Positions 1 through 64,000 of a stretch of DNA of 64,000 nt are shown here, in pieces (within the stretch, counting starts at the first letter, position 1; the number at the start of each line of letters is the position of its first letter). The stretch is from Betaproteobacteria bacterium (GTDB lineage Bacteria > Pseudomonadota > Gammaproteobacteria > Burkholderiales > Thiobacillaceae): positions 62,001-126,000 of the forward strand of contig JACRNB010000012.1 in NCBI GenBank assembly GCA_016219425.1, read 5' to 3'. The notes beneath the pieces are model-generated. The model was not told the origin of the DNA and searched no databases. It saw only the letters and a program-made list of their open reading frames with translations. The position numbers and the translations under genes are program-made.

Positions 1-2
1 AG

Positions 3-425
3 CCCCTGCTGCACCGGCTGGTGGCGGAGCAGGGCGGCGGCGTCCTCGCACGGGTGCTGGCCCGCCATATCGAGGTGGCGCGGCTGCTGCCGGAGATGGA
101 GGCCTGGGCCGCCCGCCTGATCCCCGGTCAGCCCTGGTGCGCGCCAACGCCGGAGTGGCCCCGGCAGGGCGCAGGCGTCGGGCTCACCGAAGCGGCCCGG
201 GGCAGCCTGGGCCACTGGCTGGAGGTGGAGGAGGGACGCATCCGCCGCTACCAGATCATCGCCCCCACCACCTGGAACTTCTCGCCAAGGGACGAGGCGG
301 GGGTTCCGGGCGCGTTGGAGCAGGCCCTGACCGGCCTGCCGGTGGCGGCGGACGACCCCATGCCGGTGAATGTGCAGCATGTGGTGCGGTCTTTCGACCC
401 GTGCATGGTGTGTACGGTGCATTGA
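3..425 (+). CDS. hupV: Regulatory (H2-sensing) [NiFe]-hydrogenase large subunit, C-terminal part; gene starts upstream of the window
   Basis: Open frame from the window edge ending RSFDPCMVCTVH-stop: DPCxxCxxH nickel ligand motif with no C-terminal processing extension, as in HupV/HoxC; followed by a sensor kinase. Confidence 0.82.
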   Translation, partial: PLLHRLVAEQGGGVLARVLARHIEVARLLPEMEAWAARLIPGQPWCAPTPEWPRQGAGVGLTEAARGSLGHWLEVEEGRIRRYQIIAPTTWNFSPRDEAGVPGALEQALTGLPVAADDPMPVNVQHVVRSFDPCMVCTVH

Positions 426-437
426 TGAAGCGGCGCT

Positions 438-578
438 GGCTTATTCCCGCGCTGAGGGTGACCGAAGGGTTCCTCCCTTTCCCAAAGGGAGGACAGGAGG
501 GATTTGGCGGCGTCCGCCCAGTCACCGTCGCGGGAATCCCCCCCAGCCCCCCTTTTTCAAAGGGGGGAGTCAGACACG
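438..578. repeat. Palindromic intergenic element (CCCTTTCCCAAAGGGAGG ... CCCCCCTTTTTCAAAGGGGGG)
   Basis: Two self-complementary arms in the hupV-hupT spacer. Confidence 0.65.
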
Positions 579-587
579 GGGAGCGCC

Positions 588-1940
588 ATGCCCGCCGATA
601 AGCCTCTGACCCGCCTTCCCATCCCGGAACTGCTCTCCGGCGAGGGTCTTGATCCTCTGGGCGAGGCGGTCTGGATCGAGGTCATCCAGAAGATGGACGA
701 GGTCTACAACGACCTGCTTCAGTACGAAGTGGCCCTGGAGGAGAAGAACACCGCCCTGGAGGACTCTCAGCGCTTCGTGCTTTCGGTGCTCTCCTCCATG
801 TCCGACCTGCTGCTGGTGTGCGATGGCGAGGGGCGCATCGAGGTGGTGAACGAGGCCCTGGAACGGTTCGCCGGCCAGCCCCAGACGGCCCTCATCGGCG
901 CCCGCCTGTTCGATCTGTTCGCCGACGACGCTTCCCGCGAGACCGCCCGCGCCGGCTTCGCCCAGGAGCGCCCGCCCCTGCATGACTGCGAGCTGTTCCT
1001 GCGCGCCGCCGATGGGTCCGCCGTGCCCGTGTCCTTCAATTGCACCCGCCGCCTCAACCCCCAGGGGGCGTCCTGCGGCATGGTCATCACCGGGCGTCCG
1101 GTGGGGGAGTTGCGGCGCGCCTATCAGGCCCTGCATGAGGCTCATGAGGACTTGAAGCGCACCCAGCAGCAGCTTCTGCATTCGGAGAAGATGGCTTCTC
1201 TGGGGCGGCTGGTGGCGGGGGTGGCCCATGAGCTGAACAACCCCATCAGCTTCGTCCTGGGCAATGTCCATGTCCTGCAACGCTACGCCCAGCGCCTGCG
1301 CCGCTATCTGGAGGCGATGCACGCCGGCGCGCCGGAGGCGGAGAGGGCGGCCCTGCGCGGGGAGTTGCGTATCGACCGCCTGCTGGATGATCTGCCGGAG
1401 TTGATCGAGGGCACGGTGGAGGGGGCGGAGCGCACCCGTGACATCGTGGATAGCCTGAAACGTTTCTCCGCTGTGGACCGGGACCAGTCCCAGCCCTTCA
1501 ATCTGGCCCAGGTGATCGAGCGTTCCGTGCATTGGGTGGCCAAGGCCGCCAACGAGCGCTTCCGGGTGGAACTGAACATTCCCGAGGGCATCACCGTGGC
1601 CGGGTCTTCCGGCCAGATGCAGCAGGTGGTGATGAATCTGGTGCAGAACGCCCTGGACGCCACCGGCGAGACGCCGGAGCCCCGGCTGGAGATCCGCGCG
1701 CGGGGGGTGGTCGGACGCGTGGAGGTGACCTTCTGCGACAACGGCCCCGGCATCCCGCCGGAGCTGTTGCCCCACATCTTCGAGCCCTTTTTCACCACCA
1801 AGCCGGTGGGCAAGGGCACCGGCCTGGGGCTGGCCATCTCTTACGGCATCGTCGAGCGCCATGGCGGCGCCCTGGCCGCTGCCAATGCGCCGGGGGGCGG
1901 GGCCTGTTTCACCCTGACCTTGCCCCTGGCGCGGCCCTGA
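588..1940 (+). CDS. hupT: PAS-containing sensor histidine kinase, probable H2-signalling kinase HupT/HoxJ
   Basis: PAS, HisKA (VAGVAHELNNPISFVLGNV) and HATPase_c (DNGPGIPPELLPHIFEPFFTTKPVGKGTGLGLAIS) motifs; adjacent to hupV. Start chosen at ATG 588 within ORF 504-1940. Confidence 0.8.
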   Translation: MPADKPLTRLPIPELLSGEGLDPLGEAVWIEVIQKMDEVYNDLLQYEVALEEKNTALEDSQRFVLSVLSSMSDLLLVCDGEGRIEVVNEALERFAGQPQTALIGARLFDLFADDASRETARAGFAQERPPLHDCELFLRAADGSAVPVSFNCTRRLNPQGASCGMVITGRPVGELRRAYQALHEAHEDLKRTQQQLLHSEKMASLGRLVAGVAHELNNPISFVLGNVHVLQRYAQRLRRYLEAMHAGAPEAERAALRGELRIDRLLDDLPELIEGTVEGAERTRDIVDSLKRFSAVDRDQSQPFNLAQVIERSVHWVAKAANERFRVELNIPEGITVAGSSGQMQQVVMNLVQNALDATGETPEPRLEIRARGVVGRVEVTFCDNGPGIPPELLPHIFEPFFTTKPVGKGTGLGLAISYGIVERHGGALAAANAPGGGACFTLTLPLARP

Positions 1941-1967
1941 AGCAGTACAGCCGGGGCTCGCCCTTGC

Positions 1968-3443
1968 CTATTTCCTGGCGGTGCGCCGCAGCCGCGCAAG
2001 CAGCCTTCGCGCCAGTTCGCCGAACAGCTCGGTTTGGGTCGGGTGCGGGAAGATGGCCTGGGCCGCCTGGGCCAGGGTGAGGCCGCAGGAGACCATCATC
2101 ACCGCCGCGCCGATCAGGGTGTCGGTGTGGTCGGCCAGGAAGTGGACGCCGACGATGCGTTGGCTTTCCTTGTCCGCCACCAGCTTGATCAGGCCGTGGT
2201 TTTCCAGCGCGATCATGGCCTTGGCGTCGATGCTCATGGGCATCTTCACCTCCGCCGCGTCGATGCCGCGCGCCTTGGCCTGCGCCAGCGATAGCCCCAC
2301 GAAACCGGCCTGGGGGCGGCTGAAGGTGACGCCGCAATCCTTGTCCTGGTCGTATTCCAGCGCGTGTCCCAGCAGGTTGTGCGCCGCCACCCGGCCCTGT
2401 GCGGCGGCGGTGTGCGCCAGCATGTAGCCGCCGATCACGTCGCCCACGGCGTAGATGTGCGGCGCGCTGGTCTGGCCGCGCACGTTGGCCCGGATCGCTG
2501 CGCCTTCCAGCTCCACGCCCGCTGCGGCCAGGTTCAGCTTGTCCGTGCTCGGGCGCTTGCCGGTGGCCATGAGGACGTAGTCGCACAGATAGTCGTCCTG
2601 CGCGCCCTGGGCGTCCTGGTACTGGATGCGCATGCTGCCGGGCTGGCCGGAGATGGAGAGGATTCGGGCGGAGGCGACCACCTTGATCTCCTGCGTGAGG
2701 ATCTCGCTCAGGTTGCGTGCAATTTCCTCCTCGATCTCGCCCAGGATGCGGTCCTTGGCCTCCAGCATCAGCACCTCGGCGCCGAAATCGCGCCAGATCT
2801 GCGCCATCTCCACGCCGATCACGCCGCCGCCGACGATGCCCAGGCGCTTCATGGGGGCAGGCAGGTTCCAGATGGTGTCGGAGGTGAGCACGCCGCCGGT
2901 GGCGAGACACTCGCGCGCACCGGGGATGGGCGGCACGAACGGCGGCGCGCCGGTGGAGATGACCGCCGCGCCGAAGGTGAGGCGGGTCTCGGACCCGTCC
3001 GGGGCGGCGATCTTGAGCGTGTGGGGGTCGATGAAGCTGGCGAAACCGTGGCGCACGTCGATCTTCACGCCCTTGTCCGCGCGTAGCGCGAGCTCGCCGC
3101 GGGTTTGCAGGACGCCCTTGCGATGCGCCTCCAGCGTCATCCAGTCCATGGCCGGAAAGCCGGTGCCCACGACGCCCTTGTCGGCGTCGTGCTTGCGGTC
3201 GCGGATCAGGTCGGCGGCGTGACGCCAGGCCTTGGAGGGGATGCAGCCGCGCCAGAGACATTCGCCGCCGGGCAGGGGGGCGTTGTTGATCAGGGCGACC
3301 CGGATGCCGTGGTCGGCCAGGTCGCGCGCGCAGTCTTCGCCGCCGGGGCCGCCGCCGATGATGGCGACCTGTACGTCCCAGTCGCCTGCGGGAATGGTTG
3401 CGGCGGCGGGAGAAATTGCTGCGCCGCCATCAGGGTTGGCCAT
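1968..3443 (-). CDS. FAD-dependent pyridine nucleotide-disulfide oxidoreductase, dihydrolipoamide dehydrogenase-like
   Basis: GGGPGGEDCARDLADHG dinucleotide fold, GGECLWRGCIPSKAW redox-active disulfide, C-terminal dimerisation domain. Confidence 0.8.
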   Translation of the reverse strand: MANPDGGAAISPAAATIPAGDWDVQVAIIGGGPGGEDCARDLADHGIRVALINNAPLPGGECLWRGCIPSKAWRHAADLIRDRKHDADKGVVGTGFPAMDWMTLEAHRKGVLQTRGELALRADKGVKIDVRHGFASFIDPHTLKIAAPDGSETRLTFGAAVISTGAPPFVPPIPGARECLATGGVLTSDTIWNLPAPMKRLGIVGGGVIGVEMAQIWRDFGAEVLMLEAKDRILGEIEEEIARNLSEILTQEIKVVASARILSISGQPGSMRIQYQDAQGAQDDYLCDYVLMATGKRPSTDKLNLAAAGVELEGAAIRANVRGQTSAPHIYAVGDVIGGYMLAHTAAAQGRVAAHNLLGHALEYDQDKDCGVTFSRPQAGFVGLSLAQAKARGIDAAEVKMPMSIDAKAMIALENHGLIKLVADKESQRIVGVHFLADHTDTLIGAAVMMVSCGLTLAQAAQAIFPHPTQTELFGELARRLLARLRRTARK

Positions 3444-3600
3444 GTCCGTCTCCTCTTGTGTGACGAGGTCGGATGATCATCCTCCGCGAGCCTGCTCGGC
3501 AACAATTTTGTGCGGCGCAGCAGCGGGGGTTGCCGGTAATTGGGGACGCGCCCCTTGCGGGGTTCGCCGCGTTGCAGGCGACGAGGGGCGCGCGCCGCGT

Positions 3601-4074
3601 TCAGCGGCTGGGCGGGAAGGGCAGGGTGAAGCCGGGGAAGCCCTGGAAGCCCTGGAAGCCAGGGAAGGGCGAGGCGGCAGGCGCCGCGGGAAGCTGGAAC
3701 GGCATCATGGCGTTGCCGGCGAACGGGTTGGTCATCTGTTGCGGCATGCCGTAGGCCTGGGGCGCCATCTGGAGACCGGTGAAGGGGACCATGCCGGCAG
3801 GGGCGGGGGCGGTAAGGCCGGGAAGCTGGGCCGGCATGGCGGGGAAGGTCGGCATGGCCGGCATCATGGCCGGGTTGAACAGGGTCGCCGGGTTGAACGG
3901 GTTTGCGCCCGTCGCGCCGGAGGGCGTGACGGGGACAAGCATCGCGCCGAAGGGCGTCATCATGGGCGCCAGGAAGGTCATCGGGTTAAAGGCTTCCATG
4001 CCGGTTTGGGCTTGGGCGGGCAGGGAGGCGGCCAGCAGGGTGAGCATGGCGGCGGCGAGTCGGGAAGGTTTCAT
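3601..4074 (-). CDS. Secreted Met/Pro/Phe-rich low-complexity protein of unknown function
   Basis: Signal peptide MKPSRLAAAMLTLLAASLPAQAQ then M/P/F/N-rich sequence; no recognised domain; start chosen at ATG 4074. Confidence 0.55.
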   Translation of the reverse strand: MKPSRLAAAMLTLLAASLPAQAQTGMEAFNPMTFLAPMMTPFGAMLVPVTPSGATGANPFNPATLFNPAMMPAMPTFPAMPAQLPGLTAPAPAGMVPFTGLQMAPQAYGMPQQMTNPFAGNAMMPFQLPAAPAASPFPGFQGFQGFPGFTLPFPPSR

Positions 4075-4290
4075 GGGGGTATCTCCGGGAATAGGGCTTG
4101 AACCCGGGCCGGGAGTGGCCGCGGGCAGCCGTCCGATGCGGTCCGGTCCGAGGAGAAAGAATGGAGCGCGCCCGGAGTATTTCCCGGGCCAGGGAGGGGA
4201 GACGCCCACATCAGGGGCCAGCCGAGTATAGCCGCACGGTTTGGCGCGGCCCGTACCCATGCGGGATTCGGGCGGCGCCCTGGGATGCGC

Positions 4291-5961
4291 TCAGATTTTG
4301 AACAAGTCCGCCAGTTGGCGCAGGTCGCCGGCCAGGTCCGCCACCTCCGCCGCGATGTGGGAGGCCTGGGCGCTGGCATTCGCTCCCTGATCCGTCATTC
4401 GGGCCACTTGTTCAACATTCTGGGCAATTTCGCGCGCGGCCACGCTCTGCTCCTGCAAGGCTTGGTGGATCTCCTTGACCGCATGCACCACCTGTGCGGA
4501 GGTGGCGCGGATGTCCACGATGGAGTCCCCGGCCAGTCGCGCCAGTTGTACGCCCCCGGAGACGCGATGCACCCCGGTTTCCATGTCGTTCACGGCCCGG
4601 TGCGCGCCTTCCTGCACCTTGGAGATCATGCCCACGATCTCTTCGGTGGCGCGGGTGGTGCGTTCCGCCAGTTTGCGCACTTCATCGGCCACCACGGCGA
4701 ATCCCCGCCCCTGTTCCCCGGCGCGGGCGGCTTCGATGGCCGCGTTGAGGGCGAGCAGGTTGGTCTGGTCCGCGATGTCCTTGATGACGCCGATGATCTT
4801 GGAAATGCCCTCGGTGTAGTTTTCCAGTTCACGAATGGTGGCGGCGGATTCATTGACGGCGTCGGCAATGCGCCCGATCTCGTCGGCGGTCTTGTGGATG
4901 ACGTCGCCGCCCTTTTGCGAGGAGTCGCCGGAGTGCAGGGAGATCCGGTTGGCGTCGCTGGCGTGTTCTCCCACCTGGTCAATGGACACGGACAGTTCTT
5001 CCACCAGGGCGGCCATGCTGGAGGTGGCTTCCGATTGTTTTTCTGCGGCGCTGGCGGCGGAGCGGCTGGATTCGGCCAGGACGCGCGAGGCGGATTCAAG
5101 ATGCACGGTGTTCTGCTTGATCAGCGCCGCGCCTTCCTGGAGGTTGTTGCGCATGATGGCGAACTGGTCCAGCAGTTGGCCGATCTCATCCCGGCCCGCC
5201 AGGGGGACCGGTTGGGAGAGGTCAAAGGCCGCAATCGCCTTGGCGGCGGTTACGGCGTTGTCCAGCGGTATTCGGAAGGAACGGACGACCCGCCAGGCGA
5301 CCAGGGGCCAGATGATCAGCACGAACAGCAGGATGATTTCCAGGCTCGTGCGGTACGGCGCCAGGAGCAGCGCCTGGTCGGGCTTCAGCAGCGCCGCCGC
5401 CGCGCTGATTCCCATCCAGCCGATCCCGACGCAGAGGAGCAGCGCGGCCATGGAGGCCAGGGTGGAGATCCACAGTTTTGTGGTCAGGTTCCGGTCGGAA
5501 AACCAGCGCAGGAGGGCGGCCAGCCCTTTGGGTGCGACAAGGCCGGCATCCAGGCGTAGGGAGGGGTCGTTGCGCATCTGCTCGTAGAGCGTTTCCGCCT
5601 GGGCGATTTCATCCCGGCTGGGGCGGACCCGAACCGACATGTATCCGCCCTCCGGCGTGGGCGAGGCCATGGCCTTGACCCAGTAGTGGTCGCCGTTTTT
5701 GCAGCGGTTCTTGACCATGCCGGCCCAGGGTCGCCCCTGTTGCAGGGTGTGCCAGAGGTCGCGAAACGCCTCTGCCGGCATGTCCGGATGTCGCACGATG
5801 CTGTGGGGCTGGCCCATAAGTTCCGCGCGGGAAAAACCGGAGTGGGCCACAAACTCGTCGTTGACGAAGGTGATGACGCCCTTGTCATTCGTGCGGGTGA
5901 CGATGGCCACGTGGCTGGGAACTTCTCGTTCCTGGTGAGTGACCGGCTGGTTATTGCGCAT
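4291..5961 (-). CDS. PAS-containing methyl-accepting chemotaxis protein (Aer-like)
   Basis: N-terminal PAS ([33 protein letters not shown]), TM segments, MCP hairpin ([40 protein letters not shown]). Confidence 0.9.
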
Positions 5962-6107
5962 GGGACGCTCCTGACAGAGGGACCGGGGCATGCGCCAGAG
6001 AGGGACGAGCAGGCCGCCTGGACAGACAGTAACTGGGGAGCGTATCGGCAATATTTCCCCGGAACTTGAGTCGGATTCCGGATGGCCGCGGGCGGGACGC
6101 TCTCCGG

Positions 6108-7865
6108 TTACTTTTTCCTGGGCGGCAGCAGGTCGGTGATGGTCCCCTCCGCCATCTCGGCGGCGAAGCAGATCGTTTCCGACAGGGTGGGGTGGGCGTG
6201 GATGGTGAGGCCGATGTCTTCCGCCGTGGCTCCCATCTCGATGGCCAGCACCGCTTCGGCCAGCAACTCGCCCGCGTTGATGCCGACGATGCCGGCGCCG
6301 ATGACGCGCTTCGTCGCCTTGTCCAGGATCAGCTTGGTCATGCCTTCGGTGCGGGCGATGGAGAGGGCGCGTCCGCTGGCGGCCCAGGGGAATGCGCCCT
6401 TCTCGAACTCGATGCCTTGCGCCTTGGCCTCGGTCTCGGTCACGCCCACCCAGGCTACCTCGGGGTCGGTGTAGGCCACGGCGGGGATCGCCTGGGCCTG
6501 GTATTCCACCTTGTGCCCGGCGATCACTTCGGCGGCGATCTTGCCTTCGTGCACCGCCTTGTGGGCCAGCATGGGCTGGCCGACGATGTCGCCGATGGCA
6601 AAGATGTGGGCGACGTTGGTGCGCATCTGTTTGTCCACCGGGATGAAGCCCTGCTCGTTCACCGTCACCCCCGCCGCTTCGGCGTCGATGAGTTTGCCGT
6701 TGGGGCGGCGGCCTATGGCGACCAGAACGCGGTCGTAGACCCGGACCTCGGTTTTGTCTCCGGTTTGCAGGCTGACGTGGAGGCCGTCCTTCTTCGCCTC
6801 CATGCCGCTGACGCCGGTGTTGAGCAGGATGGCCTCGAAGCGTTTTTCCATGCGCTTGGCGAGGGGGCGCACCAGGTCGGCGTCGCAGCCGGGGATGAGC
6901 TGGGGGCCGCGTTCCACCACGGTGACCCGGCTGCCCAGGGCGTCGTACACCGTGCCCATCTCCAGGCCGATGATGCCGCCGCCGATCACCAGCAAGCGTT
7001 TGGGCACGTCGGCCAGGGCCAGTGCGCCGGTGGAATCCATCACGCGCGCATCGTCCGGCTGGAACGGCAGGCGCACCGGCTGCGAGCCGGCGGCGATGAT
7101 GGCGTGGTCGAAGGAGATCGTCTTGACGCCCTCGGCGCTCTCCACCTTGAGGGTGTTGGGGCCGGTGAAGCGGGCCTCGCCGTGCACCACGGTGACCTTG
7201 CGTTGTTTGGCGAGCTGGGCGAGGCCGCCGGTGAGCCGGGCCACCACGTCGTCGGCCTTCCAGGCGCGCAGTTTTTCCAGATCGACCTTGGGCTTGGCGA
7301 AGGTGACGCCGTGGGCGGCCATCTCTTCCGCCTCGGTGATGAGTTTGGCGGTGTGCAGCAGGGCCTTGGAGGGGATGCAGCCGACGTTGAGGCAGACCCC
7401 GCCCAGGTTGGGGTGGCGTTCCACCAGCACCACGTTCAGCCCCAGGTCGGCGGCGCGGAAGGCTGCGGTGTAGCCGCCGGGGCCGGCTCCGAGGACGAGG
7501 GTCTGGGCGTGGAGGTCGGCCCCCTCTCCCATCGGGAGAGGGTTGGGGTGAGGGAGCGACGGTTGCTGAGATGGAGGCGTTGCTCCCTCACCCCCAGCCC
7601 CTCCCCCGGTGGGGGAGGGGAGTGTTCGCTCCGCCTCCAGCATCACCAGCGGCGTGCCCTCGGAGACCTTGTCCCCCACCTTCACCAGCACTTGCTCCAC
7701 CACGCCGGCCTGGGGGCAGGGCAGGTCCATGGCGGCCTTGTCGGATTCCACGGTGACCAGGGAGGCGTCTTTTTCAACGCGGTCGCCCACGTTGACCAGG
7801 AGGTCGATGACGGCGACTTCCTTGAAGTTGCCGATGTCGGGGACGCAGATTTGGGTGGTGCTCAT
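6108..7865 (-). CDS. lpdA: Dihydrolipoyl dehydrogenase with N-terminal lipoyl domain (PDH E3)
   Basis: Lipoyl motif [28 protein letters not shown] disulfide; downstream of aceE-aceF. Confidence 0.93.
7521..7620. repeat. ~100-bp palindromic element inside lpdA, encoding a Pro/Gly-rich linker in frame
   Basis: CCCTCTCCCATCGGGAGAGGG ... CCCTCACCCCCAGCCCCTCCCCCGGTGGGGGAGGGG; close copy at 9020-9120. Confidence 0.8.
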
Positions 7866-7891
7866 GATTTGTTCTCTGAGATAGCCGGGGG

Positions 7892-7968
7892 GTAGCCCGG
7901 ATGAAATGCAATGGAATCCGGGGGTGTTACGTTCATCCCCGGATTCCGCTTCGCTGCATCCGGGCTAC
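7892..7968. repeat. Palindromic intergenic repeat GTAGCCCGGATG...CATCCGGGCTAC
   Basis: Inverted terminal arms with internal GGAATCCGGG/CCCGGATTCC; related copy at 51926-52010. Confidence 0.8.
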
Positions 7969-7978
7969 GAAAAGATAG

Positions 7979-9406
7979 TTACAGCAGCAGCCGGCGCACG
8001 TCCGACAGCATCAGCCGCAGGTGGCTGGTGAAGCGCGCGCCGTCCGCGCCGTCGATGACGCGGTGGTCGTAGGAGAGCGAGAGCGGCAGCATCAGGCGCG
8101 GTTCGAAGCTCTTGGCGGCCTTGTTCCACACCGGTTTCATCTCGGCGCGCGAGAGGCCCAGGATGGCGACCTCGGGACAGTTGATGATGGGGGTGAACAG
8201 GGTGCCGCCAATGCCGCCCAGGCTGGAGAGGGTGAAGCAGCCGCCTTGCATGGCGCCCACTTTCAGTTTCCGTTCCCTGGCCAGTTCGGAGAGGTCCGCC
8301 AGTTCGCGCGCGATGTCCATCACGTCCTTCTTGTTCACGTCGCGCACCACCGGCACCACCAGGCCGTCCGGGGTGTCGCAGGCGAAACCGATGTGGAAGT
8401 ATTTCTTGAGCACCAGGTTCTCGCCGTCCGCCGCCAGGGAGGCGTTGAACTGCGGGTAGGTGCGCAGGGCGTTGACCACGGCCTTCATCAGGAAGGCCAG
8501 CAGGGTGAGTTTGACGCCGCGTCGGGCGGCCTCGTCCAGCATGGATTTGCGGAAGGCCTCCAGGTCGGTGATGTCGGCCTCGTCGAACTGCGTGACGTGG
8601 GGCGCGGTGACCCAGTTGCGGTGCAGGTTGGCGCCGGAGAGCTTCTTGATGCGTGACAGCGGCTGGGTGTCGATCTCGCCGAACTGGCTGAAATCCACCG
8701 CCGGGGCCGGGGCGATGCCGAGGCCGCCCAGGCTCAGGCCGCCTTCCGCGCCTTCGCAACGCGGCTTGGCGAGCTCGCCCTTGACCCAGGCCTGCACGTC
8801 TTCCTTGAGGATGCGCCCGCGCGGGCCGCTGCCGGGGACGCGCGCCAGATCCGCGCCTTCAATGCCCAACTCGCGCGCAAAGCGGCGCACCGAGGGGCTG
8901 GCGTGGGAGGGTTTGCCGCCGACGAATTCCACATGCGCGCCGATGGGGTCGGGTTGGTGTTTGGGGGGGATGTGCGCGGGAACTTCCGGGGCCGGGTGGG
9001 TGGGCGGCGGAACGTTCACTCCCTCTCCCGCCGGGAGAGGGCTGGGGTGAGAGAGCGACGGTTGCGAGGATGGACGCGTGGCTCCCTCACCCCCAACCCC
9101 TCCCCCGGGGGGGGAGGGGGGCATGAAGGATTTCACCACCGGCGCAGTGGCGGTCGGCGCGCTGGCGCTGGCCGTGTCCAGCAGCAGCACCAGCGAGCCG
9201 GCGGAGACCTTGTCGCCTACCTTGAGCCTGACTTCCTGCACCGTGCCGCCGAAGGGGGCGGGGATGTCCATGGCGGCCTTGTCGGATTCCACGGTCATGA
9301 TCGAGTCGTCGGCGGCCAGCGTGTCGCCGGGCCGGACCATGATCTCGATGATCTCGACATCCTTGAAGCTGCCGATATCGGGGACGAAGACTTCTTTGAT
9401 CGACAT
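7979..9406 (-). CDS. aceF: Dihydrolipoamide acetyltransferase (PDH E2)
   Basis: Lipoyl motif [11 protein letters not shown], peripheral subunit-binding domain, catalytic SYDHRVIDGADGARF. Confidence 0.93.
   Translation of the reverse strand: MSIKEVFVPDIGSFKDVEIIEIMVRPGDTLAADDSIMTVESDKAAMDIPAPFGGTVQEVRLKVGDKVSAGSLVLLLDTASASAPTATAPVVKSFMPPSPPGGGVGGEGATRPSSQPSLSHPSPLPAGEGVNVPPPTHPAPEVPAHIPPKHQPDPIGAHVEFVGGKPSHASPSVRRFARELGIEGADLARVPGSGPRGRILKEDVQAWVKGELAKPRCEGAEGGLSLGGLGIAPAPAVDFSQFGEIDTQPLSRIKKLSGANLHRNWVTAPHVTQFDEADITDLEAFRKSMLDEAARRGVKLTLLAFLMKAVVNALRTYPQFNASLAADGENLVLKKYFHIGFACDTPDGLVVPVVRDVNKKDVMDIARELADLSELARERKLKVGAMQGGCFTLSSLGGIGGTLFTPIINCPEVAILGLSRAEMKPVWNKAAKSFEPRLMLPLSLSYDHRVIDGADGARFTSHLRLMLSDVRRLLL
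9020..9120. repeat. ~100-bp palindromic element inside aceF, encoding a Pro/Gly-rich linker in frame
   Basis: CCCTCTCCCGCCGGGAGAGGG ... CCCTCACCCCCAACCCCTCCCCCGGGGGGGGAGGGG; similar to 7521-7620. Confidence 0.8.
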
Positions 9407-9418
9407 GCTTGCGTTCCT

Positions 9419-12091
9419 TTACACGTTGACCGGGTTGGCCCGGTCGGCGTCGATGCCGTATTTCTTGATGGCCTCTGCGGCCTTCGCCGCCGGGATCACG
9501 CCGTCATCCGCCAGCGCCTTGAGGGCGGCCAGGGTGACGTAGTGGCGGTCCACCTCGAAGAAACGGCGCAGGGCCTCGCGCGAGTCGGAACGACCAAAGC
9601 CGTCCGTGCCCAGGGTGACGTAGCGGCGCTTTACATAGGGCCGGATCTGGTCCGGGTAGGCGCGCATGTAGTCGGTGGCGGCGACGAGGGGGCCTTCCGT
9701 GGCGTCCAGGCAGTTCTCCACATAGCTGGCCTTTTGCGCCTGGTCCGGGTGCAGCAGGTTCCAGCGGTGGGTCTCCTGGGCCTCGCGCCGCAGTTCGTTG
9801 AAGCTGGTGGCGCTCCACACGTCGGCGGCCACGCCCCAGTCGGCTTCCAGCAGTTCGGCGGCGGCCATGACTTCGCGCAGGATGGTCCCTGAGCCCAGCA
9901 GTTGTACGCGGGGCTTGGCCTTCTTGCCTTTGGTCCTGGGCGCTGCGGAAAGCCGGTACAGCCCCTTGAGGATGCCCGCCTCCGCGCCCTTCGGCAGGGC
10001 CGGGTGGGTGTAGTTCTCGTTCATCACCGTGAGGTAATAGAACACGTCCTCCTGTTCCTGCACCATGCGGCGCAGGCCGTCTTGCAGGATCACCGCCAGT
10101 TCGTAATGGAAGGTGGGGTCGTAGGTGATGCAGTTGGGGATCATCGCAGCCTGGAGGTGGCTGTGGCCGTCCTCGTGTTGCAGACCTTCGCCGTTCAAGG
10201 TGGTGCGCCCCGCCGTGCCGCCCAGCAGGAAGCCCCGCGCGCGGGAATCGCCCGCCGCCCAGGCCAGGTCGCCGATGCGCTGGAAGCCGAACATGGAGTA
10301 GTAGATATAGAAGGGCACCATCTGCACGCCGCTGACGCTGTAGGACGTGGCGGCGGCGATCCAGGAGGAGAACGCGCCGGCTTCGTTGATGCCCTCTTCC
10401 AGGATCTGCCCGCCCTTGTCCTCGCGGTAATACATCACCTGGTCGCTATCCACCGGCTCGTAGAGCTGGCCGGCGGAGGAGTAGATGCCGACCTGGCGGA
10501 ACAGGCCTTCCATGCCGAAGGTGCGGGCCTCGTCCGGCACGATGGGAACGATGTGGCGGCCCAGAGCCTTGTCCTTGAGCAGGGTGGTGAGCACGCGCAC
10601 AAAGGCCATGGTGGTGGAAATCTCCCGTTCCCCCGTGGCCTCCAGCAGGTTCTGGAAGGTGGAGAGGGGCGGCACGGGCAGCGGGTCGGCCTTGGCGCGG
10701 CGGGTGGGCACATAGCCGCCCAGGGCGGCGCGGCGTTCGCGCAGGTAGTTCATCTCCGGGCTGTCCTCCGCCGGGCGGTAGAAGGGCAGTTTCTCCAGGT
10801 CGGCGTCGCTGATGGGGATGTCGAAGCGGTCGCGGAAGGCGCGCAGGTCTTCCATGGCCATCTTTTTTTGCTGGTGCGTCGGGTTCTGGGCCTCGCCCGA
10901 AGCGCCCATGCCGTAGCCCTTCACCGTCTTGGCCAGGATCACCGTGGGCTGGCCGGTGTGCTTCACCGCCGCCGCGTAGGCCGCATACACCTTGTGCGGG
11001 TCATGTCCGCCCCGGTTGAGGCGCCAGATGTCCTGGTCCGACATGGCGGCCACCATCTCCTTCAGCTCCGGGTATTTGCCGAAGAAGTGCTCGCGCGTGT
11101 ACGCGCCGCCCTTGGCCTTGAAGTTCTGGAATTCGCCGTCCACGCACTCTTCCATGCGCTGACGCAGGATGCCCTTGCCGTCCATGGCCAGGAGCGGATC
11201 CCAGTAGGAGCCCCAGATCACCTTGAGCACGTTCCAGCCCGCACCCCGGAAAGCCGCTTCCAGTTCCTGGATGATCTTGCCGTTGCCGCGCACCGGGCCG
11301 TCCAGACGTTGCAGGTTGCAGTTCACCACGAAGATCAGGTTGTCCAGCTTTTCGCGCGAGGCCAGGGTGATGGCGCCCAGGGATTCCGGCTCGTCGGTCT
11401 CGCCGTCGCCGAGAAAGGCCCAGACGTGGCGGCCCGAGGTGTCGGCGATGCCGCGGTCATGCAGGTATTTGAGGAAGCGCGCCTGATAGATGGCCTGCAA
11501 CGGCCCCAGGCCCATGGACACGGTGGGGAATTGCCAGAAATCCGGCATCAGCCAGGGGTGCGGGTAGGAGGGGATGCCCTCGCCAGCGGCCTCCTGGCGG
11601 AAGTTGGCGAACTGCGTCTCGGTAATACGGCCCTCGATGAAGGCGCGGGCGTAGATGCCGGGGGCGGAGTGGCCCTGGAAGAACACCAGGTCCGCGCCCT
11701 GAGGCGCCTCCGGCCCCTGGAAGAAATGATTGAAACCCACGTCGTACAGGGTGGCGGCAGACTGGAAACTGGCGATGTGGCCGCCCACGCCGGGGGCCTT
11801 CTCGTTGGCGCGCATCACGCAGGCCACCGCGTTCCAGCGGATCAGGTTCTTGATGCGGCGTTCCATGGCCACGTCGCCCGGATGCTTTTCCTGCAAATGC
11901 GCGGGCAGGGTGTTCACATAGGCCGTGGTGGCGTTGTAAGGCAGGTAAGCGCCGGAGCGGCGGGCCTTGTCCACCAGGCGTTCCAGCAGGTAGTGGGCGC
12001 GCTCCGCGCCTTCTTCTTCGATCACGGCGGCCAGGGCGTCCAGCCACTCGCGCGTTTCCTGAGGGTCAATGTCAGGGATGGAATTGGACAT
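9419..12091 (-). CDS. aceE: Pyruvate dehydrogenase E1 component, homodimeric type
   Basis: 890 aa; ThDP motif GDGETDEPESLGAITLASREKLDNLIFVVNCNLQRLDGPVRGNGKIIQELE. Confidence 0.95.
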   Translation of the reverse strand: MSNSIPDIDPQETREWLDALAAVIEEEGAERAHYLLERLVDKARRSGAYLPYNATTAYVNTLPAHLQEKHPGDVAMERRIKNLIRWNAVACVMRANEKAPGVGGHIASFQSAATLYDVGFNHFFQGPEAPQGADLVFFQGHSAPGIYARAFIEGRITETQFANFRQEAAGEGIPSYPHPWLMPDFWQFPTVSMGLGPLQAIYQARFLKYLHDRGIADTSGRHVWAFLGDGETDEPESLGAITLASREKLDNLIFVVNCNLQRLDGPVRGNGKIIQELEAAFRGAGWNVLKVIWGSYWDPLLAMDGKGILRQRMEECVDGEFQNFKAKGGAYTREHFFGKYPELKEMVAAMSDQDIWRLNRGGHDPHKVYAAYAAAVKHTGQPTVILAKTVKGYGMGASGEAQNPTHQQKKMAMEDLRAFRDRFDIPISDADLEKLPFYRPAEDSPEMNYLRERRAALGGYVPTRRAKADPLPVPPLSTFQNLLEATGEREISTTMAFVRVLTTLLKDKALGRHIVPIVPDEARTFGMEGLFRQVGIYSSAGQLYEPVDSDQVMYYREDKGGQILEEGINEAGAFSSWIAAATSYSVSGVQMVPFYIYYSMFGFQRIGDLAWAAGDSRARGFLLGGTAGRTTLNGEGLQHEDGHSHLQAAMIPNCITYDPTFHYELAVILQDGLRRMVQEQEDVFYYLTVMNENYTHPALPKGAEAGILKGLYRLSAAPRTKGKKAKPRVQLLGSGTILREVMAAAELLEADWGVAADVWSATSFNELRREAQETHRWNLLHPDQAQKASYVENCLDATEGPLVAATDYMRAYPDQIRPYVKRRYVTLGTDGFGRSDSREALRRFFEVDRHYVTLAALKALADDGVIPAAKAAEAIKKYGIDADRANPVNV

Positions 12092-12350
12092 GAAAGTGAG
12101 TCTCCGATGGCTGGGCGGGGAAATTCCGGCAGGCTTGCCGTACCCGACGCGATTGATGATTCCATGAATCGGGAGCAGCGCCCGAAAGTGCGCGGATTAT
12201 CGCGGGCGAGGTTTATGGGGTCAATTTGTCAATAGTTAGTATTGGTATTTTGAATATTAAGAACGGCTAATGCGACGGGGGGTAGCGCCCGGCGTAGCCG
12301 GGGAGGCCGCGGTTACACTCGGGCGGCCCCCCTCTCCAGCGAGACCCCGC

Positions 12351-13820
12351 ATGAAACCTGCCTCCATCGCCCCCGCACGTCTGTTCCAGCATGCCGAGCC
12401 GCTGCATGTGCGCGGCGCGCGCGTGCGCCATCTGCTCATCCTCCTGCCTGCCGGCGCGGACTGGTGCGATGCGCCCGAGCACGAGGCGGCGGAGGCGGCG
12501 CTGGCGCGGCGCGGCAAGAAGGCGGACGCGCCGGGCAAGGCGCCGCTGACGCTGGAATTGCCGGGCGGCTGTCTCTCGGTCTGGCTGCGCCTGGATCAAG
12601 GCAAGGACGCCCATGCCTGGCACAGCCTGGTGCGTCAGGCCTTGCAGCCCCTGCTGGACGAACATCCGGCGGCCCTCGACATCGCCGTGTTCGGCGCGGA
12701 AACCTTCCGCGCCCGCGCTGCCGAGGCCGCCGTGTATGTGGCTTGGCTCAACGGCGTGACCCTGCCCGTGTGGAAGAGCGAGAAGCCGCCTGCGGCGCTG
12801 GGGCGCATCGACCTGCACGGCATCAATGGGCTGGATTTGAAACGGGCGCGGGCGCTGGCCGAGGGCAATACCCTGTGCCGCACCCTGACCATGCTGCCGC
12901 CCAACCTGCTCACCCCGGCCAGCTACCGTGCGCGCCTCCGCGACCTGGCCCTGGCCGAGGGCTGGGAGATCGAGGAATACGACCTCAAGCGTCTGAAAAA
13001 ACTCAAGGCCGGCGCTTTCCTCGCGGTGGCGCGCGGCAGCGCACATGAGGATGCGGCCATCGTGCGGCTGACCCATGCAGGCAAGGGCAAGCGGGCGGGC
13101 CATGTCGCCCTGGTGGGCAAGGGCATCTGCTTCGATACCGGCGGCCACAACCTCAAGCCCGCGCGCTACATGAACAACATGCACGATGACATGAACGGTT
13201 CTGCGGTGGCGCTGGGCATCCTGCTGGCGGCGACGCGCCTGAAGCTGGGGATGAACCTGGAGGTGTGGCTGGCCATCGCTCAGAACCACCTCTCGCCCGA
13301 CGCCTACACCCAGAACGAGGTGGTGACCGCCCTGAACGGGACCACCATCGAGATCGTCCACACCGACGCCGAGGGGCGCATGGTGCTGGCCGACGCCCTG
13401 GCCCTGGCGACCCAGTCGAAGCCGCAGGCGATTCTCGACTTCGCCACACTCACCGGCAGCATGGCGGTGGCGCTGGGCGAGCGCATGAGCGGCGTCATCA
13501 GCAACCGCGACGCCCTCGCCGAGACCGCGCGCCAGGCCGGGCTGGCCTGCGGTGAGCGCGTGGTGCCCTTCCCGATGCCGGACGATTACGACGAGGCGCT
13601 GGATTCGACCGTGGCGGACGTGAAGCAGTGCACCCTGGATGCCGAGGCGGATCACATCCTGGCGGCGCGTTTCCTCAACCGTTTCGTGGGCGACACGCCC
13701 TGGCTGCATGTGGACCTCTCCGCCAGCCGCTGCAAGGGCGGGCTGGGTGCGGCAGGTTCGGACATCACCGGCTTCGGCGTGGCGCTGGGGTTGGAGGTGC
13801 TGGAGCGGCTTGGGCGATAA
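12351..13820 (+). CDS. Leucyl aminopeptidase family M17 peptidase
   Basis: [16 protein letters not shown] and [14 protein letters not shown]-like ([17 protein letters not shown]) motifs; start at ATG 12351. Confidence 0.88.
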
Positions 13821-13849
13821 TCCCCCCACTCCCATTCCCGCGCCCCGCC

Positions 13850-14959
13850 ATGTCCGGTAACTCCATTGGCCTCGTCTTCAGCGTCACCTCCTTTGGTGAA
13901 TCCCACGGTCCCGGCATCGGCTGCATCGTGGATGGCTGCCCTCCCGGCCTGGCGCTCACCGCCGCCGACATCCAGGGCGATCTCGACCGGCGCAAGCCCG
14001 GCACCTCGCGCCACGTCACCCAGCGGCGCGAGTCGGATACGGTGGAGATCCTCTCCGGCGTGTTCGAGGGCAAGACCACGGGCACGCCCATCGGCCTGTT
14101 GATCCGCAACGAGGACCAGCGCAGCAAGGATTACGGCGAGATCGCCAGCGCCTTCCGGCCCGGCCATGCGGATTACACCTATCAGCAGAAATACGGTTTG
14201 CGCGACCATCGCGGCGGCGGGCGTTCCAGCGCGCGCGAGACGGCGGTGCGCGTGGCCGCCGGGGCCATCGCCAAGAAGTGGCTGTTTGAAAAATACGGCG
14301 CCGTGATCCGCGGCTATCTGGCCCAGCTTGGCCCCATCGTGGTGCCCTTCAAGGCTTGGGAGGAGCTGGACGCGGAGGGCAACCATTTCTTCGCACCCGA
14401 CGCCGCCTGCCTGCCGCAACTGGAGAGCTACATGGACGCGCTGCGCCACGAGGGCAACTCGGTGGGCGCGCGCATCAACGTGGTGGCGGACAACGTGCCT
14501 GTGGGCCTGGGCGAGCCGGTGTACGACCGCCTGGATGCGGACATCGCCCACGCCCTCATGAGCATCAACGCGGTGAAGGGGGTGGAGATCGGCGCCGGCT
14601 TCGCCTGCGTGGCGCAAAAGGGTACGGAGCACCGCGACGAGCTCACGCCCGAGGGGTTCCTCTCCAACCATGCCGGCGGCATCCTGGGCGGCATCTCCAC
14701 GGGCCAGTCCATTACCGCCTCCATGGCCATCAAGCCGACCTCGTCGCTGCGTCTGCCCGGTCGCTCGATCAATCTGCAAGGCGAGCCGGTCGAGGTGGTC
14801 ACCCATGGCCGCCACGACCCCTGTGTCGGCATCCGCGCCACCCCCATCGCCGAGGCCATGCTCGCCATCGTGCTCATGGATCACGCGCTGCGTCAGCGCG
14901 CGCAGTGCGCTGACGTCCTCCGTACCACTCCGGTGATCGCCGGGCCGCAAGGAGACTGA
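13850..14959 (+). CDS. aroC: Chorismate synthase
   Basis: [57 protein letters not shown]. Confidence 0.95.
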
Positions 14960-14960
14960 G

Positions 14961-15533
14961 ATGGGCAACGCACTGGAAAAGACGGCGGATTTCACCGCCG
15001 ATGCCTACCTGGAGTGGGAGGCGAAGGAGACGGAACGGCACGAGTACGTCAACGGCGAGGTCTTCGCCATGACCGGGGCGACCACGGCGCATAACGCCAT
15101 CAGCCTGAATTTTGCCGCTACCTTGAAATCCGCCCTGCGCGGCCAGCCCTGCCGGGTCTACATGGAGGGCGTGAAACTGCGGGTGGAGGCGGCCAACTGC
15201 TATTTCTACCCGGACGTGATGGTGACCTGCTCGCCGCGCGACCGCGCCGAGCCGCTGGCGCAATCGGAACCCTCCGTGGTGGTGGAGGTGCTGTCCGAAT
15301 CCACGGCGGAGTACGACCTGGGACACAAGTTCGACGCCTACCGCCAGATCCCCTCTCTCTGCGAGTACGTCGTGGTGGCGCAGGATCGGCCCCACGTCTC
15401 GGTCTACCGGCGCGGCGAGGGCGTGGAGTGGATATTGCATCCCTACGGCGCGGACGACGCGCTGCACCTGCCCAGCCTGGACCTCGTCATCCCGGTTGCC
15501 GCCTTGTACGAAGACATCGAATTCGGCGCCTGA
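14961..15533 (+). CDS. Uma2-family putative restriction endonuclease (DUF820)
   Basis: YLEWEAKETERHEYVNGEVFAMTGAT ... YFYPDVMVTC ... PSVVVEVLSESTAEYDLGHKFDAYRQIPSLCEYV. Confidence 0.85.
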   Translation: MGNALEKTADFTADAYLEWEAKETERHEYVNGEVFAMTGATTAHNAISLNFAATLKSALRGQPCRVYMEGVKLRVEAANCYFYPDVMVTCSPRDRAEPLAQSEPSVVVEVLSESTAEYDLGHKFDAYRQIPSLCEYVVVAQDRPHVSVYRRGEGVEWILHPYGADDALHLPSLDLVIPVAALYEDIEFGA

Positions 15534-15552
15534 TGGCGCGGCGGCGCAGCGC

Positions 15553-16692
15553 ATGACCGGCGTCCCCTACTGGCGCCTGTCCGGCTTCTATTTCTTCTAC
15601 TTCGCCTTCGTCGGCGCCATGGCCCCCTACTGGGGGCTGTATCTGCATTCCCTGGCGTTCAACCCCTGGCAGATCGGCGTGTTGATGTCGCTGCTCCAGG
15701 TCATGCGCATCTTCGCGCCCAACATCTGGGGGCATATCGCCGACCGCACCGGGCGGCGCGTCGGCATCGTGCGTCTGGCGGCGCTGATCTGCCTGATCGC
15801 CTTCCTGGGCGTGTTCTGGGCGACCAGCTTCTGGGCGCTGTTTCTGGTGATGAGCTTCATCAGCTTCTTCTGGAGCGCCTCGCTGCCGCTGGTGGAGGTC
15901 ACCACCCTGTCGCACCTGGGCGAGCGCACCGACCGCTACGGGCGCATTCGCCTATGGGGCTCGGTCGGCTTCATCCTGGTGGTGACGGGCCTGGGCGCGG
16001 CGCTGGACCGCTACCCGGTGCAGATCCTGCTGTGGGTGATCCTGGCGCTGCTGGTCGGCCTGGCGTTCACCGCGCGGGTGATCCCCGAGGCGACCCTCGC
16101 CCCCCACGGCCCGGACCACACGCCCATGGGCCAGGTGCTGCGCCGTCCCGAGGTCATCGCCCTGATCGCCGCCGCCATCCTCATGGCGGCCGCCCATGGT
16201 CCCTACTACACCTTCTTCACCATCCATCTGGTGGAGTCGGGCTACAGCAAGACCCTGGCGGGCTGGCTCTGGGCCTTGGGCGTGGTGTGCGAGATCGGGG
16301 TGTTTCTGGTGATGCCGCGCGTGTTCCGGCGGGTGAGGCCGGAGACGGTCATGCTCGTCACCCTGTTCGCCGCCGCCCTGCGCTTCCTCCTCATCGGCTG
16401 GCGGGCGGACGATCTGCCGGTATTGCTGTTCGCGCAGTTGCTGCATGCGCTCACCTTCGGCGCCTATCACGCCTCCGCCATGGCCCTGGTGCATCGCCAC
16501 TTCGTCGGCAAGTACCAGGCGCGCGGCCAGGCCCTCTACAACAGCCTGGCGTTCGGCGTCGGCGGCTCGTTGGGCAGCCTCTACGCCGGCGCCGCCTGGG
16601 ATGTGCTGGGCAGCGCCTGGACCTTCACCCTGGCCTCCACCTTCGCGGTCGTAGCCGCACTGTGGTTCGCAGTGCAGGGACGCCGCGAGTAG
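15553..16692 (+). CDS. MFS transporter (MFS_1-like, HcaT/LacY-type)
   Basis: About 12 hydrophobic segments; NIWGHIADRTGRR loop motif; start at ATG 15553. Confidence 0.8.
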   Translation: MTGVPYWRLSGFYFFYFAFVGAMAPYWGLYLHSLAFNPWQIGVLMSLLQVMRIFAPNIWGHIADRTGRRVGIVRLAALICLIAFLGVFWATSFWALFLVMSFISFFWSASLPLVEVTTLSHLGERTDRYGRIRLWGSVGFILVVTGLGAALDRYPVQILLWVILALLVGLAFTARVIPEATLAPHGPDHTPMGQVLRRPEVIALIAAAILMAAAHGPYYTFFTIHLVESGYSKTLAGWLWALGVVCEIGVFLVMPRVFRRVRPETVMLVTLFAAALRFLLIGWRADDLPVLLFAQLLHALTFGAYHASAMALVHRHFVGKYQARGQALYNSLAFGVGGSLGSLYAGAAWDVLGSAWTFTLASTFAVVAALWFAVQGRRE

Positions 16693-16695
16693 AGG

Positions 16696-18644
<1,949 letters not shown>

Positions 18645-18691
18645 GGGGGCGGATTGTAGGCGAGAGGCGGCCATTTCCGCCCGCCGCCGGG

Positions 18692-21388
18692 CTATTCGCC
18701 GGCCCGGAGGCGCAGTTCGGCCAGGAGGTCTTGCAGGCTCTGCGCCAGTTCCTGGGAGAGTGCTGCGCTTGCGGGGGCGAGGTCGTGCGCCGCCTGTTCC
18801 GTGCGCCGGGCCAGTTCCGCGGCGCGGCGGGCCAGCAGGTTGCCGCAGGCGCCCTTGAGGGTATGGGCCTCGATGCGCAGGGCGGCAAGGTCGTTCTGGC
18901 GTGTGGCGGTGCGCAGTTTCTCCAGGCTTGCGGGGAGGGCGTTCAGGGCCAGCGCGACGAGTTTTTCGACGAAGGCCTCGCGCCCGGCATGACGGGCCAG
19001 CAGGGCGGCCCAGTCGAGCGATGGCGCTTGATCGGCCTCCGCTTCAGAGGCGGGGCGGAGATTTGCGCCGGTTTCCGCGCGCGCGTCCGGCGCTGGCGTT
19101 ACGCCGCCCGTCAGACGACGGATGGCCGCTATCAGGGCATCCGGGTCGATGGGCTTGGTGATGTGGTCCGCCATCCCGGCGTCCAGGCAGTGCTTGCGTT
19201 CTTCGGCCAGGGCATGTGCGGTCAGGCCGATCACCGGCAGGCCGGGGGCCTTCTCCTTGATGCGCCGCGCGGCTTCATAGCCGTCCATTACCGGCATCTG
19301 CACATCCATCAGCACGATGTCGAAGGCATCCGCGCCTGCCGCCTCCAGCCGTTCCAGGGCCTGGAGACCCTGTTCGGCGAAGACGGCCCGTGCGCCTTCG
19401 TGGGCCAGCAGGTCGGCGAGGATGAAGCGGTTGATCTCCATGTCCTCCGCCACCAGCACCCGCAGCCCCGCCAGGCGGCTGCCCCGCCGCTCACCGGCTG
19501 GGTGCGTTTCCTCCGGTTCCGGCCCGGTCTCGGGCAGGGGCAGGCGCAGCGTGAAGGCGCTGCCCCGGCCCGGTGCGGACTCCAGGCGGATGTCGCCGCC
19601 CATCAGGTGGGCCAGATTGCGGCTGATGGCCAGCCCCAGGCCGCTGCCTCCGTACTTGCGCGTGGTGGAGTTGTCCGCCTGTTCAAAGGGCTGGAACAGG
19701 CGCGCCGCCTGGTTCGGGTCCATGCCGATGCCGGTGTCGATGACGCAAAAGAGGATCTCGCCGCCTGCACGCGTCACGCGCAGTCGCACCTCTCCCGCCT
19801 GGGTGAACTTCACCGCGTTGGACAGGAGATTGACCAGGATCTGTTGCAGCCGCCGGGCGTCGCCCTGCACCCAGTCCGGCAGGTCCGGCGCCCGCTCCAC
19901 CGCGAAGGCCAGGTTCTTTTGCCGGGCCGCGCCGGCCAGCAGTCCGACGGCGTTGGCCAGCGTGGCGGAAAGCGGGAAGGGGTGCGTCTCCACGGCCAGC
20001 TTGCCCGCCTCCAGCCTGGAGATGTCGAGGATGTCGTTGATCACGCCCAGCAGGTGTTCGCCCGCTTCCAGGATGCGGGTGTAGGTCTCGGCGTGTCCGG
20101 CGTGGTCGCGCGCGCCGATGCGGGCCAGGCCCAGCACGGCATTCAGGGGGGTGCGGATCTCGTGGCTCATGTTGGCGAGAAATTCGCTCTTGGCGCGGGC
20201 GTTGCGCTCCGCCTCCTCCTTGGCGAGGGCCAGATCCTTCTGCAATAGCTTGAGCGGTGTGATGTCGGTGGCGATGCCGATCAGGGCGCAGGCGCGCCCG
20301 GTTTCGTCCAGGAGCGGAACCTTGGTGGTGAGATAGTCGTGCCAGACGCCGTCCGGGTGAGGTACTCGCTCCTCGAAGGTCACGGGCGTCCTGCCCGCGA
20401 GAACCTGGCGGTCCCGCTCCTGGATGGTCTCCGCCGTTTCGGCGGGGAAGATCTCCCGGTCGGTGCAGCCGATCACCCGCTCCCTGTTGATGCCCACGCC
20501 CTCCTCGTAGCGGCGGTTCACCATGAGGTGGCGTCCTTCGGCGTCCTTGGTGAAAAAGATCGCCGGCAGGTTTTCGATGATGGCCTCCAGTTGGCGCTGG
20601 TTTTCCCTGAGTTCGGCGGTGCGGTTGCCGACCAGTTCTTCCAGGTGTTCGCGGTGCGCGAGCAGTTCCTTGCGCGAGCGGGCCAGGCTGTCGAGCATGG
20701 TGTTGAAGGCATGGGCCAGGCGGGCGGCTTCGTCTTCCCCCGCCACGACCGCGCGGCAGGTCTCCTCACCGGCCTGCACGCGGTCCGCCACGGCCTGGAT
20801 GGCATGCAGGCGACGGGTCAGGCGATGTCCCATGGCCCAGGCCAGGAGGGCGCCGATGACGATGGCGGCGAGGGCGTACAGGGCGCCCTCGCGCGTGACC
20901 CGTGCCAACTGTGTGGAGGCGCCCTTCTGGCTCAGCCCCACGCGCGTCCAGCCGAGATGGGTGTCGCCCAGAAATACCGGGTTCACCGCATCGACCAGGA
21001 TCGCGCCGCGGCTGATCAGGGCGGGTTTGGCCTGCGGCGGCAGATCGCGCACGTACTGGCCCAGACGGGCCATGTCGCTGTGGGCCAGGATGCGTCCATC
21101 CCGGTCCAGGATCATGGCGAACAGGAATTCGGGATAACGGCGCTGGGCGGTGACGATCTCCTGCAGGCCGTAGTAGTCGCGGGCGGATACCCAGCCGGCG
21201 GAGGATGCGGCCATGCTGCCGGCCAGGGCCTGGGCCAGTTCGGTCTGACGCTCCAGCAGCATCTCCTTCTGCCTCGCCGTGAGATCCCAGATGAACAGGG
21301 TCATGAGCACGGCATGGACCAGGGCCACGCCGAGGATGAGCTGGCGGCGCAGCGTATTGGGCAGGAGGCGGTGCAGCCCCAGGATCAT
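18692..21388 (-). CDS. Hybrid sensor histidine kinase (periplasmic sensor-HAMP-PAS-HisKA-HATPase-REC-HPt)
   Basis: NMSHEIRTPLNAVLGLARIG; REC VLMDVQMPVMDGYEAARRIK; C-terminal HPt AHTLKGACGNLLA. Confidence 0.92.
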   Translation of the reverse strand: MILGLHRLLPNTLRRQLILGVALVHAVLMTLFIWDLTARQKEMLLERQTELAQALAGSMAASSAGWVSARDYYGLQEIVTAQRRYPEFLFAMILDRDGRILAHSDMARLGQYVRDLPPQAKPALISRGAILVDAVNPVFLGDTHLGWTRVGLSQKGASTQLARVTREGALYALAAIVIGALLAWAMGHRLTRRLHAIQAVADRVQAGEETCRAVVAGEDEAARLAHAFNTMLDSLARSRKELLAHREHLEELVGNRTAELRENQRQLEAIIENLPAIFFTKDAEGRHLMVNRRYEEGVGINRERVIGCTDREIFPAETAETIQERDRQVLAGRTPVTFEERVPHPDGVWHDYLTTKVPLLDETGRACALIGIATDITPLKLLQKDLALAKEEAERNARAKSEFLANMSHEIRTPLNAVLGLARIGARDHAGHAETYTRILEAGEHLLGVINDILDISRLEAGKLAVETHPFPLSATLANAVGLLAGAARQKNLAFAVERAPDLPDWVQGDARRLQQILVNLLSNAVKFTQAGEVRLRVTRAGGEILFCVIDTGIGMDPNQAARLFQPFEQADNSTTRKYGGSGLGLAISRNLAHLMGGDIRLESAPGRGSAFTLRLPLPETGPEPEETHPAGERRGSRLAGLRVLVAEDMEINRFILADLLAHEGARAVFAEQGLQALERLEAAGADAFDIVLMDVQMPVMDGYEAARRIKEKAPGLPVIGLTAHALAEERKHCLDAGMADHITKPIDPDALIAAIRRLTGGVTPAPDARAETGANLRPASEAEADQAPSLDWAALLARHAGREAFVEKLVALALNALPASLEKLRTATRQNDLAALRIEAHTLKGACGNLLARRAAELARRTEQAAHDLAPASAALSQELAQSLQDLLAELRLRAGE

Positions 21389-22326
21389 GGCGATTCCACC
21401 TTGCGCACCTCCCGTTCAAATCGGTCCACAAACTCCCGCACGGGGGCGTAGGCGGCATCGTTGGCGGGGTGAAAGCGGGCGGTTTGCATGCCGGCCAGGA
21501 TCGCTTTTCCCGATTCGGTGGTGTGCAGGCCGTGCAGAACCCGCGCAATCTGCGCGGCCAATGGGGCGGGAACGTCCTGACGCACCATGACCGAGTTGTT
21601 CAGCAGCGGCGGCGTTTCCCACAGCACCTTCATTTGCGCGGCTTCCTGCGGACGATCCCTCTGAAACAGACGCCAGGGCGGCGGCCAGGTCGCCGCTACG
21701 GCCACCTCGCCCAGGTAGGCGTTCATGATGGAAGACTCCTGCGAGCCCACATAACGGTTCTCGATGTCCCGGTTCACGTCCAGGCCATGCTTGTGCAGAT
21801 ACCACTGGGGCATGATGCAGGCGGCCAGCGCGGTGCGGGACGGGTAGCTCACCGCCTTGCCCCTGAGGTCGGAGGGCGCGCGCACCGGGCTGTCCTTGCG
21901 CACGATGAACAGACCCTTGAAATCGCGGCTGTCTCCCGCCATGGCAATGACCCGATAGCCCGCCTTCATGGCCTCCAGGGTCTGCCAGGGGTTGGGCAGC
22001 AACAGGGCGGGCTCCCGTGCGCGGAATTTCACCTCGTAGTTCTGATAGTCGCGGGAGGATTCCAGCTTGAAACGGGCTTCGGGGATCTGCTGGTTGAGAT
22101 GGTCCACCAGGGGTTGATAGGCCTCGGAGAGCTTGTTCGGGTTGTGCAGGGGATGTACGGCGAGGTGGTAGAGCGGGCGGTCTTCGTGCGGTCCTGCGCC
22201 GTAGCGGGGGCCGGCGGGCGTTTGCGTCTCGTCGCAGGCGACCAGCAAGGGCAGGCACAGCAGCAACGTCCAGAAGCGGCAGGGTGCGGAGGTCCGCCGC
22301 TTCTCGTCGGTGGGTTGAACGCGCAC
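21385..22326 (-). CDS. PhnD-like periplasmic substrate-binding lipoprotein
   Basis: Lipobox LLVAC; YHLAVHPLHNPNKLSEAYQPLVDHL; DLRGKAVSYPSRTALAACIMPQWYL; 4-bp overlap with downstream kinase. Confidence 0.82.
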   Translation of the reverse strand: MRVQPTDEKRRTSAPCRFWTLLLCLPLLVACDETQTPAGPRYGAGPHEDRPLYHLAVHPLHNPNKLSEAYQPLVDHLNQQIPEARFKLESSRDYQNYEVKFRAREPALLLPNPWQTLEAMKAGYRVIAMAGDSRDFKGLFIVRKDSPVRAPSDLRGKAVSYPSRTALAACIMPQWYLHKHGLDVNRDIENRYVGSQESSIMNAYLGEVAVAATWPPPWRLFQRDRPQEAAQMKVLWETPPLLNNSVMVRQDVPAPLAAQIARVLHGLHTTESGKAILAGMQTARFHPANDAAYAPVREFVDRFEREVRKVESP

Positions 22327-22333
22327 CGGGGAC

Positions 22334-23962
22334 TCAGGTACGGAACTGATTCATCAGTTGATCCAGCTCTTCCGCCAGGGCGGCGAGGTGCTGGCTTGCG
22401 TCATGGGTGCCCTGGGCGTTGGCGGCGGCCTGGCGCGCGACCTGGCCGATGTTGCCCACCTTGTCGCTGATGCCCTCGGCCACCCGGCTCTGTTCGCCGG
22501 AGCGCTCGGCAATGCGCGCGCTCATGCTGGTGATGACCCCGACGGAACCGGAGATGGTGGACAGGGCCTCGGCGCTGTCCTCCACGCTGGTCACGCTATG
22601 GCCGGTCTTTTCCTCGGCGGACTGGATCGCACCCACGGCGTTCTGGGCGCTGTCCTGCAATTTCACGACGATGCCGCCGATCTCCTGAGTGGCCGCCTGG
22701 GTGCGCTGGGACAGGGTGCGCACCTCATCCGCCACCACGGCGAAGCCGCGTCCCGCCTCGCCGGCCCGGGCCGCCTCGATGGCGGCGTTGAGGGCCAGCA
22801 GGTTGGTTTGCTCGGCGATGTCCCGGATCAGGCCCACCACCCGGTTGATATCGCGGCTGTCGGTATCCAGTTGGCGGATCACCTGCACCGCCTGCTCCAG
22901 TTGCTGCGACATGGCGGAGATGGAGCCCAGCGCCACGGTGGCCGTTTCTGCGCCGGCGCGCGCCTGGGCGTCGGCCTGGACCGCAGCGCCGGCGGCTTCC
23001 TGGGTGTTGCGCGCCACGTCCTGCACGGAACTGGCCAGTTGATGCAGCGCCACGGCCAGTTGTTCCGTATCCGCCAACTGGTTTTCCACGCCCTTCCGAG
23101 TCTGGGTGGAGGCCTGCACCAATTGGCCGGACACGTGGGACATGTTGCGGGCGGCGTCGCGCACTCGCGCGATGGCCCCGTTGAAACGCTCCAGCATGGC
23201 GTTGAAGGCCCGTGCGGCGCAGGCGATCTCGTCGCGGCTGGTGACCGGTATGCGCACCGTCAGGTCAGAATCGCGCTCCACCTGGCCCATCAGGGCGGTG
23301 AGCCGGTTGATGGGGTTGGAGACCAGATGGCGCAGCGCCAGGATGAACAGGACCATGCCGCCCAGAAACAGGGCCAGATGGATGCCGGCGCTGGTCAGAT
23401 CGAAGTTGCGCAGGCGGGTGTCGGAGGGGGACAGGTCGTATTCCACCTTGATTACGCCCAGCACGGTTCCATCCGCCACGCCATGGCAGCCCATGCAGTT
23501 GACGCCGCGCGTGCTGGCGGAGGCCCGGAAGGGTCGCCACAGGAGCAGCCTGCGCCCTTTGTCGGAAGGTTCGATGAACAGGACTTCCTTGCCGGTCAGG
23601 GCCTCGGCGGTATGGGCGTCCTGGCTCGTTTCATCGGCGAGACCGGGGCCGTATTGGTTGACCACGCCGGGGCCGCGCAGAACCTGGACCTGGAGGACGT
23701 TGGACTGCTTGGCGATCTCGCTGCGCAATTCGCCCCGGCTGGCCATGCCCCCGGTGAGCATGAGTTTGTTGAGGCTGTCGAAATACCCGTCTGCGATGGA
23801 TCGCGCCTGATCCGCGGCGAAGTGTTCCGCCATCTCGTTCTGGCTCAGATGCGAGTGCAGCAGGGAGGCCGCCAGCATGATGAGAAACACGCCGGCGACT
23901 ACCGCAAGAACCTTTCCAGCCAGGGTGCCGGTGCAATTGAGCTGGGCCATGGGGGTCTCCAT
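22334..23962 (-). CDS. Methyl-accepting chemotaxis protein with periplasmic CxxCH (putative c-heme) sensor domain
   Basis: TM-periplasmic domain containing [16 protein letters not shown] hairpin [40 protein letters not shown]. Confidence 0.9.
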
Positions 23963-24048
23963 CCGTGCATTGATGGCTAGGTATCGACCCCCGCCCGGAA
24001 AACTTTAGTCAGGAATGCGGAATGTCCCGCCAGGGCGGCGGGATGCGG

Positions 24049-24792
24049 CTATGCCAGGAACTCGATGCGCTGTCCGCGCACCCCGGCGCTGTCCGGCCCC
24101 ATCAGCCACGCCAGCTCCCGCGCCAGGGTTTCCACCGAGGGCAGGGCGTCCTTGGCTTCGCCGGGATGGGTCTTGGCGCGCTGCGGGGTGTGGGCGGGGC
24201 CGGGTACGAACAGGTTGATGCGCATGGGGGCGTCCGACCATTCGTCCGCCTGGATGCGGAAGTAGGCCTCCAGGGCCGCCTTGGAGACGGCGAAACCGCC
24301 CCAGTAGGCGGCAGGTGCGCCGCCGTGGGTCTCCCCCACCAGGACGACGGAGCCGCCGGACTTTTCCAGCAGCGGGGCGCAGGCGCGGTTGATCGCGGCG
24401 GGGGCGGCGGCGTTGGCGCGGAACAGGGGCAGCCAGTCCGCTACCGAGTCGGAACTCTGGGGTTGCAGGGCGGTGAACTGGGCGGCGCAGTGGCAGATGC
24501 CGTCCAGGCGGCCCATCTGGTAGCCGATGGCCCCGGCCAGGGCTTCGAAATCCGCGTCGAAGGCGGCGGCCAGGTCCATGGGGAAGATGGCCGGTTGCGG
24601 GCCGCCCGCCGCGATGATGTCGTCGTAGGTCTGTTCCAGCTTGCTCGTGCTGCGTCCCAGCAGCACCACGCTGGCGCCGAGTCCGGCAAGCGCGAGGGCG
24701 GCGGCCCAGCCCAGCCCCTGGCCGGCGCCGGTGACGAGGAGGACGCGATCTTTCAGCAGGTTGGGGGCGGGGGAGTAGTCGGTGGGCATCAT
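24049..24792 (-). CDS. SDR-family oxidoreductase (YciK-like)
   Basis: LLVTGAGQGLGWAAALALAGLGASVVLLGRS cofactor motif. Confidence 0.83.
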   Translation of the reverse strand: MMPTDYSPAPNLLKDRVLLVTGAGQGLGWAAALALAGLGASVVLLGRSTSKLEQTYDDIIAAGGPQPAIFPMDLAAAFDADFEALAGAIGYQMGRLDGICHCAAQFTALQPQSSDSVADWLPLFRANAAAPAAINRACAPLLEKSGGSVVLVGETHGGAPAAYWGGFAVSKAALEAYFRIQADEWSDAPMRINLFVPGPAHTPQRAKTHPGEAKDALPSVETLARELAWLMGPDSAGVRGQRIEFLA

Positions 24793-24841
24793 GGCGGAGG
24801 GGAGCGACTGGGTTCAAAACCGGCAGGCGAGGGCGTCTGCG

Positions 24842-26131
24842 CTACTTGGAGCATGCGCCCGCCAGGATGCGGGCGGCGCATTCTACGCCGCTCCTCACCG
24901 CCCCTTCGAGGGTGGCGGGGTAGGGGCCGGCGGTGTAATCCCCCGCCAGATACAGCCCTGGCTGGGGCGTGGCGGGATCAGGGCGGTCGAGACCGGGGGT
25001 GCAGGCCCAGGTGGCCCGTTTTTCCACGATCAGTTTCCAGTCCGTCAGGGCGGGCAGGGGGCCGATGGCCTCAGCCAGCCGTTGCAGGTAGCGCTCGCGC
25101 AGGGCTTCGGGGGGCAGGCGCAGGTGGGGGCCGTCGGCGCTTTCGACGATGGCGACCATGCCGGGAGCCAGGTCGTTGCGCTCGAAGGCCCAGGGCGCCT
25201 GGCCCGGTCCCAGGCCGAGCATGGGGAAGGGGAAGCCGGGGGGCGCGGCGAAACGCAGCCAGAGGGTGGCGATGGGTTGCCAGGTGAAGGCCGCCAGTTG
25301 CGCCCGCACCCCCGCCAGGGCGGGAAACCCCGTGGTGAGCGCGGCGGCGTGGGCGGGATGGGTGGCGATGACCACGTTGCGGAAGGACTCGTCCCACCCC
25401 GCCAGACGCAGGCCCACGCAATCGCTGCGCACGCCTTCGATGCGATGGGACAGGCGGACATCCCCTCCGCGCTCGGTGATGAAGGCGGCGGCGGCCTCCG
25501 GCAACAGCCGCCCCATGGCGGCGCGGTTCATCACCAGGTCGCTGTCACCGCGCGCGCCCATCAGGCTGTCCCGCAGTACGTTGCAGAACACCTGGGCGGA
25601 GGCGGTTGCCAGCGGCGTGTTGAGGGCGGCGATGCAGATCGGCCCCCACAGCCTGTCCACCAGAGTGGCGGGCTGATTACGCAGGAAGCGGTCGGCGGGC
25701 AGATCCTGCGGGAGCCGGAAGCGCAGCGATTTCAGATGTTGGATGAAGCGCACAGCGGCCCGCTTTTCGCTCCAGGTCAGGCCTTCGGCCCGGAGCAGGC
25801 CCGCCGCCAGATGCCAGGGCGCGGGCAGGCGCGGCAGGGCGAGGCGGAAGCCGGGCACGCGCAGGTCCAGGGGGCGGCGTTCCAGCAGGCGGGCCGTGCC
25901 CAGGCGCTGCATCAGGCGCAAGGTGGCGCGGTAGGCGCCCACCATCAGGTGCTGGCCGTTGTCGATGGGGATGCCGCGCCAGTCCACGCTGCGGGCGCGT
26001 CCGCCCAATTGTTTGGCGGACTCGAACAGGGTGACGGGGACGCCGGCGGCGGCCAGTTCCACCGCGCACGCCAGCCCAGCCCAGCCGCCGCCGAGGATGG
26101 CAGTGGGGCCGGCGCAACTGCCGCAACTCAT
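24842..26131 (-). CDS. hpnE: Hydroxysqualene dehydroxylase HpnE
   Basis: AILGGGWAGLACAVELAAAGVPVTLFES flavin fold; LYLAGDYTAGPYPATLEGAVRSG; next to hpnD/hpnC; start at ATG 26131. Confidence 0.88.
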   Translation of the reverse strand: MSCGSCAGPTAILGGGWAGLACAVELAAAGVPVTLFESAKQLGGRARSVDWRGIPIDNGQHLMVGAYRATLRLMQRLGTARLLERRPLDLRVPGFRLALPRLPAPWHLAAGLLRAEGLTWSEKRAAVRFIQHLKSLRFRLPQDLPADRFLRNQPATLVDRLWGPICIAALNTPLATASAQVFCNVLRDSLMGARGDSDLVMNRAAMGRLLPEAAAAFITERGGDVRLSHRIEGVRSDCVGLRLAGWDESFRNVVIATHPAHAAALTTGFPALAGVRAQLAAFTWQPIATLWLRFAAPPGFPFPMLGLGPGQAPWAFERNDLAPGMVAIVESADGPHLRLPPEALRERYLQRLAEAIGPLPALTDWKLIVEKRATWACTPGLDRPDPATPQPGLYLAGDYTAGPYPATLEGAVRSGVECAARILAGACSK

Positions 26132-26293
26132 AGCCCCTCCCCCTTGAGGGGGGAGGGGTTGGGGAGAGGGTGGGGCGAGCGCAGCTCGCCGTAGCCATGC
26201 CACACCCTCTCCCTGCCCTCTCCCCTCAAGGGCAAGTCGGGCTGCGCCCTCCACACCCTCTCCCTGCCCTCTCCCCTCAAGGGAGAGGGTTCT
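26132..26293. repeat. Cluster of GC-rich palindromic repeats (CCCTCCCCCTTGAGGGGGGAGGGG / CACCCTCTCCCTGCCCTCTCCCCTCAAGGG)
   Basis: Several related arms between hpnD stop and hpnE start; related sequence at 62695-62815. Confidence 0.75.
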
Positions 26294-26303
26294 TGGTTGT
26301 GGG

Positions 26304-27149
26304 TCATCCTTCCCGCAGCCAGGTCTTCCACGCCAGCCACAGCTTGGTCATGGGGGTGAGGCGGATGCGGCGTTCCAGGACATGGAAGCCGTCGTCCTTC
26401 ACCTCTTCCAGCACGCGGCGGTAGATCGCGGCCATGATCAGACCGGGGCGCTGGGCCTTGCGGTCTGTCGCCGGCAACAAGGCCAGGGCCTCGTCGTAGG
26501 TGCGCGCGGCGCGTTCGTACTGGAACTGCATCAGGCGCGCAAAGGCGTCGGTGTGGCGTGCGTGGAGCAGGTCGTCCGCGCTCACGCCGAAGTGCGCCAG
26601 CTCGTCCAGCGGCAGGTAGATGCGGCCCCGGCGCGCATCCTCCCCCACGTCGCGCAGGATGTTGGTGAGCTGGAACGCCAGGCCGAGGCGGTTGGCGTAT
26701 TTCAAGGTGGCGCGGTCGCTCACGCCGAAGATCAGCGCCGCCGCCTCGCCCACCACCCCGGCGACGCGGTGGCAGTAGAGATTGAGATGCTTGAAGTCGT
26801 CGTAACGGACCCGGCCCAGGTCCATCTCCATGCCGTCGAGGATCTCTTCAAACGCCTCGCGGGGCAGGCGGAAGGGTGCGATGGCCTCCAGCAGGGCGCG
26901 GGTGACGGGGTGTTCCGGCGCACCCGCATACAGACGCGCCACCTCGTCGCGCCACCAGGCCAGCTTGATGCGGGCCACGCCTTCATCGCGGCACTCGTCC
27001 ACCACATCGTCCACCTCGCGGCAGTAGGCATAGAAGGCGGTGATGGCGCGGCGCTGCGCCGGGGGCAGGAAGCGGAAGGCGTAATAGAAGCTGGAGCCGC
27101 TGGCGGCGGCGCTTTCCTGGCAGTAGGCGTGGGGATCGCTCACGCCCAT
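26304..27149 (-). CDS. hpnD: Presqualene diphosphate synthase HpnD
   Basis: FYAYCREVDDVVDE; LGLAFQLTNILRDVGEDARRGRIYLPLDEL. Confidence 0.92.
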   Translation of the reverse strand: MGVSDPHAYCQESAAASGSSFYYAFRFLPPAQRRAITAFYAYCREVDDVVDECRDEGVARIKLAWWRDEVARLYAGAPEHPVTRALLEAIAPFRLPREAFEEILDGMEMDLGRVRYDDFKHLNLYCHRVAGVVGEAAALIFGVSDRATLKYANRLGLAFQLTNILRDVGEDARRGRIYLPLDELAHFGVSADDLLHARHTDAFARLMQFQYERAARTYDEALALLPATDRKAQRPGLIMAAIYRRVLEEVKDDGFHVLERRIRLTPMTKLWLAWKTWLREG

Positions 27150-28039
27150 CACGGCCCTTTCACGCCGCAACTGCCGGAGCCGCAGCCGCCGGAAGCGCCC
27201 CCGCTCTTGCGTTGCGCCGGGAACAGGGCGCGTTTGAGCACGACCGGGGCGTCCTTCCAACCCAGCCTGGGCCGCTGCGTGAACACGTCGCCCCGGCTCT
27301 CGTGCAGTTTTTCCAGGATGCGCGCCGCGCCCTGGATGATGAGGCGCATCTCCAGGCCGATGCGCCCCGGCAGGGCCAGACCCAGCGGCGCGCCCGCCTG
27401 CAACATGCGCCGGGTGCGTTCCACCTGCTCTTTCATGAATTGCTGCCAGAGGGCATCCACGCGCCCCTCGCCGATCTGGCGTTCGCTGATGCCGTAGCGC
27501 GCCATCTCGTCCTGCGCCAGGTAGACGCGGCCCTTCTGCCAGTCCACGGCGATGTCCTGGAGGAAGTTGGTGAGTTGCAGGGCGGCGCAAATGCCGTCGG
27601 ACCAGGCCTGGTGCTTGGGGTCGGCGTCCTTGAACAGGCCCAGCATGAGCCGGCCCACGGGGTTGGCGGAACGGCGGCAGTAGTCCATCACCTCGCCGAA
27701 ATGGGCATAGCGGGTCTTCTCGCAGTCCTGCTCAAAGGCGGAGAGCAGGGCGTGGAACTCGGCATAAGGCAGGCCGTAGGCGCGGATGACGGGGGCCAGG
27801 GCCTGAAAGATCGGGTGCGTGGAAGTCTCACCCCGCTCCAGGGCGTGGAGATGTTCGTGGTACTCGGCCAGCCGCGCCAGTCGCCATTCGACGGGGTGTT
27901 CGCCTTCATCGGCGAAGTCGTCGGCGCTGCGGGCGAAGGCGTAGAGCGCCCGTACAGGCGCGCGCAGGCCGCGCGGGAGGACCAGGGAGGCCACCGGGAA
28001 GTTCTCGTAATGGCCGGCGTTGACGGGGTTGGCGTGCAT
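27149..28039 (-). CDS. hpnC: Squalene synthase-family HpnC
   Basis: NFPVASLVLPRGLRAPVRALYAFARSADDFADEG; ALQLTNFLQDIAVDWQKGRVYLAQDE; overlaps hpnD start. Confidence 0.92.
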   Translation of the reverse strand: MHANPVNAGHYENFPVASLVLPRGLRAPVRALYAFARSADDFADEGEHPVEWRLARLAEYHEHLHALERGETSTHPIFQALAPVIRAYGLPYAEFHALLSAFEQDCEKTRYAHFGEVMDYCRRSANPVGRLMLGLFKDADPKHQAWSDGICAALQLTNFLQDIAVDWQKGRVYLAQDEMARYGISERQIGEGRVDALWQQFMKEQVERTRRMLQAGAPLGLALPGRIGLEMRLIIQGAARILEKLHESRGDVFTQRPRLGWKDAPVVLKRALFPAQRKSGGASGGCGSGSCGVKGP

Positions 28040-28096
28040 GGGGGCGGAGTTTACCGGGCGGATTAGAATGCGCGCCCTTCCCAGGAGACCCCCGCC

Positions 28097-28762
28097 ATGT
28101 CCATTCCCGTCATCGCCATCGACGGCCCTTCCGCCTCCGGCAAGGGTACGGTCGCCGCCCTCGCGGCGCGCGCGCTTGGTTTTCATTATTTAGATAGCGG
28201 CGCGATCTATCGCGTCACCGCCTTTGCCGCCCAGCGCGCGGGGGTGGATTTGACCGACGAGCCCGGTCTGGCGCGGCTGGCGGCGGGGCTGGACCTGCGT
28301 TTCGACGGGGTGGAGGTCTATCTCGACGGCCAGCCGGTGGGGGATGTGATCCGCACCGAGGAGGCGGGGCGCGCCGCCTCCCGCATCGCCGCCCTGCCGG
28401 AGCTGCGCGCGGCCTTGCTGGAGCGCCAGCGGGCGTTCCGCCAGGCCCCCGGTCTGGTGACCGACGGGCGCGACATGGGGTCGGTGGTTTTCCCGGATGC
28501 GCGGCTCAAGATCTTCCTCACGGCGAGCGTCGAGGAACGCGCGCAAAGGCGCTATAAGCAGTTGATTGAAAAGGGGTTGGGTGCTAACCTCGCGGCCCTT
28601 TTGCAGGATCTGCGAGAGCGGGACGAGCGAGACGCCGCCCGCGCGGCGGCTCCCCTGCAACAGGGCGCGGATGCGCGTTTGCTGGAAACCACAAGCTTGA
28701 CCATCGACCAGGCGGTCGCACAGGTTCTGGCCTGGTTCCGGGAGGCGGGCGATCCGGCGTGA
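28097..28762 (+). CDS. cmk: Cytidylate kinase
   Basis: [39 protein letters not shown]. Confidence 0.96.
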
Positions 28763-28764
28763 CA

Positions 28765-28793
28765 GGCGGGCGGCATGGGCCGTCCGGTTTTTT
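28765..28793 (+). terminator. Possible intrinsic terminator after cmk
   Basis: GGCGGGCGGCATGGGCCGTCCGGTTTTTT, stem with G-U pairing then T run. Confidence 0.45.
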
Positions 28794-28835
28794 AACCAAC
28801 CCCCCCGTGGCAACACGGTTTACTCAGGTTTTTTC

Positions 28836-30548
28836 ATGTCCACTGCAACCCTCTCTGAACCCATGGACTCCATGGAATCCTTTGCCGCCATGTTCGAAGA
28901 AAGCATTTCCAAACAGGAGATGCGTCATGGCGAGGTCATCACCGCGGAAGTGGTGGGAATTGACCACAACTTTGTTACCGTCAACGCCGGCCTCAAGTCC
29001 GAGAGCCTGATCCCCGTTGAAGAATTCAAGAACGACCGCGGCGAGATGGAAGTCGCCGTGGGCGATTTCGTCTCCGTCTGCATCGAGTCCCTGGAAGACG
29101 GTTTCGGCGCCACCAAGCTTTCGCGCGACCGCGCGCGCCGCCTGGCCGCCTGGATGAACCTGGAAGCGGCGATGGAAGAGGGCCGCATCGTCAAGGGCAT
29201 GATCACCGGCAAGGTCAAAGGCGGTCTTACGGTCATGTGCAACGGCATCCGCGCCTTCCTGCCCGGTTCCCTGGTGGATGTGCGTCCGATCAAGGACACC
29301 ACCCCGTTCGAGGGCAAGGAGGCCGAGTTCAAGGTCATCAAGCTGGACCGCAAGCGCAACAACGTGGTCGTGTCGCGCAAGGCCGTCATGGAACAGAGCA
29401 TGGGCGCCGAGCGCGAGACCCTGCTGGCCAACCTGAAGGAAGGCGCCAAGGTCAAGGGCGTGGTCAAGAACATCACTGAATACGGCGCGTTCGTGGACCT
29501 GGGCGGCATCGACGGCCTGCTGCACATCACCGATCTGGCCTGGCGTCGCGTCAAGCATCCTTCCGAAGTGGTCACCGTGGGCGATGAAGTCAGCGCCGTG
29601 GTGCTCAAGTTCGACCAGGACAAGAACCGCGTCTCCCTGGGCCTGAAGCAGCTGGGCGAAGACCCGTGGGTGGGCCTGTCCCGTCGTTACCCCACCGGCA
29701 CCCGCATGTTCGGCAAGGTGGCCAACCTCACCGACTACGGCTGTTTCGTCGAGATCGAGCCGGGTATCGAAGGTCTGGTGCACGTCTCCGAGATGGACTG
29801 GACCAACAAGAACGTCAACCCGTCCAAGATGGTTTCCCTGGGCGACGAGGTCGAGGTCATGGTCCTGGAGATCGACGAGGACCGTCGCCGCATCTCCCTG
29901 GGCATGAAGCAGTGCAAGGCCAACCCGTGGGACGAGTTCTCCATGACCTTCCGCAAGGGCGACAAGGTCAAGGGCCAGATCAAGTCCATCACCGACTTCG
30001 GCGTGTTCATCGGCCTGAACGGCGGCATCGACGGTCTGGTGCACCTGTCCGACCTGTCCTGGAGCCTGACCGGCGAAGAGGCCATCCGCAACTACCGCAA
30101 GGGCGAGGAAGTGGAAGCCGTGGTGCTGGCCATCGACGTCGAGAAGGAGCGCATCTCCCTGGGCATCAAGCAGATGGAGAACGATCCCTTCAACGCCTTT
30201 GTCGCCACCAATGACAAGGGTTCCATCGTCAACGGCCCGGTGAAGTCGCTGGATGCCAAGGGCGCGGTGATCGTGATGAAGGATGACGTGGAAGGTTATC
30301 TGCGCGCCTCCGAGGTCTCCCGCGAGCGCGTGGAAGACATCCGCACCCACCTGAAGGAAGGCGATGCGGTTGAGGCCGTGATCATCAACGTCGATCGCAA
30401 GAATCGTCAGATCAACCTGTCCATCAAGGCCAAGGATGCCGCAGAACAGTCCGAGGCCCTGCGCAAGCTGGCTTCTGAACAGTCCACCGGCACCACCAAC
30501 CTGGGCGCCCTGCTCAAGGCCAAGCTCGACAACAAGGGTGGCGAGTGA
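28836..30548 (+). CDS. rpsA: 30S ribosomal protein S1
   Basis: 570 aa with repeated S1 domains ([37 protein letters not shown]). Confidence 0.97.
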
Positions 30549-30571
30549 ACGGAACGCACGATCTGGACTCG

Positions 30572-30859
30572 ATGACCAAGTCGGACCTGATTGCCCGCCT
30601 GGCGGAGCGTCATTCCCACTTGGTCGCGGCGGATGCCGAACTCGCAGTCAAGACCATCCTCGACGCCATGACCACCAGTCTGGTGTCCGGGGAACGGATC
30701 GAGATTCGCGGTTTCGGCAGCTTCAGCCTGAACTTCAGGCCGCCTCGTGTCGGGCGCAACCCCAAGACCGGCGAGAAGGTGATGGTGGCGGGCAAGTACG
30801 TCCCCCACTTCAAGGCCGGTAAGGAGTTGCGGGATCGTGTGGATGGACGTGACGATTGA
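30572..30859 (+). CDS. ihfB: Integration host factor subunit beta
   Basis: [61 protein letters not shown] 30545 is an alternative start overlapping the rpsA stop. Confidence 0.95.
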
Positions 30860-30871
30860 GGTCACGGCAGC

Positions 30872-30909
30872 AAACAAAAAAGGCGCGGAATTCCGCGCCT
30901 TTTTTGTTT
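30872..30909. terminator. Bidirectional intrinsic terminator between ihfB and hfq
   Basis: Perfect 38-bp palindrome AAACAAAAAAGGCGCGGAATTCCGCGCCTTTTTTGTTT. Confidence 0.93.
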
Positions 30910-30934
30910 CGGCCCGTTCAGGCCGGGGAGGGGA

Positions 30935-31171
30935 TTACTCCGCAGCCTTGGGCTGGATGTCCACCTGGCGCATGGGCGACACGGTGGAGATGGCATGTTT
31001 GAAGATGGCCTGCACGGTCTGGTCATTGCCGCGCAGGAGGACCATGAACTGGTCGAAGGATTCGATACGGCCCACCAGCTTGATGCCGTTGACCAGAAAC
31101 ACGGCGCACTGGACGTGTTCCTTGCGCAGGGTGTTGAGGAATTGATCTTGCAGATTGACGCGTTCAGCCAT
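30935..31171 (-). CDS. hfq: RNA chaperone Hfq
   Basis: [43 protein letters not shown]. Confidence 0.96.
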
Positions 31172-31294
31172 GATGTCGGGGGGGCAGTTGAGAAACCGGC
31201 GGCGATCATAGCATGGGCTTGTCCAGGCCCTCTTGAGAGCGCAAAGAGATACCGCATTTACCCGTAAGAGCAGGTCATCCACGCATCGGACACC

Positions 31295-32176
31295 ATGAAA
31301 TACAAGGATTACTACCAGATACTCGGCGTACCTCGGGGCGCCGGCCAGGACGAGATCAAGAAGGCGTATCGCCGTCTGGCGCGCAAATACCACCCGGACG
31401 TGTCCAAGGAGACGGGGGCGGAAGAGCGCTTCAAGGAGGTCAACGAAGCCAACGAGGTGCTTTCTGACCCGGACAAGCGGGCCGCGTATGACCAGTTGGG
31501 GCGCTACCGTCCCGGCCAGGACTTTCGTCCGCCGCCGGGCTGGGGCGGGCGTCAGGGCGCAGATGCCGGCATGGATTTCTCGGACCTGTTTTCACAACTG
31601 TTTGGCGGCGCGGGCAGCGCCCAGGCGCGGCGCGGCGGCGCGCCGCGCGGCCAGGATGTGGAGGCGGACCTGGCGCTCACGTTGGAAGAGGCCTTTCACG
31701 GCGTGGAGCGGCAGGCCAATATCGGCGGCGTCACGGTGCGTTTCCGTGTGCCGCCGGGCGCCCAGACGGGCAAACGGCTGAAACTGGCGGGCAAGGGGCA
31801 GGCGTCCCCCTTCGGCGGCGCGCAGGGGGATCTCTATTTGAATATCCGGGTGGAGCCCCATCCCCGCTACCGCCTGGAAGGCAAGGACATCTACCTGGAT
31901 ACCCCCGTCACCCCCTGGGAGGCCGCACTGGGCGCGAGCCTGCTGATTCCCACCCTGACCGGGAACGTGCGCATCAAGGTGGCTGCGGGCGCCCGCAGCG
32001 GCCAGAAGCTGCGCCTGCCGGGCCGCGGCATGCCGGCAAAGGAGGGGGCGGGGGATTTCCACGCGCAGCTCCAGGTCGTGCTGCCGGAGTCGTTGAGCGG
32101 GGAAGAACGGGCCTTGTATGAGCAGCTCAAGGCCTTGTCGCGGGAGAACCCGCGTCCGGGGTTTCCGCAGGAGTGA
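31295..32176 (+). CDS. DnaJ C-terminal-domain co-chaperone, CbpA-like
   Basis: J domain [36 protein letters not shown] with HPD; DnaJ C-terminal domain. Confidence 0.88.
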
Positions 32177-32270
32177 GGTAAAGATGCGGCGGAGCGGGCC
32201 GATATTCATCGAGACAAAAGTTGCATCCAGCCCGACGGATCGCCTGGTATGTAAATACCAAAAAAACACC

Positions 32271-32297
32271 TAAAGTTTTCGTGTGGCAGGTCCGTAA
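32271..32297 (+). promoter_or_regulatory. Putative sigma-28 (FliA) promoter for flagellin
   Basis: TAAAGTTT-N11-GTCCGTAA, close to the FliA consensus TAAAGTTT-N11-GCCGATAA. Confidence 0.7.
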
Positions 32298-32309
32298 AAG
32301 GGTTTGACA

Positions 32310-32348
32310 GCATCATGAAGATGCAGTCCCAGAAGGAAGAAACCTTCT
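32310..32348 (+). promoter_or_regulatory. Two hairpins in the flagellin 5' leader
   Basis: GCATC-atgaa-GATGC (32310-32324) and AGAAGG-aagaaa-CCTTCT (32331-32348), upstream of AAAAGGAG and ATG 32379. Confidence 0.5.
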
Positions 32349-32378
32349 GATCCCGTTCCCTAGAAAAGGAGTTTCATC

Positions 32379-33743
32379 ATGTCTGATATCGCCCTCTCCG
32401 CCTCCATGCGTTCCAACCTCCAGAGTCTGCAGGCCACTGCCGACCTTATGGATCGCACCTCGCAGCGTCTGTCCACCCAGAAGTCCGTGAACAGCGTTAC
32501 GGATGATGCCGTGAAGTTCTTCACGGCCAAGAACCTGACCGCTCGCGCTGATCGTCTGGATACCGTCAAGTCGGGTATCGCCAACGCCCTGAGCGCCATC
32601 GAAACCGCCAACACCGGCATCAGCAGCATTCGTGACACCCTGAGTTCGATGGATGCCGTGATCACCCAGGCGCGTAACCTGGTGGGTCTGACCGACGCCA
32701 ACTCCAACGCCCAGCGTCAGGATCTGGTGACCCAGTACAACACCCTGCGCAGCCAGATCAACAACATCGTTGATGACTCCAGCTACAACGGCGTGAATTT
32801 CCTGAAGTCCGCCACCGCCCTGACCGTGGCCTTCAACGAGACCAGTTCCACCTCGCTGACCGTAAACGGTTTTGCCGGCGCTGCGGATAACCTGGGTACG
32901 GGCAGCAGCACTGGCGGCACCGCCAGCACCACCACCAACGCCAACGGTTCCGTCAGCACCAGCCTCGGCTCGGTCGGGACGGTGGCGACGGGTACGGGCG
33001 CTCTGGGTTCGTCCACCACCACGGCCACCTTCGGCAACATCGTTGTCACGTCCACCCCGGATGCGGACGGCGGCGCCGGCGGTACCTACAGCGTGACGGA
33101 CGGCACCAACACCTACACCATCGGTAACGGCGACACCTACACCTTTGGCACGGGCGCCGGCACGATCACCGTGTCTGCCGCCGCCAACCTGGATGCCGCC
33201 AACGCAGCCATCACCGTGACCTACCAGGAAGGCGCCTCTGCGGATGCCAACCTGGACGATACCGTGTCCTTCAACGTGGATACCGGCGTCGTGACCTCCA
33301 CCCTGAAGAACGGCGCGGGCGCTTCCACTGCCATTGTCCACACCCCGGGCGCGGCTCCCACTTCCGCCATCACCGTAACCGGCGCGGGCGGCACCATCGG
33401 CGGCGGCACCGGCGTTGTTGCCCTGGCCACCGCTGGTTCCACCGGTGCGGCCCTCGACACCACCGCAGAACTGGATGCCTTGGCGACCAAGATGACTTCG
33501 GCCCGGTCGTATCTGACCCTGAACGAATCCAAACTGGCCGGCAACGTGTCCACCCTGAGCAACCGTCAGGATTATTTGAGCGACCTGATGGCTACCCTCT
33601 CTGCGGGTGCGGACGATCTGACCAAGGCGGATGTGAACGAGGAAGGCGCCAACATGCTGGCCCTTCAGACCCGTCAACAGCTGGGTATGACCTCTCTGAG
33701 CCTGGCTTCTCAAGCTCTGCAAGGCGTCCTGCGTCTGTTCTAA
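32379..33743 (+). CDS. Flagellin
   Basis: N-terminal flagellin domain (SASMRSNLQSLQATADLMDRTSQRLSTQKSVNSVTDD), Thr/Gly/Ser-rich variable region, C-terminal domain ending LGMTSLSLASQALQGVLRLF. Confidence 0.9.
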   Translation: MSDIALSASMRSNLQSLQATADLMDRTSQRLSTQKSVNSVTDDAVKFFTAKNLTARADRLDTVKSGIANALSAIETANTGISSIRDTLSSMDAVITQARNLVGLTDANSNAQRQDLVTQYNTLRSQINNIVDDSSYNGVNFLKSATALTVAFNETSSTSLTVNGFAGAADNLGTGSSTGGTASTTTNANGSVSTSLGSVGTVATGTGALGSSTTTATFGNIVVTSTPDADGGAGGTYSVTDGTNTYTIGNGDTYTFGTGAGTITVSAAANLDAANAAITVTYQEGASADANLDDTVSFNVDTGVVTSTLKNGAGASTAIVHTPGAAPTSAITVTGAGGTIGGGTGVVALATAGSTGAALDTTAELDALATKMTSARSYLTLNESKLAGNVSTLSNRQDYLSDLMATLSAGADDLTKADVNEEGANMLALQTRQQLGMTSLSLASQALQGVLRLF

Positions 33744-33820
33744 CGGACACGGAGCTAGAGTCCAATGACGGCGACCGGATCGGCTAACCCCGAACCCGGT
33801 TGCTGTCGAAGGAGAAAACC

Positions 33821-34531
33821 ATGGCAATGGAGATCATGACAGTCGGTCTGGGGCCCCCGCAAAGTGTGGTCCATTCAGGATCCGCCCCCTACAGCGCCGC
33901 TCGCAATTCGTCGGCTCCGCAGAACCCGAGGCCTGATTCAGGCGCAGGGAATGCGGAAGCTGTCTTTGCCGGACGCGCCGGTTTCGCCTCCCTGAGCGCA
34001 TCGAATGATGATGCGGGCCGGGCGGCGCAGTCGGTGCGCGCGGCGGGACGATCCCTCGAAAAGGTTGCGCAAGCTGTGCACGAACTGAAGGACAGCGTGG
34101 TAACGGTCATCAAGAACTACCCGCCGTTCCCTCAGGGCGACCAGAAGCGAGCGGAATTTCTCAACAGCATCAACGGACTACGCCAGCAGTTGGCCGCCAT
34201 GACGGTGCCGCCTGCCGGAGACAGTCTGGAGCCGGTGATCTACCCGCGCGAGTACGACCTGCCCTTCCTGAACCCGGACAACGCCAGCGAAGAGGAATTG
34301 CAAGCCTTTTCAAGGACGCTGGACGAGATGGAAGCCAAGGTGATGGAAGGATTCGCGGACCTGAAAGCGTTGGTGGATAAATTGCCGAAGAAGATCAATG
34401 CCGACCTCACGCTTCCTCTCAACGGGGATGACGAGGCCGGGCAGGTCAGCCACGAAACTGGCGGCAAGATCGGTCTGCAACGAGTGTCTCTGCTGGGCGA
34501 CAGCAGTGTGCTCACTTCCCTCGGAGGATGA
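33821..34531 (+). CDS. Uncharacterised protein in the flagellin-flbT operon
   Basis: ORF between flagellin and flbT with 4-bp ATGA overlap to flbT; no family recognised; start at ATG 33821. Confidence 0.65.
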   Translation: MAMEIMTVGLGPPQSVVHSGSAPYSAARNSSAPQNPRPDSGAGNAEAVFAGRAGFASLSASNDDAGRAAQSVRAAGRSLEKVAQAVHELKDSVVTVIKNYPPFPQGDQKRAEFLNSINGLRQQLAAMTVPPAGDSLEPVIYPREYDLPFLNPDNASEEELQAFSRTLDEMEAKVMEGFADLKALVDKLPKKINADLTLPLNGDDEAGQVSHETGGKIGLQRVSLLGDSSVLTSLGG

Positions 34532-34932
34532 TCGTGCCGTTGAAGATCAGTCTGAAACCCCGCGAGAAGTTCTTTATCGGCGGAGCGGTCGTTGAGAATG
34601 GCGATTCCCATGCGGACTTGACCATCCTCAACGACGTTCCTCTCTTGCGTGAAAAGGATGTGATGACGGAACAAGAGGCGGATTCGCCCTGTCGCCGCAT
34701 CTACCTGTGTGTGCAGTCGATGTACATGGACCCGGTCAGCATGACCCACTACCAGCAGCAATACCGCCGCATGCTGGACGAAGTGACGGAAGCCGCCCCG
34801 AGCACCGGACGGTTCGTGGCGGACATAAATACCCATCTCGCCAGCGGGCGTTACTACCAGGCCATGAAGGCGGCGCGTCATCTGGTGGAATATGAACAGG
34901 AGTTGATCAGCCATGCCAAGGAATGCGCTTAG
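34528..34932 (+). CDS. flbT: Flagellar biosynthesis repressor FlbT family
   Basis: KISLKPREKFFIGGAVVENGDSHADLTILNDVPLLREKDVMTEQEADSPCRRIYLCVQSMYMD. Confidence 0.85.
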   Translation: MIVPLKISLKPREKFFIGGAVVENGDSHADLTILNDVPLLREKDVMTEQEADSPCRRIYLCVQSMYMDPVSMTHYQQQYRRMLDEVTEAAPSTGRFVADINTHLASGRYYQAMKAARHLVEYEQELISHAKECA

Positions 34933-35311
34933 CGCCTATCAGGACATCGAAAAGGCCACCCTGTCTGGCCGTGAGCTGGAAGCCTCGGTATTGATGCGGG
35001 CCGCCCTGGCGTTGGCGGCGGTAAAGGAAAACTGGGATGTCACCAACAGGGACGAACAACTCGATACTGCCCTGCGCAACAACCAGCGCATCTGGACCCT
35101 GTTCCAGTCCGAACTGGTGGAACCGGGCAATCCTCTCCCGGTCGAGATCCGGCGCAACATCCTGTCCCTATCCATTTTTGTGGATCGCCGCACCTTCGAA
35201 ATCATGGCCAAGCCGGCGCCGGAAAAGCTCGACATCCTGATCGCCATCAACCGCAACATCGCCGCCGGCCTTCGGGGCAGTCCTACCGTGGTTGGACAAG
35301 CCGCAGCCTGA
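34913..35311 (+). CDS. flaF: Flagellar biosynthesis regulator FlaF family
   Basis: AYQDIEKATLSGRELEASVLMRAALALAAVKENW ... ALRNNQRIWTLFQSELV; overlaps flbT. Confidence 0.85.
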   Translation: MPRNALSAYQDIEKATLSGRELEASVLMRAALALAAVKENWDVTNRDEQLDTALRNNQRIWTLFQSELVEPGNPLPVEIRRNILSLSIFVDRRTFEIMAKPAPEKLDILIAINRNIAAGLRGSPTVVGQAAA

Positions 35312-35352
35312 TCCCCAGCCCTGGACCAGACGCCCGCACGTTCGCGCCCATC

Positions 35353-35688
35353 ATGCCGGAGAGCCTCCACGCCCTCCCTCATGAGTTGCAAGTGATTCTG
35401 GCATTTGCCGTCCTCCTGCTCCTTCTCCTGGCCCTGATCTACGTGCGCAGACCGCCCCGCGGTGACGCGCGCATCCACGCCCTGGAAGCGGAATTGCACG
35501 CCCTGCGCGCGCGCATCGAGGCGCTCGAAACCCAGCCCCCCACCAACTCCGCGCTGGACCCCCAGCTCTATGCCGAGGCCCAGCGCCTGGCGCGCACCGG
35601 CGCAGACAGTGCGGAACTGGCCGCGCAGCTTGGCATCTCCCGCGCCGAAGCCGAACTCATCATCGCCCTGCAAAAGGGCGCGCCATGA
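35353..35688 (+). CDS. DUF2802-like membrane-anchored protein
   Basis: N-terminal TM, coiled region, C-terminal ARTGADSAELAAQLGISRAEAELIIALQKGAP. Confidence 0.65.
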   Translation: MPESLHALPHELQVILAFAVLLLLLLALIYVRRPPRGDARIHALEAELHALRARIEALETQPPTNSALDPQLYAEAQRLARTGADSAELAAQLGISRAEAELIIALQKGAP

Positions 35689-36827
35689 ACATTGCCGGCC
35701 TGCCCGACCTGGTCCTGTCCCTGTTTCGCGGGCCGCCTGCCGCGCCGGCGTCGGCCCCGCAAACGGCGCCCAAGTTCGTGGCGGGCGCGGAATACAGCGG
35801 AACCGTCATGGACCGTCTGCCCAACGGGCGGCTTCTGGTGGACGTGGCCGGGCAGCGCATGAACATGGCCCTGCCGGGCAACCTCCAGGCTGGCGACACG
35901 GTTCGGCTCACCTACGTCACCAACAGCACGCGCCCCACCTTTGTCCTGCGCCAGGAATCGGCCCAGGCGGCGCAGCCCGTGCGGCTCTCCGCCAGCGCCC
36001 AGCAGGTCGGGGCGCTCATGCGCCTGGGCTCGGGCGGACAGGGGCCGGTCACGGGCGTGGGCGCAGCGGGATCGGCCCTCAACAGCGCCGTCGCCCTCGC
36101 CACCTCGGAACGTCCCATCGCCACCACCACCTCCATGCTGACGGGGCCGGCGGGGCTTGCAACCCTCCCCGGCGTCGGCCCCGGACGCAGCACCGGACTG
36201 CTGGGCGAAGCGGTGAACGGCTTGCGCGCCTCCCTCTCCCCCAGCGCCACCCTCACCGCCAACACCACCACGGAACTGCCCGCCCCCTCGCACGACCTGC
36301 TACCGATACGCCTGGCCAAGACCGTGAGCGAAAGCGGCCTGTTCTACGAATCCCACCTGGCGCAATGGAGCCGGGGCGAACGCAGTCTGGAAGCCATCCA
36401 GCGCGAACCCCAGGCCCGTCTCGCGGGCCAGCCCGCTGTTGCTGATCTGGGCATGCCGGCCAAGGCCGCCCAATTCGCCTCCCAGCAACTGCACCTGCTG
36501 GAAGGCCAGCCCTTCGTCTGGCAGGGCCAGGCCTGGCCCGGTCAGGATGTGGAATGGCGCGTGCAGGAGCGGGACGCGCGGGAAGGCGGCGATGACGCCC
36601 CCGAAGCCGCCGCCTGGAATACGGATCTGGCCATGACCCTGCCCCATCTTGGCGCGGTGCGCGCCCATCTCGGCCTCACCGGCGACCAGCTCAGCCTGGG
36701 CCTGAGCGCCACGGACGAGTCCGCCCTGGAGGCCATGCGCGCCGCGCTGCCGGACCTGGTGCACGCACTTCAGGAAGCGGGCCTGCAACCCCTGCGGGTC
36801 ACGATCACGGCGGCGCAAGCGCCATGA
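35685..36827 (+). CDS. Flagellar hook-length control FliK-like protein
   Basis: C-terminal LGAVRAHLGLTGDQLSLGLSATDESALEAMRAALPDLVHALQEAGLQPLRVTI resembles the FliK C-terminal domain. Confidence 0.7.
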   Translation: MNIAGLPDLVLSLFRGPPAAPASAPQTAPKFVAGAEYSGTVMDRLPNGRLLVDVAGQRMNMALPGNLQAGDTVRLTYVTNSTRPTFVLRQESAQAAQPVRLSASAQQVGALMRLGSGGQGPVTGVGAAGSALNSAVALATSERPIATTTSMLTGPAGLATLPGVGPGRSTGLLGEAVNGLRASLSPSATLTANTTTELPAPSHDLLPIRLAKTVSESGLFYESHLAQWSRGERSLEAIQREPQARLAGQPAVADLGMPAKAAQFASQQLHLLEGQPFVWQGQAWPGQDVEWRVQERDAREGGDDAPEAAAWNTDLAMTLPHLGAVRAHLGLTGDQLSLGLSATDESALEAMRAALPDLVHALQEAGLQPLRVTITAAQAP

Positions 36828-37147
36828 ACGAAGACCGCCGCGAGGCCATCGCCCTGGTGTACGAAGCCGCCGATGGCGCCCCGCGCGTGGTGGCCAAGGG
36901 CAGCGGCCTCATTGCCGAAGAGATCATCGCCCGCGCCAGGGAGGCGGGCGTGTATGTGCACGAATCGGCGGACCTGGTTTCCCTGCTCATGAACGTCAAC
37001 CTGGACTCCCGCATCCCGCCCCAGCTCTACATCGCCGTGGCGGAACTGCTGGCCTGGGTCTACCGCCTGGAATCCGGTCAACCGGTCGGGCCGCCGCTGG
37101 CCTCCATCCCCTCCGGCGCTGGCAAGAAAATCGAAAAAAACGCTTGA
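36824..37147 (+). CDS. FlhB C-terminal-domain-like protein (FhlB/EscU-YscU-HrcU family)
   Basis: AIALVYEAADGAPRVVAKGSGLIAEEIIARAREAGVYVHESADLVSLLMNVNLDSRIPPQLYIAVAELLAWVYRLE. Confidence 0.82.
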   Translation: MNEDRREAIALVYEAADGAPRVVAKGSGLIAEEIIARAREAGVYVHESADLVSLLMNVNLDSRIPPQLYIAVAELLAWVYRLESGQPVGPPLASIPSGAGKKIEKNA

Positions 37148-37288
37148 TTGAAAAAAACAAGAATTCATACTGTCCATATCCGCTCGCAAGAAAACGTAGG
37201 GCCGCCCCGCGTTTTTCCGCCCCCCGCGGGGGGCGCTCCGGGCGGACCCGGGCCCTCGCGGGCAGGCGCACAGTGAAGGGGATGTGGC

Positions 37289-37879
37289 ATGGTCTCGAAA
37301 GCGTATCTGACCCCCAACCAAGCGGCATCGCTGCTCATGGTCTCGCCCGCCACCCTGCGGGTATGGACCGAAAAGGGCCTGCTCAAGGCCCAGGTCACGG
37401 CGGGCGGACACCGGCGCTTCCTGGCGGCGGAACTGGAGCGTTTTCAGCGTGAACTGCAACCGGGCCGCGTCGTCGCGGGGGAGGGCGGCGAGACCGGGGC
37501 GGAAGGCGAGCGGCGCATCCTCATCGTCGATGACGACGCGGCCCTGACCCGTTACCTGAGCGCCCTGCTGGGGACGCGCGAAGGCGTCACCGTCGTAGCC
37601 GCCCAGGACGGCTTCATGGCCGGACAACTCGTCCACACCTTCCGCCCGGACACCCTGCTGCTGGACCTGATGATGCCGGGTCTGGACGGCTTCTCCGTCT
37701 GCCGCCAGATCAAGGCCGACCCCGCCACGCGCCATCTGCGCGTCATCGCCATCACCGGCTACCCCTCGCCGGAAAACGTGGATCGCATCCTGGAGGTCGG
37801 CGGCGACGCCTGCCTCAGCAAACCGTTGGACGAAGCACTGCTGCTGGCCCGGCTGGGGCTGGACGGCGAGGTGCTGTAA
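37289..37879 (+). CDS. Response regulator with N-terminal MerR/excisionase-type HTH and C-terminal receiver
   Basis: YLTPNQAASLLMVSPATLRVWTEKGLLKAQVTAGGHRRF HTH; receiver RRILIVDDDAALTRYL ... LLLDLMMPGLDGFSVCRQIK. Confidence 0.85.
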   Translation: MVSKAYLTPNQAASLLMVSPATLRVWTEKGLLKAQVTAGGHRRFLAAELERFQRELQPGRVVAGEGGETGAEGERRILIVDDDAALTRYLSALLGTREGVTVVAAQDGFMAGQLVHTFRPDTLLLDLMMPGLDGFSVCRQIKADPATRHLRVIAITGYPSPENVDRILEVGGDACLSKPLDEALLLARLGLDGEVL

Positions 37880-37883
37880 CGCC

Positions 37884-38972
37884 ATGGAGCGCAACCCGGC
37901 CTGGGACCGCCTGTACCGCGTGCTGGTGGCGGATGACGAACCCTCCCAGCGGCATCTCGCCATGGCCATCCTGGCGCCGCCGAAATACCACGTCGCCCTG
38001 GTCAGTGACGGCCTCCAGGCCGTTGAGCGCCTGCATGGCGAGGACTTCGACGCCGTCCTGCTGGACAAGCGCATGCCGCTCATGGACGGCTTTGCCGTGC
38101 TCAGCCACATCCGCGGCAAGCTGGGCGACTCGCTGCTGCCGGTGATCATGGTCACCGGCCACGGCGACAGCGGCGACGACGTGGCCGAGGCCCTGCGCCT
38201 GGGGGCCACCGATTTCATCCGCAAGCCCTACGACCCGCTCGAACTGGTGGCGCGGGTGGACGCCGCCGTGGCCCACAAGCGCCTGGTGGACCAGTTGGAA
38301 GACGCCGAATCCATCCTCTTCGCCCAGGCGCGCATGGCGGAAGCGCGTGACCGCCACACCGGCGACCATGTCGCGCGCGTGGCGCGCAACGCCGTCCTGT
38401 TCGGCCAGGTGGTGGGCCTGAGCGGACGCGAGCTCAACGACCTGCGGCGCGGTGCGGTGCTGCACGACATCGGCAAGCTGGGCATCCCGGACGCCATTTT
38501 GCTCAAGCCGGGACGCCTGACGGACGAGGAATGGAGCGTCATGCGCAGCCATAGCGTGATTGGCGAACGCCTGGTGAGCGGCATGCGCAGCATGCGCGAG
38601 GCCGCCACGGTCATCCGCTCGCACCATGAGCGCTGGGACGGCGGCGGCTACCCGGACGGACTCAAGGGAGAATCCATCCCCCTGCTGGCGCGTCTGTTCC
38701 AACTGGTGGACATCCACGACGCACTCTCCTGCGAACGCCCCTACAAGGAGGCGCTGACCCCGACGGAAGTAGCGCGTCTGCTGGAGGACGAGGCCGCCTG
38801 CCGCTGGCGCGACCCGGACCTGACCGTCGCCTTCCTGCGCCTGCTGCATGAGCGTCCCCGAGATCTCATCCCCGCCCCCGACGAACTGGAAGACCTGGGC
38901 CAGAGCATCTTTCAGGACATTCTGCGCACCGGCGCCCTCACCTGGGACCGCACACATGGGGCGACGACATGA
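37884..38972 (+). CDS. Two-component response regulator with HD-GYP phosphodiesterase domain
   Basis: Receiver YRVLVADDEPSQ, LLDKRMPLMDGF; HD-GYP motifs LHDIGKLGIPD and HHERWDGGGYPDGLKGE. Confidence 0.92.
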   Translation: MERNPAWDRLYRVLVADDEPSQRHLAMAILAPPKYHVALVSDGLQAVERLHGEDFDAVLLDKRMPLMDGFAVLSHIRGKLGDSLLPVIMVTGHGDSGDDVAEALRLGATDFIRKPYDPLELVARVDAAVAHKRLVDQLEDAESILFAQARMAEARDRHTGDHVARVARNAVLFGQVVGLSGRELNDLRRGAVLHDIGKLGIPDAILLKPGRLTDEEWSVMRSHSVIGERLVSGMRSMREAATVIRSHHERWDGGGYPDGLKGESIPLLARLFQLVDIHDALSCERPYKEALTPTEVARLLEDEAACRWRDPDLTVAFLRLLHERPRDLIPAPDELEDLGQSIFQDILRTGALTWDRTHGATT

Positions 38973-41086
38973 AAACGCCCGCCTTCATGTCGCGCTGGTT
39001 CACAGGAGAGCGGCGGCCCGCCCCCACGACCGCCCCCGCCCTCCCGCAGGACGAGCAGCACCACCGGCTCGCCTGGGAGGTGGAACGCCTGACGGAAGCC
39101 CTCTCGCAACGGGATGCCGCCCTGGTGCAGGCCCAGACCCGCGCCCAGTCCTACCTGGACGTGGTGGGGGTCATGGTGGTGCTGCTCAACAGCAAGGGCA
39201 ACATCGTCCTGAGCAACCGCACGGCCTGCGAAGTGCTGGGCTGCGACACCTACCAGTGCACCGGCCTCAACTGGTTCCAGCAGTACCTGCCCGAAGACGC
39301 GCGCAAGGCGGCGGCGGAGGCCTATCTGCGCCTCATGGCGGGCGAGGCGGAACTGGAGCCCTTCCACGAAAGCCAGGTGCTCACCCGTCTGGGCGAGCGA
39401 CGTCTGATCGCCTGGCACAACACCCTGCTGCGCGGGCGCGACGGGAATCTGGTCGGCGTTCTCTCCGCTGGCGAGGACATCACCGAGGCCCGGCGCGTCC
39501 AGGAGGCCCTGCGCCAGAGCGAGGAACGTCTGCGTCTGGCGCAGGAGATCGCCCGCGTCGGCACCTACGAATGGGACATCGAGACCGGGGAAATCACCTG
39601 GACCCCGGAACTGGAGGCCTTGTACGGCCTGGCGCCGGGCGGATTCGAGCGCTCCATGGCGCACTGGCTGTCCATGATCCACCCGGACGACCAGGCCCAG
39701 GCCCGACGCCAGATCGAATTGGCGCTGACCTCGGGCGAACGGGTGGAAGGCGAATGGCGGGTGCTCTGGCCGGACGGCGGCATCCGCTGGCTGGCGGGGC
39801 GCGGGCGGGTGCGCCGGGACGAGACCGGGCGGCCCCGGCGCATGACCGGCATCAACATCGACATCAGCGAACGCAAGCTGCTGGAAGAAGAACAACGGCG
39901 ACTCCAGGCCCAATTGCAGCAGGCGCAGAAGATGGAAGCCCTGGGCCAGCTCACCGGCGGCATCGCCCACGACTTCAACAACATCCTCGCCAGCGTCCTG
40001 GGTTTCTCCCGCCTTGCCCTGCGCCGCCACGTTCCCGACTCGGAGAGCGAACTGGCGGGCTACCTGCGCGAGATCATCCATGCCGGCGAACGGGCGCGCG
40101 ACCTGGTGGCCAAGATGCTCGCCTTTGGCCGGGTCTCGCCGGGGCAGGGCGCGCGTTCCTGTTCCGCCGCACCGCTGGCGCGGGAGGCGCTGGGCATGCT
40201 GGCCGCCGCCATTCCCGCCAGCATCCGCATCGAGGCGGATTGCCCCGCGGACCTGCCGGACATCGCCATGGACCCGGTCGCCTTCCATCAGGTGCTCATC
40301 AACCTGGTCATCAACGCCCGCGACGCCGTGGGCGAGAAGGGCGAGATCGCCGTCCGGCTCCGCTCCTGCCGCCTGAGCGAGCAGGAATGCCACGTCTGCC
40401 ACGAGCGTTGCAGCGGCGACTTTATCGAGATGGAGGTGCAGGACACGGGGCCAGGCATTTCCCCCGAGATCCTGCCGCGCATCTTCGACCCCTTTTTCAC
40501 CACCAAGCCGCCGGGCAAGGGCAGCGGCATGGGGCTGTCCATGGTGCATGGACTGGTGCGAGCCGTGGGCGGCCATTTCCGCGTCGAATCGCCGCCCGGC
40601 GGCGGCGCAACGTTCCACGTCTATCTACCCACCGCCGGGGCCGCCGCCGTCACGCTGCCCGGCGCGGCGGCGCCCGCCGCCGGCACGGTGGCCGGAGCGC
40701 GCAGGCGGGTGCTGCTGGTGGACGACGAGGCCGCCATCCTGCGCCTGCTCTGCGTCACCCTGGAATCCGAGGGCTGGAGCGTGAGCGCCCACTCTCACCC
40801 CCTGACCGCGCTGGAGGAATTCCAGGATGCACCCCACGCCTTCACCGCCCTCATTAGCGACCAGGCCATGCCGGACATGACCGGCATCGAACTGATCCAG
40901 GCCGTACTCCGTCTGCGCCCGGACCTGCCCGCCCTCCTGTGCACCGGCTACAGCGAGCGGCTGGACGAGGCCGGTGCGCGGCGTCTGGGCGTACGCCGCT
41001 TCTTCCTCAAACCCGTGGATGGCGATGCGCTCGTAGCCGCGCTGGAAGCGGAAACCCTCTCAAGTTGTTCGCCGCCCGCTCCATGA
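38969..41086 (+). CDS. PAS-PAS hybrid histidine kinase with C-terminal receiver
   Basis: Two PAS regions, [26 protein letters not shown], HATPase [20 protein letters not shown], receiver [16 protein letters not shown]. Confidence 0.9.
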
Positions 41087-43650
41087 CCCGACTCTTTCCC
41101 CCCCTGCGCCTGCGCACCTTCATCCTTGGCATGTCCGCCCTCGTGGCCCTGGCCTTTTTCTGCGCGGGCTACTTCGTGTTGAGCCAGACCCTGGACCGCA
41201 CGGTGCGCGAAAACGCCCGCGTCGCCGCCGAAACCCAGGCCCGCATCGCCTTCGCAGGCATGTACCAGTTGATGAGCAACGGCTGGGACCGCGCCCGGCT
41301 GGAGGCCCACCTTCTTGCCGTGCAGAGCAGCATCGCCAACACCGGGACCGCCCTCGCGTTCCACCGCGGCAGCGGGGTGGAAGCGGAATACGGCCCGCAT
41401 GGCGAACCGGCCCGCGACGCCGGCATCCGCGCCGTGTACCAGGACGCCCGCCCCCGCAGCGAGACCCTGCAGGACGGCGTGCGCCACCTCATGCCCCTGG
41501 TGGCGGACGCCCGCTGCCTGTCCTGCCACCGTTCCGCCCATGCCGGCGAGGTGCTGGGCGTGATCGAGGCGCGTCAGGATTTCGCCCCCCTGCTGCGTCA
41601 GGCGCATCGTTCCCTCCTGCTCTGGCTGCTGGGCCTGGCCCCCCTGCTCCTGGCGGGGGCCGCCTTCGCCGTCTGGCGCGTCAACCGGAGGTTGGAACAG
41701 TCCCTCGCCGTGGTGGATACGGCGGTGGCGGAGGTCAGCCGGGTGCAAGACCTGCGGCATGTGCACTTCGACCGTGCGGACCTGGGGTTCGTTGAACTGA
41801 ACCAACTGTTCGCCCGCCTGGATGGCCTGGTGACCAAGCTGCGCGCGGTGGCGGTGGACAAGGACGTGCTCCTGTTCGAGATCCGGCTCATGGAGAAATT
41901 CGTCATCACCTCCGACGTGGTGCGCGACTGGTCCGACTACATCTCGCGCATGCTGGCCGAGATCAACACCGTGATGCCCACCCATGTCCTGTTCTCGGTA
42001 TTTCGCGTGGACGATGAGGTGTTCGACCTGGAGATCTTCTGGAGCCGTCCGCCCGACTCCGACACCCGCGACAGCATGGAGCAGCATGTGCGCGCCGTGG
42101 TGGCGGCGGACCCGCGCCTGGGCGGGCTGGCCCACGTCACCGTCACCCATCACGCCCCCGCCGACGGCGTTCCCATCCACCTGGATCAGCGCGCCGTGGT
42201 GCTGGAGACCAAGGCCCTGCTGCTGGAGCGCCCGCGCATCGGCGGCATTGTCGGCATCGGCGTACACGCCGCCACGGTGGGCGACGACACCCTGCGTCTG
42301 GTGGTGGACAGCATCCTGTCCACCATGCTCAACGTGGTGGGCTCGGTGAAGGCCATCCACAAATACACCCATGACATGGAGTACTACGCCACGCGCGACC
42401 CCCTCACCGACCTCTACAACCGGCGCGTGTTCTGGGAACTGTTCGAAGCCGAAGTGGCGCGCGCCCGGCGTCAGGGCGACAGCTTTGCCCTGGTGGTGCT
42501 GGACCTGGACAACTTCAAGCTCATCAATGACCACTACGGCCATGCTGCGGGGGACCGCTACCTCCAGGTCTTCGCCCACACCGCGCGCCAGTGCCTGCGG
42601 CCCGGCGACATCCTGGCCCGCTACGGCGGCGACGAGTTTGTCGCCCTGTTGCCGGACACCCTGCCGGACGCAGCGGAATCCGTGGCCGCGCGCATGCTGC
42701 ACGCCGTCGCCGCGATGCGGGTGGAAACCGAGCACGAAACCCTCTCCGGCAGCGCCTCGCTGGGGCTGGCGGTATTCCCGCTGCATGCGGACAACGCGCG
42801 CGACCTGTTCCTGTTTGCCGACACCCTGCTCTACAAGGCCAAGGCCGCAGGCAAGAACCGGGTCGCCATGCCGGATGAGGCGGACGTGGCGGCGGCCTTC
42901 CGCGACATGACGCGGCTCACCGCCAAGGTGGTGGAAGCGATCCAGGCCGGACGGGTGGAGCCCTGGTTCCAGCCCATAGTGGACCTGCGCAGCGGCGACA
43001 TCGTCGCCTATGAAGCCTTGTCCCGCCTGTCGCTGGAGGGCGAATCCATGGAGGCGTCGCGCTTCATCGAATACGCGGAAAAGGCCGGCGTGATCCACCG
43101 GCTTGATCTCCAGATCATGGATAAGGCCCTGCGCACGATGGCGGCGGAGGCCTTCCCCGGCCTGCTGTTCCTCAATCTGTCCCCGCGCGTCCTGAACGTG
43201 GCGGGCTTCCTGCGCGCCTTGCGCGAGACCTGCGCCGCCTGCGCCATCCCGCACGAGCGGGTGGTGCTGGAGATCACCGAACGCGACACCATGAAAAACC
43301 TCCTGGTGCTGGAAAAACTTGCGGCGGAACTCCGGCTGGGCGGCTTCAAGCTGGCCATCGACGACTTCGGTTCCGGCCTTTCCTCGTTCCAGTACCTGCG
43401 CCGCCTGCCGGTGGACTTCATCAAGATCGAAGGCGACTTCGTCCTCAACATGCTGGAGAGCGAAAAGGACCGGGCCTTCGTGGACACCATCCGCCACCTG
43501 GCCGCCAGCCTGAACATCCGCGTCATCGCCGAATATGTGGAATCGGCGGAGGTGCTGGAGGCCCTGCGCGAGATGGGGGTGGAAATGGCCCAGGGCTATC
43601 ACATCGGCCACCCCAGCCCGCACCTGCCGGCCCGGATCGATGCACAGTAA
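41083..43650 (+). CDS. GGDEF-EAL protein with periplasmic CxxCH (putative c-heme) sensor
   Basis: VADARCLSCHRSAHAGEVLGVIEAR; RYGGDEFVALLP; IVAYEALSRL and EAL-domain AIDDFGSGLSSFQYLRRLPVDFIKIEGDFV; start at ATG 41083. Confidence 0.9.
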   Translation: MTRLFPPLRLRTFILGMSALVALAFFCAGYFVLSQTLDRTVRENARVAAETQARIAFAGMYQLMSNGWDRARLEAHLLAVQSSIANTGTALAFHRGSGVEAEYGPHGEPARDAGIRAVYQDARPRSETLQDGVRHLMPLVADARCLSCHRSAHAGEVLGVIEARQDFAPLLRQAHRSLLLWLLGLAPLLLAGAAFAVWRVNRRLEQSLAVVDTAVAEVSRVQDLRHVHFDRADLGFVELNQLFARLDGLVTKLRAVAVDKDVLLFEIRLMEKFVITSDVVRDWSDYISRMLAEINTVMPTHVLFSVFRVDDEVFDLEIFWSRPPDSDTRDSMEQHVRAVVAADPRLGGLAHVTVTHHAPADGVPIHLDQRAVVLETKALLLERPRIGGIVGIGVHAATVGDDTLRLVVDSILSTMLNVVGSVKAIHKYTHDMEYYATRDPLTDLYNRRVFWELFEAEVARARRQGDSFALVVLDLDNFKLINDHYGHAAGDRYLQVFAHTARQCLRPGDILARYGGDEFVALLPDTLPDAAESVAARMLHAVAAMRVETEHETLSGSASLGLAVFPLHADNARDLFLFADTLLYKAKAAGKNRVAMPDEADVAAAFRDMTRLTAKVVEAIQAGRVEPWFQPIVDLRSGDIVAYEALSRLSLEGESMEASRFIEYAEKAGVIHRLDLQIMDKALRTMAAEAFPGLLFLNLSPRVLNVAGFLRALRETCAACAIPHERVVLEITERDTMKNLLVLEKLAAELRLGGFKLAIDDFGSGLSSFQYLRRLPVDFIKIEGDFVLNMLESEKDRAFVDTIRHLAASLNIRVIAEYVESAEVLEALREMGVEMAQGYHIGHPSPHLPARIDAQ

Positions 43651-45913
43651 GGAGAACTCCCGCCTGACTCCGCCGCGCCTGCTCCACAGCCTGCGCACCC
43701 GCCTGATGCTGCTCATGCTGCTCGCGGCGCTGCCCGCCTTCGTCGTCATCTTCCATCTGGCCCATGAGCAGCGCGACGCCAGCGACCTGCGCTACCACCA
43801 CCTCGCCCTCACCCAGGCGCGTTCACTCGCCGCCGAGCACGAGAAGAACTTCGCTCAGGCGCGCCTGCTGCTGGCCACCCTGGCGCAATACCCGGACCTG
43901 CGGCGGAACCCGAACTGCCAACGTCTGCTTGCCGCCGCCCATGCGCGCGCGCCGCAACACGTCGCCAACCTGCTGGTGGCCGGCGCGGACGGGTGGATCC
44001 ATTGCAGCGCGCTGAATCCGGAACGGCGTATCCACGCCGGCGACATGTCCTGGTTCCAGGGCGCGCTGAAGGCGGACGGCCCGCGCGTCGGCGAGTACCA
44101 CCTGAGCCGGCGCACCGGACAACCCACCATCCTCGTCACCCACACCCTGCGCGACCGGCGGGGCCGGGTGGAGGCGGTGATCGGCGCGGCCCTGGATCTG
44201 TCCTGGCTGCCGCGCCAGCCCTTTCTGGACGGCATTCCCAAGGAGGCCGCCTACGGCATCTTCGACCCGCAGGGAGAGAACCTGCTGCACTACCCGGCGC
44301 TGGCGTCGGCGTCGGCGGCGGCGCATATCGGCGCGCTGCCGCTCTGGCGCACCATCTCCCGGCTGGAGACGGCGTCCGTGTTTCACGCCCCGGACCCGGA
44401 GGGCCATGAGCGCCTGTTCGCGTATGCCCCGCTCGGGCCGGGGGAGCGCCCGTACGCAAGACTGCTCGTGGGCATACCCGCCGAAGCGGCCAACGCCGAG
44501 GCGCGCAGCACCCTCCAGGCGGGCCTCACCGGCCTGGCCGTGGCCATGCTGCTGGGACTGGGTTTCGGCTGGGCGGGCGCGTCCGCGCTGGTGCTGCGGC
44601 CCCTGCGCCCCATCCTGCAAACCGTCACGCGCGTGGCGGGCGGCGATCTCACCGCGCGCACGGGCGCCCCCGCCGGGGGCTGCGAGATCAACCGCCTGGG
44701 CGGCGCCATCGACGCCATGGCCCAGGCCCTGCAGGAGCGGGAACAGGCCCTGCGCGACAGCAGCAACCGGCTCGCCAGTCTCATCGACAACATGCCGGGC
44801 ACGGTCTTCCGTTGCACCATCGCCTTTCCCTGGCGGGTGGAGCACATCGGCGCACCCGTGCGGCAGCTCACCGGCATCGACATGGAGCGCTTCCTGCACG
44901 GCGAAGCAGCCTATGGCGACCTGGTCCACCCGGACGACCTGCCGGGCGTGGAACAGGAGATCGCCCAGGCGGTGGCGGAAGGGCGCGAATACAGCATCGA
45001 ATACCGCGTCCGCCATGTGGACGGGAGCTGGCGCTGGGCCTTCGAGCAGGGACATGCGACGTGTGATGACACGGGCCAGCCCCGCTGGCTGGACGGGGTG
45101 ATCCTGGACGTCAGCGCGCGCAAGCGGCTGGAGGAAGAACAGGAACGCCTCCAGCTCCAACTTCAGCAGGCGCAGAAGCTGGAGGCATTGGGGCAGCTCA
45201 CGGGCGGCATCGCCCACGACTTCAACAACATCCTCTCCAGCGTGCTGGGCTTTTCCAAGCTGGCCTTGCGCCGCCATGTCCCCGACGCAGAGGGCGAACT
45301 GGCCGGCTACCTGCGCGAGATCATCGTCGCGGGCGAACGTGCGCGCGACCTGGTGGCCAAGCTCCTGACCTTCGGGCGCAGCCAGCCGGGGCGGGGCGGC
45401 GGGCGCGTCGCCCCCCTGCCGCTGGCCAGGGAGGCGGTGAAGATGCTGGCCGCCGCCATCCCCGCCAGCATCCGCATCGAAACCCGTTTTGCGGAAGCGC
45501 TGCCGGACCTCGCCCTGGACGCGGTGGCGTTCCACCAGATCCTGGTCAATCTGGTCATCAACGCGCGCGACGCGGTGGGCGAAAAGGGCTGGATCGTGGT
45601 GGACCTGGAACAGGTGCGCGTGGAACCGCGCGAGTGTTCCGCCTGCCACGTCCTGTTCTCCGGCGAGTTCGTCCGGCTCACCGTGATGGACGACGGTGCG
45701 GGCATCGCGGCGGATCAGTTACCGCGCATCTTCGAGCCGTTCTTCACCACCAAGGAAGTGGGCAAGGGCAGCGGCATGGGCCTGGCCGTGGTGCACGGCC
45801 TGGTGAACCGGGCCGGAGGGCATTTCAAGGTGGAATCCGAACCGGGCCGGGGGACGCGTTTCCAGGTGTTCCTGCCGCCGGTTTCAGCGGGGGCGCCAGC
45901 GCCGCAGGGTTAG
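43640..45913 (+). CDS. Cache/HAMP/PAS sensor histidine kinase
   Basis: Cache-like periplasmic region, [53 protein letters not shown]; start at ATG 43640. Confidence 0.88.
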   Translation: MHSKENSRLTPPRLLHSLRTRLMLLMLLAALPAFVVIFHLAHEQRDASDLRYHHLALTQARSLAAEHEKNFAQARLLLATLAQYPDLRRNPNCQRLLAAAHARAPQHVANLLVAGADGWIHCSALNPERRIHAGDMSWFQGALKADGPRVGEYHLSRRTGQPTILVTHTLRDRRGRVEAVIGAALDLSWLPRQPFLDGIPKEAAYGIFDPQGENLLHYPALASASAAAHIGALPLWRTISRLETASVFHAPDPEGHERLFAYAPLGPGERPYARLLVGIPAEAANAEARSTLQAGLTGLAVAMLLGLGFGWAGASALVLRPLRPILQTVTRVAGGDLTARTGAPAGGCEINRLGGAIDAMAQALQEREQALRDSSNRLASLIDNMPGTVFRCTIAFPWRVEHIGAPVRQLTGIDMERFLHGEAAYGDLVHPDDLPGVEQEIAQAVAEGREYSIEYRVRHVDGSWRWAFEQGHATCDDTGQPRWLDGVILDVSARKRLEEEQERLQLQLQQAQKLEALGQLTGGIAHDFNNILSSVLGFSKLALRRHVPDAEGELAGYLREIIVAGERARDLVAKLLTFGRSQPGRGGGRVAPLPLAREAVKMLAAAIPASIRIETRFAEALPDLALDAVAFHQILVNLVINARDAVGEKGWIVVDLEQVRVEPRECSACHVLFSGEFVRLTVMDDGAGIAADQLPRIFEPFFTTKEVGKGSGMGLAVVHGLVNRAGGHFKVESEPGRGTRFQVFLPPVSAGAPAPQG

Positions 45914-47983
45914 CGCGTTGGTCACCACGGACACCGACGACAGCGCCATGGCGGCCCCGGCAATCACCGGATTCAACAGCCCCGCCGCCGCCAGCGGCAG
46001 CCCCAGCACGTTGTAGAAGAAGGCGAAAAACAGGTTCTGGCGGATCTTTTTCATCGCCGCCCGCGACAGTTCCACCGCATCCGCCAGACCGTGCAGGTCC
46101 GCCCGCATCAAGGTGATGTCCGCCGTTTCCAGGGCGATGTCGCTGCCCCCCGCCAGGCTGAAACTCACATCGGCGGCGGCCAGGGCCGGGGCGTCGTTGA
46201 CGCCGTCCCCCGCCATGCCCGTCACGCCCCCCTCCGCCTTCAGCGCCGCCACCGCCGCCGCCTTGTCCTGGGGGCGCACGCGGGCGCGGAATTCGCGGAT
46301 GCCGACCTCGCGGGCGATGGCGGCGGCGGTCTCCTCGTTGTCGCCGGTGAGCATGATGACGCGCACCCCCAGAGCGTTCAGCCGCGCCACGGCGGCGGCG
46401 GAGGTGGGACGCAAGCGGTCGGCCAGATCGAAACGGCCCAGGATGGCCCCCTCCTGCGTCAAAACCACCGACGTCACACCCTCTCCCCCAGGAGGAGAGG
46501 AGGACAGCGCCAACGCCCGCCCCTCCACCACCCCCGCCACGCCCTCGCCGGGGCGGTTCTCAAACCCCGTCACTGCCGGCAGGGCCAGACCCCTTTCCGC
46601 AGCCGCCGCCAGCAGGGCCAGGGCGATGGGGTGGGTGCTGCCCTGTTCCAGGGCTGCGGCCAGACGCAGCCGTTCCGCATCCGGCGTCCCCAGCAGCGCC
46701 ATGCGCCCCTCGGTCAGGGTTCCGGTCTTGTCCAGCACCAGCACGGTCAACTTTTCCGCCCGCTCCAGGGCCTGGGCCTCCCGCACCAGGATGCCCAGTT
46801 GCGCGCCGCGCCCCAGGCCCACCATCACCGCCGTGGGGGTGGCCAGCCCCAGGGCGCAGGGGCAGGCGATCACCAGCACCGCCACAGCAGGGATCAGGCT
46901 TTGCGTCCAGTCCTGCGTGGCCAGCCACCAGCCGAGGAAGGTCAGCGCCGCCAGCGCCAGCACCACCGGCACGAACACCCCGGATACCCGATCCGCCAGG
47001 CGCTGGATGGGGGCCTTGGAGCCCTGGGCCGTCTCGGTCAGACGCACGATCTCCATGAGCTGGGTGTGCGCCCCCACCCCCTCCGCCTGCACCCGCAGCA
47101 GACCTTCCAGGTTCTGCGTCCCCGCGTGCACCGTGTCGCCGGGGCGCTTGGTCAGGGGCAGGCTCTCCCCCGTCAGCAGGCTTTCATCCATGCCGGAGAC
47201 CCCTTCCAGCACCACTCCGTCCACCGGCGTCCGCTCTCCGGCCCGCACCAGTACGACATCGCCCACGCGCAGTTGGGCCGCTTCCACCGCCACGATCTCG
47301 CCGTCCCGCTCCACCCGCGCCGTGCGGGGTTGCAGGCCGATGAGCTGTTCGATGGCCGCCGAGGTGCGGGTCTTGGCGCGGGCCTCCAGCAGCTTGCCCA
47401 GACGCACCAGGGTGATGATCGCGGCGCTGGCCTCGAAATAGACGTGGCCGCCGTTGAACATCAAAAACACGCTGAAGAAGTAGGCCGCGCTGGTGCCCAG
47501 GGCCACCAGCACATCCATGTTGGCGCCGCCGCCGCGCAGGGCGTTCCAGCCGCCCTGGTAGAAGCGCCAGCCGGCCCAGAACTGCACCGGCGTCGCCAGC
47601 AGGAGCTGCGCCCAGTTCGGCAGCATCAGGTCATGCCGGCCCGTGAACATGATCCCCATCTGGAGTACCAGGGGCAGGGTGAGCAGGGCGGCAATGAGGA
47701 ACTCCAGGCGTTCGCGCCGGTAGGCGGCTTCCTTCCTGGCCTTGGTCTCGGCCCGGGAGGTCTCGGTGATGGGCGAGGCGGTGAAGCCCGCCCGCGCCAC
47801 CGCCGCGACGATGGCTGCCGCATCCGTCAGGTCCGGCGTGTAACGCACCCGCGCCTTCTCCGTGGCCAGATTCACCCGCGCCTCCACGCCGGGGGTCTGG
47901 TTCAGCACCCGCTCCAGGCGAGCGGAACAGGCGGCGCAGGTCATGCCGGCAATGGAGAGGTCCAGGGGGATGCGAGGGCTCAT
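45884..47983 (-). CDS. copA: Heavy-metal P1B-type ATPase, copper type (CopA-like)
   Basis: HMA CAACSARLE, CPCALGLATPTAVMVGLG, DKTGTLTEG, MAGDGVNDAPALAAADV. Confidence 0.93.
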   Translation of the reverse strand: MSPRIPLDLSIAGMTCAACSARLERVLNQTPGVEARVNLATEKARVRYTPDLTDAAAIVAAVARAGFTASPITETSRAETKARKEAAYRRERLEFLIAALLTLPLVLQMGIMFTGRHDLMLPNWAQLLLATPVQFWAGWRFYQGGWNALRGGGANMDVLVALGTSAAYFFSVFLMFNGGHVYFEASAAIITLVRLGKLLEARAKTRTSAAIEQLIGLQPRTARVERDGEIVAVEAAQLRVGDVVLVRAGERTPVDGVVLEGVSGMDESLLTGESLPLTKRPGDTVHAGTQNLEGLLRVQAEGVGAHTQLMEIVRLTETAQGSKAPIQRLADRVSGVFVPVVLALAALTFLGWWLATQDWTQSLIPAVAVLVIACPCALGLATPTAVMVGLGRGAQLGILVREAQALERAEKLTVLVLDKTGTLTEGRMALLGTPDAERLRLAAALEQGSTHPIALALLAAAAERGLALPAVTGFENRPGEGVAGVVEGRALALSSSPPGGEGVTSVVLTQEGAILGRFDLADRLRPTSAAAVARLNALGVRVIMLTGDNEETAAAIAREVGIREFRARVRPQDKAAAVAALKAEGGVTGMAGDGVNDAPALAAADVSFSLAGGSDIALETADITLMRADLHGLADAVELSRAAMKKIRQNLFFAFFYNVLGLPLAAAGLLNPVIAGAAMALSSVSVVTNALTLRRWRPR

Positions 47984-48139
47984 GGCGAGGAGGAAATGGA
48001 GCGACGGGGCATTGTAGGAGCTTGAATCCGGCGCGAGGTTTCCGCCTCCCGCGTGTAGGCCTGCGCCGATACCGTCGCGCCGTCCCCGCGGCTACGCTCG
48101 CCAGCCGCAATTCCATGGCCGGAATCTGGTCTTGGGAGG

Positions 48140-50047
48140 GTGCGGTGCAAGAGGACAACGCGTGTGGACGATTCCCAACAGGCTGGGGACAGGATGAATG
48201 GGGCCGCCTCCGGCCCGGAGGCGGCGGATCGCGTTCCGGTTCGGGCGACTTCCGCCCATGCCGGGGCAATGTGGCAAGCGTTCCAGGGCTGGCCGGAGGG
48301 GGAGTCCTTGCATGGGGTGGCGACCCTGGCGTCCCAGATCACCCAATGCCCGATGGCGGCGGTCTCGCTGAAGGACAGTCAGAACCCCTGGTTCAATGCC
48401 CGTGTGGGGCTGGATGACGCCGCGCCTTCCCGCTCTGCGGCCTTCTGCGCCCATGCCCTTCAGGGCGGTGAACTGTTCGAGGTGGAAGACGCCCGCCTGG
48501 ATTCGCGCTTTGCCAATAACCCCGTGGTGCAGGGTGAAGCGGCCATCCGTTACTACTGCGGCATACCCCTGATCTCGGCGGCGGGCGAGCCGTTGGGCGT
48601 TCTGTGCGTGATGGACCATTGGCCGCGCCGTCTGGAGCCCGCCCAGCGCAAGGCCTTGGCGCTGCTGGCCGGCAGCCTGACGGCCCTGGCGCAGCAGCGC
48701 ATCCAGTTGCGCTGCCTGGAAGACGAGATCGTGCGCCGCCGCCACGCCGAGCAGCAGGCCCTGCATCTGGCCTCACGGGACGCTCTTACCGGGCTGGTGA
48801 ACCGCGCTGCGCTCATGGATCGTCTGGATCACGCCATGAAGAGCGCCGCCCGCAATGGTGCGCAGGTCGCCTTTCTGTTCATGGACCTGGACGGCTTCAA
48901 GATGGTCAACGACAGCCTTGGCCATGCCGTGGGGGACGACATCCTGATTCATACCGCGGAGCGCCTGCGGCTGAATCTGCGCGAGTCGGACACGGTGGCG
49001 CGGCTGGGGAGCGATGAATTCGGCGTGGTGCTGGAACTGGCGGACGAGGATCACATCCCCGCGCACATGGCACTCAAGCTGCTGCAAGCCATGGCCGCTC
49101 CGTTTCTGGTGGGGAACATGCAGCTTTCGGTGCAGGGTTGCATCGGCATTGCCTGCTATCCGGAACACGCCGACACCCCGGAGACCCTGGTGCAGGCCGC
49201 CGACCTGGCCCTGTGTCACGCCAAGTCGCGGGGCCGGGGCCGCCATGCCGTGTTCATCAAGGAGATGAACCGCCAGGCCGTGGAACGGGTGACGCTGGAG
49301 CAGGATCTGCGCGAAGCCCTGGATGGGGACGAATTCCTGCTTCAGTACCAACCCCAGGTGGCGTTGAACGGGACAGGCCTGAGCGGTCTGGAGGCCCTGG
49401 TGCGCTGGCGTCATCCGCGTCTTGGCCTTACCGCCCCGGCCCGTTTCATCCCCCTGGCGGAGGAGTCCGGCCTCATCGCCCCTCTGGGGCTGCGTGTGCT
49501 GGATCTGGCTCTGGCGCAGGTCCGGTCCTGGCTGGATCTGGGGTTCTCCCCGCCGCGCGTGGCGGTGAACGTCTCCCCCCTGCAACTGCGCCACGGCTTC
49601 GACGCCCAGGTGCGGGAGCGGCTGAAGCGCCATGGCGTCGAGGCGCGCCGCCTGGAGATCGAGATCACCGAGAGCGCCCTGTCCAGCGATGACGCCGAGA
49701 TCGTGGAGGTGATCGAGGCTCTGCACCGCATGGGCGTCTCCATCGCCGTGGACGACTTCGGCGTGGGCTATTCCTCCTTTGCCCTGTTGCGTCGCTTGCC
49801 GCTCTCCACCCTCAAGATCGACCGCAGCTTCGTCCAGGATGTGGCCACCAGCCGGCGCGACGCTGCCATCGTCCAGGCCATCATCCAGATGGGCCGCGGC
49901 ATGGGTATGCGTCTGCTGGCGGAAGGGGTGGAGGCGGAAGAGCAACAAGCGGCCCTGCGCGCCCTGGCCTGCGACGACCAACAGGGCCATCTCATCAGCC
50001 GCCCCCTGGACCCGGATGGCTGCATTGTCTGGATGGGCCGAGCGTGA
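48140..50047 (+). CDS. GAF-GGDEF-EAL protein
   Basis: GAF region, variant RLGSDEFGVVLEL, EAL motif SGLEALVRWRHPRLGL; ATG 48194 is an alternative start. Confidence 0.88.
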   Translation: MRCKRTTRVDDSQQAGDRMNGAASGPEAADRVPVRATSAHAGAMWQAFQGWPEGESLHGVATLASQITQCPMAAVSLKDSQNPWFNARVGLDDAAPSRSAAFCAHALQGGELFEVEDARLDSRFANNPVVQGEAAIRYYCGIPLISAAGEPLGVLCVMDHWPRRLEPAQRKALALLAGSLTALAQQRIQLRCLEDEIVRRRHAEQQALHLASRDALTGLVNRAALMDRLDHAMKSAARNGAQVAFLFMDLDGFKMVNDSLGHAVGDDILIHTAERLRLNLRESDTVARLGSDEFGVVLELADEDHIPAHMALKLLQAMAAPFLVGNMQLSVQGCIGIACYPEHADTPETLVQAADLALCHAKSRGRGRHAVFIKEMNRQAVERVTLEQDLREALDGDEFLLQYQPQVALNGTGLSGLEALVRWRHPRLGLTAPARFIPLAEESGLIAPLGLRVLDLALAQVRSWLDLGFSPPRVAVNVSPLQLRHGFDAQVRERLKRHGVEARRLEIEITESALSSDDAEIVEVIEALHRMGVSIAVDDFGVGYSSFALLRRLPLSTLKIDRSFVQDVATSRRDAAIVQAIIQMGRGMGMRLLAEGVEAEEQQAALRALACDDQQGHLISRPLDPDGCIVWMGRA

Positions 50048-50132
50048 ACAGGGATGCTCATTGGGAATGGTTCGCAACCAAAGTGGGTGTGCCGGGTCTT
50101 ACCACTGACCCCCTTCCACGGAGGGGCGCGGT

Positions 50133-50759
50133 ATGAGCCTCCGGTTTCTCCTGATCGACGATCACCCCCTGATGTGCAAGGGCGCGCGCCATGCCCTGCT
50201 GGAATCCTGGCCCGATGCCCATGTGGACGAGCGCCACGACCTCGAATCCGCCCTGAAACTGTTGGACCGGCATGACTACGATCTGGTGTTGCTGGATCTG
50301 GGTCTGCCTGACAGCCATGGCACGGAGGCTCTGCTGGCCTGCAAGGGCCGCACCCGCGCGCCCGTTCTGGTGTGTTCGCGCCATGGCGAGGATCAGTTCG
50401 CCCTTTCGACATTGCGGGCGGGGGCGGTGGGCTATCTGCCCAAGAGCCGTAGCGTGGAGGAGTTTCTGCGCGCCGTGCATCGCGCCCTGGCGGGCCGTCG
50501 CTACATCAGCGAACGCCTGGCGGAACGTCTGGTGCGGGGCGAGGCGGACGGCGATGCGCCACCCCATGTTTTGCTCTCCGCCCAGGAGCGCCGCGTCCTC
50601 CTGTTCCTGGCCGACGGCCTCACGATCAACGACGCCGCCGCGCGCATGGGCATCTCCCCCAAGACCGTGAGCACCTATCGCAGCCGCCTGCTGGACAAAC
50701 TGGGGCTGGATTCCAATGCGGCCCTGGTGCGGTATTGCCTGGAGCACGGCCTGGTGTAG
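50133..50759 (+). CDS. LuxR/NarL-family response regulator
   Basis: Receiver LLIDDHPLMCKGARHAL; HTH LSAQERRVLLFLADGLTINDAAARMGISPKTVSTYRSRLLDKLGLDS. Confidence 0.93.
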   Translation: MSLRFLLIDDHPLMCKGARHALLESWPDAHVDERHDLESALKLLDRHDYDLVLLDLGLPDSHGTEALLACKGRTRAPVLVCSRHGEDQFALSTLRAGAVGYLPKSRSVEEFLRAVHRALAGRRYISERLAERLVRGEADGDAPPHVLLSAQERRVLLFLADGLTINDAAARMGISPKTVSTYRSRLLDKLGLDSNAALVRYCLEHGLV

Positions 50760-50916
50760 TCGGGAATGGTGTCGGATTCCTTTACGTTGCCACCCGGTTC
50801 AATAAGTAATTCTTATGTAAGTGACTGAATTCAGGGCTTGAATGGGTTCTGGCGTGGGGTTTGCTTATGCTGTTGCGCAGCAGCATTTTTTGCGCAACGC
50901 ATTACCGGAGACCCCC

Positions 50917-51861
50917 ATGAATGCACTTCCCCTTCGCCTGATGGCCTGCCTTACCAGCGCAGCCCTCTGTCTCCCCGCCTCGGCCCTGGCGATTACCGTT
51001 CCCCTCGGATACACGGACTCCCTGGTGGCTACCCTGCCGGGCCCCAATTCCAATTTCTATGGCGACATCGCCGTCGATGCAGCGGGGAACCGCTACGTCA
51101 CCGGCGGCGTTGCGCAATCGGCCTATCGGGTGGATTCCGCCGGAGCTGTGACCACCTTTGCCACGGGTTCCGGCACCTCTCTGGGCCTGGAAGTGACGGG
51201 CGGCAACCTGTATTACGGCACGGGCAACAACCTCAACGTCAAATCCCTCAGCGGCGGCGCTTCCAGCGTGCTGACCACGGCGTCCGGAAACGTCACCGGC
51301 ATTACCGCCTCCCAGGATGGCAGCAACCTCTTTCTTTCCACCAACACCGGCCTCTGGCGTTACAACATCGCCAGCCACGCCCTCTCTTCGACCTCCATTG
51401 CCGGCGGGTACTACGTCTCTTCCGCCCTGGGCAAGGATGGCAGCGTGTTCGTCTCCGACTACAACGGCGGACGCATCCTGAAATATGACCCGGTCACCAA
51501 TCTGTCCAGCATCTTCAAGACCGGTCTGAGCCAGGTCAACGGACTGGTGGTGGACCCCAACTCCGGCGATGTGTTCGCCGCCCAGGAGGGGAATTCCCAG
51601 TTGTGGCGCTACTCCGCCAACGGTCTGGTCAGCACCCTGTTCGCCAGCGGCCTGCCCATCGACGGCGGCTGGTGGCCCACCGGCCTGGCGTTCTCCAACA
51701 ATGGCGACCGCCTCTATTACCTGGACCGCGGCGTGGGCAGCACCTTCAACCTGCGCCAGATCAGCGGCTTCCCCGCCGCCGCCGTGCCGGAACCCGCCAG
51801 CCTGTTCCTGACCGGCCTGGGCCTGTTGGGCTTGGCCGGCCTGCGTCGGCGCAAGGCCTGA
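50917..51861 (+). CDS. PEP-CTERM sorting-domain protein with beta-propeller-like repeats
   Basis: Signal peptide; C-terminal VPEPASLFLTGLGLLGLAGLRRRKA; start at ATG 50917. Confidence 0.88.
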   Translation: MNALPLRLMACLTSAALCLPASALAITVPLGYTDSLVATLPGPNSNFYGDIAVDAAGNRYVTGGVAQSAYRVDSAGAVTTFATGSGTSLGLEVTGGNLYYGTGNNLNVKSLSGGASSVLTTASGNVTGITASQDGSNLFLSTNTGLWRYNIASHALSSTSIAGGYYVSSALGKDGSVFVSDYNGGRILKYDPVTNLSSIFKTGLSQVNGLVVDPNSGDVFAAQEGNSQLWRYSANGLVSTLFASGLPIDGGWWPTGLAFSNNGDRLYYLDRGVGSTFNLRQISGFPAAAVPEPASLFLTGLGLLGLAGLRRRKA

Positions 51862-51879
51862 GCGGCTCCGGCCTCCCGC

Positions 51880-51906
51880 AAAAACGCCCCGACGGGGCGT
51901 TTTTTC
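51880..51906 (+). terminator. Intrinsic terminator after PEP-CTERM gene
   Basis: AAAACGCCCCGACGGGGCGTTTTTT hairpin with T run. Confidence 0.88.
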
Positions 51907-51925
51907 ATGGTGCGTCCGGTAGCGG

Positions 51926-52010
51926 GTAGCCCGGATGCAGCGCAGCGGAATCCGGGACTTCAGGTGGGGCGCCCCCCCGGATTCCGGCCTGCGGCCTGCA
52001 TCCGGGCTAC
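51926..52010. repeat. Palindromic repeat GTAGCCCGGATG...CATCCGGGCTAC
   Basis: Same family as 7892-7968. Confidence 0.8.
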
Positions 52011-52822
52011 CAGTCGTGGGTATGAAAGTGCCGGTGCTCCACGACGCCTTTCTTCAACGGATGGTGATGGTGGGCCGGGGCGCGGAAGTAGGTGTGGCGG
52101 TGGCTGTGGATGTGGGCCAGATTGGCCTGGACCAGGGCCGTTTCGTCCATCAGGAAGCGCTCGATGGGGCCGTCGTACAGCAAGCGGTGATCCTCCCCCA
52201 GCACCAGGGCGCGCGGGGCCAGTTCCGGGGCCAGGCTGAGGTTGTGGGTGGAGCACAGCACGGTCTGTTTCAGGCCGGCGAGAAAGTCCACCAGCCAGCC
52301 GGTGCTGCGCGGGTCCAGGGCGGCGGTGGGTTCGTCCAGCAGCAGCAGCTTCGGTTCCACCGCCAGCAAGGCGGCCAGGGCGGTCTTCTGTTTCTCGCCG
52401 CCGGAAAGGCTGAACGGCGCGCGCGGCAGCAGATGGGTGACGCCGGTCTTCCCGGCCCAGTGCGCGACCCGGTCGTCCACGTCGGCCAGACCCAGTTGGC
52501 GCGGGCCGAACGCGATCTCGTCCGCCACCGTGGGGTTGAACAGCATCACGTCCGGGTTCTGGAACAAGAGCCCCACTTCCTGCCGAAAGCGGCGGCGCAG
52601 CCCGCCCGCCTTGAGCCGCAACGGGGTGATGGCCTCGCCGTCGTAGAGATAGCGTCCCGCGCCGGGGGCGATGAGACCGTCCAATATCTTCAACAAGGTG
52701 GACTTGCCGCAGCCGTTGGCCCCCAGGATCACCGCCTTCTCGCCGGGTGCGAGGCGGAAGCCGAGGTCCAGCAAGGTGGGCTGGCCGCCATAGTGGTGGG
52801 ACAGGTTTTCGACCGCGATCAT
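52007..52822 (-). CDS. nikO: ECF-type nickel/cobalt transporter ATPase with His-rich C-terminus
   Basis: Walker A LGANGCGKSTLL, LSGGEKQKTALAALLAVEPKLLLLDEPTAALD; tail HIHSHRHTYFRAPAHHHHPLKKGVVEHRHFHTHDW. Confidence 0.87.
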   Translation of the reverse strand: MIAVENLSHHYGGQPTLLDLGFRLAPGEKAVILGANGCGKSTLLKILDGLIAPGAGRYLYDGEAITPLRLKAGGLRRRFRQEVGLLFQNPDVMLFNPTVADEIAFGPRQLGLADVDDRVAHWAGKTGVTHLLPRAPFSLSGGEKQKTALAALLAVEPKLLLLDEPTAALDPRSTGWLVDFLAGLKQTVLCSTHNLSLAPELAPRALVLGEDHRLLYDGPIERFLMDETALVQANLAHIHSHRHTYFRAPAHHHHPLKKGVVEHRHFHTHDW

Positions 52823-53382
52823 TTGAAAAATCCGCGAGATTGCAGGGCCTGGGCGGATTCGTGCGCGTTGGCCAGGGCGCGGTCGAGCAGCCACGCGGCG
52901 GCGCGGGCGGCGGCGCGATAGCGGGCCTTGAGGCCCGCGGGGCGGATGGCGCGGCTGTGCAGCCCCAAGCGGAAATCGTCCAGGGTACGGCGCAGGCCCA
53001 GGGACTGGCTCACCGCCAGGGTGAGCAGGAAGGTGAGGCGGCGCGAGAAGTCCAGGGCGCGGAACAGGTTGACCCGGGCGATGAACAGGAAGGTGAGCAG
53101 GGCCATGAGCAGCACGCGCAGGTTGGCCGCAAGCAGCCAGTCCAGCGGCAGGCGGTGCTGCGTCCACCAGGAGAGCGCGGCATAGGTGGCGGATGCCGCG
53201 CCGCTGAAGGCGAGGGTGGCGAGCAGGGCGCGGCGCAGCAGACGCGGCCCCTGGCGGCCCGCCAGGGCGAGGACGGCGGCCAGCCCCGCGCCCAGCCAGA
53301 GGGGCGAGGTGAGGAAGGAGAACGTCACCAGGGCGGTGAGGTAGGCGATGAGGCGGGCGCGGTCCACAGGTAGCGCCGGCAT
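52819..53382 (-). CDS. nikQ: ECF-type transporter transmembrane protein CbiQ/NikQ
   Basis: Hydrophobic protein ending SRAIRPAGLKARYRAAARAAAWLLDRALANAHESAQALQSRGF; overlaps nikO by 4 bp; start at ATG 53382. Confidence 0.8.
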   Translation of the reverse strand: MPALPVDRARLIAYLTALVTFSFLTSPLWLGAGLAAVLALAGRQGPRLLRRALLATLAFSGAASATYAALSWWTQHRLPLDWLLAANLRVLLMALLTFLFIARVNLFRALDFSRRLTFLLTLAVSQSLGLRRTLDDFRLGLHSRAIRPAGLKARYRAAARAAAWLLDRALANAHESAQALQSRGFFK

Positions 53383-53416
53383 CCTTGCCGGCTCTTTTGA
53401 ACATGCCGGCGCTACC
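53369..53416. repeat. Inverted repeat GGTAGCGCCGGCA-N22-TGCCGGCGCTACC
   Basis: 13-bp perfect arms between nikM and nikQ. Confidence 0.8.
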
Positions 53417-53426
53417 GATTTGTCCG

Positions 53427-54080
53427 TCACGCTACGCCCCCGTAGCGCGCATGCAGGCGCTCCATCAGACGCCCGCCCAGCAGGGTCAGCGCACCTTCGC
53501 CCAGACCCAGCAGGGCGTGGGGGATGAGCAGGGCGGGCAGGGTGACGCTCCAGCCGAGGGGGAAGTAGAGCGGGCGGCCCGCCGCGTCGTGGGCGATGAG
53601 GGGCTGCGCGCCCAGGGCCAGGGCGATGAGGACGGAGGGCAGGAACAGGCCGATCCACCCGGCCAGGAACCAGGCCGCGGCAGGGAAGCGTCCGCGCAGC
53701 AGCAGGAACGCGCCGCGCGCCGCCGCCGCGCCGGCGAAACCCATGGCCAGGGCGTTGAGGGGCAGAGTGGTGACGCCGCCGTCGCCGAACAGCAGGGCCT
53801 GGAGGGCGAATACCAGGGAGGCGGCCATGAAGGCCTGCCACAGGCCGAAGCGGGCGGCCAGCAGCCCCACGCCGGTGACGTGGGCGCTGGCGCCGCCGGG
53901 CAGCGGCAGGGCGATGAAGGAGAGGGCGAAGGCCCCTGCCGTAAGGGCGGCGAGCCAGGGCAGGCCGGATTCGTCCAGTTCCCTCCCCACCCGTTTCGCG
54001 CCGTAGGCCCACAGACCGGCGGCCACGCCGTAGAGCGGCAGGTACATCTGGGGGGCGATGAAGCCGTCGGGGATGTGCAT
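53427..54080 (-). CDS. nikM: ECF-type transporter substrate-binding membrane component CbiM/NikM
   Basis: N-terminal MHIPDGF; start at ATG 54080. Confidence 0.87.
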   Translation of the reverse strand: MHIPDGFIAPQMYLPLYGVAAGLWAYGAKRVGRELDESGLPWLAALTAGAFALSFIALPLPGGASAHVTGVGLLAARFGLWQAFMAASLVFALQALLFGDGGVTTLPLNALAMGFAGAAAARGAFLLLRGRFPAAAWFLAGWIGLFLPSVLIALALGAQPLIAHDAAGRPLYFPLGWSVTLPALLIPHALLGLGEGALTLLGGRLMERLHARYGGVA

Positions 54081-54105
54081 CAGAACCGGGCCGGAAGGAC
54101 GGGGC

Positions 54106-54543
54106 TCATGGCCTGCGTCTTCGTGCCGAGAGGGCGAACGCAAGAATGCCGAACAGACCCAGGATCAGGGCGACGCCGACGACGATGCGGCCATAGCGTT
54201 CATAGGCAGGCTGGTCCGACGCCGCCACGCGCGCAGCGGCATCGGTGGTTACGTTGAAGTCGAGTCCGTGTCCGTCTTCGGAGAAGACCTTGATGCGCCA
54301 GACCCCGGCCCGATCCGGCAGAAAGGCGATGCGCCCCTGGCGGTCGGTGCGCCCCGTCTGGTAGGGGTGTTCCTCGTCCTGACAGTAAACCTCGTAGCGC
54401 TCGAAGTTGAAGGGGGCGTTGTTTACATAGTGCAGCCGCACCACCACCGCCTGATTCCCGCTGACCGTGAAGTGCAGGTCGTGGGCTGCTGCAGGCAAGG
54501 TGGTGAACAGCAGGGTGGCGAGCAGACGGAGGAACAAGGTCAT
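54106..54543 (-). CDS. NikL-like accessory protein with signal peptide and C-terminal TM
   Basis: MTLFLRLLATLLFTTLPAAAHDLHFTVSGNQAVVVRLHYVNNAPFNFERYEVY ... C-terminal TM; directly upstream of nikM. Confidence 0.65.
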   Translation of the reverse strand: MTLFLRLLATLLFTTLPAAAHDLHFTVSGNQAVVVRLHYVNNAPFNFERYEVYCQDEEHPYQTGRTDRQGRIAFLPDRAGVWRIKVFSEDGHGLDFNVTTDAAARVAASDQPAYERYGRIVVGVALILGLFGILAFALSARRRRP

Positions 54544-54708
54544 GGCGCTGGTGGGTGGGGGGAGCCGCCCGCATGGTAATGGGAGATAGGAAGAAAAAGT
54601 AATTCGTAATACTTATGAGGCGAGCCTGACCGGCTGCTAGTACGCCTGTCCAATTGGCCGGGGACCGTAGCGTCGGGAGAATCCGCGCACCTCAACCCGG
54701 AGATCGCC

Positions 54709-55632
54709 ATGAAGCGTTTGTTGCTGCTTATTTTTTCCCTGCTGTGCGGCGCGTCCGTTTGGGCGGGAGAGATCCCTGCCGTCAAGGCGGTCAAGGTGAA
54801 TGCCCGCATCCATGCCCTGCTGGGGCCGATGGAGCTGCCGAATGCAAAGAACCAGGGCTACATGGTCAACAGCACCCTGATTCTGGGCGACACCGGCGCC
54901 ATCCTGATCGACACGGGTTTCACCGACGAGATCGGCGCCCATCTGGCCAAGGCGGCGGCCCGGATCACCGGCAAGCCGGTGAAGGTCATCATCAACACCC
55001 ACCATCACGGCGACCACTCCTTTGGCAACGCCGCCTTTCCGGGGGCGAAGGTCATCAGCTCCGAGATGTGCCGCAAGCTGCTGCTGGAGGGCGAGGCGGA
55101 CTGGCTCGCGCTTGTTCAGGGGGTGACGGGGCGCAAATTCCCCAACACCCGCGCCGTGCCCGCCACCGAGGTCTATCCCGCCAAGACGCGCACGGAGGTG
55201 ACCATCGACGGCGTGAAGTTGGCCTTCATCGTGCCGGAGTGGGCGCATACCGCGGGCGACATGATGGTCTGGCTGCCCGACGACAAGGTGCTGGTGGGCG
55301 GCGACATCCTGGTGAATCAGGTCACGCCCAATTTCCGTGACGCCAATGTGAAGAAGTGGATCGAGACCCTGGCCGAGGTGAAGGCCATGCCGGCAAAGAC
55401 CATCATCCCCGGCCACGGCCCGCTGATGAGCGCCGCGGACGCGGCCAGGCTGCATGAACGCATGGCGCGGCTGTATGCCGGCATCGAGGCGGGCTACAAG
55501 GCCGGTCTGAGCGACAGCGACATCCGCAAGAAGCTGGATCTGAGCGAGTGGAAGCCGCTGCACCATTTCGAGGAACAGATGGGCGGCAACATCAACAAGG
55601 CCTACCTGGAGATCGAAGCGGCGGCGTTCTGA
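54709..55632 (+). CDS. MBL-fold metallohydrolase, secreted
   Basis: Signal peptide; INTHHHGDHSFGNAAFPGAKV; FIVPEWAHTAGDMMVWLPDDKVLVGGDI. Confidence 0.88.
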   Translation: MKRLLLLIFSLLCGASVWAGEIPAVKAVKVNARIHALLGPMELPNAKNQGYMVNSTLILGDTGAILIDTGFTDEIGAHLAKAAARITGKPVKVIINTHHHGDHSFGNAAFPGAKVISSEMCRKLLLEGEADWLALVQGVTGRKFPNTRAVPATEVYPAKTRTEVTIDGVKLAFIVPEWAHTAGDMMVWLPDDKVLVGGDILVNQVTPNFRDANVKKWIETLAEVKAMPAKTIIPGHGPLMSAADAARLHERMARLYAGIEAGYKAGLSDSDIRKKLDLSEWKPLHHFEEQMGGNINKAYLEIEAAAF

Positions 55633-55633
55633 C

Positions 55634-56575
55634 GGCGCACCAGGGCGGTGTGGGGATCGCCCGGCGAAGGTACGCAGCGGTCTTGGCGTAGCCAGCCTCC
55701 TCCGGCGACCCCCTGTAGGAGCCCGGCTATGCCGGGCGATGCGCCGTTGTACCAGGGCGGTGCGGGGATCGCCCGGCGAAGCCGGGCTCCTACGAGGTAC
55801 GCAGCGGTTTTGGCGTAGCCAGCCTCCTCCGGCGACCCCCTGTAGGAGCCCGGCTATGCCGGGCGATGCGCCGTTGCGCCAAGGCGGTGCGGGGATCGTC
55901 CGGCGAAGCCGGGCTCCTACGAGGTACGCAGCGGTTTTGGCGTAGCCAGCCTCCTCCGGCGATCCCCTGTAGGAGCCCGGCTGTGCAGGGCGATACGCCG
56001 TTGCGCCAGGGCGGCGCGGGGATCGCCCGGCGAAGCCGGGCTCCTACGAGGTATGCGGTGGTCTTGGCGTAGCCAGCCTCCTCCGGCGACCCCCTGTAGG
56101 AGCCCGGCTATGCCGGGCGATGCGCCGTTGCGCCAGGGTGGTGCGGGGATCGCCCGGCGAAGCCGGGCTCCTACGAGGTATGCGGTGGTTTTGGCGTGGT
56201 CGGCTTCCTCTGGCGAGCCCCTGTAGGAGCCCGGCTATGCCGGGCGATGCGCCGTTGCGCCAGGGTGGCGCGGGGATCGCCCGGCGAAGGTATGCGGTGG
56301 TTTTGGCGTAACCGGCCTCCTCCCGCGACCCCCTGTAGGAGCCCGGCTGTGCCGGGCGATGAGCCGTTGCGCCAGGGCGGCGCGGGGATCGCCCGGCGAA
56401 GGTATGCGGTGGTCTTGGCGTAGCCAGCCTCCTCCGGCGACCCCTTGTAGGAGCCCGGCTGTGCCGGGCGATGAGCCGTTACGCCAGGGCGGCGCGGGGA
56501 TCGCCCGGCGAAGCCGGGCTCCTACGAGGTCTGCGGTGGTTTTGACGTAACCGGCCTCCTCCTACGAGGTGTGCA
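55634..56575. repeat. Tandem BIME/REP array, about 7 units of 127 or 112 bp
   Basis: TGTAGGAGCCCGGC at 55714, 55841, 55968, 56095, 56222, 56334 and 56446 (TTGTAGGAG for the last); most units also carry the inverted ATCGCCCGGCGAAGCCGGGCTCCTAC. Confidence 0.93.
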
Positions 56576-56582
56576 TCTGGCC

Positions 56583-57047
56583 TCAACTCCTGGGCCGGCT
56601 GTGCAGGTGGCCGCTGATGAGGCGGTGCGGGTGGCTGGCCTGATCCATCGCCACCGGCACCAGATTCAATTGCCCGTGGCGCACTCCCCGTTCCGCTGAG
56701 AGGCTTTCCGCAAAGGCTCGCACCGCGCCGGTGGGGCCGCGCAGGAACAGCGATTCCAGGCAATGGTCGTGGTCCAGGTGCACATGCATGCTGGACACCA
56801 CCAGGTCATGCGCGTGGTGCTGCATGTCCGTCAGCCGCTCCGCCAGGCGGCGTTCGTGGTGGTCGTAGACGTAGGACAGGCTGGCAACGCAGTGGGGCGC
56901 CTGCTCGGTTTGCAGGCGGTGTTTCTCCAGTTCGGCGCGGATCATGTCCCGTACCGCCTCGGAACGGTTGCCGTACCCCCGTGTGCGGATCAGGTCGTCG
57001 AATTCCTGGGCCAGGGTTTCATCCAGCGAGATGGTGATGCGTTCCAT
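56583..57047 (-). CDS. nikR: Nickel-responsive transcriptional regulator NikR
   Basis: MERITISLDETLAQEFDDLIRTRGYGNRSEAVRDMIR RHH domain; SSMHVHLDHDHCLESLFLRG metal-site region. Confidence 0.93.
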   Translation of the reverse strand: MERITISLDETLAQEFDDLIRTRGYGNRSEAVRDMIRAELEKHRLQTEQAPHCVASLSYVYDHHERRLAERLTDMQHHAHDLVVSSMHVHLDHDHCLESLFLRGPTGAVRAFAESLSAERGVRHGQLNLVPVAMDQASHPHRLISGHLHSRPRS

Positions 57048-57096
57048 GGGGGGGCTCCGGCAGGTCGGAAAAGGAAGGATGGCGGCGTCGTCCGCG

Positions 57097-59061
57097 CTAT
57101 GAGGGGCGGAAGCGTTTCACCGCCTGATGCAGGTCTTTCGCCGCGCCCTGGCCGCCATAGCGCAGGGCCAGGTAGAGGGCGGTGATGTGATCCACGGCCA
57201 GCGCCAGGTCCGGGCGCTGGTCGGCCACGCGGCGGGCGTAGGCCTCCGGCGTCTCCGCCGCGCTCCGCGCCAGCCCCCGCCGGGCCAGTCGGGCGCAGAA
57301 GCGGGCATAGGCGCGGCTGGCCGGGTCCGACTGACCTCCCGCGCCGCGCGGCCACAGCCGCCAGAGCGCCGCCAGCGCCAACAGCCCGGCCCCGGCGCCC
57401 AGGCCCCAGAAGATGCCGCCGCCGTGCGTCAGCCAGGGCGCCAGTCGGGCCAGAAACTGGCGCTGGCGCTCCTGGTTGTAGCCCAGCACCCACTGGTTCC
57501 AGTGGTTGTTCACCAGATCCCAGCCCAGCGCCAGGGGACGCATCCACGCCCCGTCCAGGATCACGCCGCCCCCCACCCGTTCTCCCGCCGGCAGGGCCGC
57601 CTGAATACCCCGCTCCACCCGGAACGGGGCCACGGCGGCGGTGGGGTCCGTCCGCACCCAGCCCCGGCCCGCCAGCCACACCTCCGCCCAGGCGTGGGCG
57701 TCGCGCCCGCGGATGATCCAGTAGCGGCCCAGGGGATTCAGTTCGCCCCCCTGATAGCCGGTGACCACCCGCGCCGGCGTCCCGGCGGCGCGCATCAGGA
57801 AAACGAAGGCCCCGGCGTAGTGCTCGCAGAACCCGCGCCGGGTGGCGAACAGAAATTCGTCCACCGCGTCCGCCCCCAGGGTCGGCGGCGTCAGGGTGTA
57901 GGCGTAGCCCTGGGTGCGGATCATGGTCAGGGCGGCCTCGACGATGGCGGCATCGTTGCCCAGGCGCTGCCGCCAGTCCCGGGCCAGGGCGCGGGCGCGC
58001 GGGTTGCCGCCGTCCGGCAGGGCCAGGGCGCGGGCGCGGCGACCGGGGGTCAGTTCCGGGTCCAGGGAAAAATCCAGCCAGGCGTCTGCTTCGTAGCGCA
58101 GGCGGTGCGCCGCCGGTTCGCGCATCTGCCAGTGCAGGTCCGGACCCAGGCGGCTCTGGATGGGGGGCGTCACCTCGGGCGGATGCTCGGGCATTCCCAG
58201 CAGCACGGGGCGCTGATGAGGCTCCAGGGTCACGCTGTAGTGCGTCGGCGCGCCCCGCACCGACGCCACCGGCGGTACGGCGGGCAGGGGATGGTCGATG
58301 CGCCAGGCGAAGCCGTCGAAGTCCCACAACACCGGGCCGCGCCAGTACAGGGCGCTGCTGTCCGGCTGCGCGCCCGCGAACTCGGCGCGGAAGACCAGTT
58401 CGTCGGACTGGATCAGGCGGCTGATGCGCCCGGGGGCCATGATGTCGGATAGCCCGGTGCGGGCGGCGTTCGGGTGCGGCAGGCTCCACAGCGGCCCGGA
58501 GATGCGGGGAAACAGGAGGAACAGCAGCAACGCCACGGGCAGGCCCAGGAGCATCAGTTTTGCCGCCAGCGCCCCATGTTCGCGCCAGGGGGCCGTCGGG
58601 TTTTGCACCGCTGCCATGCCCGCCACCAGGCTCAAGGCCGCCAGGGTCATCCAGGCGGCGGTGGGCAGGCCCTGGGCGTCGAGAAAACGGGCCGTGAGCA
58701 GAAAGCAGCCCACGAACAGCAGGGCCAGGCGGTCGCGCGGGCCTTCCAGTTCCAGCAGCTTCACGCCGGACAGGAACACCAGCAGGGCGATGCCGCCGGA
58801 GGGGCCGATCACCGTGCCGTACTGGAGCAGCACGCCGGCCACGCCCGCCAGGGCCAGGAGCAGTTTCAGCGTCCGGCTCTCAAGCAGACGAAGGGCCGCC
58901 CCTAGTTTTCCGGCCCTCTGCGGGGGGAGGCCTGGACGCCGCCAGCGCGCCCGGGCGTAGGCCCCCGCCGCGCAGGCCAGCCAGGATAGGGTGAGCCACA
59001 CGGGCAGGCGCTCGACGTGGGGCGCCAGCGCCAGCAGGAGGGGGAGCATCACCTCAAGCAC
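57097..59061 (-). CDS. DUF3488/transglutaminase (TgpA-like) membrane protein
   Basis: Multiple TMs, GFCEHYAGAFVFLMRAAGTPARVVTGYQGGE and DAHAWAEVWLAGRGWVRTDPTAAV core. Confidence 0.9.
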   Translation of the reverse strand: MLEVMLPLLLALAPHVERLPVWLTLSWLACAAGAYARARWRRPGLPPQRAGKLGAALRLLESRTLKLLLALAGVAGVLLQYGTVIGPSGGIALLVFLSGVKLLELEGPRDRLALLFVGCFLLTARFLDAQGLPTAAWMTLAALSLVAGMAAVQNPTAPWREHGALAAKLMLLGLPVALLLFLLFPRISGPLWSLPHPNAARTGLSDIMAPGRISRLIQSDELVFRAEFAGAQPDSSALYWRGPVLWDFDGFAWRIDHPLPAVPPVASVRGAPTHYSVTLEPHQRPVLLGMPEHPPEVTPPIQSRLGPDLHWQMREPAAHRLRYEADAWLDFSLDPELTPGRRARALALPDGGNPRARALARDWRQRLGNDAAIVEAALTMIRTQGYAYTLTPPTLGADAVDEFLFATRRGFCEHYAGAFVFLMRAAGTPARVVTGYQGGELNPLGRYWIIRGRDAHAWAEVWLAGRGWVRTDPTAAVAPFRVERGIQAALPAGERVGGGVILDGAWMRPLALGWDLVNNHWNQWVLGYNQERQRQFLARLAPWLTHGGGIFWGLGAGAGLLALAALWRLWPRGAGGQSDPASRAYARFCARLARRGLARSAAETPEAYARRVADQRPDLALAVDHITALYLALRYGGQGAAKDLHQAVKRFRPS

Positions 59062-59992
59062 GGGCCAGGGCCTCCAGACAGTGGCGCAGATGGGCCTCGC
59101 CGGACTGCGGCGGCAGCCGCCGGTCGGGCAGGATCAGGCCATAGGCCAGGCCGGCGGCGTGGGCGTCCAGCACCCAGCGGGTCAGGCGCGACAGGCGCGC
59201 CTCCGCATCCCGCCCCGGCGTCTGTTGCCAGTCCAGCCAGAGGCGCTGCGCCGTCCCCGCCCCGCCAAATTCCTTGGTGAGCAGGTCCGTCCCGCCGCGG
59301 GCCATGGCCTTCCAGGCGATGCGGCGAGGCGGGTCGCCGGGCTGGTAGGGGCGCAGGCCGTGAAATTCCGCTCCCTCCTGGCGGGGGCGGGCGGCATGGT
59401 CTCCGTCGCCGCCATCATGGGTCGGCAGCGGGGCGGCATCCTGCGCCGGGGCCGGGTAGACCAGCACCCCCCAGTCCAGCTCCAGCACCGTCCAGCAGCG
59501 GAACAGGCCCAGGGGCCAGACCGACTCGATGGCAAAGCGCCCCGGCGCGCTCCAGCCGCGCCGGGGCTGGGGTACGGGCAGTTCCAGACGCCCCGAGGGC
59601 GTGACGTCCACCAGGGGGCCGGCGTTGCCATACTGGCGCAGGTGCAGGCGATGGCGCCTTTGCGGCGCTTCGGCGCGCAGGGTGAAACAGGCAGTCTCGC
59701 CTGCATACACCGGTGGTGTCGTCTCGGCGCGCAGAGTCAGGCCCAGCAGGTTGCGGTGGGTGAGCAACAGCGCTGCCACCGCCACTCCGACAAACCAGAA
59801 GGTGAACAGGTAGGCGAGGCTGAGGCCGTAGTTCATGGCCCCGATGAGGAGCCCGAGAAGGAGCGCGCCGAACACGAGCCCGGCGCGGGTGGGGAGGATG
59901 TAGAGACGGCGCGCGGTCAGAACGACCGGGCTGGATTCGACGCGGGACGCGCGCCAGGGAAGAAAGGGCGCGGGCGACCTGACTACTGGCAC
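59054..59992 (-). CDS. DUF58 domain protein (start uncertain)
   Basis: AEFHGLRPYQPGDPPRRIAWKAMARGGTDLLTKEF motif; GTG 59992 proposed since the longer ORF overlaps the upstream CDS. Confidence 0.8.
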   Translation of the reverse strand: MPVVRSPAPFLPWRASRVESSPVVLTARRLYILPTRAGLVFGALLLGLLIGAMNYGLSLAYLFTFWFVGVAVAALLLTHRNLLGLTLRAETTPPVYAGETACFTLRAEAPQRRHRLHLRQYGNAGPLVDVTPSGRLELPVPQPRRGWSAPGRFAIESVWPLGLFRCWTVLELDWGVLVYPAPAQDAAPLPTHDGGDGDHAARPRQEGAEFHGLRPYQPGDPPRRIAWKAMARGGTDLLTKEFGGAGTAQRLWLDWQQTPGRDAEARLSRLTRWVLDAHAAGLAYGLILPDRRLPPQSGEAHLRHCLEALARA

Positions 59993-60762
59993 ACCTGCTG
60001 CATGTTGAAGGGGAGCAGGTTGGTGCTGTTGACCAGACCCATGGCGCCATCCACCAGATAGTGCAGGGCCTTGGTGGGGATGGGGGTAATGCCGATCAAC
60101 TCGGTCGGACATTTGAAGGTGAGCACATACAGGGGCTTTTCGCCGGTGGGCAGCACCTTCTTGATGGTCGGCAGGATGGACTGGTCGGAAGGGGGCATGT
60201 CCGGCAGCAGGCTGCGCAGACCGCTGAACACGCTTCCTGTCGAGGCTTGCGCCGGCGTTGCGGCGGGAGCGGCGGCGGCAATGGCGGGAACGGGGAGGGC
60301 GGCGGCAACGGCTGGCGCGGCGACAACCACGGGGGCGGGGAGGGCCGCAACCGCGACGACGGGGGCGGCAGCGGCGACATGCGCCAGATACGGGTTGGGG
60401 GGGGCGGAGTACCCCGTCTGCGCGAAGGGCGGGACGAAGACGAACGGCGGCAGCGGGGTCGGGGCCGGTTTGGCGAGGGCCGCCGCCGGGGCGGGGGCGG
60501 GGGTCATCGGGGCGGAAATTGCCTGGACGGGCGTCGCTGGGGCGGCCTGGGGCGTCGGCAGGTACGGATTCGCCGCCGCCTTGGCGGTTTTTTTCTGCGC
60601 CGCCTTTTTGTGCTTGGCCGGTTTGACGTGCTTCGAAGTCTTTTTTGCAACCGGTTTGGCGGCGGTTGCGCTCCAGGCGGCGTCCGCCAGCATCAGGGGC
60701 AGGGCGGTGACGAGCAGGAGTCCGAGGAGGCGGGTGAAGCGGGTCAAGGTGATGTCCTTCAT
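59983..60762 (-). CDS. Secreted Ala/Pro/Lys-rich protein of unknown function
   Basis: Signal peptide, Lys-rich then Ala/Pro-rich region, conserved-looking C-terminal FKCPTELIGITPIPTKALHYLVDGAMGLVNSTNLLPFNMQQVCQ; start at ATG 60762. Confidence 0.6.
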   Translation of the reverse strand: MKDITLTRFTRLLGLLLVTALPLMLADAAWSATAAKPVAKKTSKHVKPAKHKKAAQKKTAKAAANPYLPTPQAAPATPVQAISAPMTPAPAPAAALAKPAPTPLPPFVFVPPFAQTGYSAPPNPYLAHVAAAAPVVAVAALPAPVVVAAPAVAAALPVPAIAAAAPAATPAQASTGSVFSGLRSLLPDMPPSDQSILPTIKKVLPTGEKPLYVLTFKCPTELIGITPIPTKALHYLVDGAMGLVNSTNLLPFNMQQVCQ

Positions 60763-60805
60763 TGGGTGGGCGGCGGCCCGGAGTGGGCGGTCAGAATCAG
60801 GGGAT

Positions 60806-61696
60806 TCAGACCCCGTGTTGTTTGAACCAGGCCTGCATGCGTTTCCACCCGTCTTCCGCTTCGTCCTTGCGGTAACTGGGCCGGTAATCGGCATGGAAGG
60901 CATGTGGAGCCTGGTCGTAGACATGAATGGAAGAGGACCGGCTGGGCGGGTTGGCGGATCGCGCCAGGGTTTCCTGCATCTGCTCCACGCCGGCGAGGGG
61001 AATGCCCTGGTCCAGACCGCCGTAGAGACCCAGGACCGGGGCCTTGAGTTCCCCTGCCAGGTCCAGGGGATGCCTGGGGGTCATCTCTCCGGTCTGCCCG
61101 AGCAGACGGCCATACCAGGCCACGCCGGCCTTCACGCCGGGATTGTGGGCGGCATACAACCAGGTGATGCGTCCGCCCCAGCAGAAGCCGGTGACGCCCA
61201 GGCGCGCGGCGTCGCCGCCGTGACCCTTGGCCCAGGCCGTGCAGGCGTCCAGGTCGGCCATGACCTGGGCGTCCGGAACCTTTGCGACGATCTTGGCGAG
61301 GATGTCCGGAATGGCGGTGTACTGGCGCGGGTCGCCCTGGCGGGCATACAACTCGGGGGCGATGGCCTGATAGCCGAGTCTGGCGAGACGGCGGCAGATG
61401 TCCTTGATGTGTTCATGCACCCCGAAGATCTCCTGCACCACGAGAAGAACGGGGAAGGGGCCGCCGGTAGCGGGTTGGGCGCGGTAGGCGGGCATCGCGC
61501 CATCCTGGGTCGGTACGCTGATCTCGCCGGCCAGCAGCCCGTCGGCGGGGGTGCTGATGGCGGTCTGGGCCGCCACCGGCTGCACCGCCAGGGCGAATCC
61601 AGCGCCCAGGGCGGTCACCAGAAAACCGCGCCGGTCATAGGAGGTCTGGGGTTGCAGGCTGTGGAACTGGCTGGCGAGGTCGGCGGGGGTGTTCAT
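60806..61696 (-). CDS. Dienelactone hydrolase family protein with Tat-like leader
   Basis: DRRGFLVTALGAGFALA leader; VVQEIFGVHEHIKD; GVTGFCWGGRITWLYAA nucleophile region. Confidence 0.87.
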   Translation of the reverse strand: MNTPADLASQFHSLQPQTSYDRRGFLVTALGAGFALAVQPVAAQTAISTPADGLLAGEISVPTQDGAMPAYRAQPATGGPFPVLLVVQEIFGVHEHIKDICRRLARLGYQAIAPELYARQGDPRQYTAIPDILAKIVAKVPDAQVMADLDACTAWAKGHGGDAARLGVTGFCWGGRITWLYAAHNPGVKAGVAWYGRLLGQTGEMTPRHPLDLAGELKAPVLGLYGGLDQGIPLAGVEQMQETLARSANPPSRSSSIHVYDQAPHAFHADYRPSYRKDEAEDGWKRMQAWFKQHGV

Positions 61697-61782
61697 GAGC
61701 GCTCGCGGCAGGGTTGGGGGGTGGCGAATCATGCGACGGTTGCGCGTGGACAGGCAATTGAAATAGTCAACAACTGCCCTGT

Positions 61783-62691
61783 TCAGGGGATGGGTGTTTC
61801 CAACAGCGTACGCGCGGCCCAATCCTCGCCACCGGAATGGCCTGTCGCCGGGAACAGGCGGTGGGGGGCCAGGGCGGGAAGGACGGCCTGCACGTCTTCC
61901 GGCTGCACATAGGCGTGGCCGGCCAGCCAGGCCCAGGCGCGGGCGGCGCGCAGCAGGCCCAGGCCGGCGCGAGGGGAGAGGCCGGCGGCGAAACGAGTGT
62001 CCTGGCGGCTGGCGGCGAGCAGGGCCTGGATGTAATCCAGCAGGGCGTCGGCCACATGCACTTGCTGGGCGGCGCGCTGGTGTTCCATGAAGGTCTCGGG
62101 CGTGAGCACGGCGGGCAGTCGCGCCAGGAGGTCGCGGCGGTCTTCGCCCTGAAGCAGCGCCCGTTCGGCGGCGGGGTCCGGGTAGCCGAGGCGGATGCGG
62201 AACAGGAAGCGATCCAGTTGGGATTCCGGCAGGGGGAATGCGCCGATCTGGTCGCCGGGGTTTTGCGTGGCGATGACGAAGAAGGGGACAGGCAGGGGGC
62301 GGGTTTCGCCTTCAATGCTGACCTGGCCTTCTTCCATGGCTTCCAGCAGCGCGCTCTGGGCCTTGGGGCTGGCGCGGTTGATCTCGTCCGCCAGGATCAC
62401 CTGGGCAAAGATGGGGCCGGGGTGGAAGCGGAAACCGGCGCTGTCCCGGTCATAGATGGCGGCCCCCAGGATGTCGGCGGGGAGCAGGCCGCTGGTGAAC
62501 TGGATGCGGTGGAAGTCCAGCCCCAGGGTGCGCGCCAGGGCGTGGGCCAGGGTGGTCTTGCCCACGCCGGGGGCGTCTTCGATCAGCAGGTGGCCGCGCG
62601 CCAGCAGGCAGGCGACGGCGAGACGGGTCTGGTGCGGTTTGCCCAGGACGATGGCGTCGAGCTGGGCGAGGACGTTGGCAAGGGGCGGCAT
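61783..62691 (-). CDS. MoxR-family AAA+ ATPase
   Basis: LLIEDAPGVGKTTLAHALARTLG; ILADEINRASPKAQSALLEAMEEGQV; FFVIATQNP. Confidence 0.93.
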   Translation of the reverse strand: MPPLANVLAQLDAIVLGKPHQTRLAVACLLARGHLLIEDAPGVGKTTLAHALARTLGLDFHRIQFTSGLLPADILGAAIYDRDSAGFRFHPGPIFAQVILADEINRASPKAQSALLEAMEEGQVSIEGETRPLPVPFFVIATQNPGDQIGAFPLPESQLDRFLFRIRLGYPDPAAERALLQGEDRRDLLARLPAVLTPETFMEHQRAAQQVHVADALLDYIQALLAASRQDTRFAAGLSPRAGLGLLRAARAWAWLAGHAYVQPEDVQAVLPALAPHRLFPATGHSGGEDWAARTLLETPIP

Positions 62692-62694
62692 TTA

Positions 62695-62815
62695 AGCCCC
62701 TCCCCCTTGAGGGGGGAGGGGTTGGGGAGAGGGTGGGGGCGGCAAAGCCGCCCAATCAGAATTACGCAAAGGCCCGCCCTCTCCCCGGCCCTCCCTCCTC
62801 AAGGGGGAGGGGGAA
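62695..62815. repeat. GC-rich palindromic repeat upstream of moxR
   Basis: CCCCTCCCCCTTGAGGGGGGAGGGG ... CCTCCTCAAGGGGGAGGGG; similar to 26132-26293. Confidence 0.78.
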
Positions 62816-62837
62816 AAGCGGCGGATCGCCATGCCTC

Positions 62838-64000
62838 TCAATCCTCCCGCCGCATCTGTGGGAACAGGATCACGTCGCGGATGCTGGCGGCGTCGGTCAG
62901 CAACATGACGTAGCGGTCGATGCCGATGCCGCAGCCGCCGGTGGGGGGCAGGCCGTGTTCCAGGGCGCGGATGAAGTCGGCGTCGTAGTACATGGCCTCT
63001 TCGTCGCCGGATTCCTTGGCCGCAACCTGGGCCTTGAAGCGGGCGTCCTGGTCTTCGGCGTCGTTCAGTTCGGAGAAGCCGTTGGCGACCTCGCGCCCGG
63101 CGATGTACAGCTCGAAGCGTTCGGTGACTTCCGGGCGGGCGTCGTTGGCGCGCGCCAGGGGGGAGCATTCAACCGGGTGTTCGATGATGTAGGTGGGCTG
63201 GATCAGGAGGTGTTCGGTGGTCTCTTCGAACAGGGTGAGTTGCAGCCCGGCCAGGCCGTCATGCTTGTGATAGGCGATCTTGCGGCGTTGCAGTTCGGCC
63301 AGGACGAAGGCCTGGTCTTCCAGCGGCGCGTCCTTCAGCTCCGGGTTGTATTGGCGCATGGCCTGCAACGGGGTGAGGCGGGCGAAGGGGTGCGAGAGGT
63401 CGATCATCTGGCCTTGGTACGAGACCACGGCGTGGCCGGTGACGTCGATGGCCACCTGGCGCAGCAGGCGTTCGACGAAGCCCATGAGGTACTGGTAATC
63501 GCGGTAGGCCTCGTAGAACTCCATCATGGTGAACTCGGGGTTGTGCCGGGTGGAGAGCCCCTCGTTGCGGAAGTTGCGGTTGATTTCAAAGACTTTTTCC
63601 ATGCCGCCCACGACCAGGCGCTTCAGGTACAGCTCGGGCGCGATGCGCAGGAACAGTTCCATGTCGAGCGCGTTGTGGTGGGTGGTGAAGGGCTTGGCCG
63701 ATGCGCCGCCGGGGATGGGATGCATCATCGGCGTCTCCACTTCCAGGAAGCCGTGGCCGCTCATGTAGGCGCGGATGGCCTGGACGATCCTGGAGCGGCG
63801 GATGAAGGTTTCGCGCGTGTTTTCGTTGGTGATGAGGTCGAGGTAGCGCTGGCGGTATTTCTGTTCCTGGTCGGTGAGACCGTGGAATTTTTCCGGCAGC
63901 GGGCGCAGGGCCTTGGTGAGCAGGCGCACCTGGCTGGCCTGGATGGTCAGCTCGTTGGTCTTGGTGCGGAACAGCATGCCGGTGACGCCGAGGATGTCGC
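62838..64000 (-). CDS. lysS: Lysyl-tRNA synthetase class II, 5' part beyond the window
   Basis: [79 protein letters not shown]. Confidence 0.95.

Follow-up and report, generated by a model that had tools for sequence, protein, structure and literature searches.

The operon analyzed here lies in a 64,000-nt stretch of DNA (hereafter, the window) from a 3.1 Mb genome whose completeness was assessed as 100%. The host is a Thiobacillaceae-like Burkholderiales bacterium and not an alphaproteobacterium, in keeping with a preliminary description of the sequence, to which the rest of the window looked beta/gammaproteobacterial. Positions 32271-35311 of the + strand carry a flagellin gene followed by a gene of no named family (hereafter, gene 2), flbT and flaF. 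This gene content and overlapping order, already given in the preliminary description, were borne out by the open reading frames and by Pfam, and the overlaps between gene 2 and flbT (ATGA) and between flbT and flaF are both real. We localized the following features:

32271..32297, + strand: σ28-like promoter, TAAAGTTT-N11-GTCCGTAA, 81 nt 5′ of the flagellin ATG
32321..32378, + strand: leader RNA element, candidate FlbT operator (covariance models R1 and R2; folding)
32330..32349, + strand: hairpin 1, CAGAAGG-AAGAAA-CCTTCTG, with a conserved AGAA in the loop (covariation, alignment A5)
32359..32371, + strand: CCTAGAAAAGGAG, second AGAA motif between CC and GG, overlapping the Shine-Dalgarno sequence (motif count)
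32379..33743, + strand: flagellin, 454 aa, of the FlaF/FlbT-associated type (Pfam Flagellin_N/C; NCBIfam)
33821..34531, + strand: gene 2, 236 aa counted from the ATG, no named family (profile comparison)
34528..34932, + strand: flbT (Pfam PF07378, 148 bits)
34913..35311, + strand: flaF (Pfam PF07309, 115 bits; NCBIfam PRK12794)

In the promoter, the -35 element and the 11-nt spacing are exact, and the -10 element matches at 5 of 8 positions; TAAAGTTT occurs as a single copy on the + strand of the window, with its first base at 32271. Promoters of the σ28 type with a score of at least 13/16 were identified in 46 of 62 flagellin upstream regions from outside the alphaproteobacteria and in 0% of the shuffled sequences, and in none of the 42 alphaproteobacterial upstream regions. 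The 3′ neighbors of the operon are a DUF2802 gene, a FliK-like gene and a gene similar to the C-terminal part of FlhB, and its setting is therefore one of flagellar genes. On its 5′ side are rpsA, ihfB, hfq (on the opposite strand), a cbpA-like DnaJ gene and a cmk-like gene assigned by eye.

The host flagellin combines Flagellin_N (54.1 bits) and Flagellin_C (30.6 bits) matches in one protein, both above the cut-off; its best NCBIfam model, PRK12688, scored below its own cut-off. At 454 aa, it is approximately 170 residues longer than the flagellins of most beta relatives, due to added sequence in the middle of the protein, and the only beta relative with a flagellin of comparable length (452 aa) is UBA2597. 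FlbT covers all of PF07378 (positions 1-125 of 125) with 147.6 bits (curated cut-off, 27). It falls short of both NCBIfam equivalogs, with 109.4 bits (cut-off, 125) and 112.8 bits (cut-off, 153), and is a divergent FlbT, as would be expected of a non-alpha branch. Sequence comparison detected no solved structure related to it. FlaF matched PF07309 with 114.6 bits (cut-off, 23.6) and PRK12794 of NCBIfam with 123 bits (cut-off, 91).

The distribution of the module was followed in 61 relatives, of which 23 belong to the host genus (host included), 14 to the rest of the family and 24 to further families of the order. FlbT is present in 27 of them (19/23, 7/14 and 1/24, respectively). In wider draws, it was found in 11 of 399 genomes of the order, from three families, in 3 of 274 of the class and in 61 of 299 of the phylum, nearly all of these last outside the host's class. 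Given its rarity in the order and the class, the module is not the usual equipment of the order; widespread FlbT and FlaF in the host's order, which the preliminary description had named as evidence against its own reading, was not what we found. Genes for FlbT and flagellin were also seen side by side in Geobacteraceae, Syntrophales and Nitrospirota, among others.

Of the 61 relatives, 21 have FliS, and these same genomes are the ones with FliD; both are absent from 26 of the 27 FlbT-bearing genomes, the exception being G004. Among the relatives, strong matches to canonical flagellin (E < 1e-25) are restricted to the FliS-bearing genomes. The host genome yielded neither FliS nor FliD nor a canonical flagellin; Flagellin_N matched only two of its proteins, the flagellin of the window and a FlgL-like protein. 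Therefore, the module is the host's filament system rather than an extra one and, as judged from gene content, it is the sole filament system in the host genus. This does not agree with the separate flagellin island of the preliminary description, and the second native flagellin or fliS-fliD locus that it suggested looking for was not found in the host. The sequences place the module, with its four conserved genes and structured leader, where canonical flagellin, FliD and FliS would be. The FliC-FliD-FliS locus of other Burkholderiales does the same job, providing the filament subunit, chaperone and cap, but searches of the host turned up none of the three, and the host flagellin is of another type. 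The replacement of FliC, FliD and FliS by the module indicates that a flagellum can have its filament portion exchanged as a unit. G004 carries both a canonical FliC-FliD-FliS locus and an FlbT module (L165 = G004:C24; L152 = G004:C12) and is a natural test case for the division of labor between filament systems; its contamination estimate is 5%, and it is uncertain that both come from one cell.

The order flagellin-gene 2-flbT-flaF recurs in nearly all beta- and gammaproteobacterial, Geobacteraceae and Nitrospirota loci and in no alphaproteobacterial locus. The preliminary description had missed that the module includes, as conserved components, both gene 2 and the leader RNA. A gene 2 profile matched exactly the 27 of 61 relatives with FlbT, with one weak match (E 1.2e-4) in G059, which lacks FlbT; in 41 FlbT-bearing alphaproteobacterial genomes, it gave no match save a weak one in G705 (E 1.7e-4). 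The core of the protein reads K-x-[YF]-P-P-[YF], followed by R, L, R and P. Assignment to a known family was rejected, as searches of Pfam (with every member of the set), NCBIfam and PDB sequences gave nothing convincing; Flagellin_N and Flagellin_C matched neither the host protein nor appeared among the 25 most-matched families of the set.

Based on hhalign comparison, gene 2 aligns with flagellin at 92.6% (P 4.5e-7) from approximately residue 58, past the N-terminal D0 domain, and its profile resembles flagellin D1. The controls reached maxima of 1.2% with reversed profiles and of 0.3% in 30 column shuffles. Against the non-alpha flagellin set, the value was 96.5% with the L039 fusion included and 72% (P 3.4e-5) without it. 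This fusion (L039 8754-9626, on a deltaproteobacterial contig) occupies the usual place of gene 2 and has Flagellin_N at its start followed by the gene 2 core; it is plausibly a natural intermediate from flagellin to gene 2. A FlgL-like junction protein was also considered and rejected, with a profile comparison of 0.7% against a FlgL set of six sequences only. The predicted model of gene 2 is helical, with the first ~40 residues disordered. In one fold search, flagellins ranked first, with no match at E < 0.001; a search with a second model returned mostly generic helical bundles with flagellins scattered among them, none at E < 0.001. Gene 2 likely descends from flagellin, apparently minus the N-terminal D0 domain.

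In Caulobacter crescentus, FlbT is reported to bind only FljJ, a regulatory flagellin; repression by FlbT is described as requiring FljJ and as being relieved by FljJ export once FlaF has accumulated (PMC7591256). By analogy, gene 2 is plausibly the counterpart of this FlbT partner. Both systems have FlbT and FlaF, a flagellin paralogue as the candidate FlbT partner and no FliD found by the family model. FljJ, however, is a full-length flagellin, reported as 49% identical to the others (PMC7591256), whereas gene 2 has no recognizable N-terminal D0; it may work like FljJ, yet we do not class it as a flagellin. The two systems also differ in that the host is a betaproteobacterium and gene 2 is absent from the alphas, and in that the Caulobacter flagellin genes are described as RpoN dependent (PMC3930126), in contrast to the σ28-type promoter of the host.

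FliD is missing wherever gene 2 is present, except in G004, and gene 2 might instead be a secreted part of the filament, i.e., a cap or hook-filament junction protein replacing FliD, and not a regulator. Nevertheless, FlbT-bearing alphaproteobacteria lack gene 2, and Caulobacter also lacks FliD according to the FliD_N model; therefore, no FliD substitute is required. A flagellin-like protein with a disordered N-terminus, as in many export substrates, located after the first flagellin in two-flagellin operons, would suit such a role, but it shows no recognizable N-terminal D0 for filament stacking, and the overlap of its stop codon with the flbT start in the host suggests that its translation is coupled to that of the regulator. 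On balance, we consider a structural role unlikely, although it deserves to be kept in view. As a partner of FlbT, gene 2 would be a natural minimal flagellin-derived protein, useful for studying how cells sense filament export.

FlbT has been recognized as a regulator of flagellin mRNA since 2000. Reviews describe the Caulobacter protein as working via the flagellin 5′ UTR to repress translation (PMC3930126, PMC4347634), and a table in the second leaves the FlbT target sequence blank and calls the mechanism unresolved. In the leaders compared here, we identified a hairpin whose loop reads AGAA or, in some leaders, AGGA; the 3′ end of the hairpin lies ~20-36 nt before the start codon, and CCnAGAAAAGGAG follows, located around the ribosome site. 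Of the 56 non-alpha leaders, 43 carry such a hairpin, where dinucleotide shuffles predict 1.0; of the 39 alpha leaders, 20 do, against 0.55 predicted. The second motif, CCnAGRAnGG, was counted in 43 of 56 and 26 of 39, respectively (shuffles, 2.6 and 1.0). In a sequence-only MAFFT alignment, the named structure beats all 500 shuffles in both cells paired and covariation score. From this same raw alignment, RNAalifold predicted zero pairs because 4- and 5-nt loops shift the 3′ arms out of register. In the model-based alignment A5, which was fitted to the structure and whose covariation figures lean toward it, the covariation score was 0.460 vs 0.174 in shuffled alignments (0/500 as high), with 103 doubly changed cells vs 37.7. 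The loop letters are conserved as well as the stem, and the folding z-score of 32321-32378 is -3.5.

Model R1, built without the host leader, gave one clear match in the window, at 32321-32378 (28.1 bits, E 2.1e-4; next, 12.6 bits). Over 1.3 Mb, 49 of its best 50 matches lie directly 5′ of flagellin genes, and its best matches include four alpha leaders from outside its training set. The refined model R2 (50 rows, with the host leader and many leaders of relatives among them) matched the host genome once (E 1.2e-5) and, at E < 1e-4, 27/27 FlbT-bearing and 0/34 FlbT-lacking relatives; since many of these leaders trained the model and the genomes are related, the counts represent association rather than independent proof. 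No covariance model of Rfam 15 matched the leader up to E = 1. Leaders of Caulobacter-type flagellins, at the loci of one alphaproteobacterial family, have hairpins with AGAA loops, scored weakly by R2 (10-13 bits); the one flagellin of this family that was compared scores 265-288 bits against FljK/FljL/FljM/FljN in PDB. Altogether, the leader element is a strong candidate for the FlbT operator. In the literature, we found no earlier description of the leader hairpin or of a flagellin-like fourth protein; searches for FlbT with Geobacter or betaproteobacteria and for FlaF with Thiobacillus, of incomplete coverage, returned nothing relevant.

Exactly the same 27 of the 61 relatives carry FlbT, gene 2 and the RNA element, counts that are not independent given how akin these genomes are. 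The flagellin type, FlaF and gene 2 track the RNA element as well as FlbT does; as all members of the module co-occur, the binder is assigned from prior knowledge of FlbT.

Hairpins near the 5′ end generally stabilize mRNAs, and the leader hairpin might be such a stabilizer or a CsrA site, unrelated to FlbT. CsrA governs flagellin mRNA in other phyla (PMC4894983), and alpha leader loops are often AGGA and hence contain GGA, but most non-alpha loops are AGAA and have no GGA. Moreover, the conservation covers the loop letters and not the stem alone, no element was found at E < 1e-4 in the 34 relatives lacking FlbT (FliS and FliD being present in 20), and the second flagellin operons of G001 and G014, which have no neighboring flbT, lack it as well; this explanation appears rather improbable to us. 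The likeness to CsrA-FliW of Campylobacter and Bacillus, an analogy drawn earlier (PMC4894983), is one of function: the flagellin leader is the target of a protein whose action is undone by a partner tied to flagellin, as is proposed here for FlbT. The proteins are different, and the loops carry GGA versus the AGAA of the module.

Two further observations concern leaders. Second flagellin operons with flaF yet no flbT nearby (L150 3832-5800 and L138 2233-3891, the leader of the latter examined as L087:604-676) have leaders without the RNA element. The promoter and leader element are also located 5′ of a fimbria-like DUF4402 operon (L204 ~4950-5110 and L205 ~170-330; elements at G007:C11:149995-150049, - strand, and G012:C110:230-284). 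The first ~17 codons of this operon are flagellin-derived in appearance (MTDTQIPLMASHRSNLKGLN); a second ATG comes after them, then a signal peptide, an arrangement that looks like the capture of a flagellin leader.

We consider it fairly probable that the operon is a FliD/FliS-independent filament module of the Caulobacter type, of old acquisition, in which FlbT would control the RNA with gene 2 as its partner. σ28 would switch the operon on, and the AGAA hairpin together with the CCnAGAA motif over the Shine-Dalgarno sequence would constitute the FlbT site. Gene 2 would be the dedicated partner of FlbT, in the role of FljJ in Caulobacter, and is probably non-polymerizing because its N-terminal D0 domain is apparently missing. 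Repression would be lifted once the gene 2 protein is exported or captured by FlaF; FlaF, a reported flagellin export chaperone in Caulobacter (PMC7591256), would then take flagellin to the export gate. The Brucella and rhizobial systems share the FlbT and FlaF families, and FlbT has been proposed to bind the fliC 5′ UTR there; they differ in that FlbT is proposed as an activator (both PMC4347634) and in that searches of alpha loci and genomes did not recover gene 2. More tentatively, with slightly less than even confidence, we propose that the element is the FlbT operator from Caulobacter-like alphaproteobacteria to Thiobacillaceae, Geobacter and Nitrospirota, that FlbT and gene 2 act as a co-repressor pair in which the truncated flagellin senses assembly, and that non-flagellar capture of the element is possible (G007, G012). 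With a conserved, covarying element whose loop letters are fixed, the FlbT target becomes directly testable, and the main interest of the locus lies in this candidate operator and gene 2 rather than in horizontal transfer.

A tree of concatenated flagellin, FlbT and FlaF, unrooted and from which the direction of transfer is consequently not readable, separated an alpha group (support 100/100), a beta/gamma group with the host (99/91) and a delta/Nitrospirota group (96/78). The host's clade adjoins the Geobacter/Syntrophales/Nitrospirota modules. With these non-alpha clades, FlbT and FlaF are not confined to the alphaproteobacteria, of which the preliminary description had called them typical. 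The row nearest to the host is Thiobacillus sp. UBA2597, and other species of the host genus are scattered elsewhere within the beta group; some exchange of the module inside the family is therefore likely. The host lies outside the alpha group, and a recent alpha donor is therefore not supported; an old replacement of the filament genes by the module is the supported reading. The proposed transfer as one module stands insofar as flagellin, flbT and flaF travel as an operon and the module is not the usual one of the order, but a recent alphaproteobacterial source, rejected on this tree, does not.

Recent acquisition from an alphaproteobacterium is very improbable. In its favor, FlbT and FlaF are commonest in classes of the phylum other than the host's and rare in Burkholderiales, and the GC content of the operon region is ~62% against 67-70% in the surroundings, though the adjoining rpsA and ihfB are equally low. 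Against it, the beta/gamma clade is distinct from the alphas, the alpha modules lack both gene 2 and a σ28-like promoter, and the module is distributed across the host genus and family. The module that we favor as an old acquisition would be common to Thiobacillaceae-like bacteria and not a recent alphaproteobacterial gift.

Divergent FlaF-like orphan genes are present in members of the host family that lack FlbT (L161 10298-10738, - strand; L162 9163-9582; L163 9546-9971, - strand; L164 9319-9684). Two carriers of such orphans, G026 and G027, have zero flagellin matches, and the orphans in L161 and L162 adjoin deformylase-, phosphorylase- and GlnD-like genes, named by eye.
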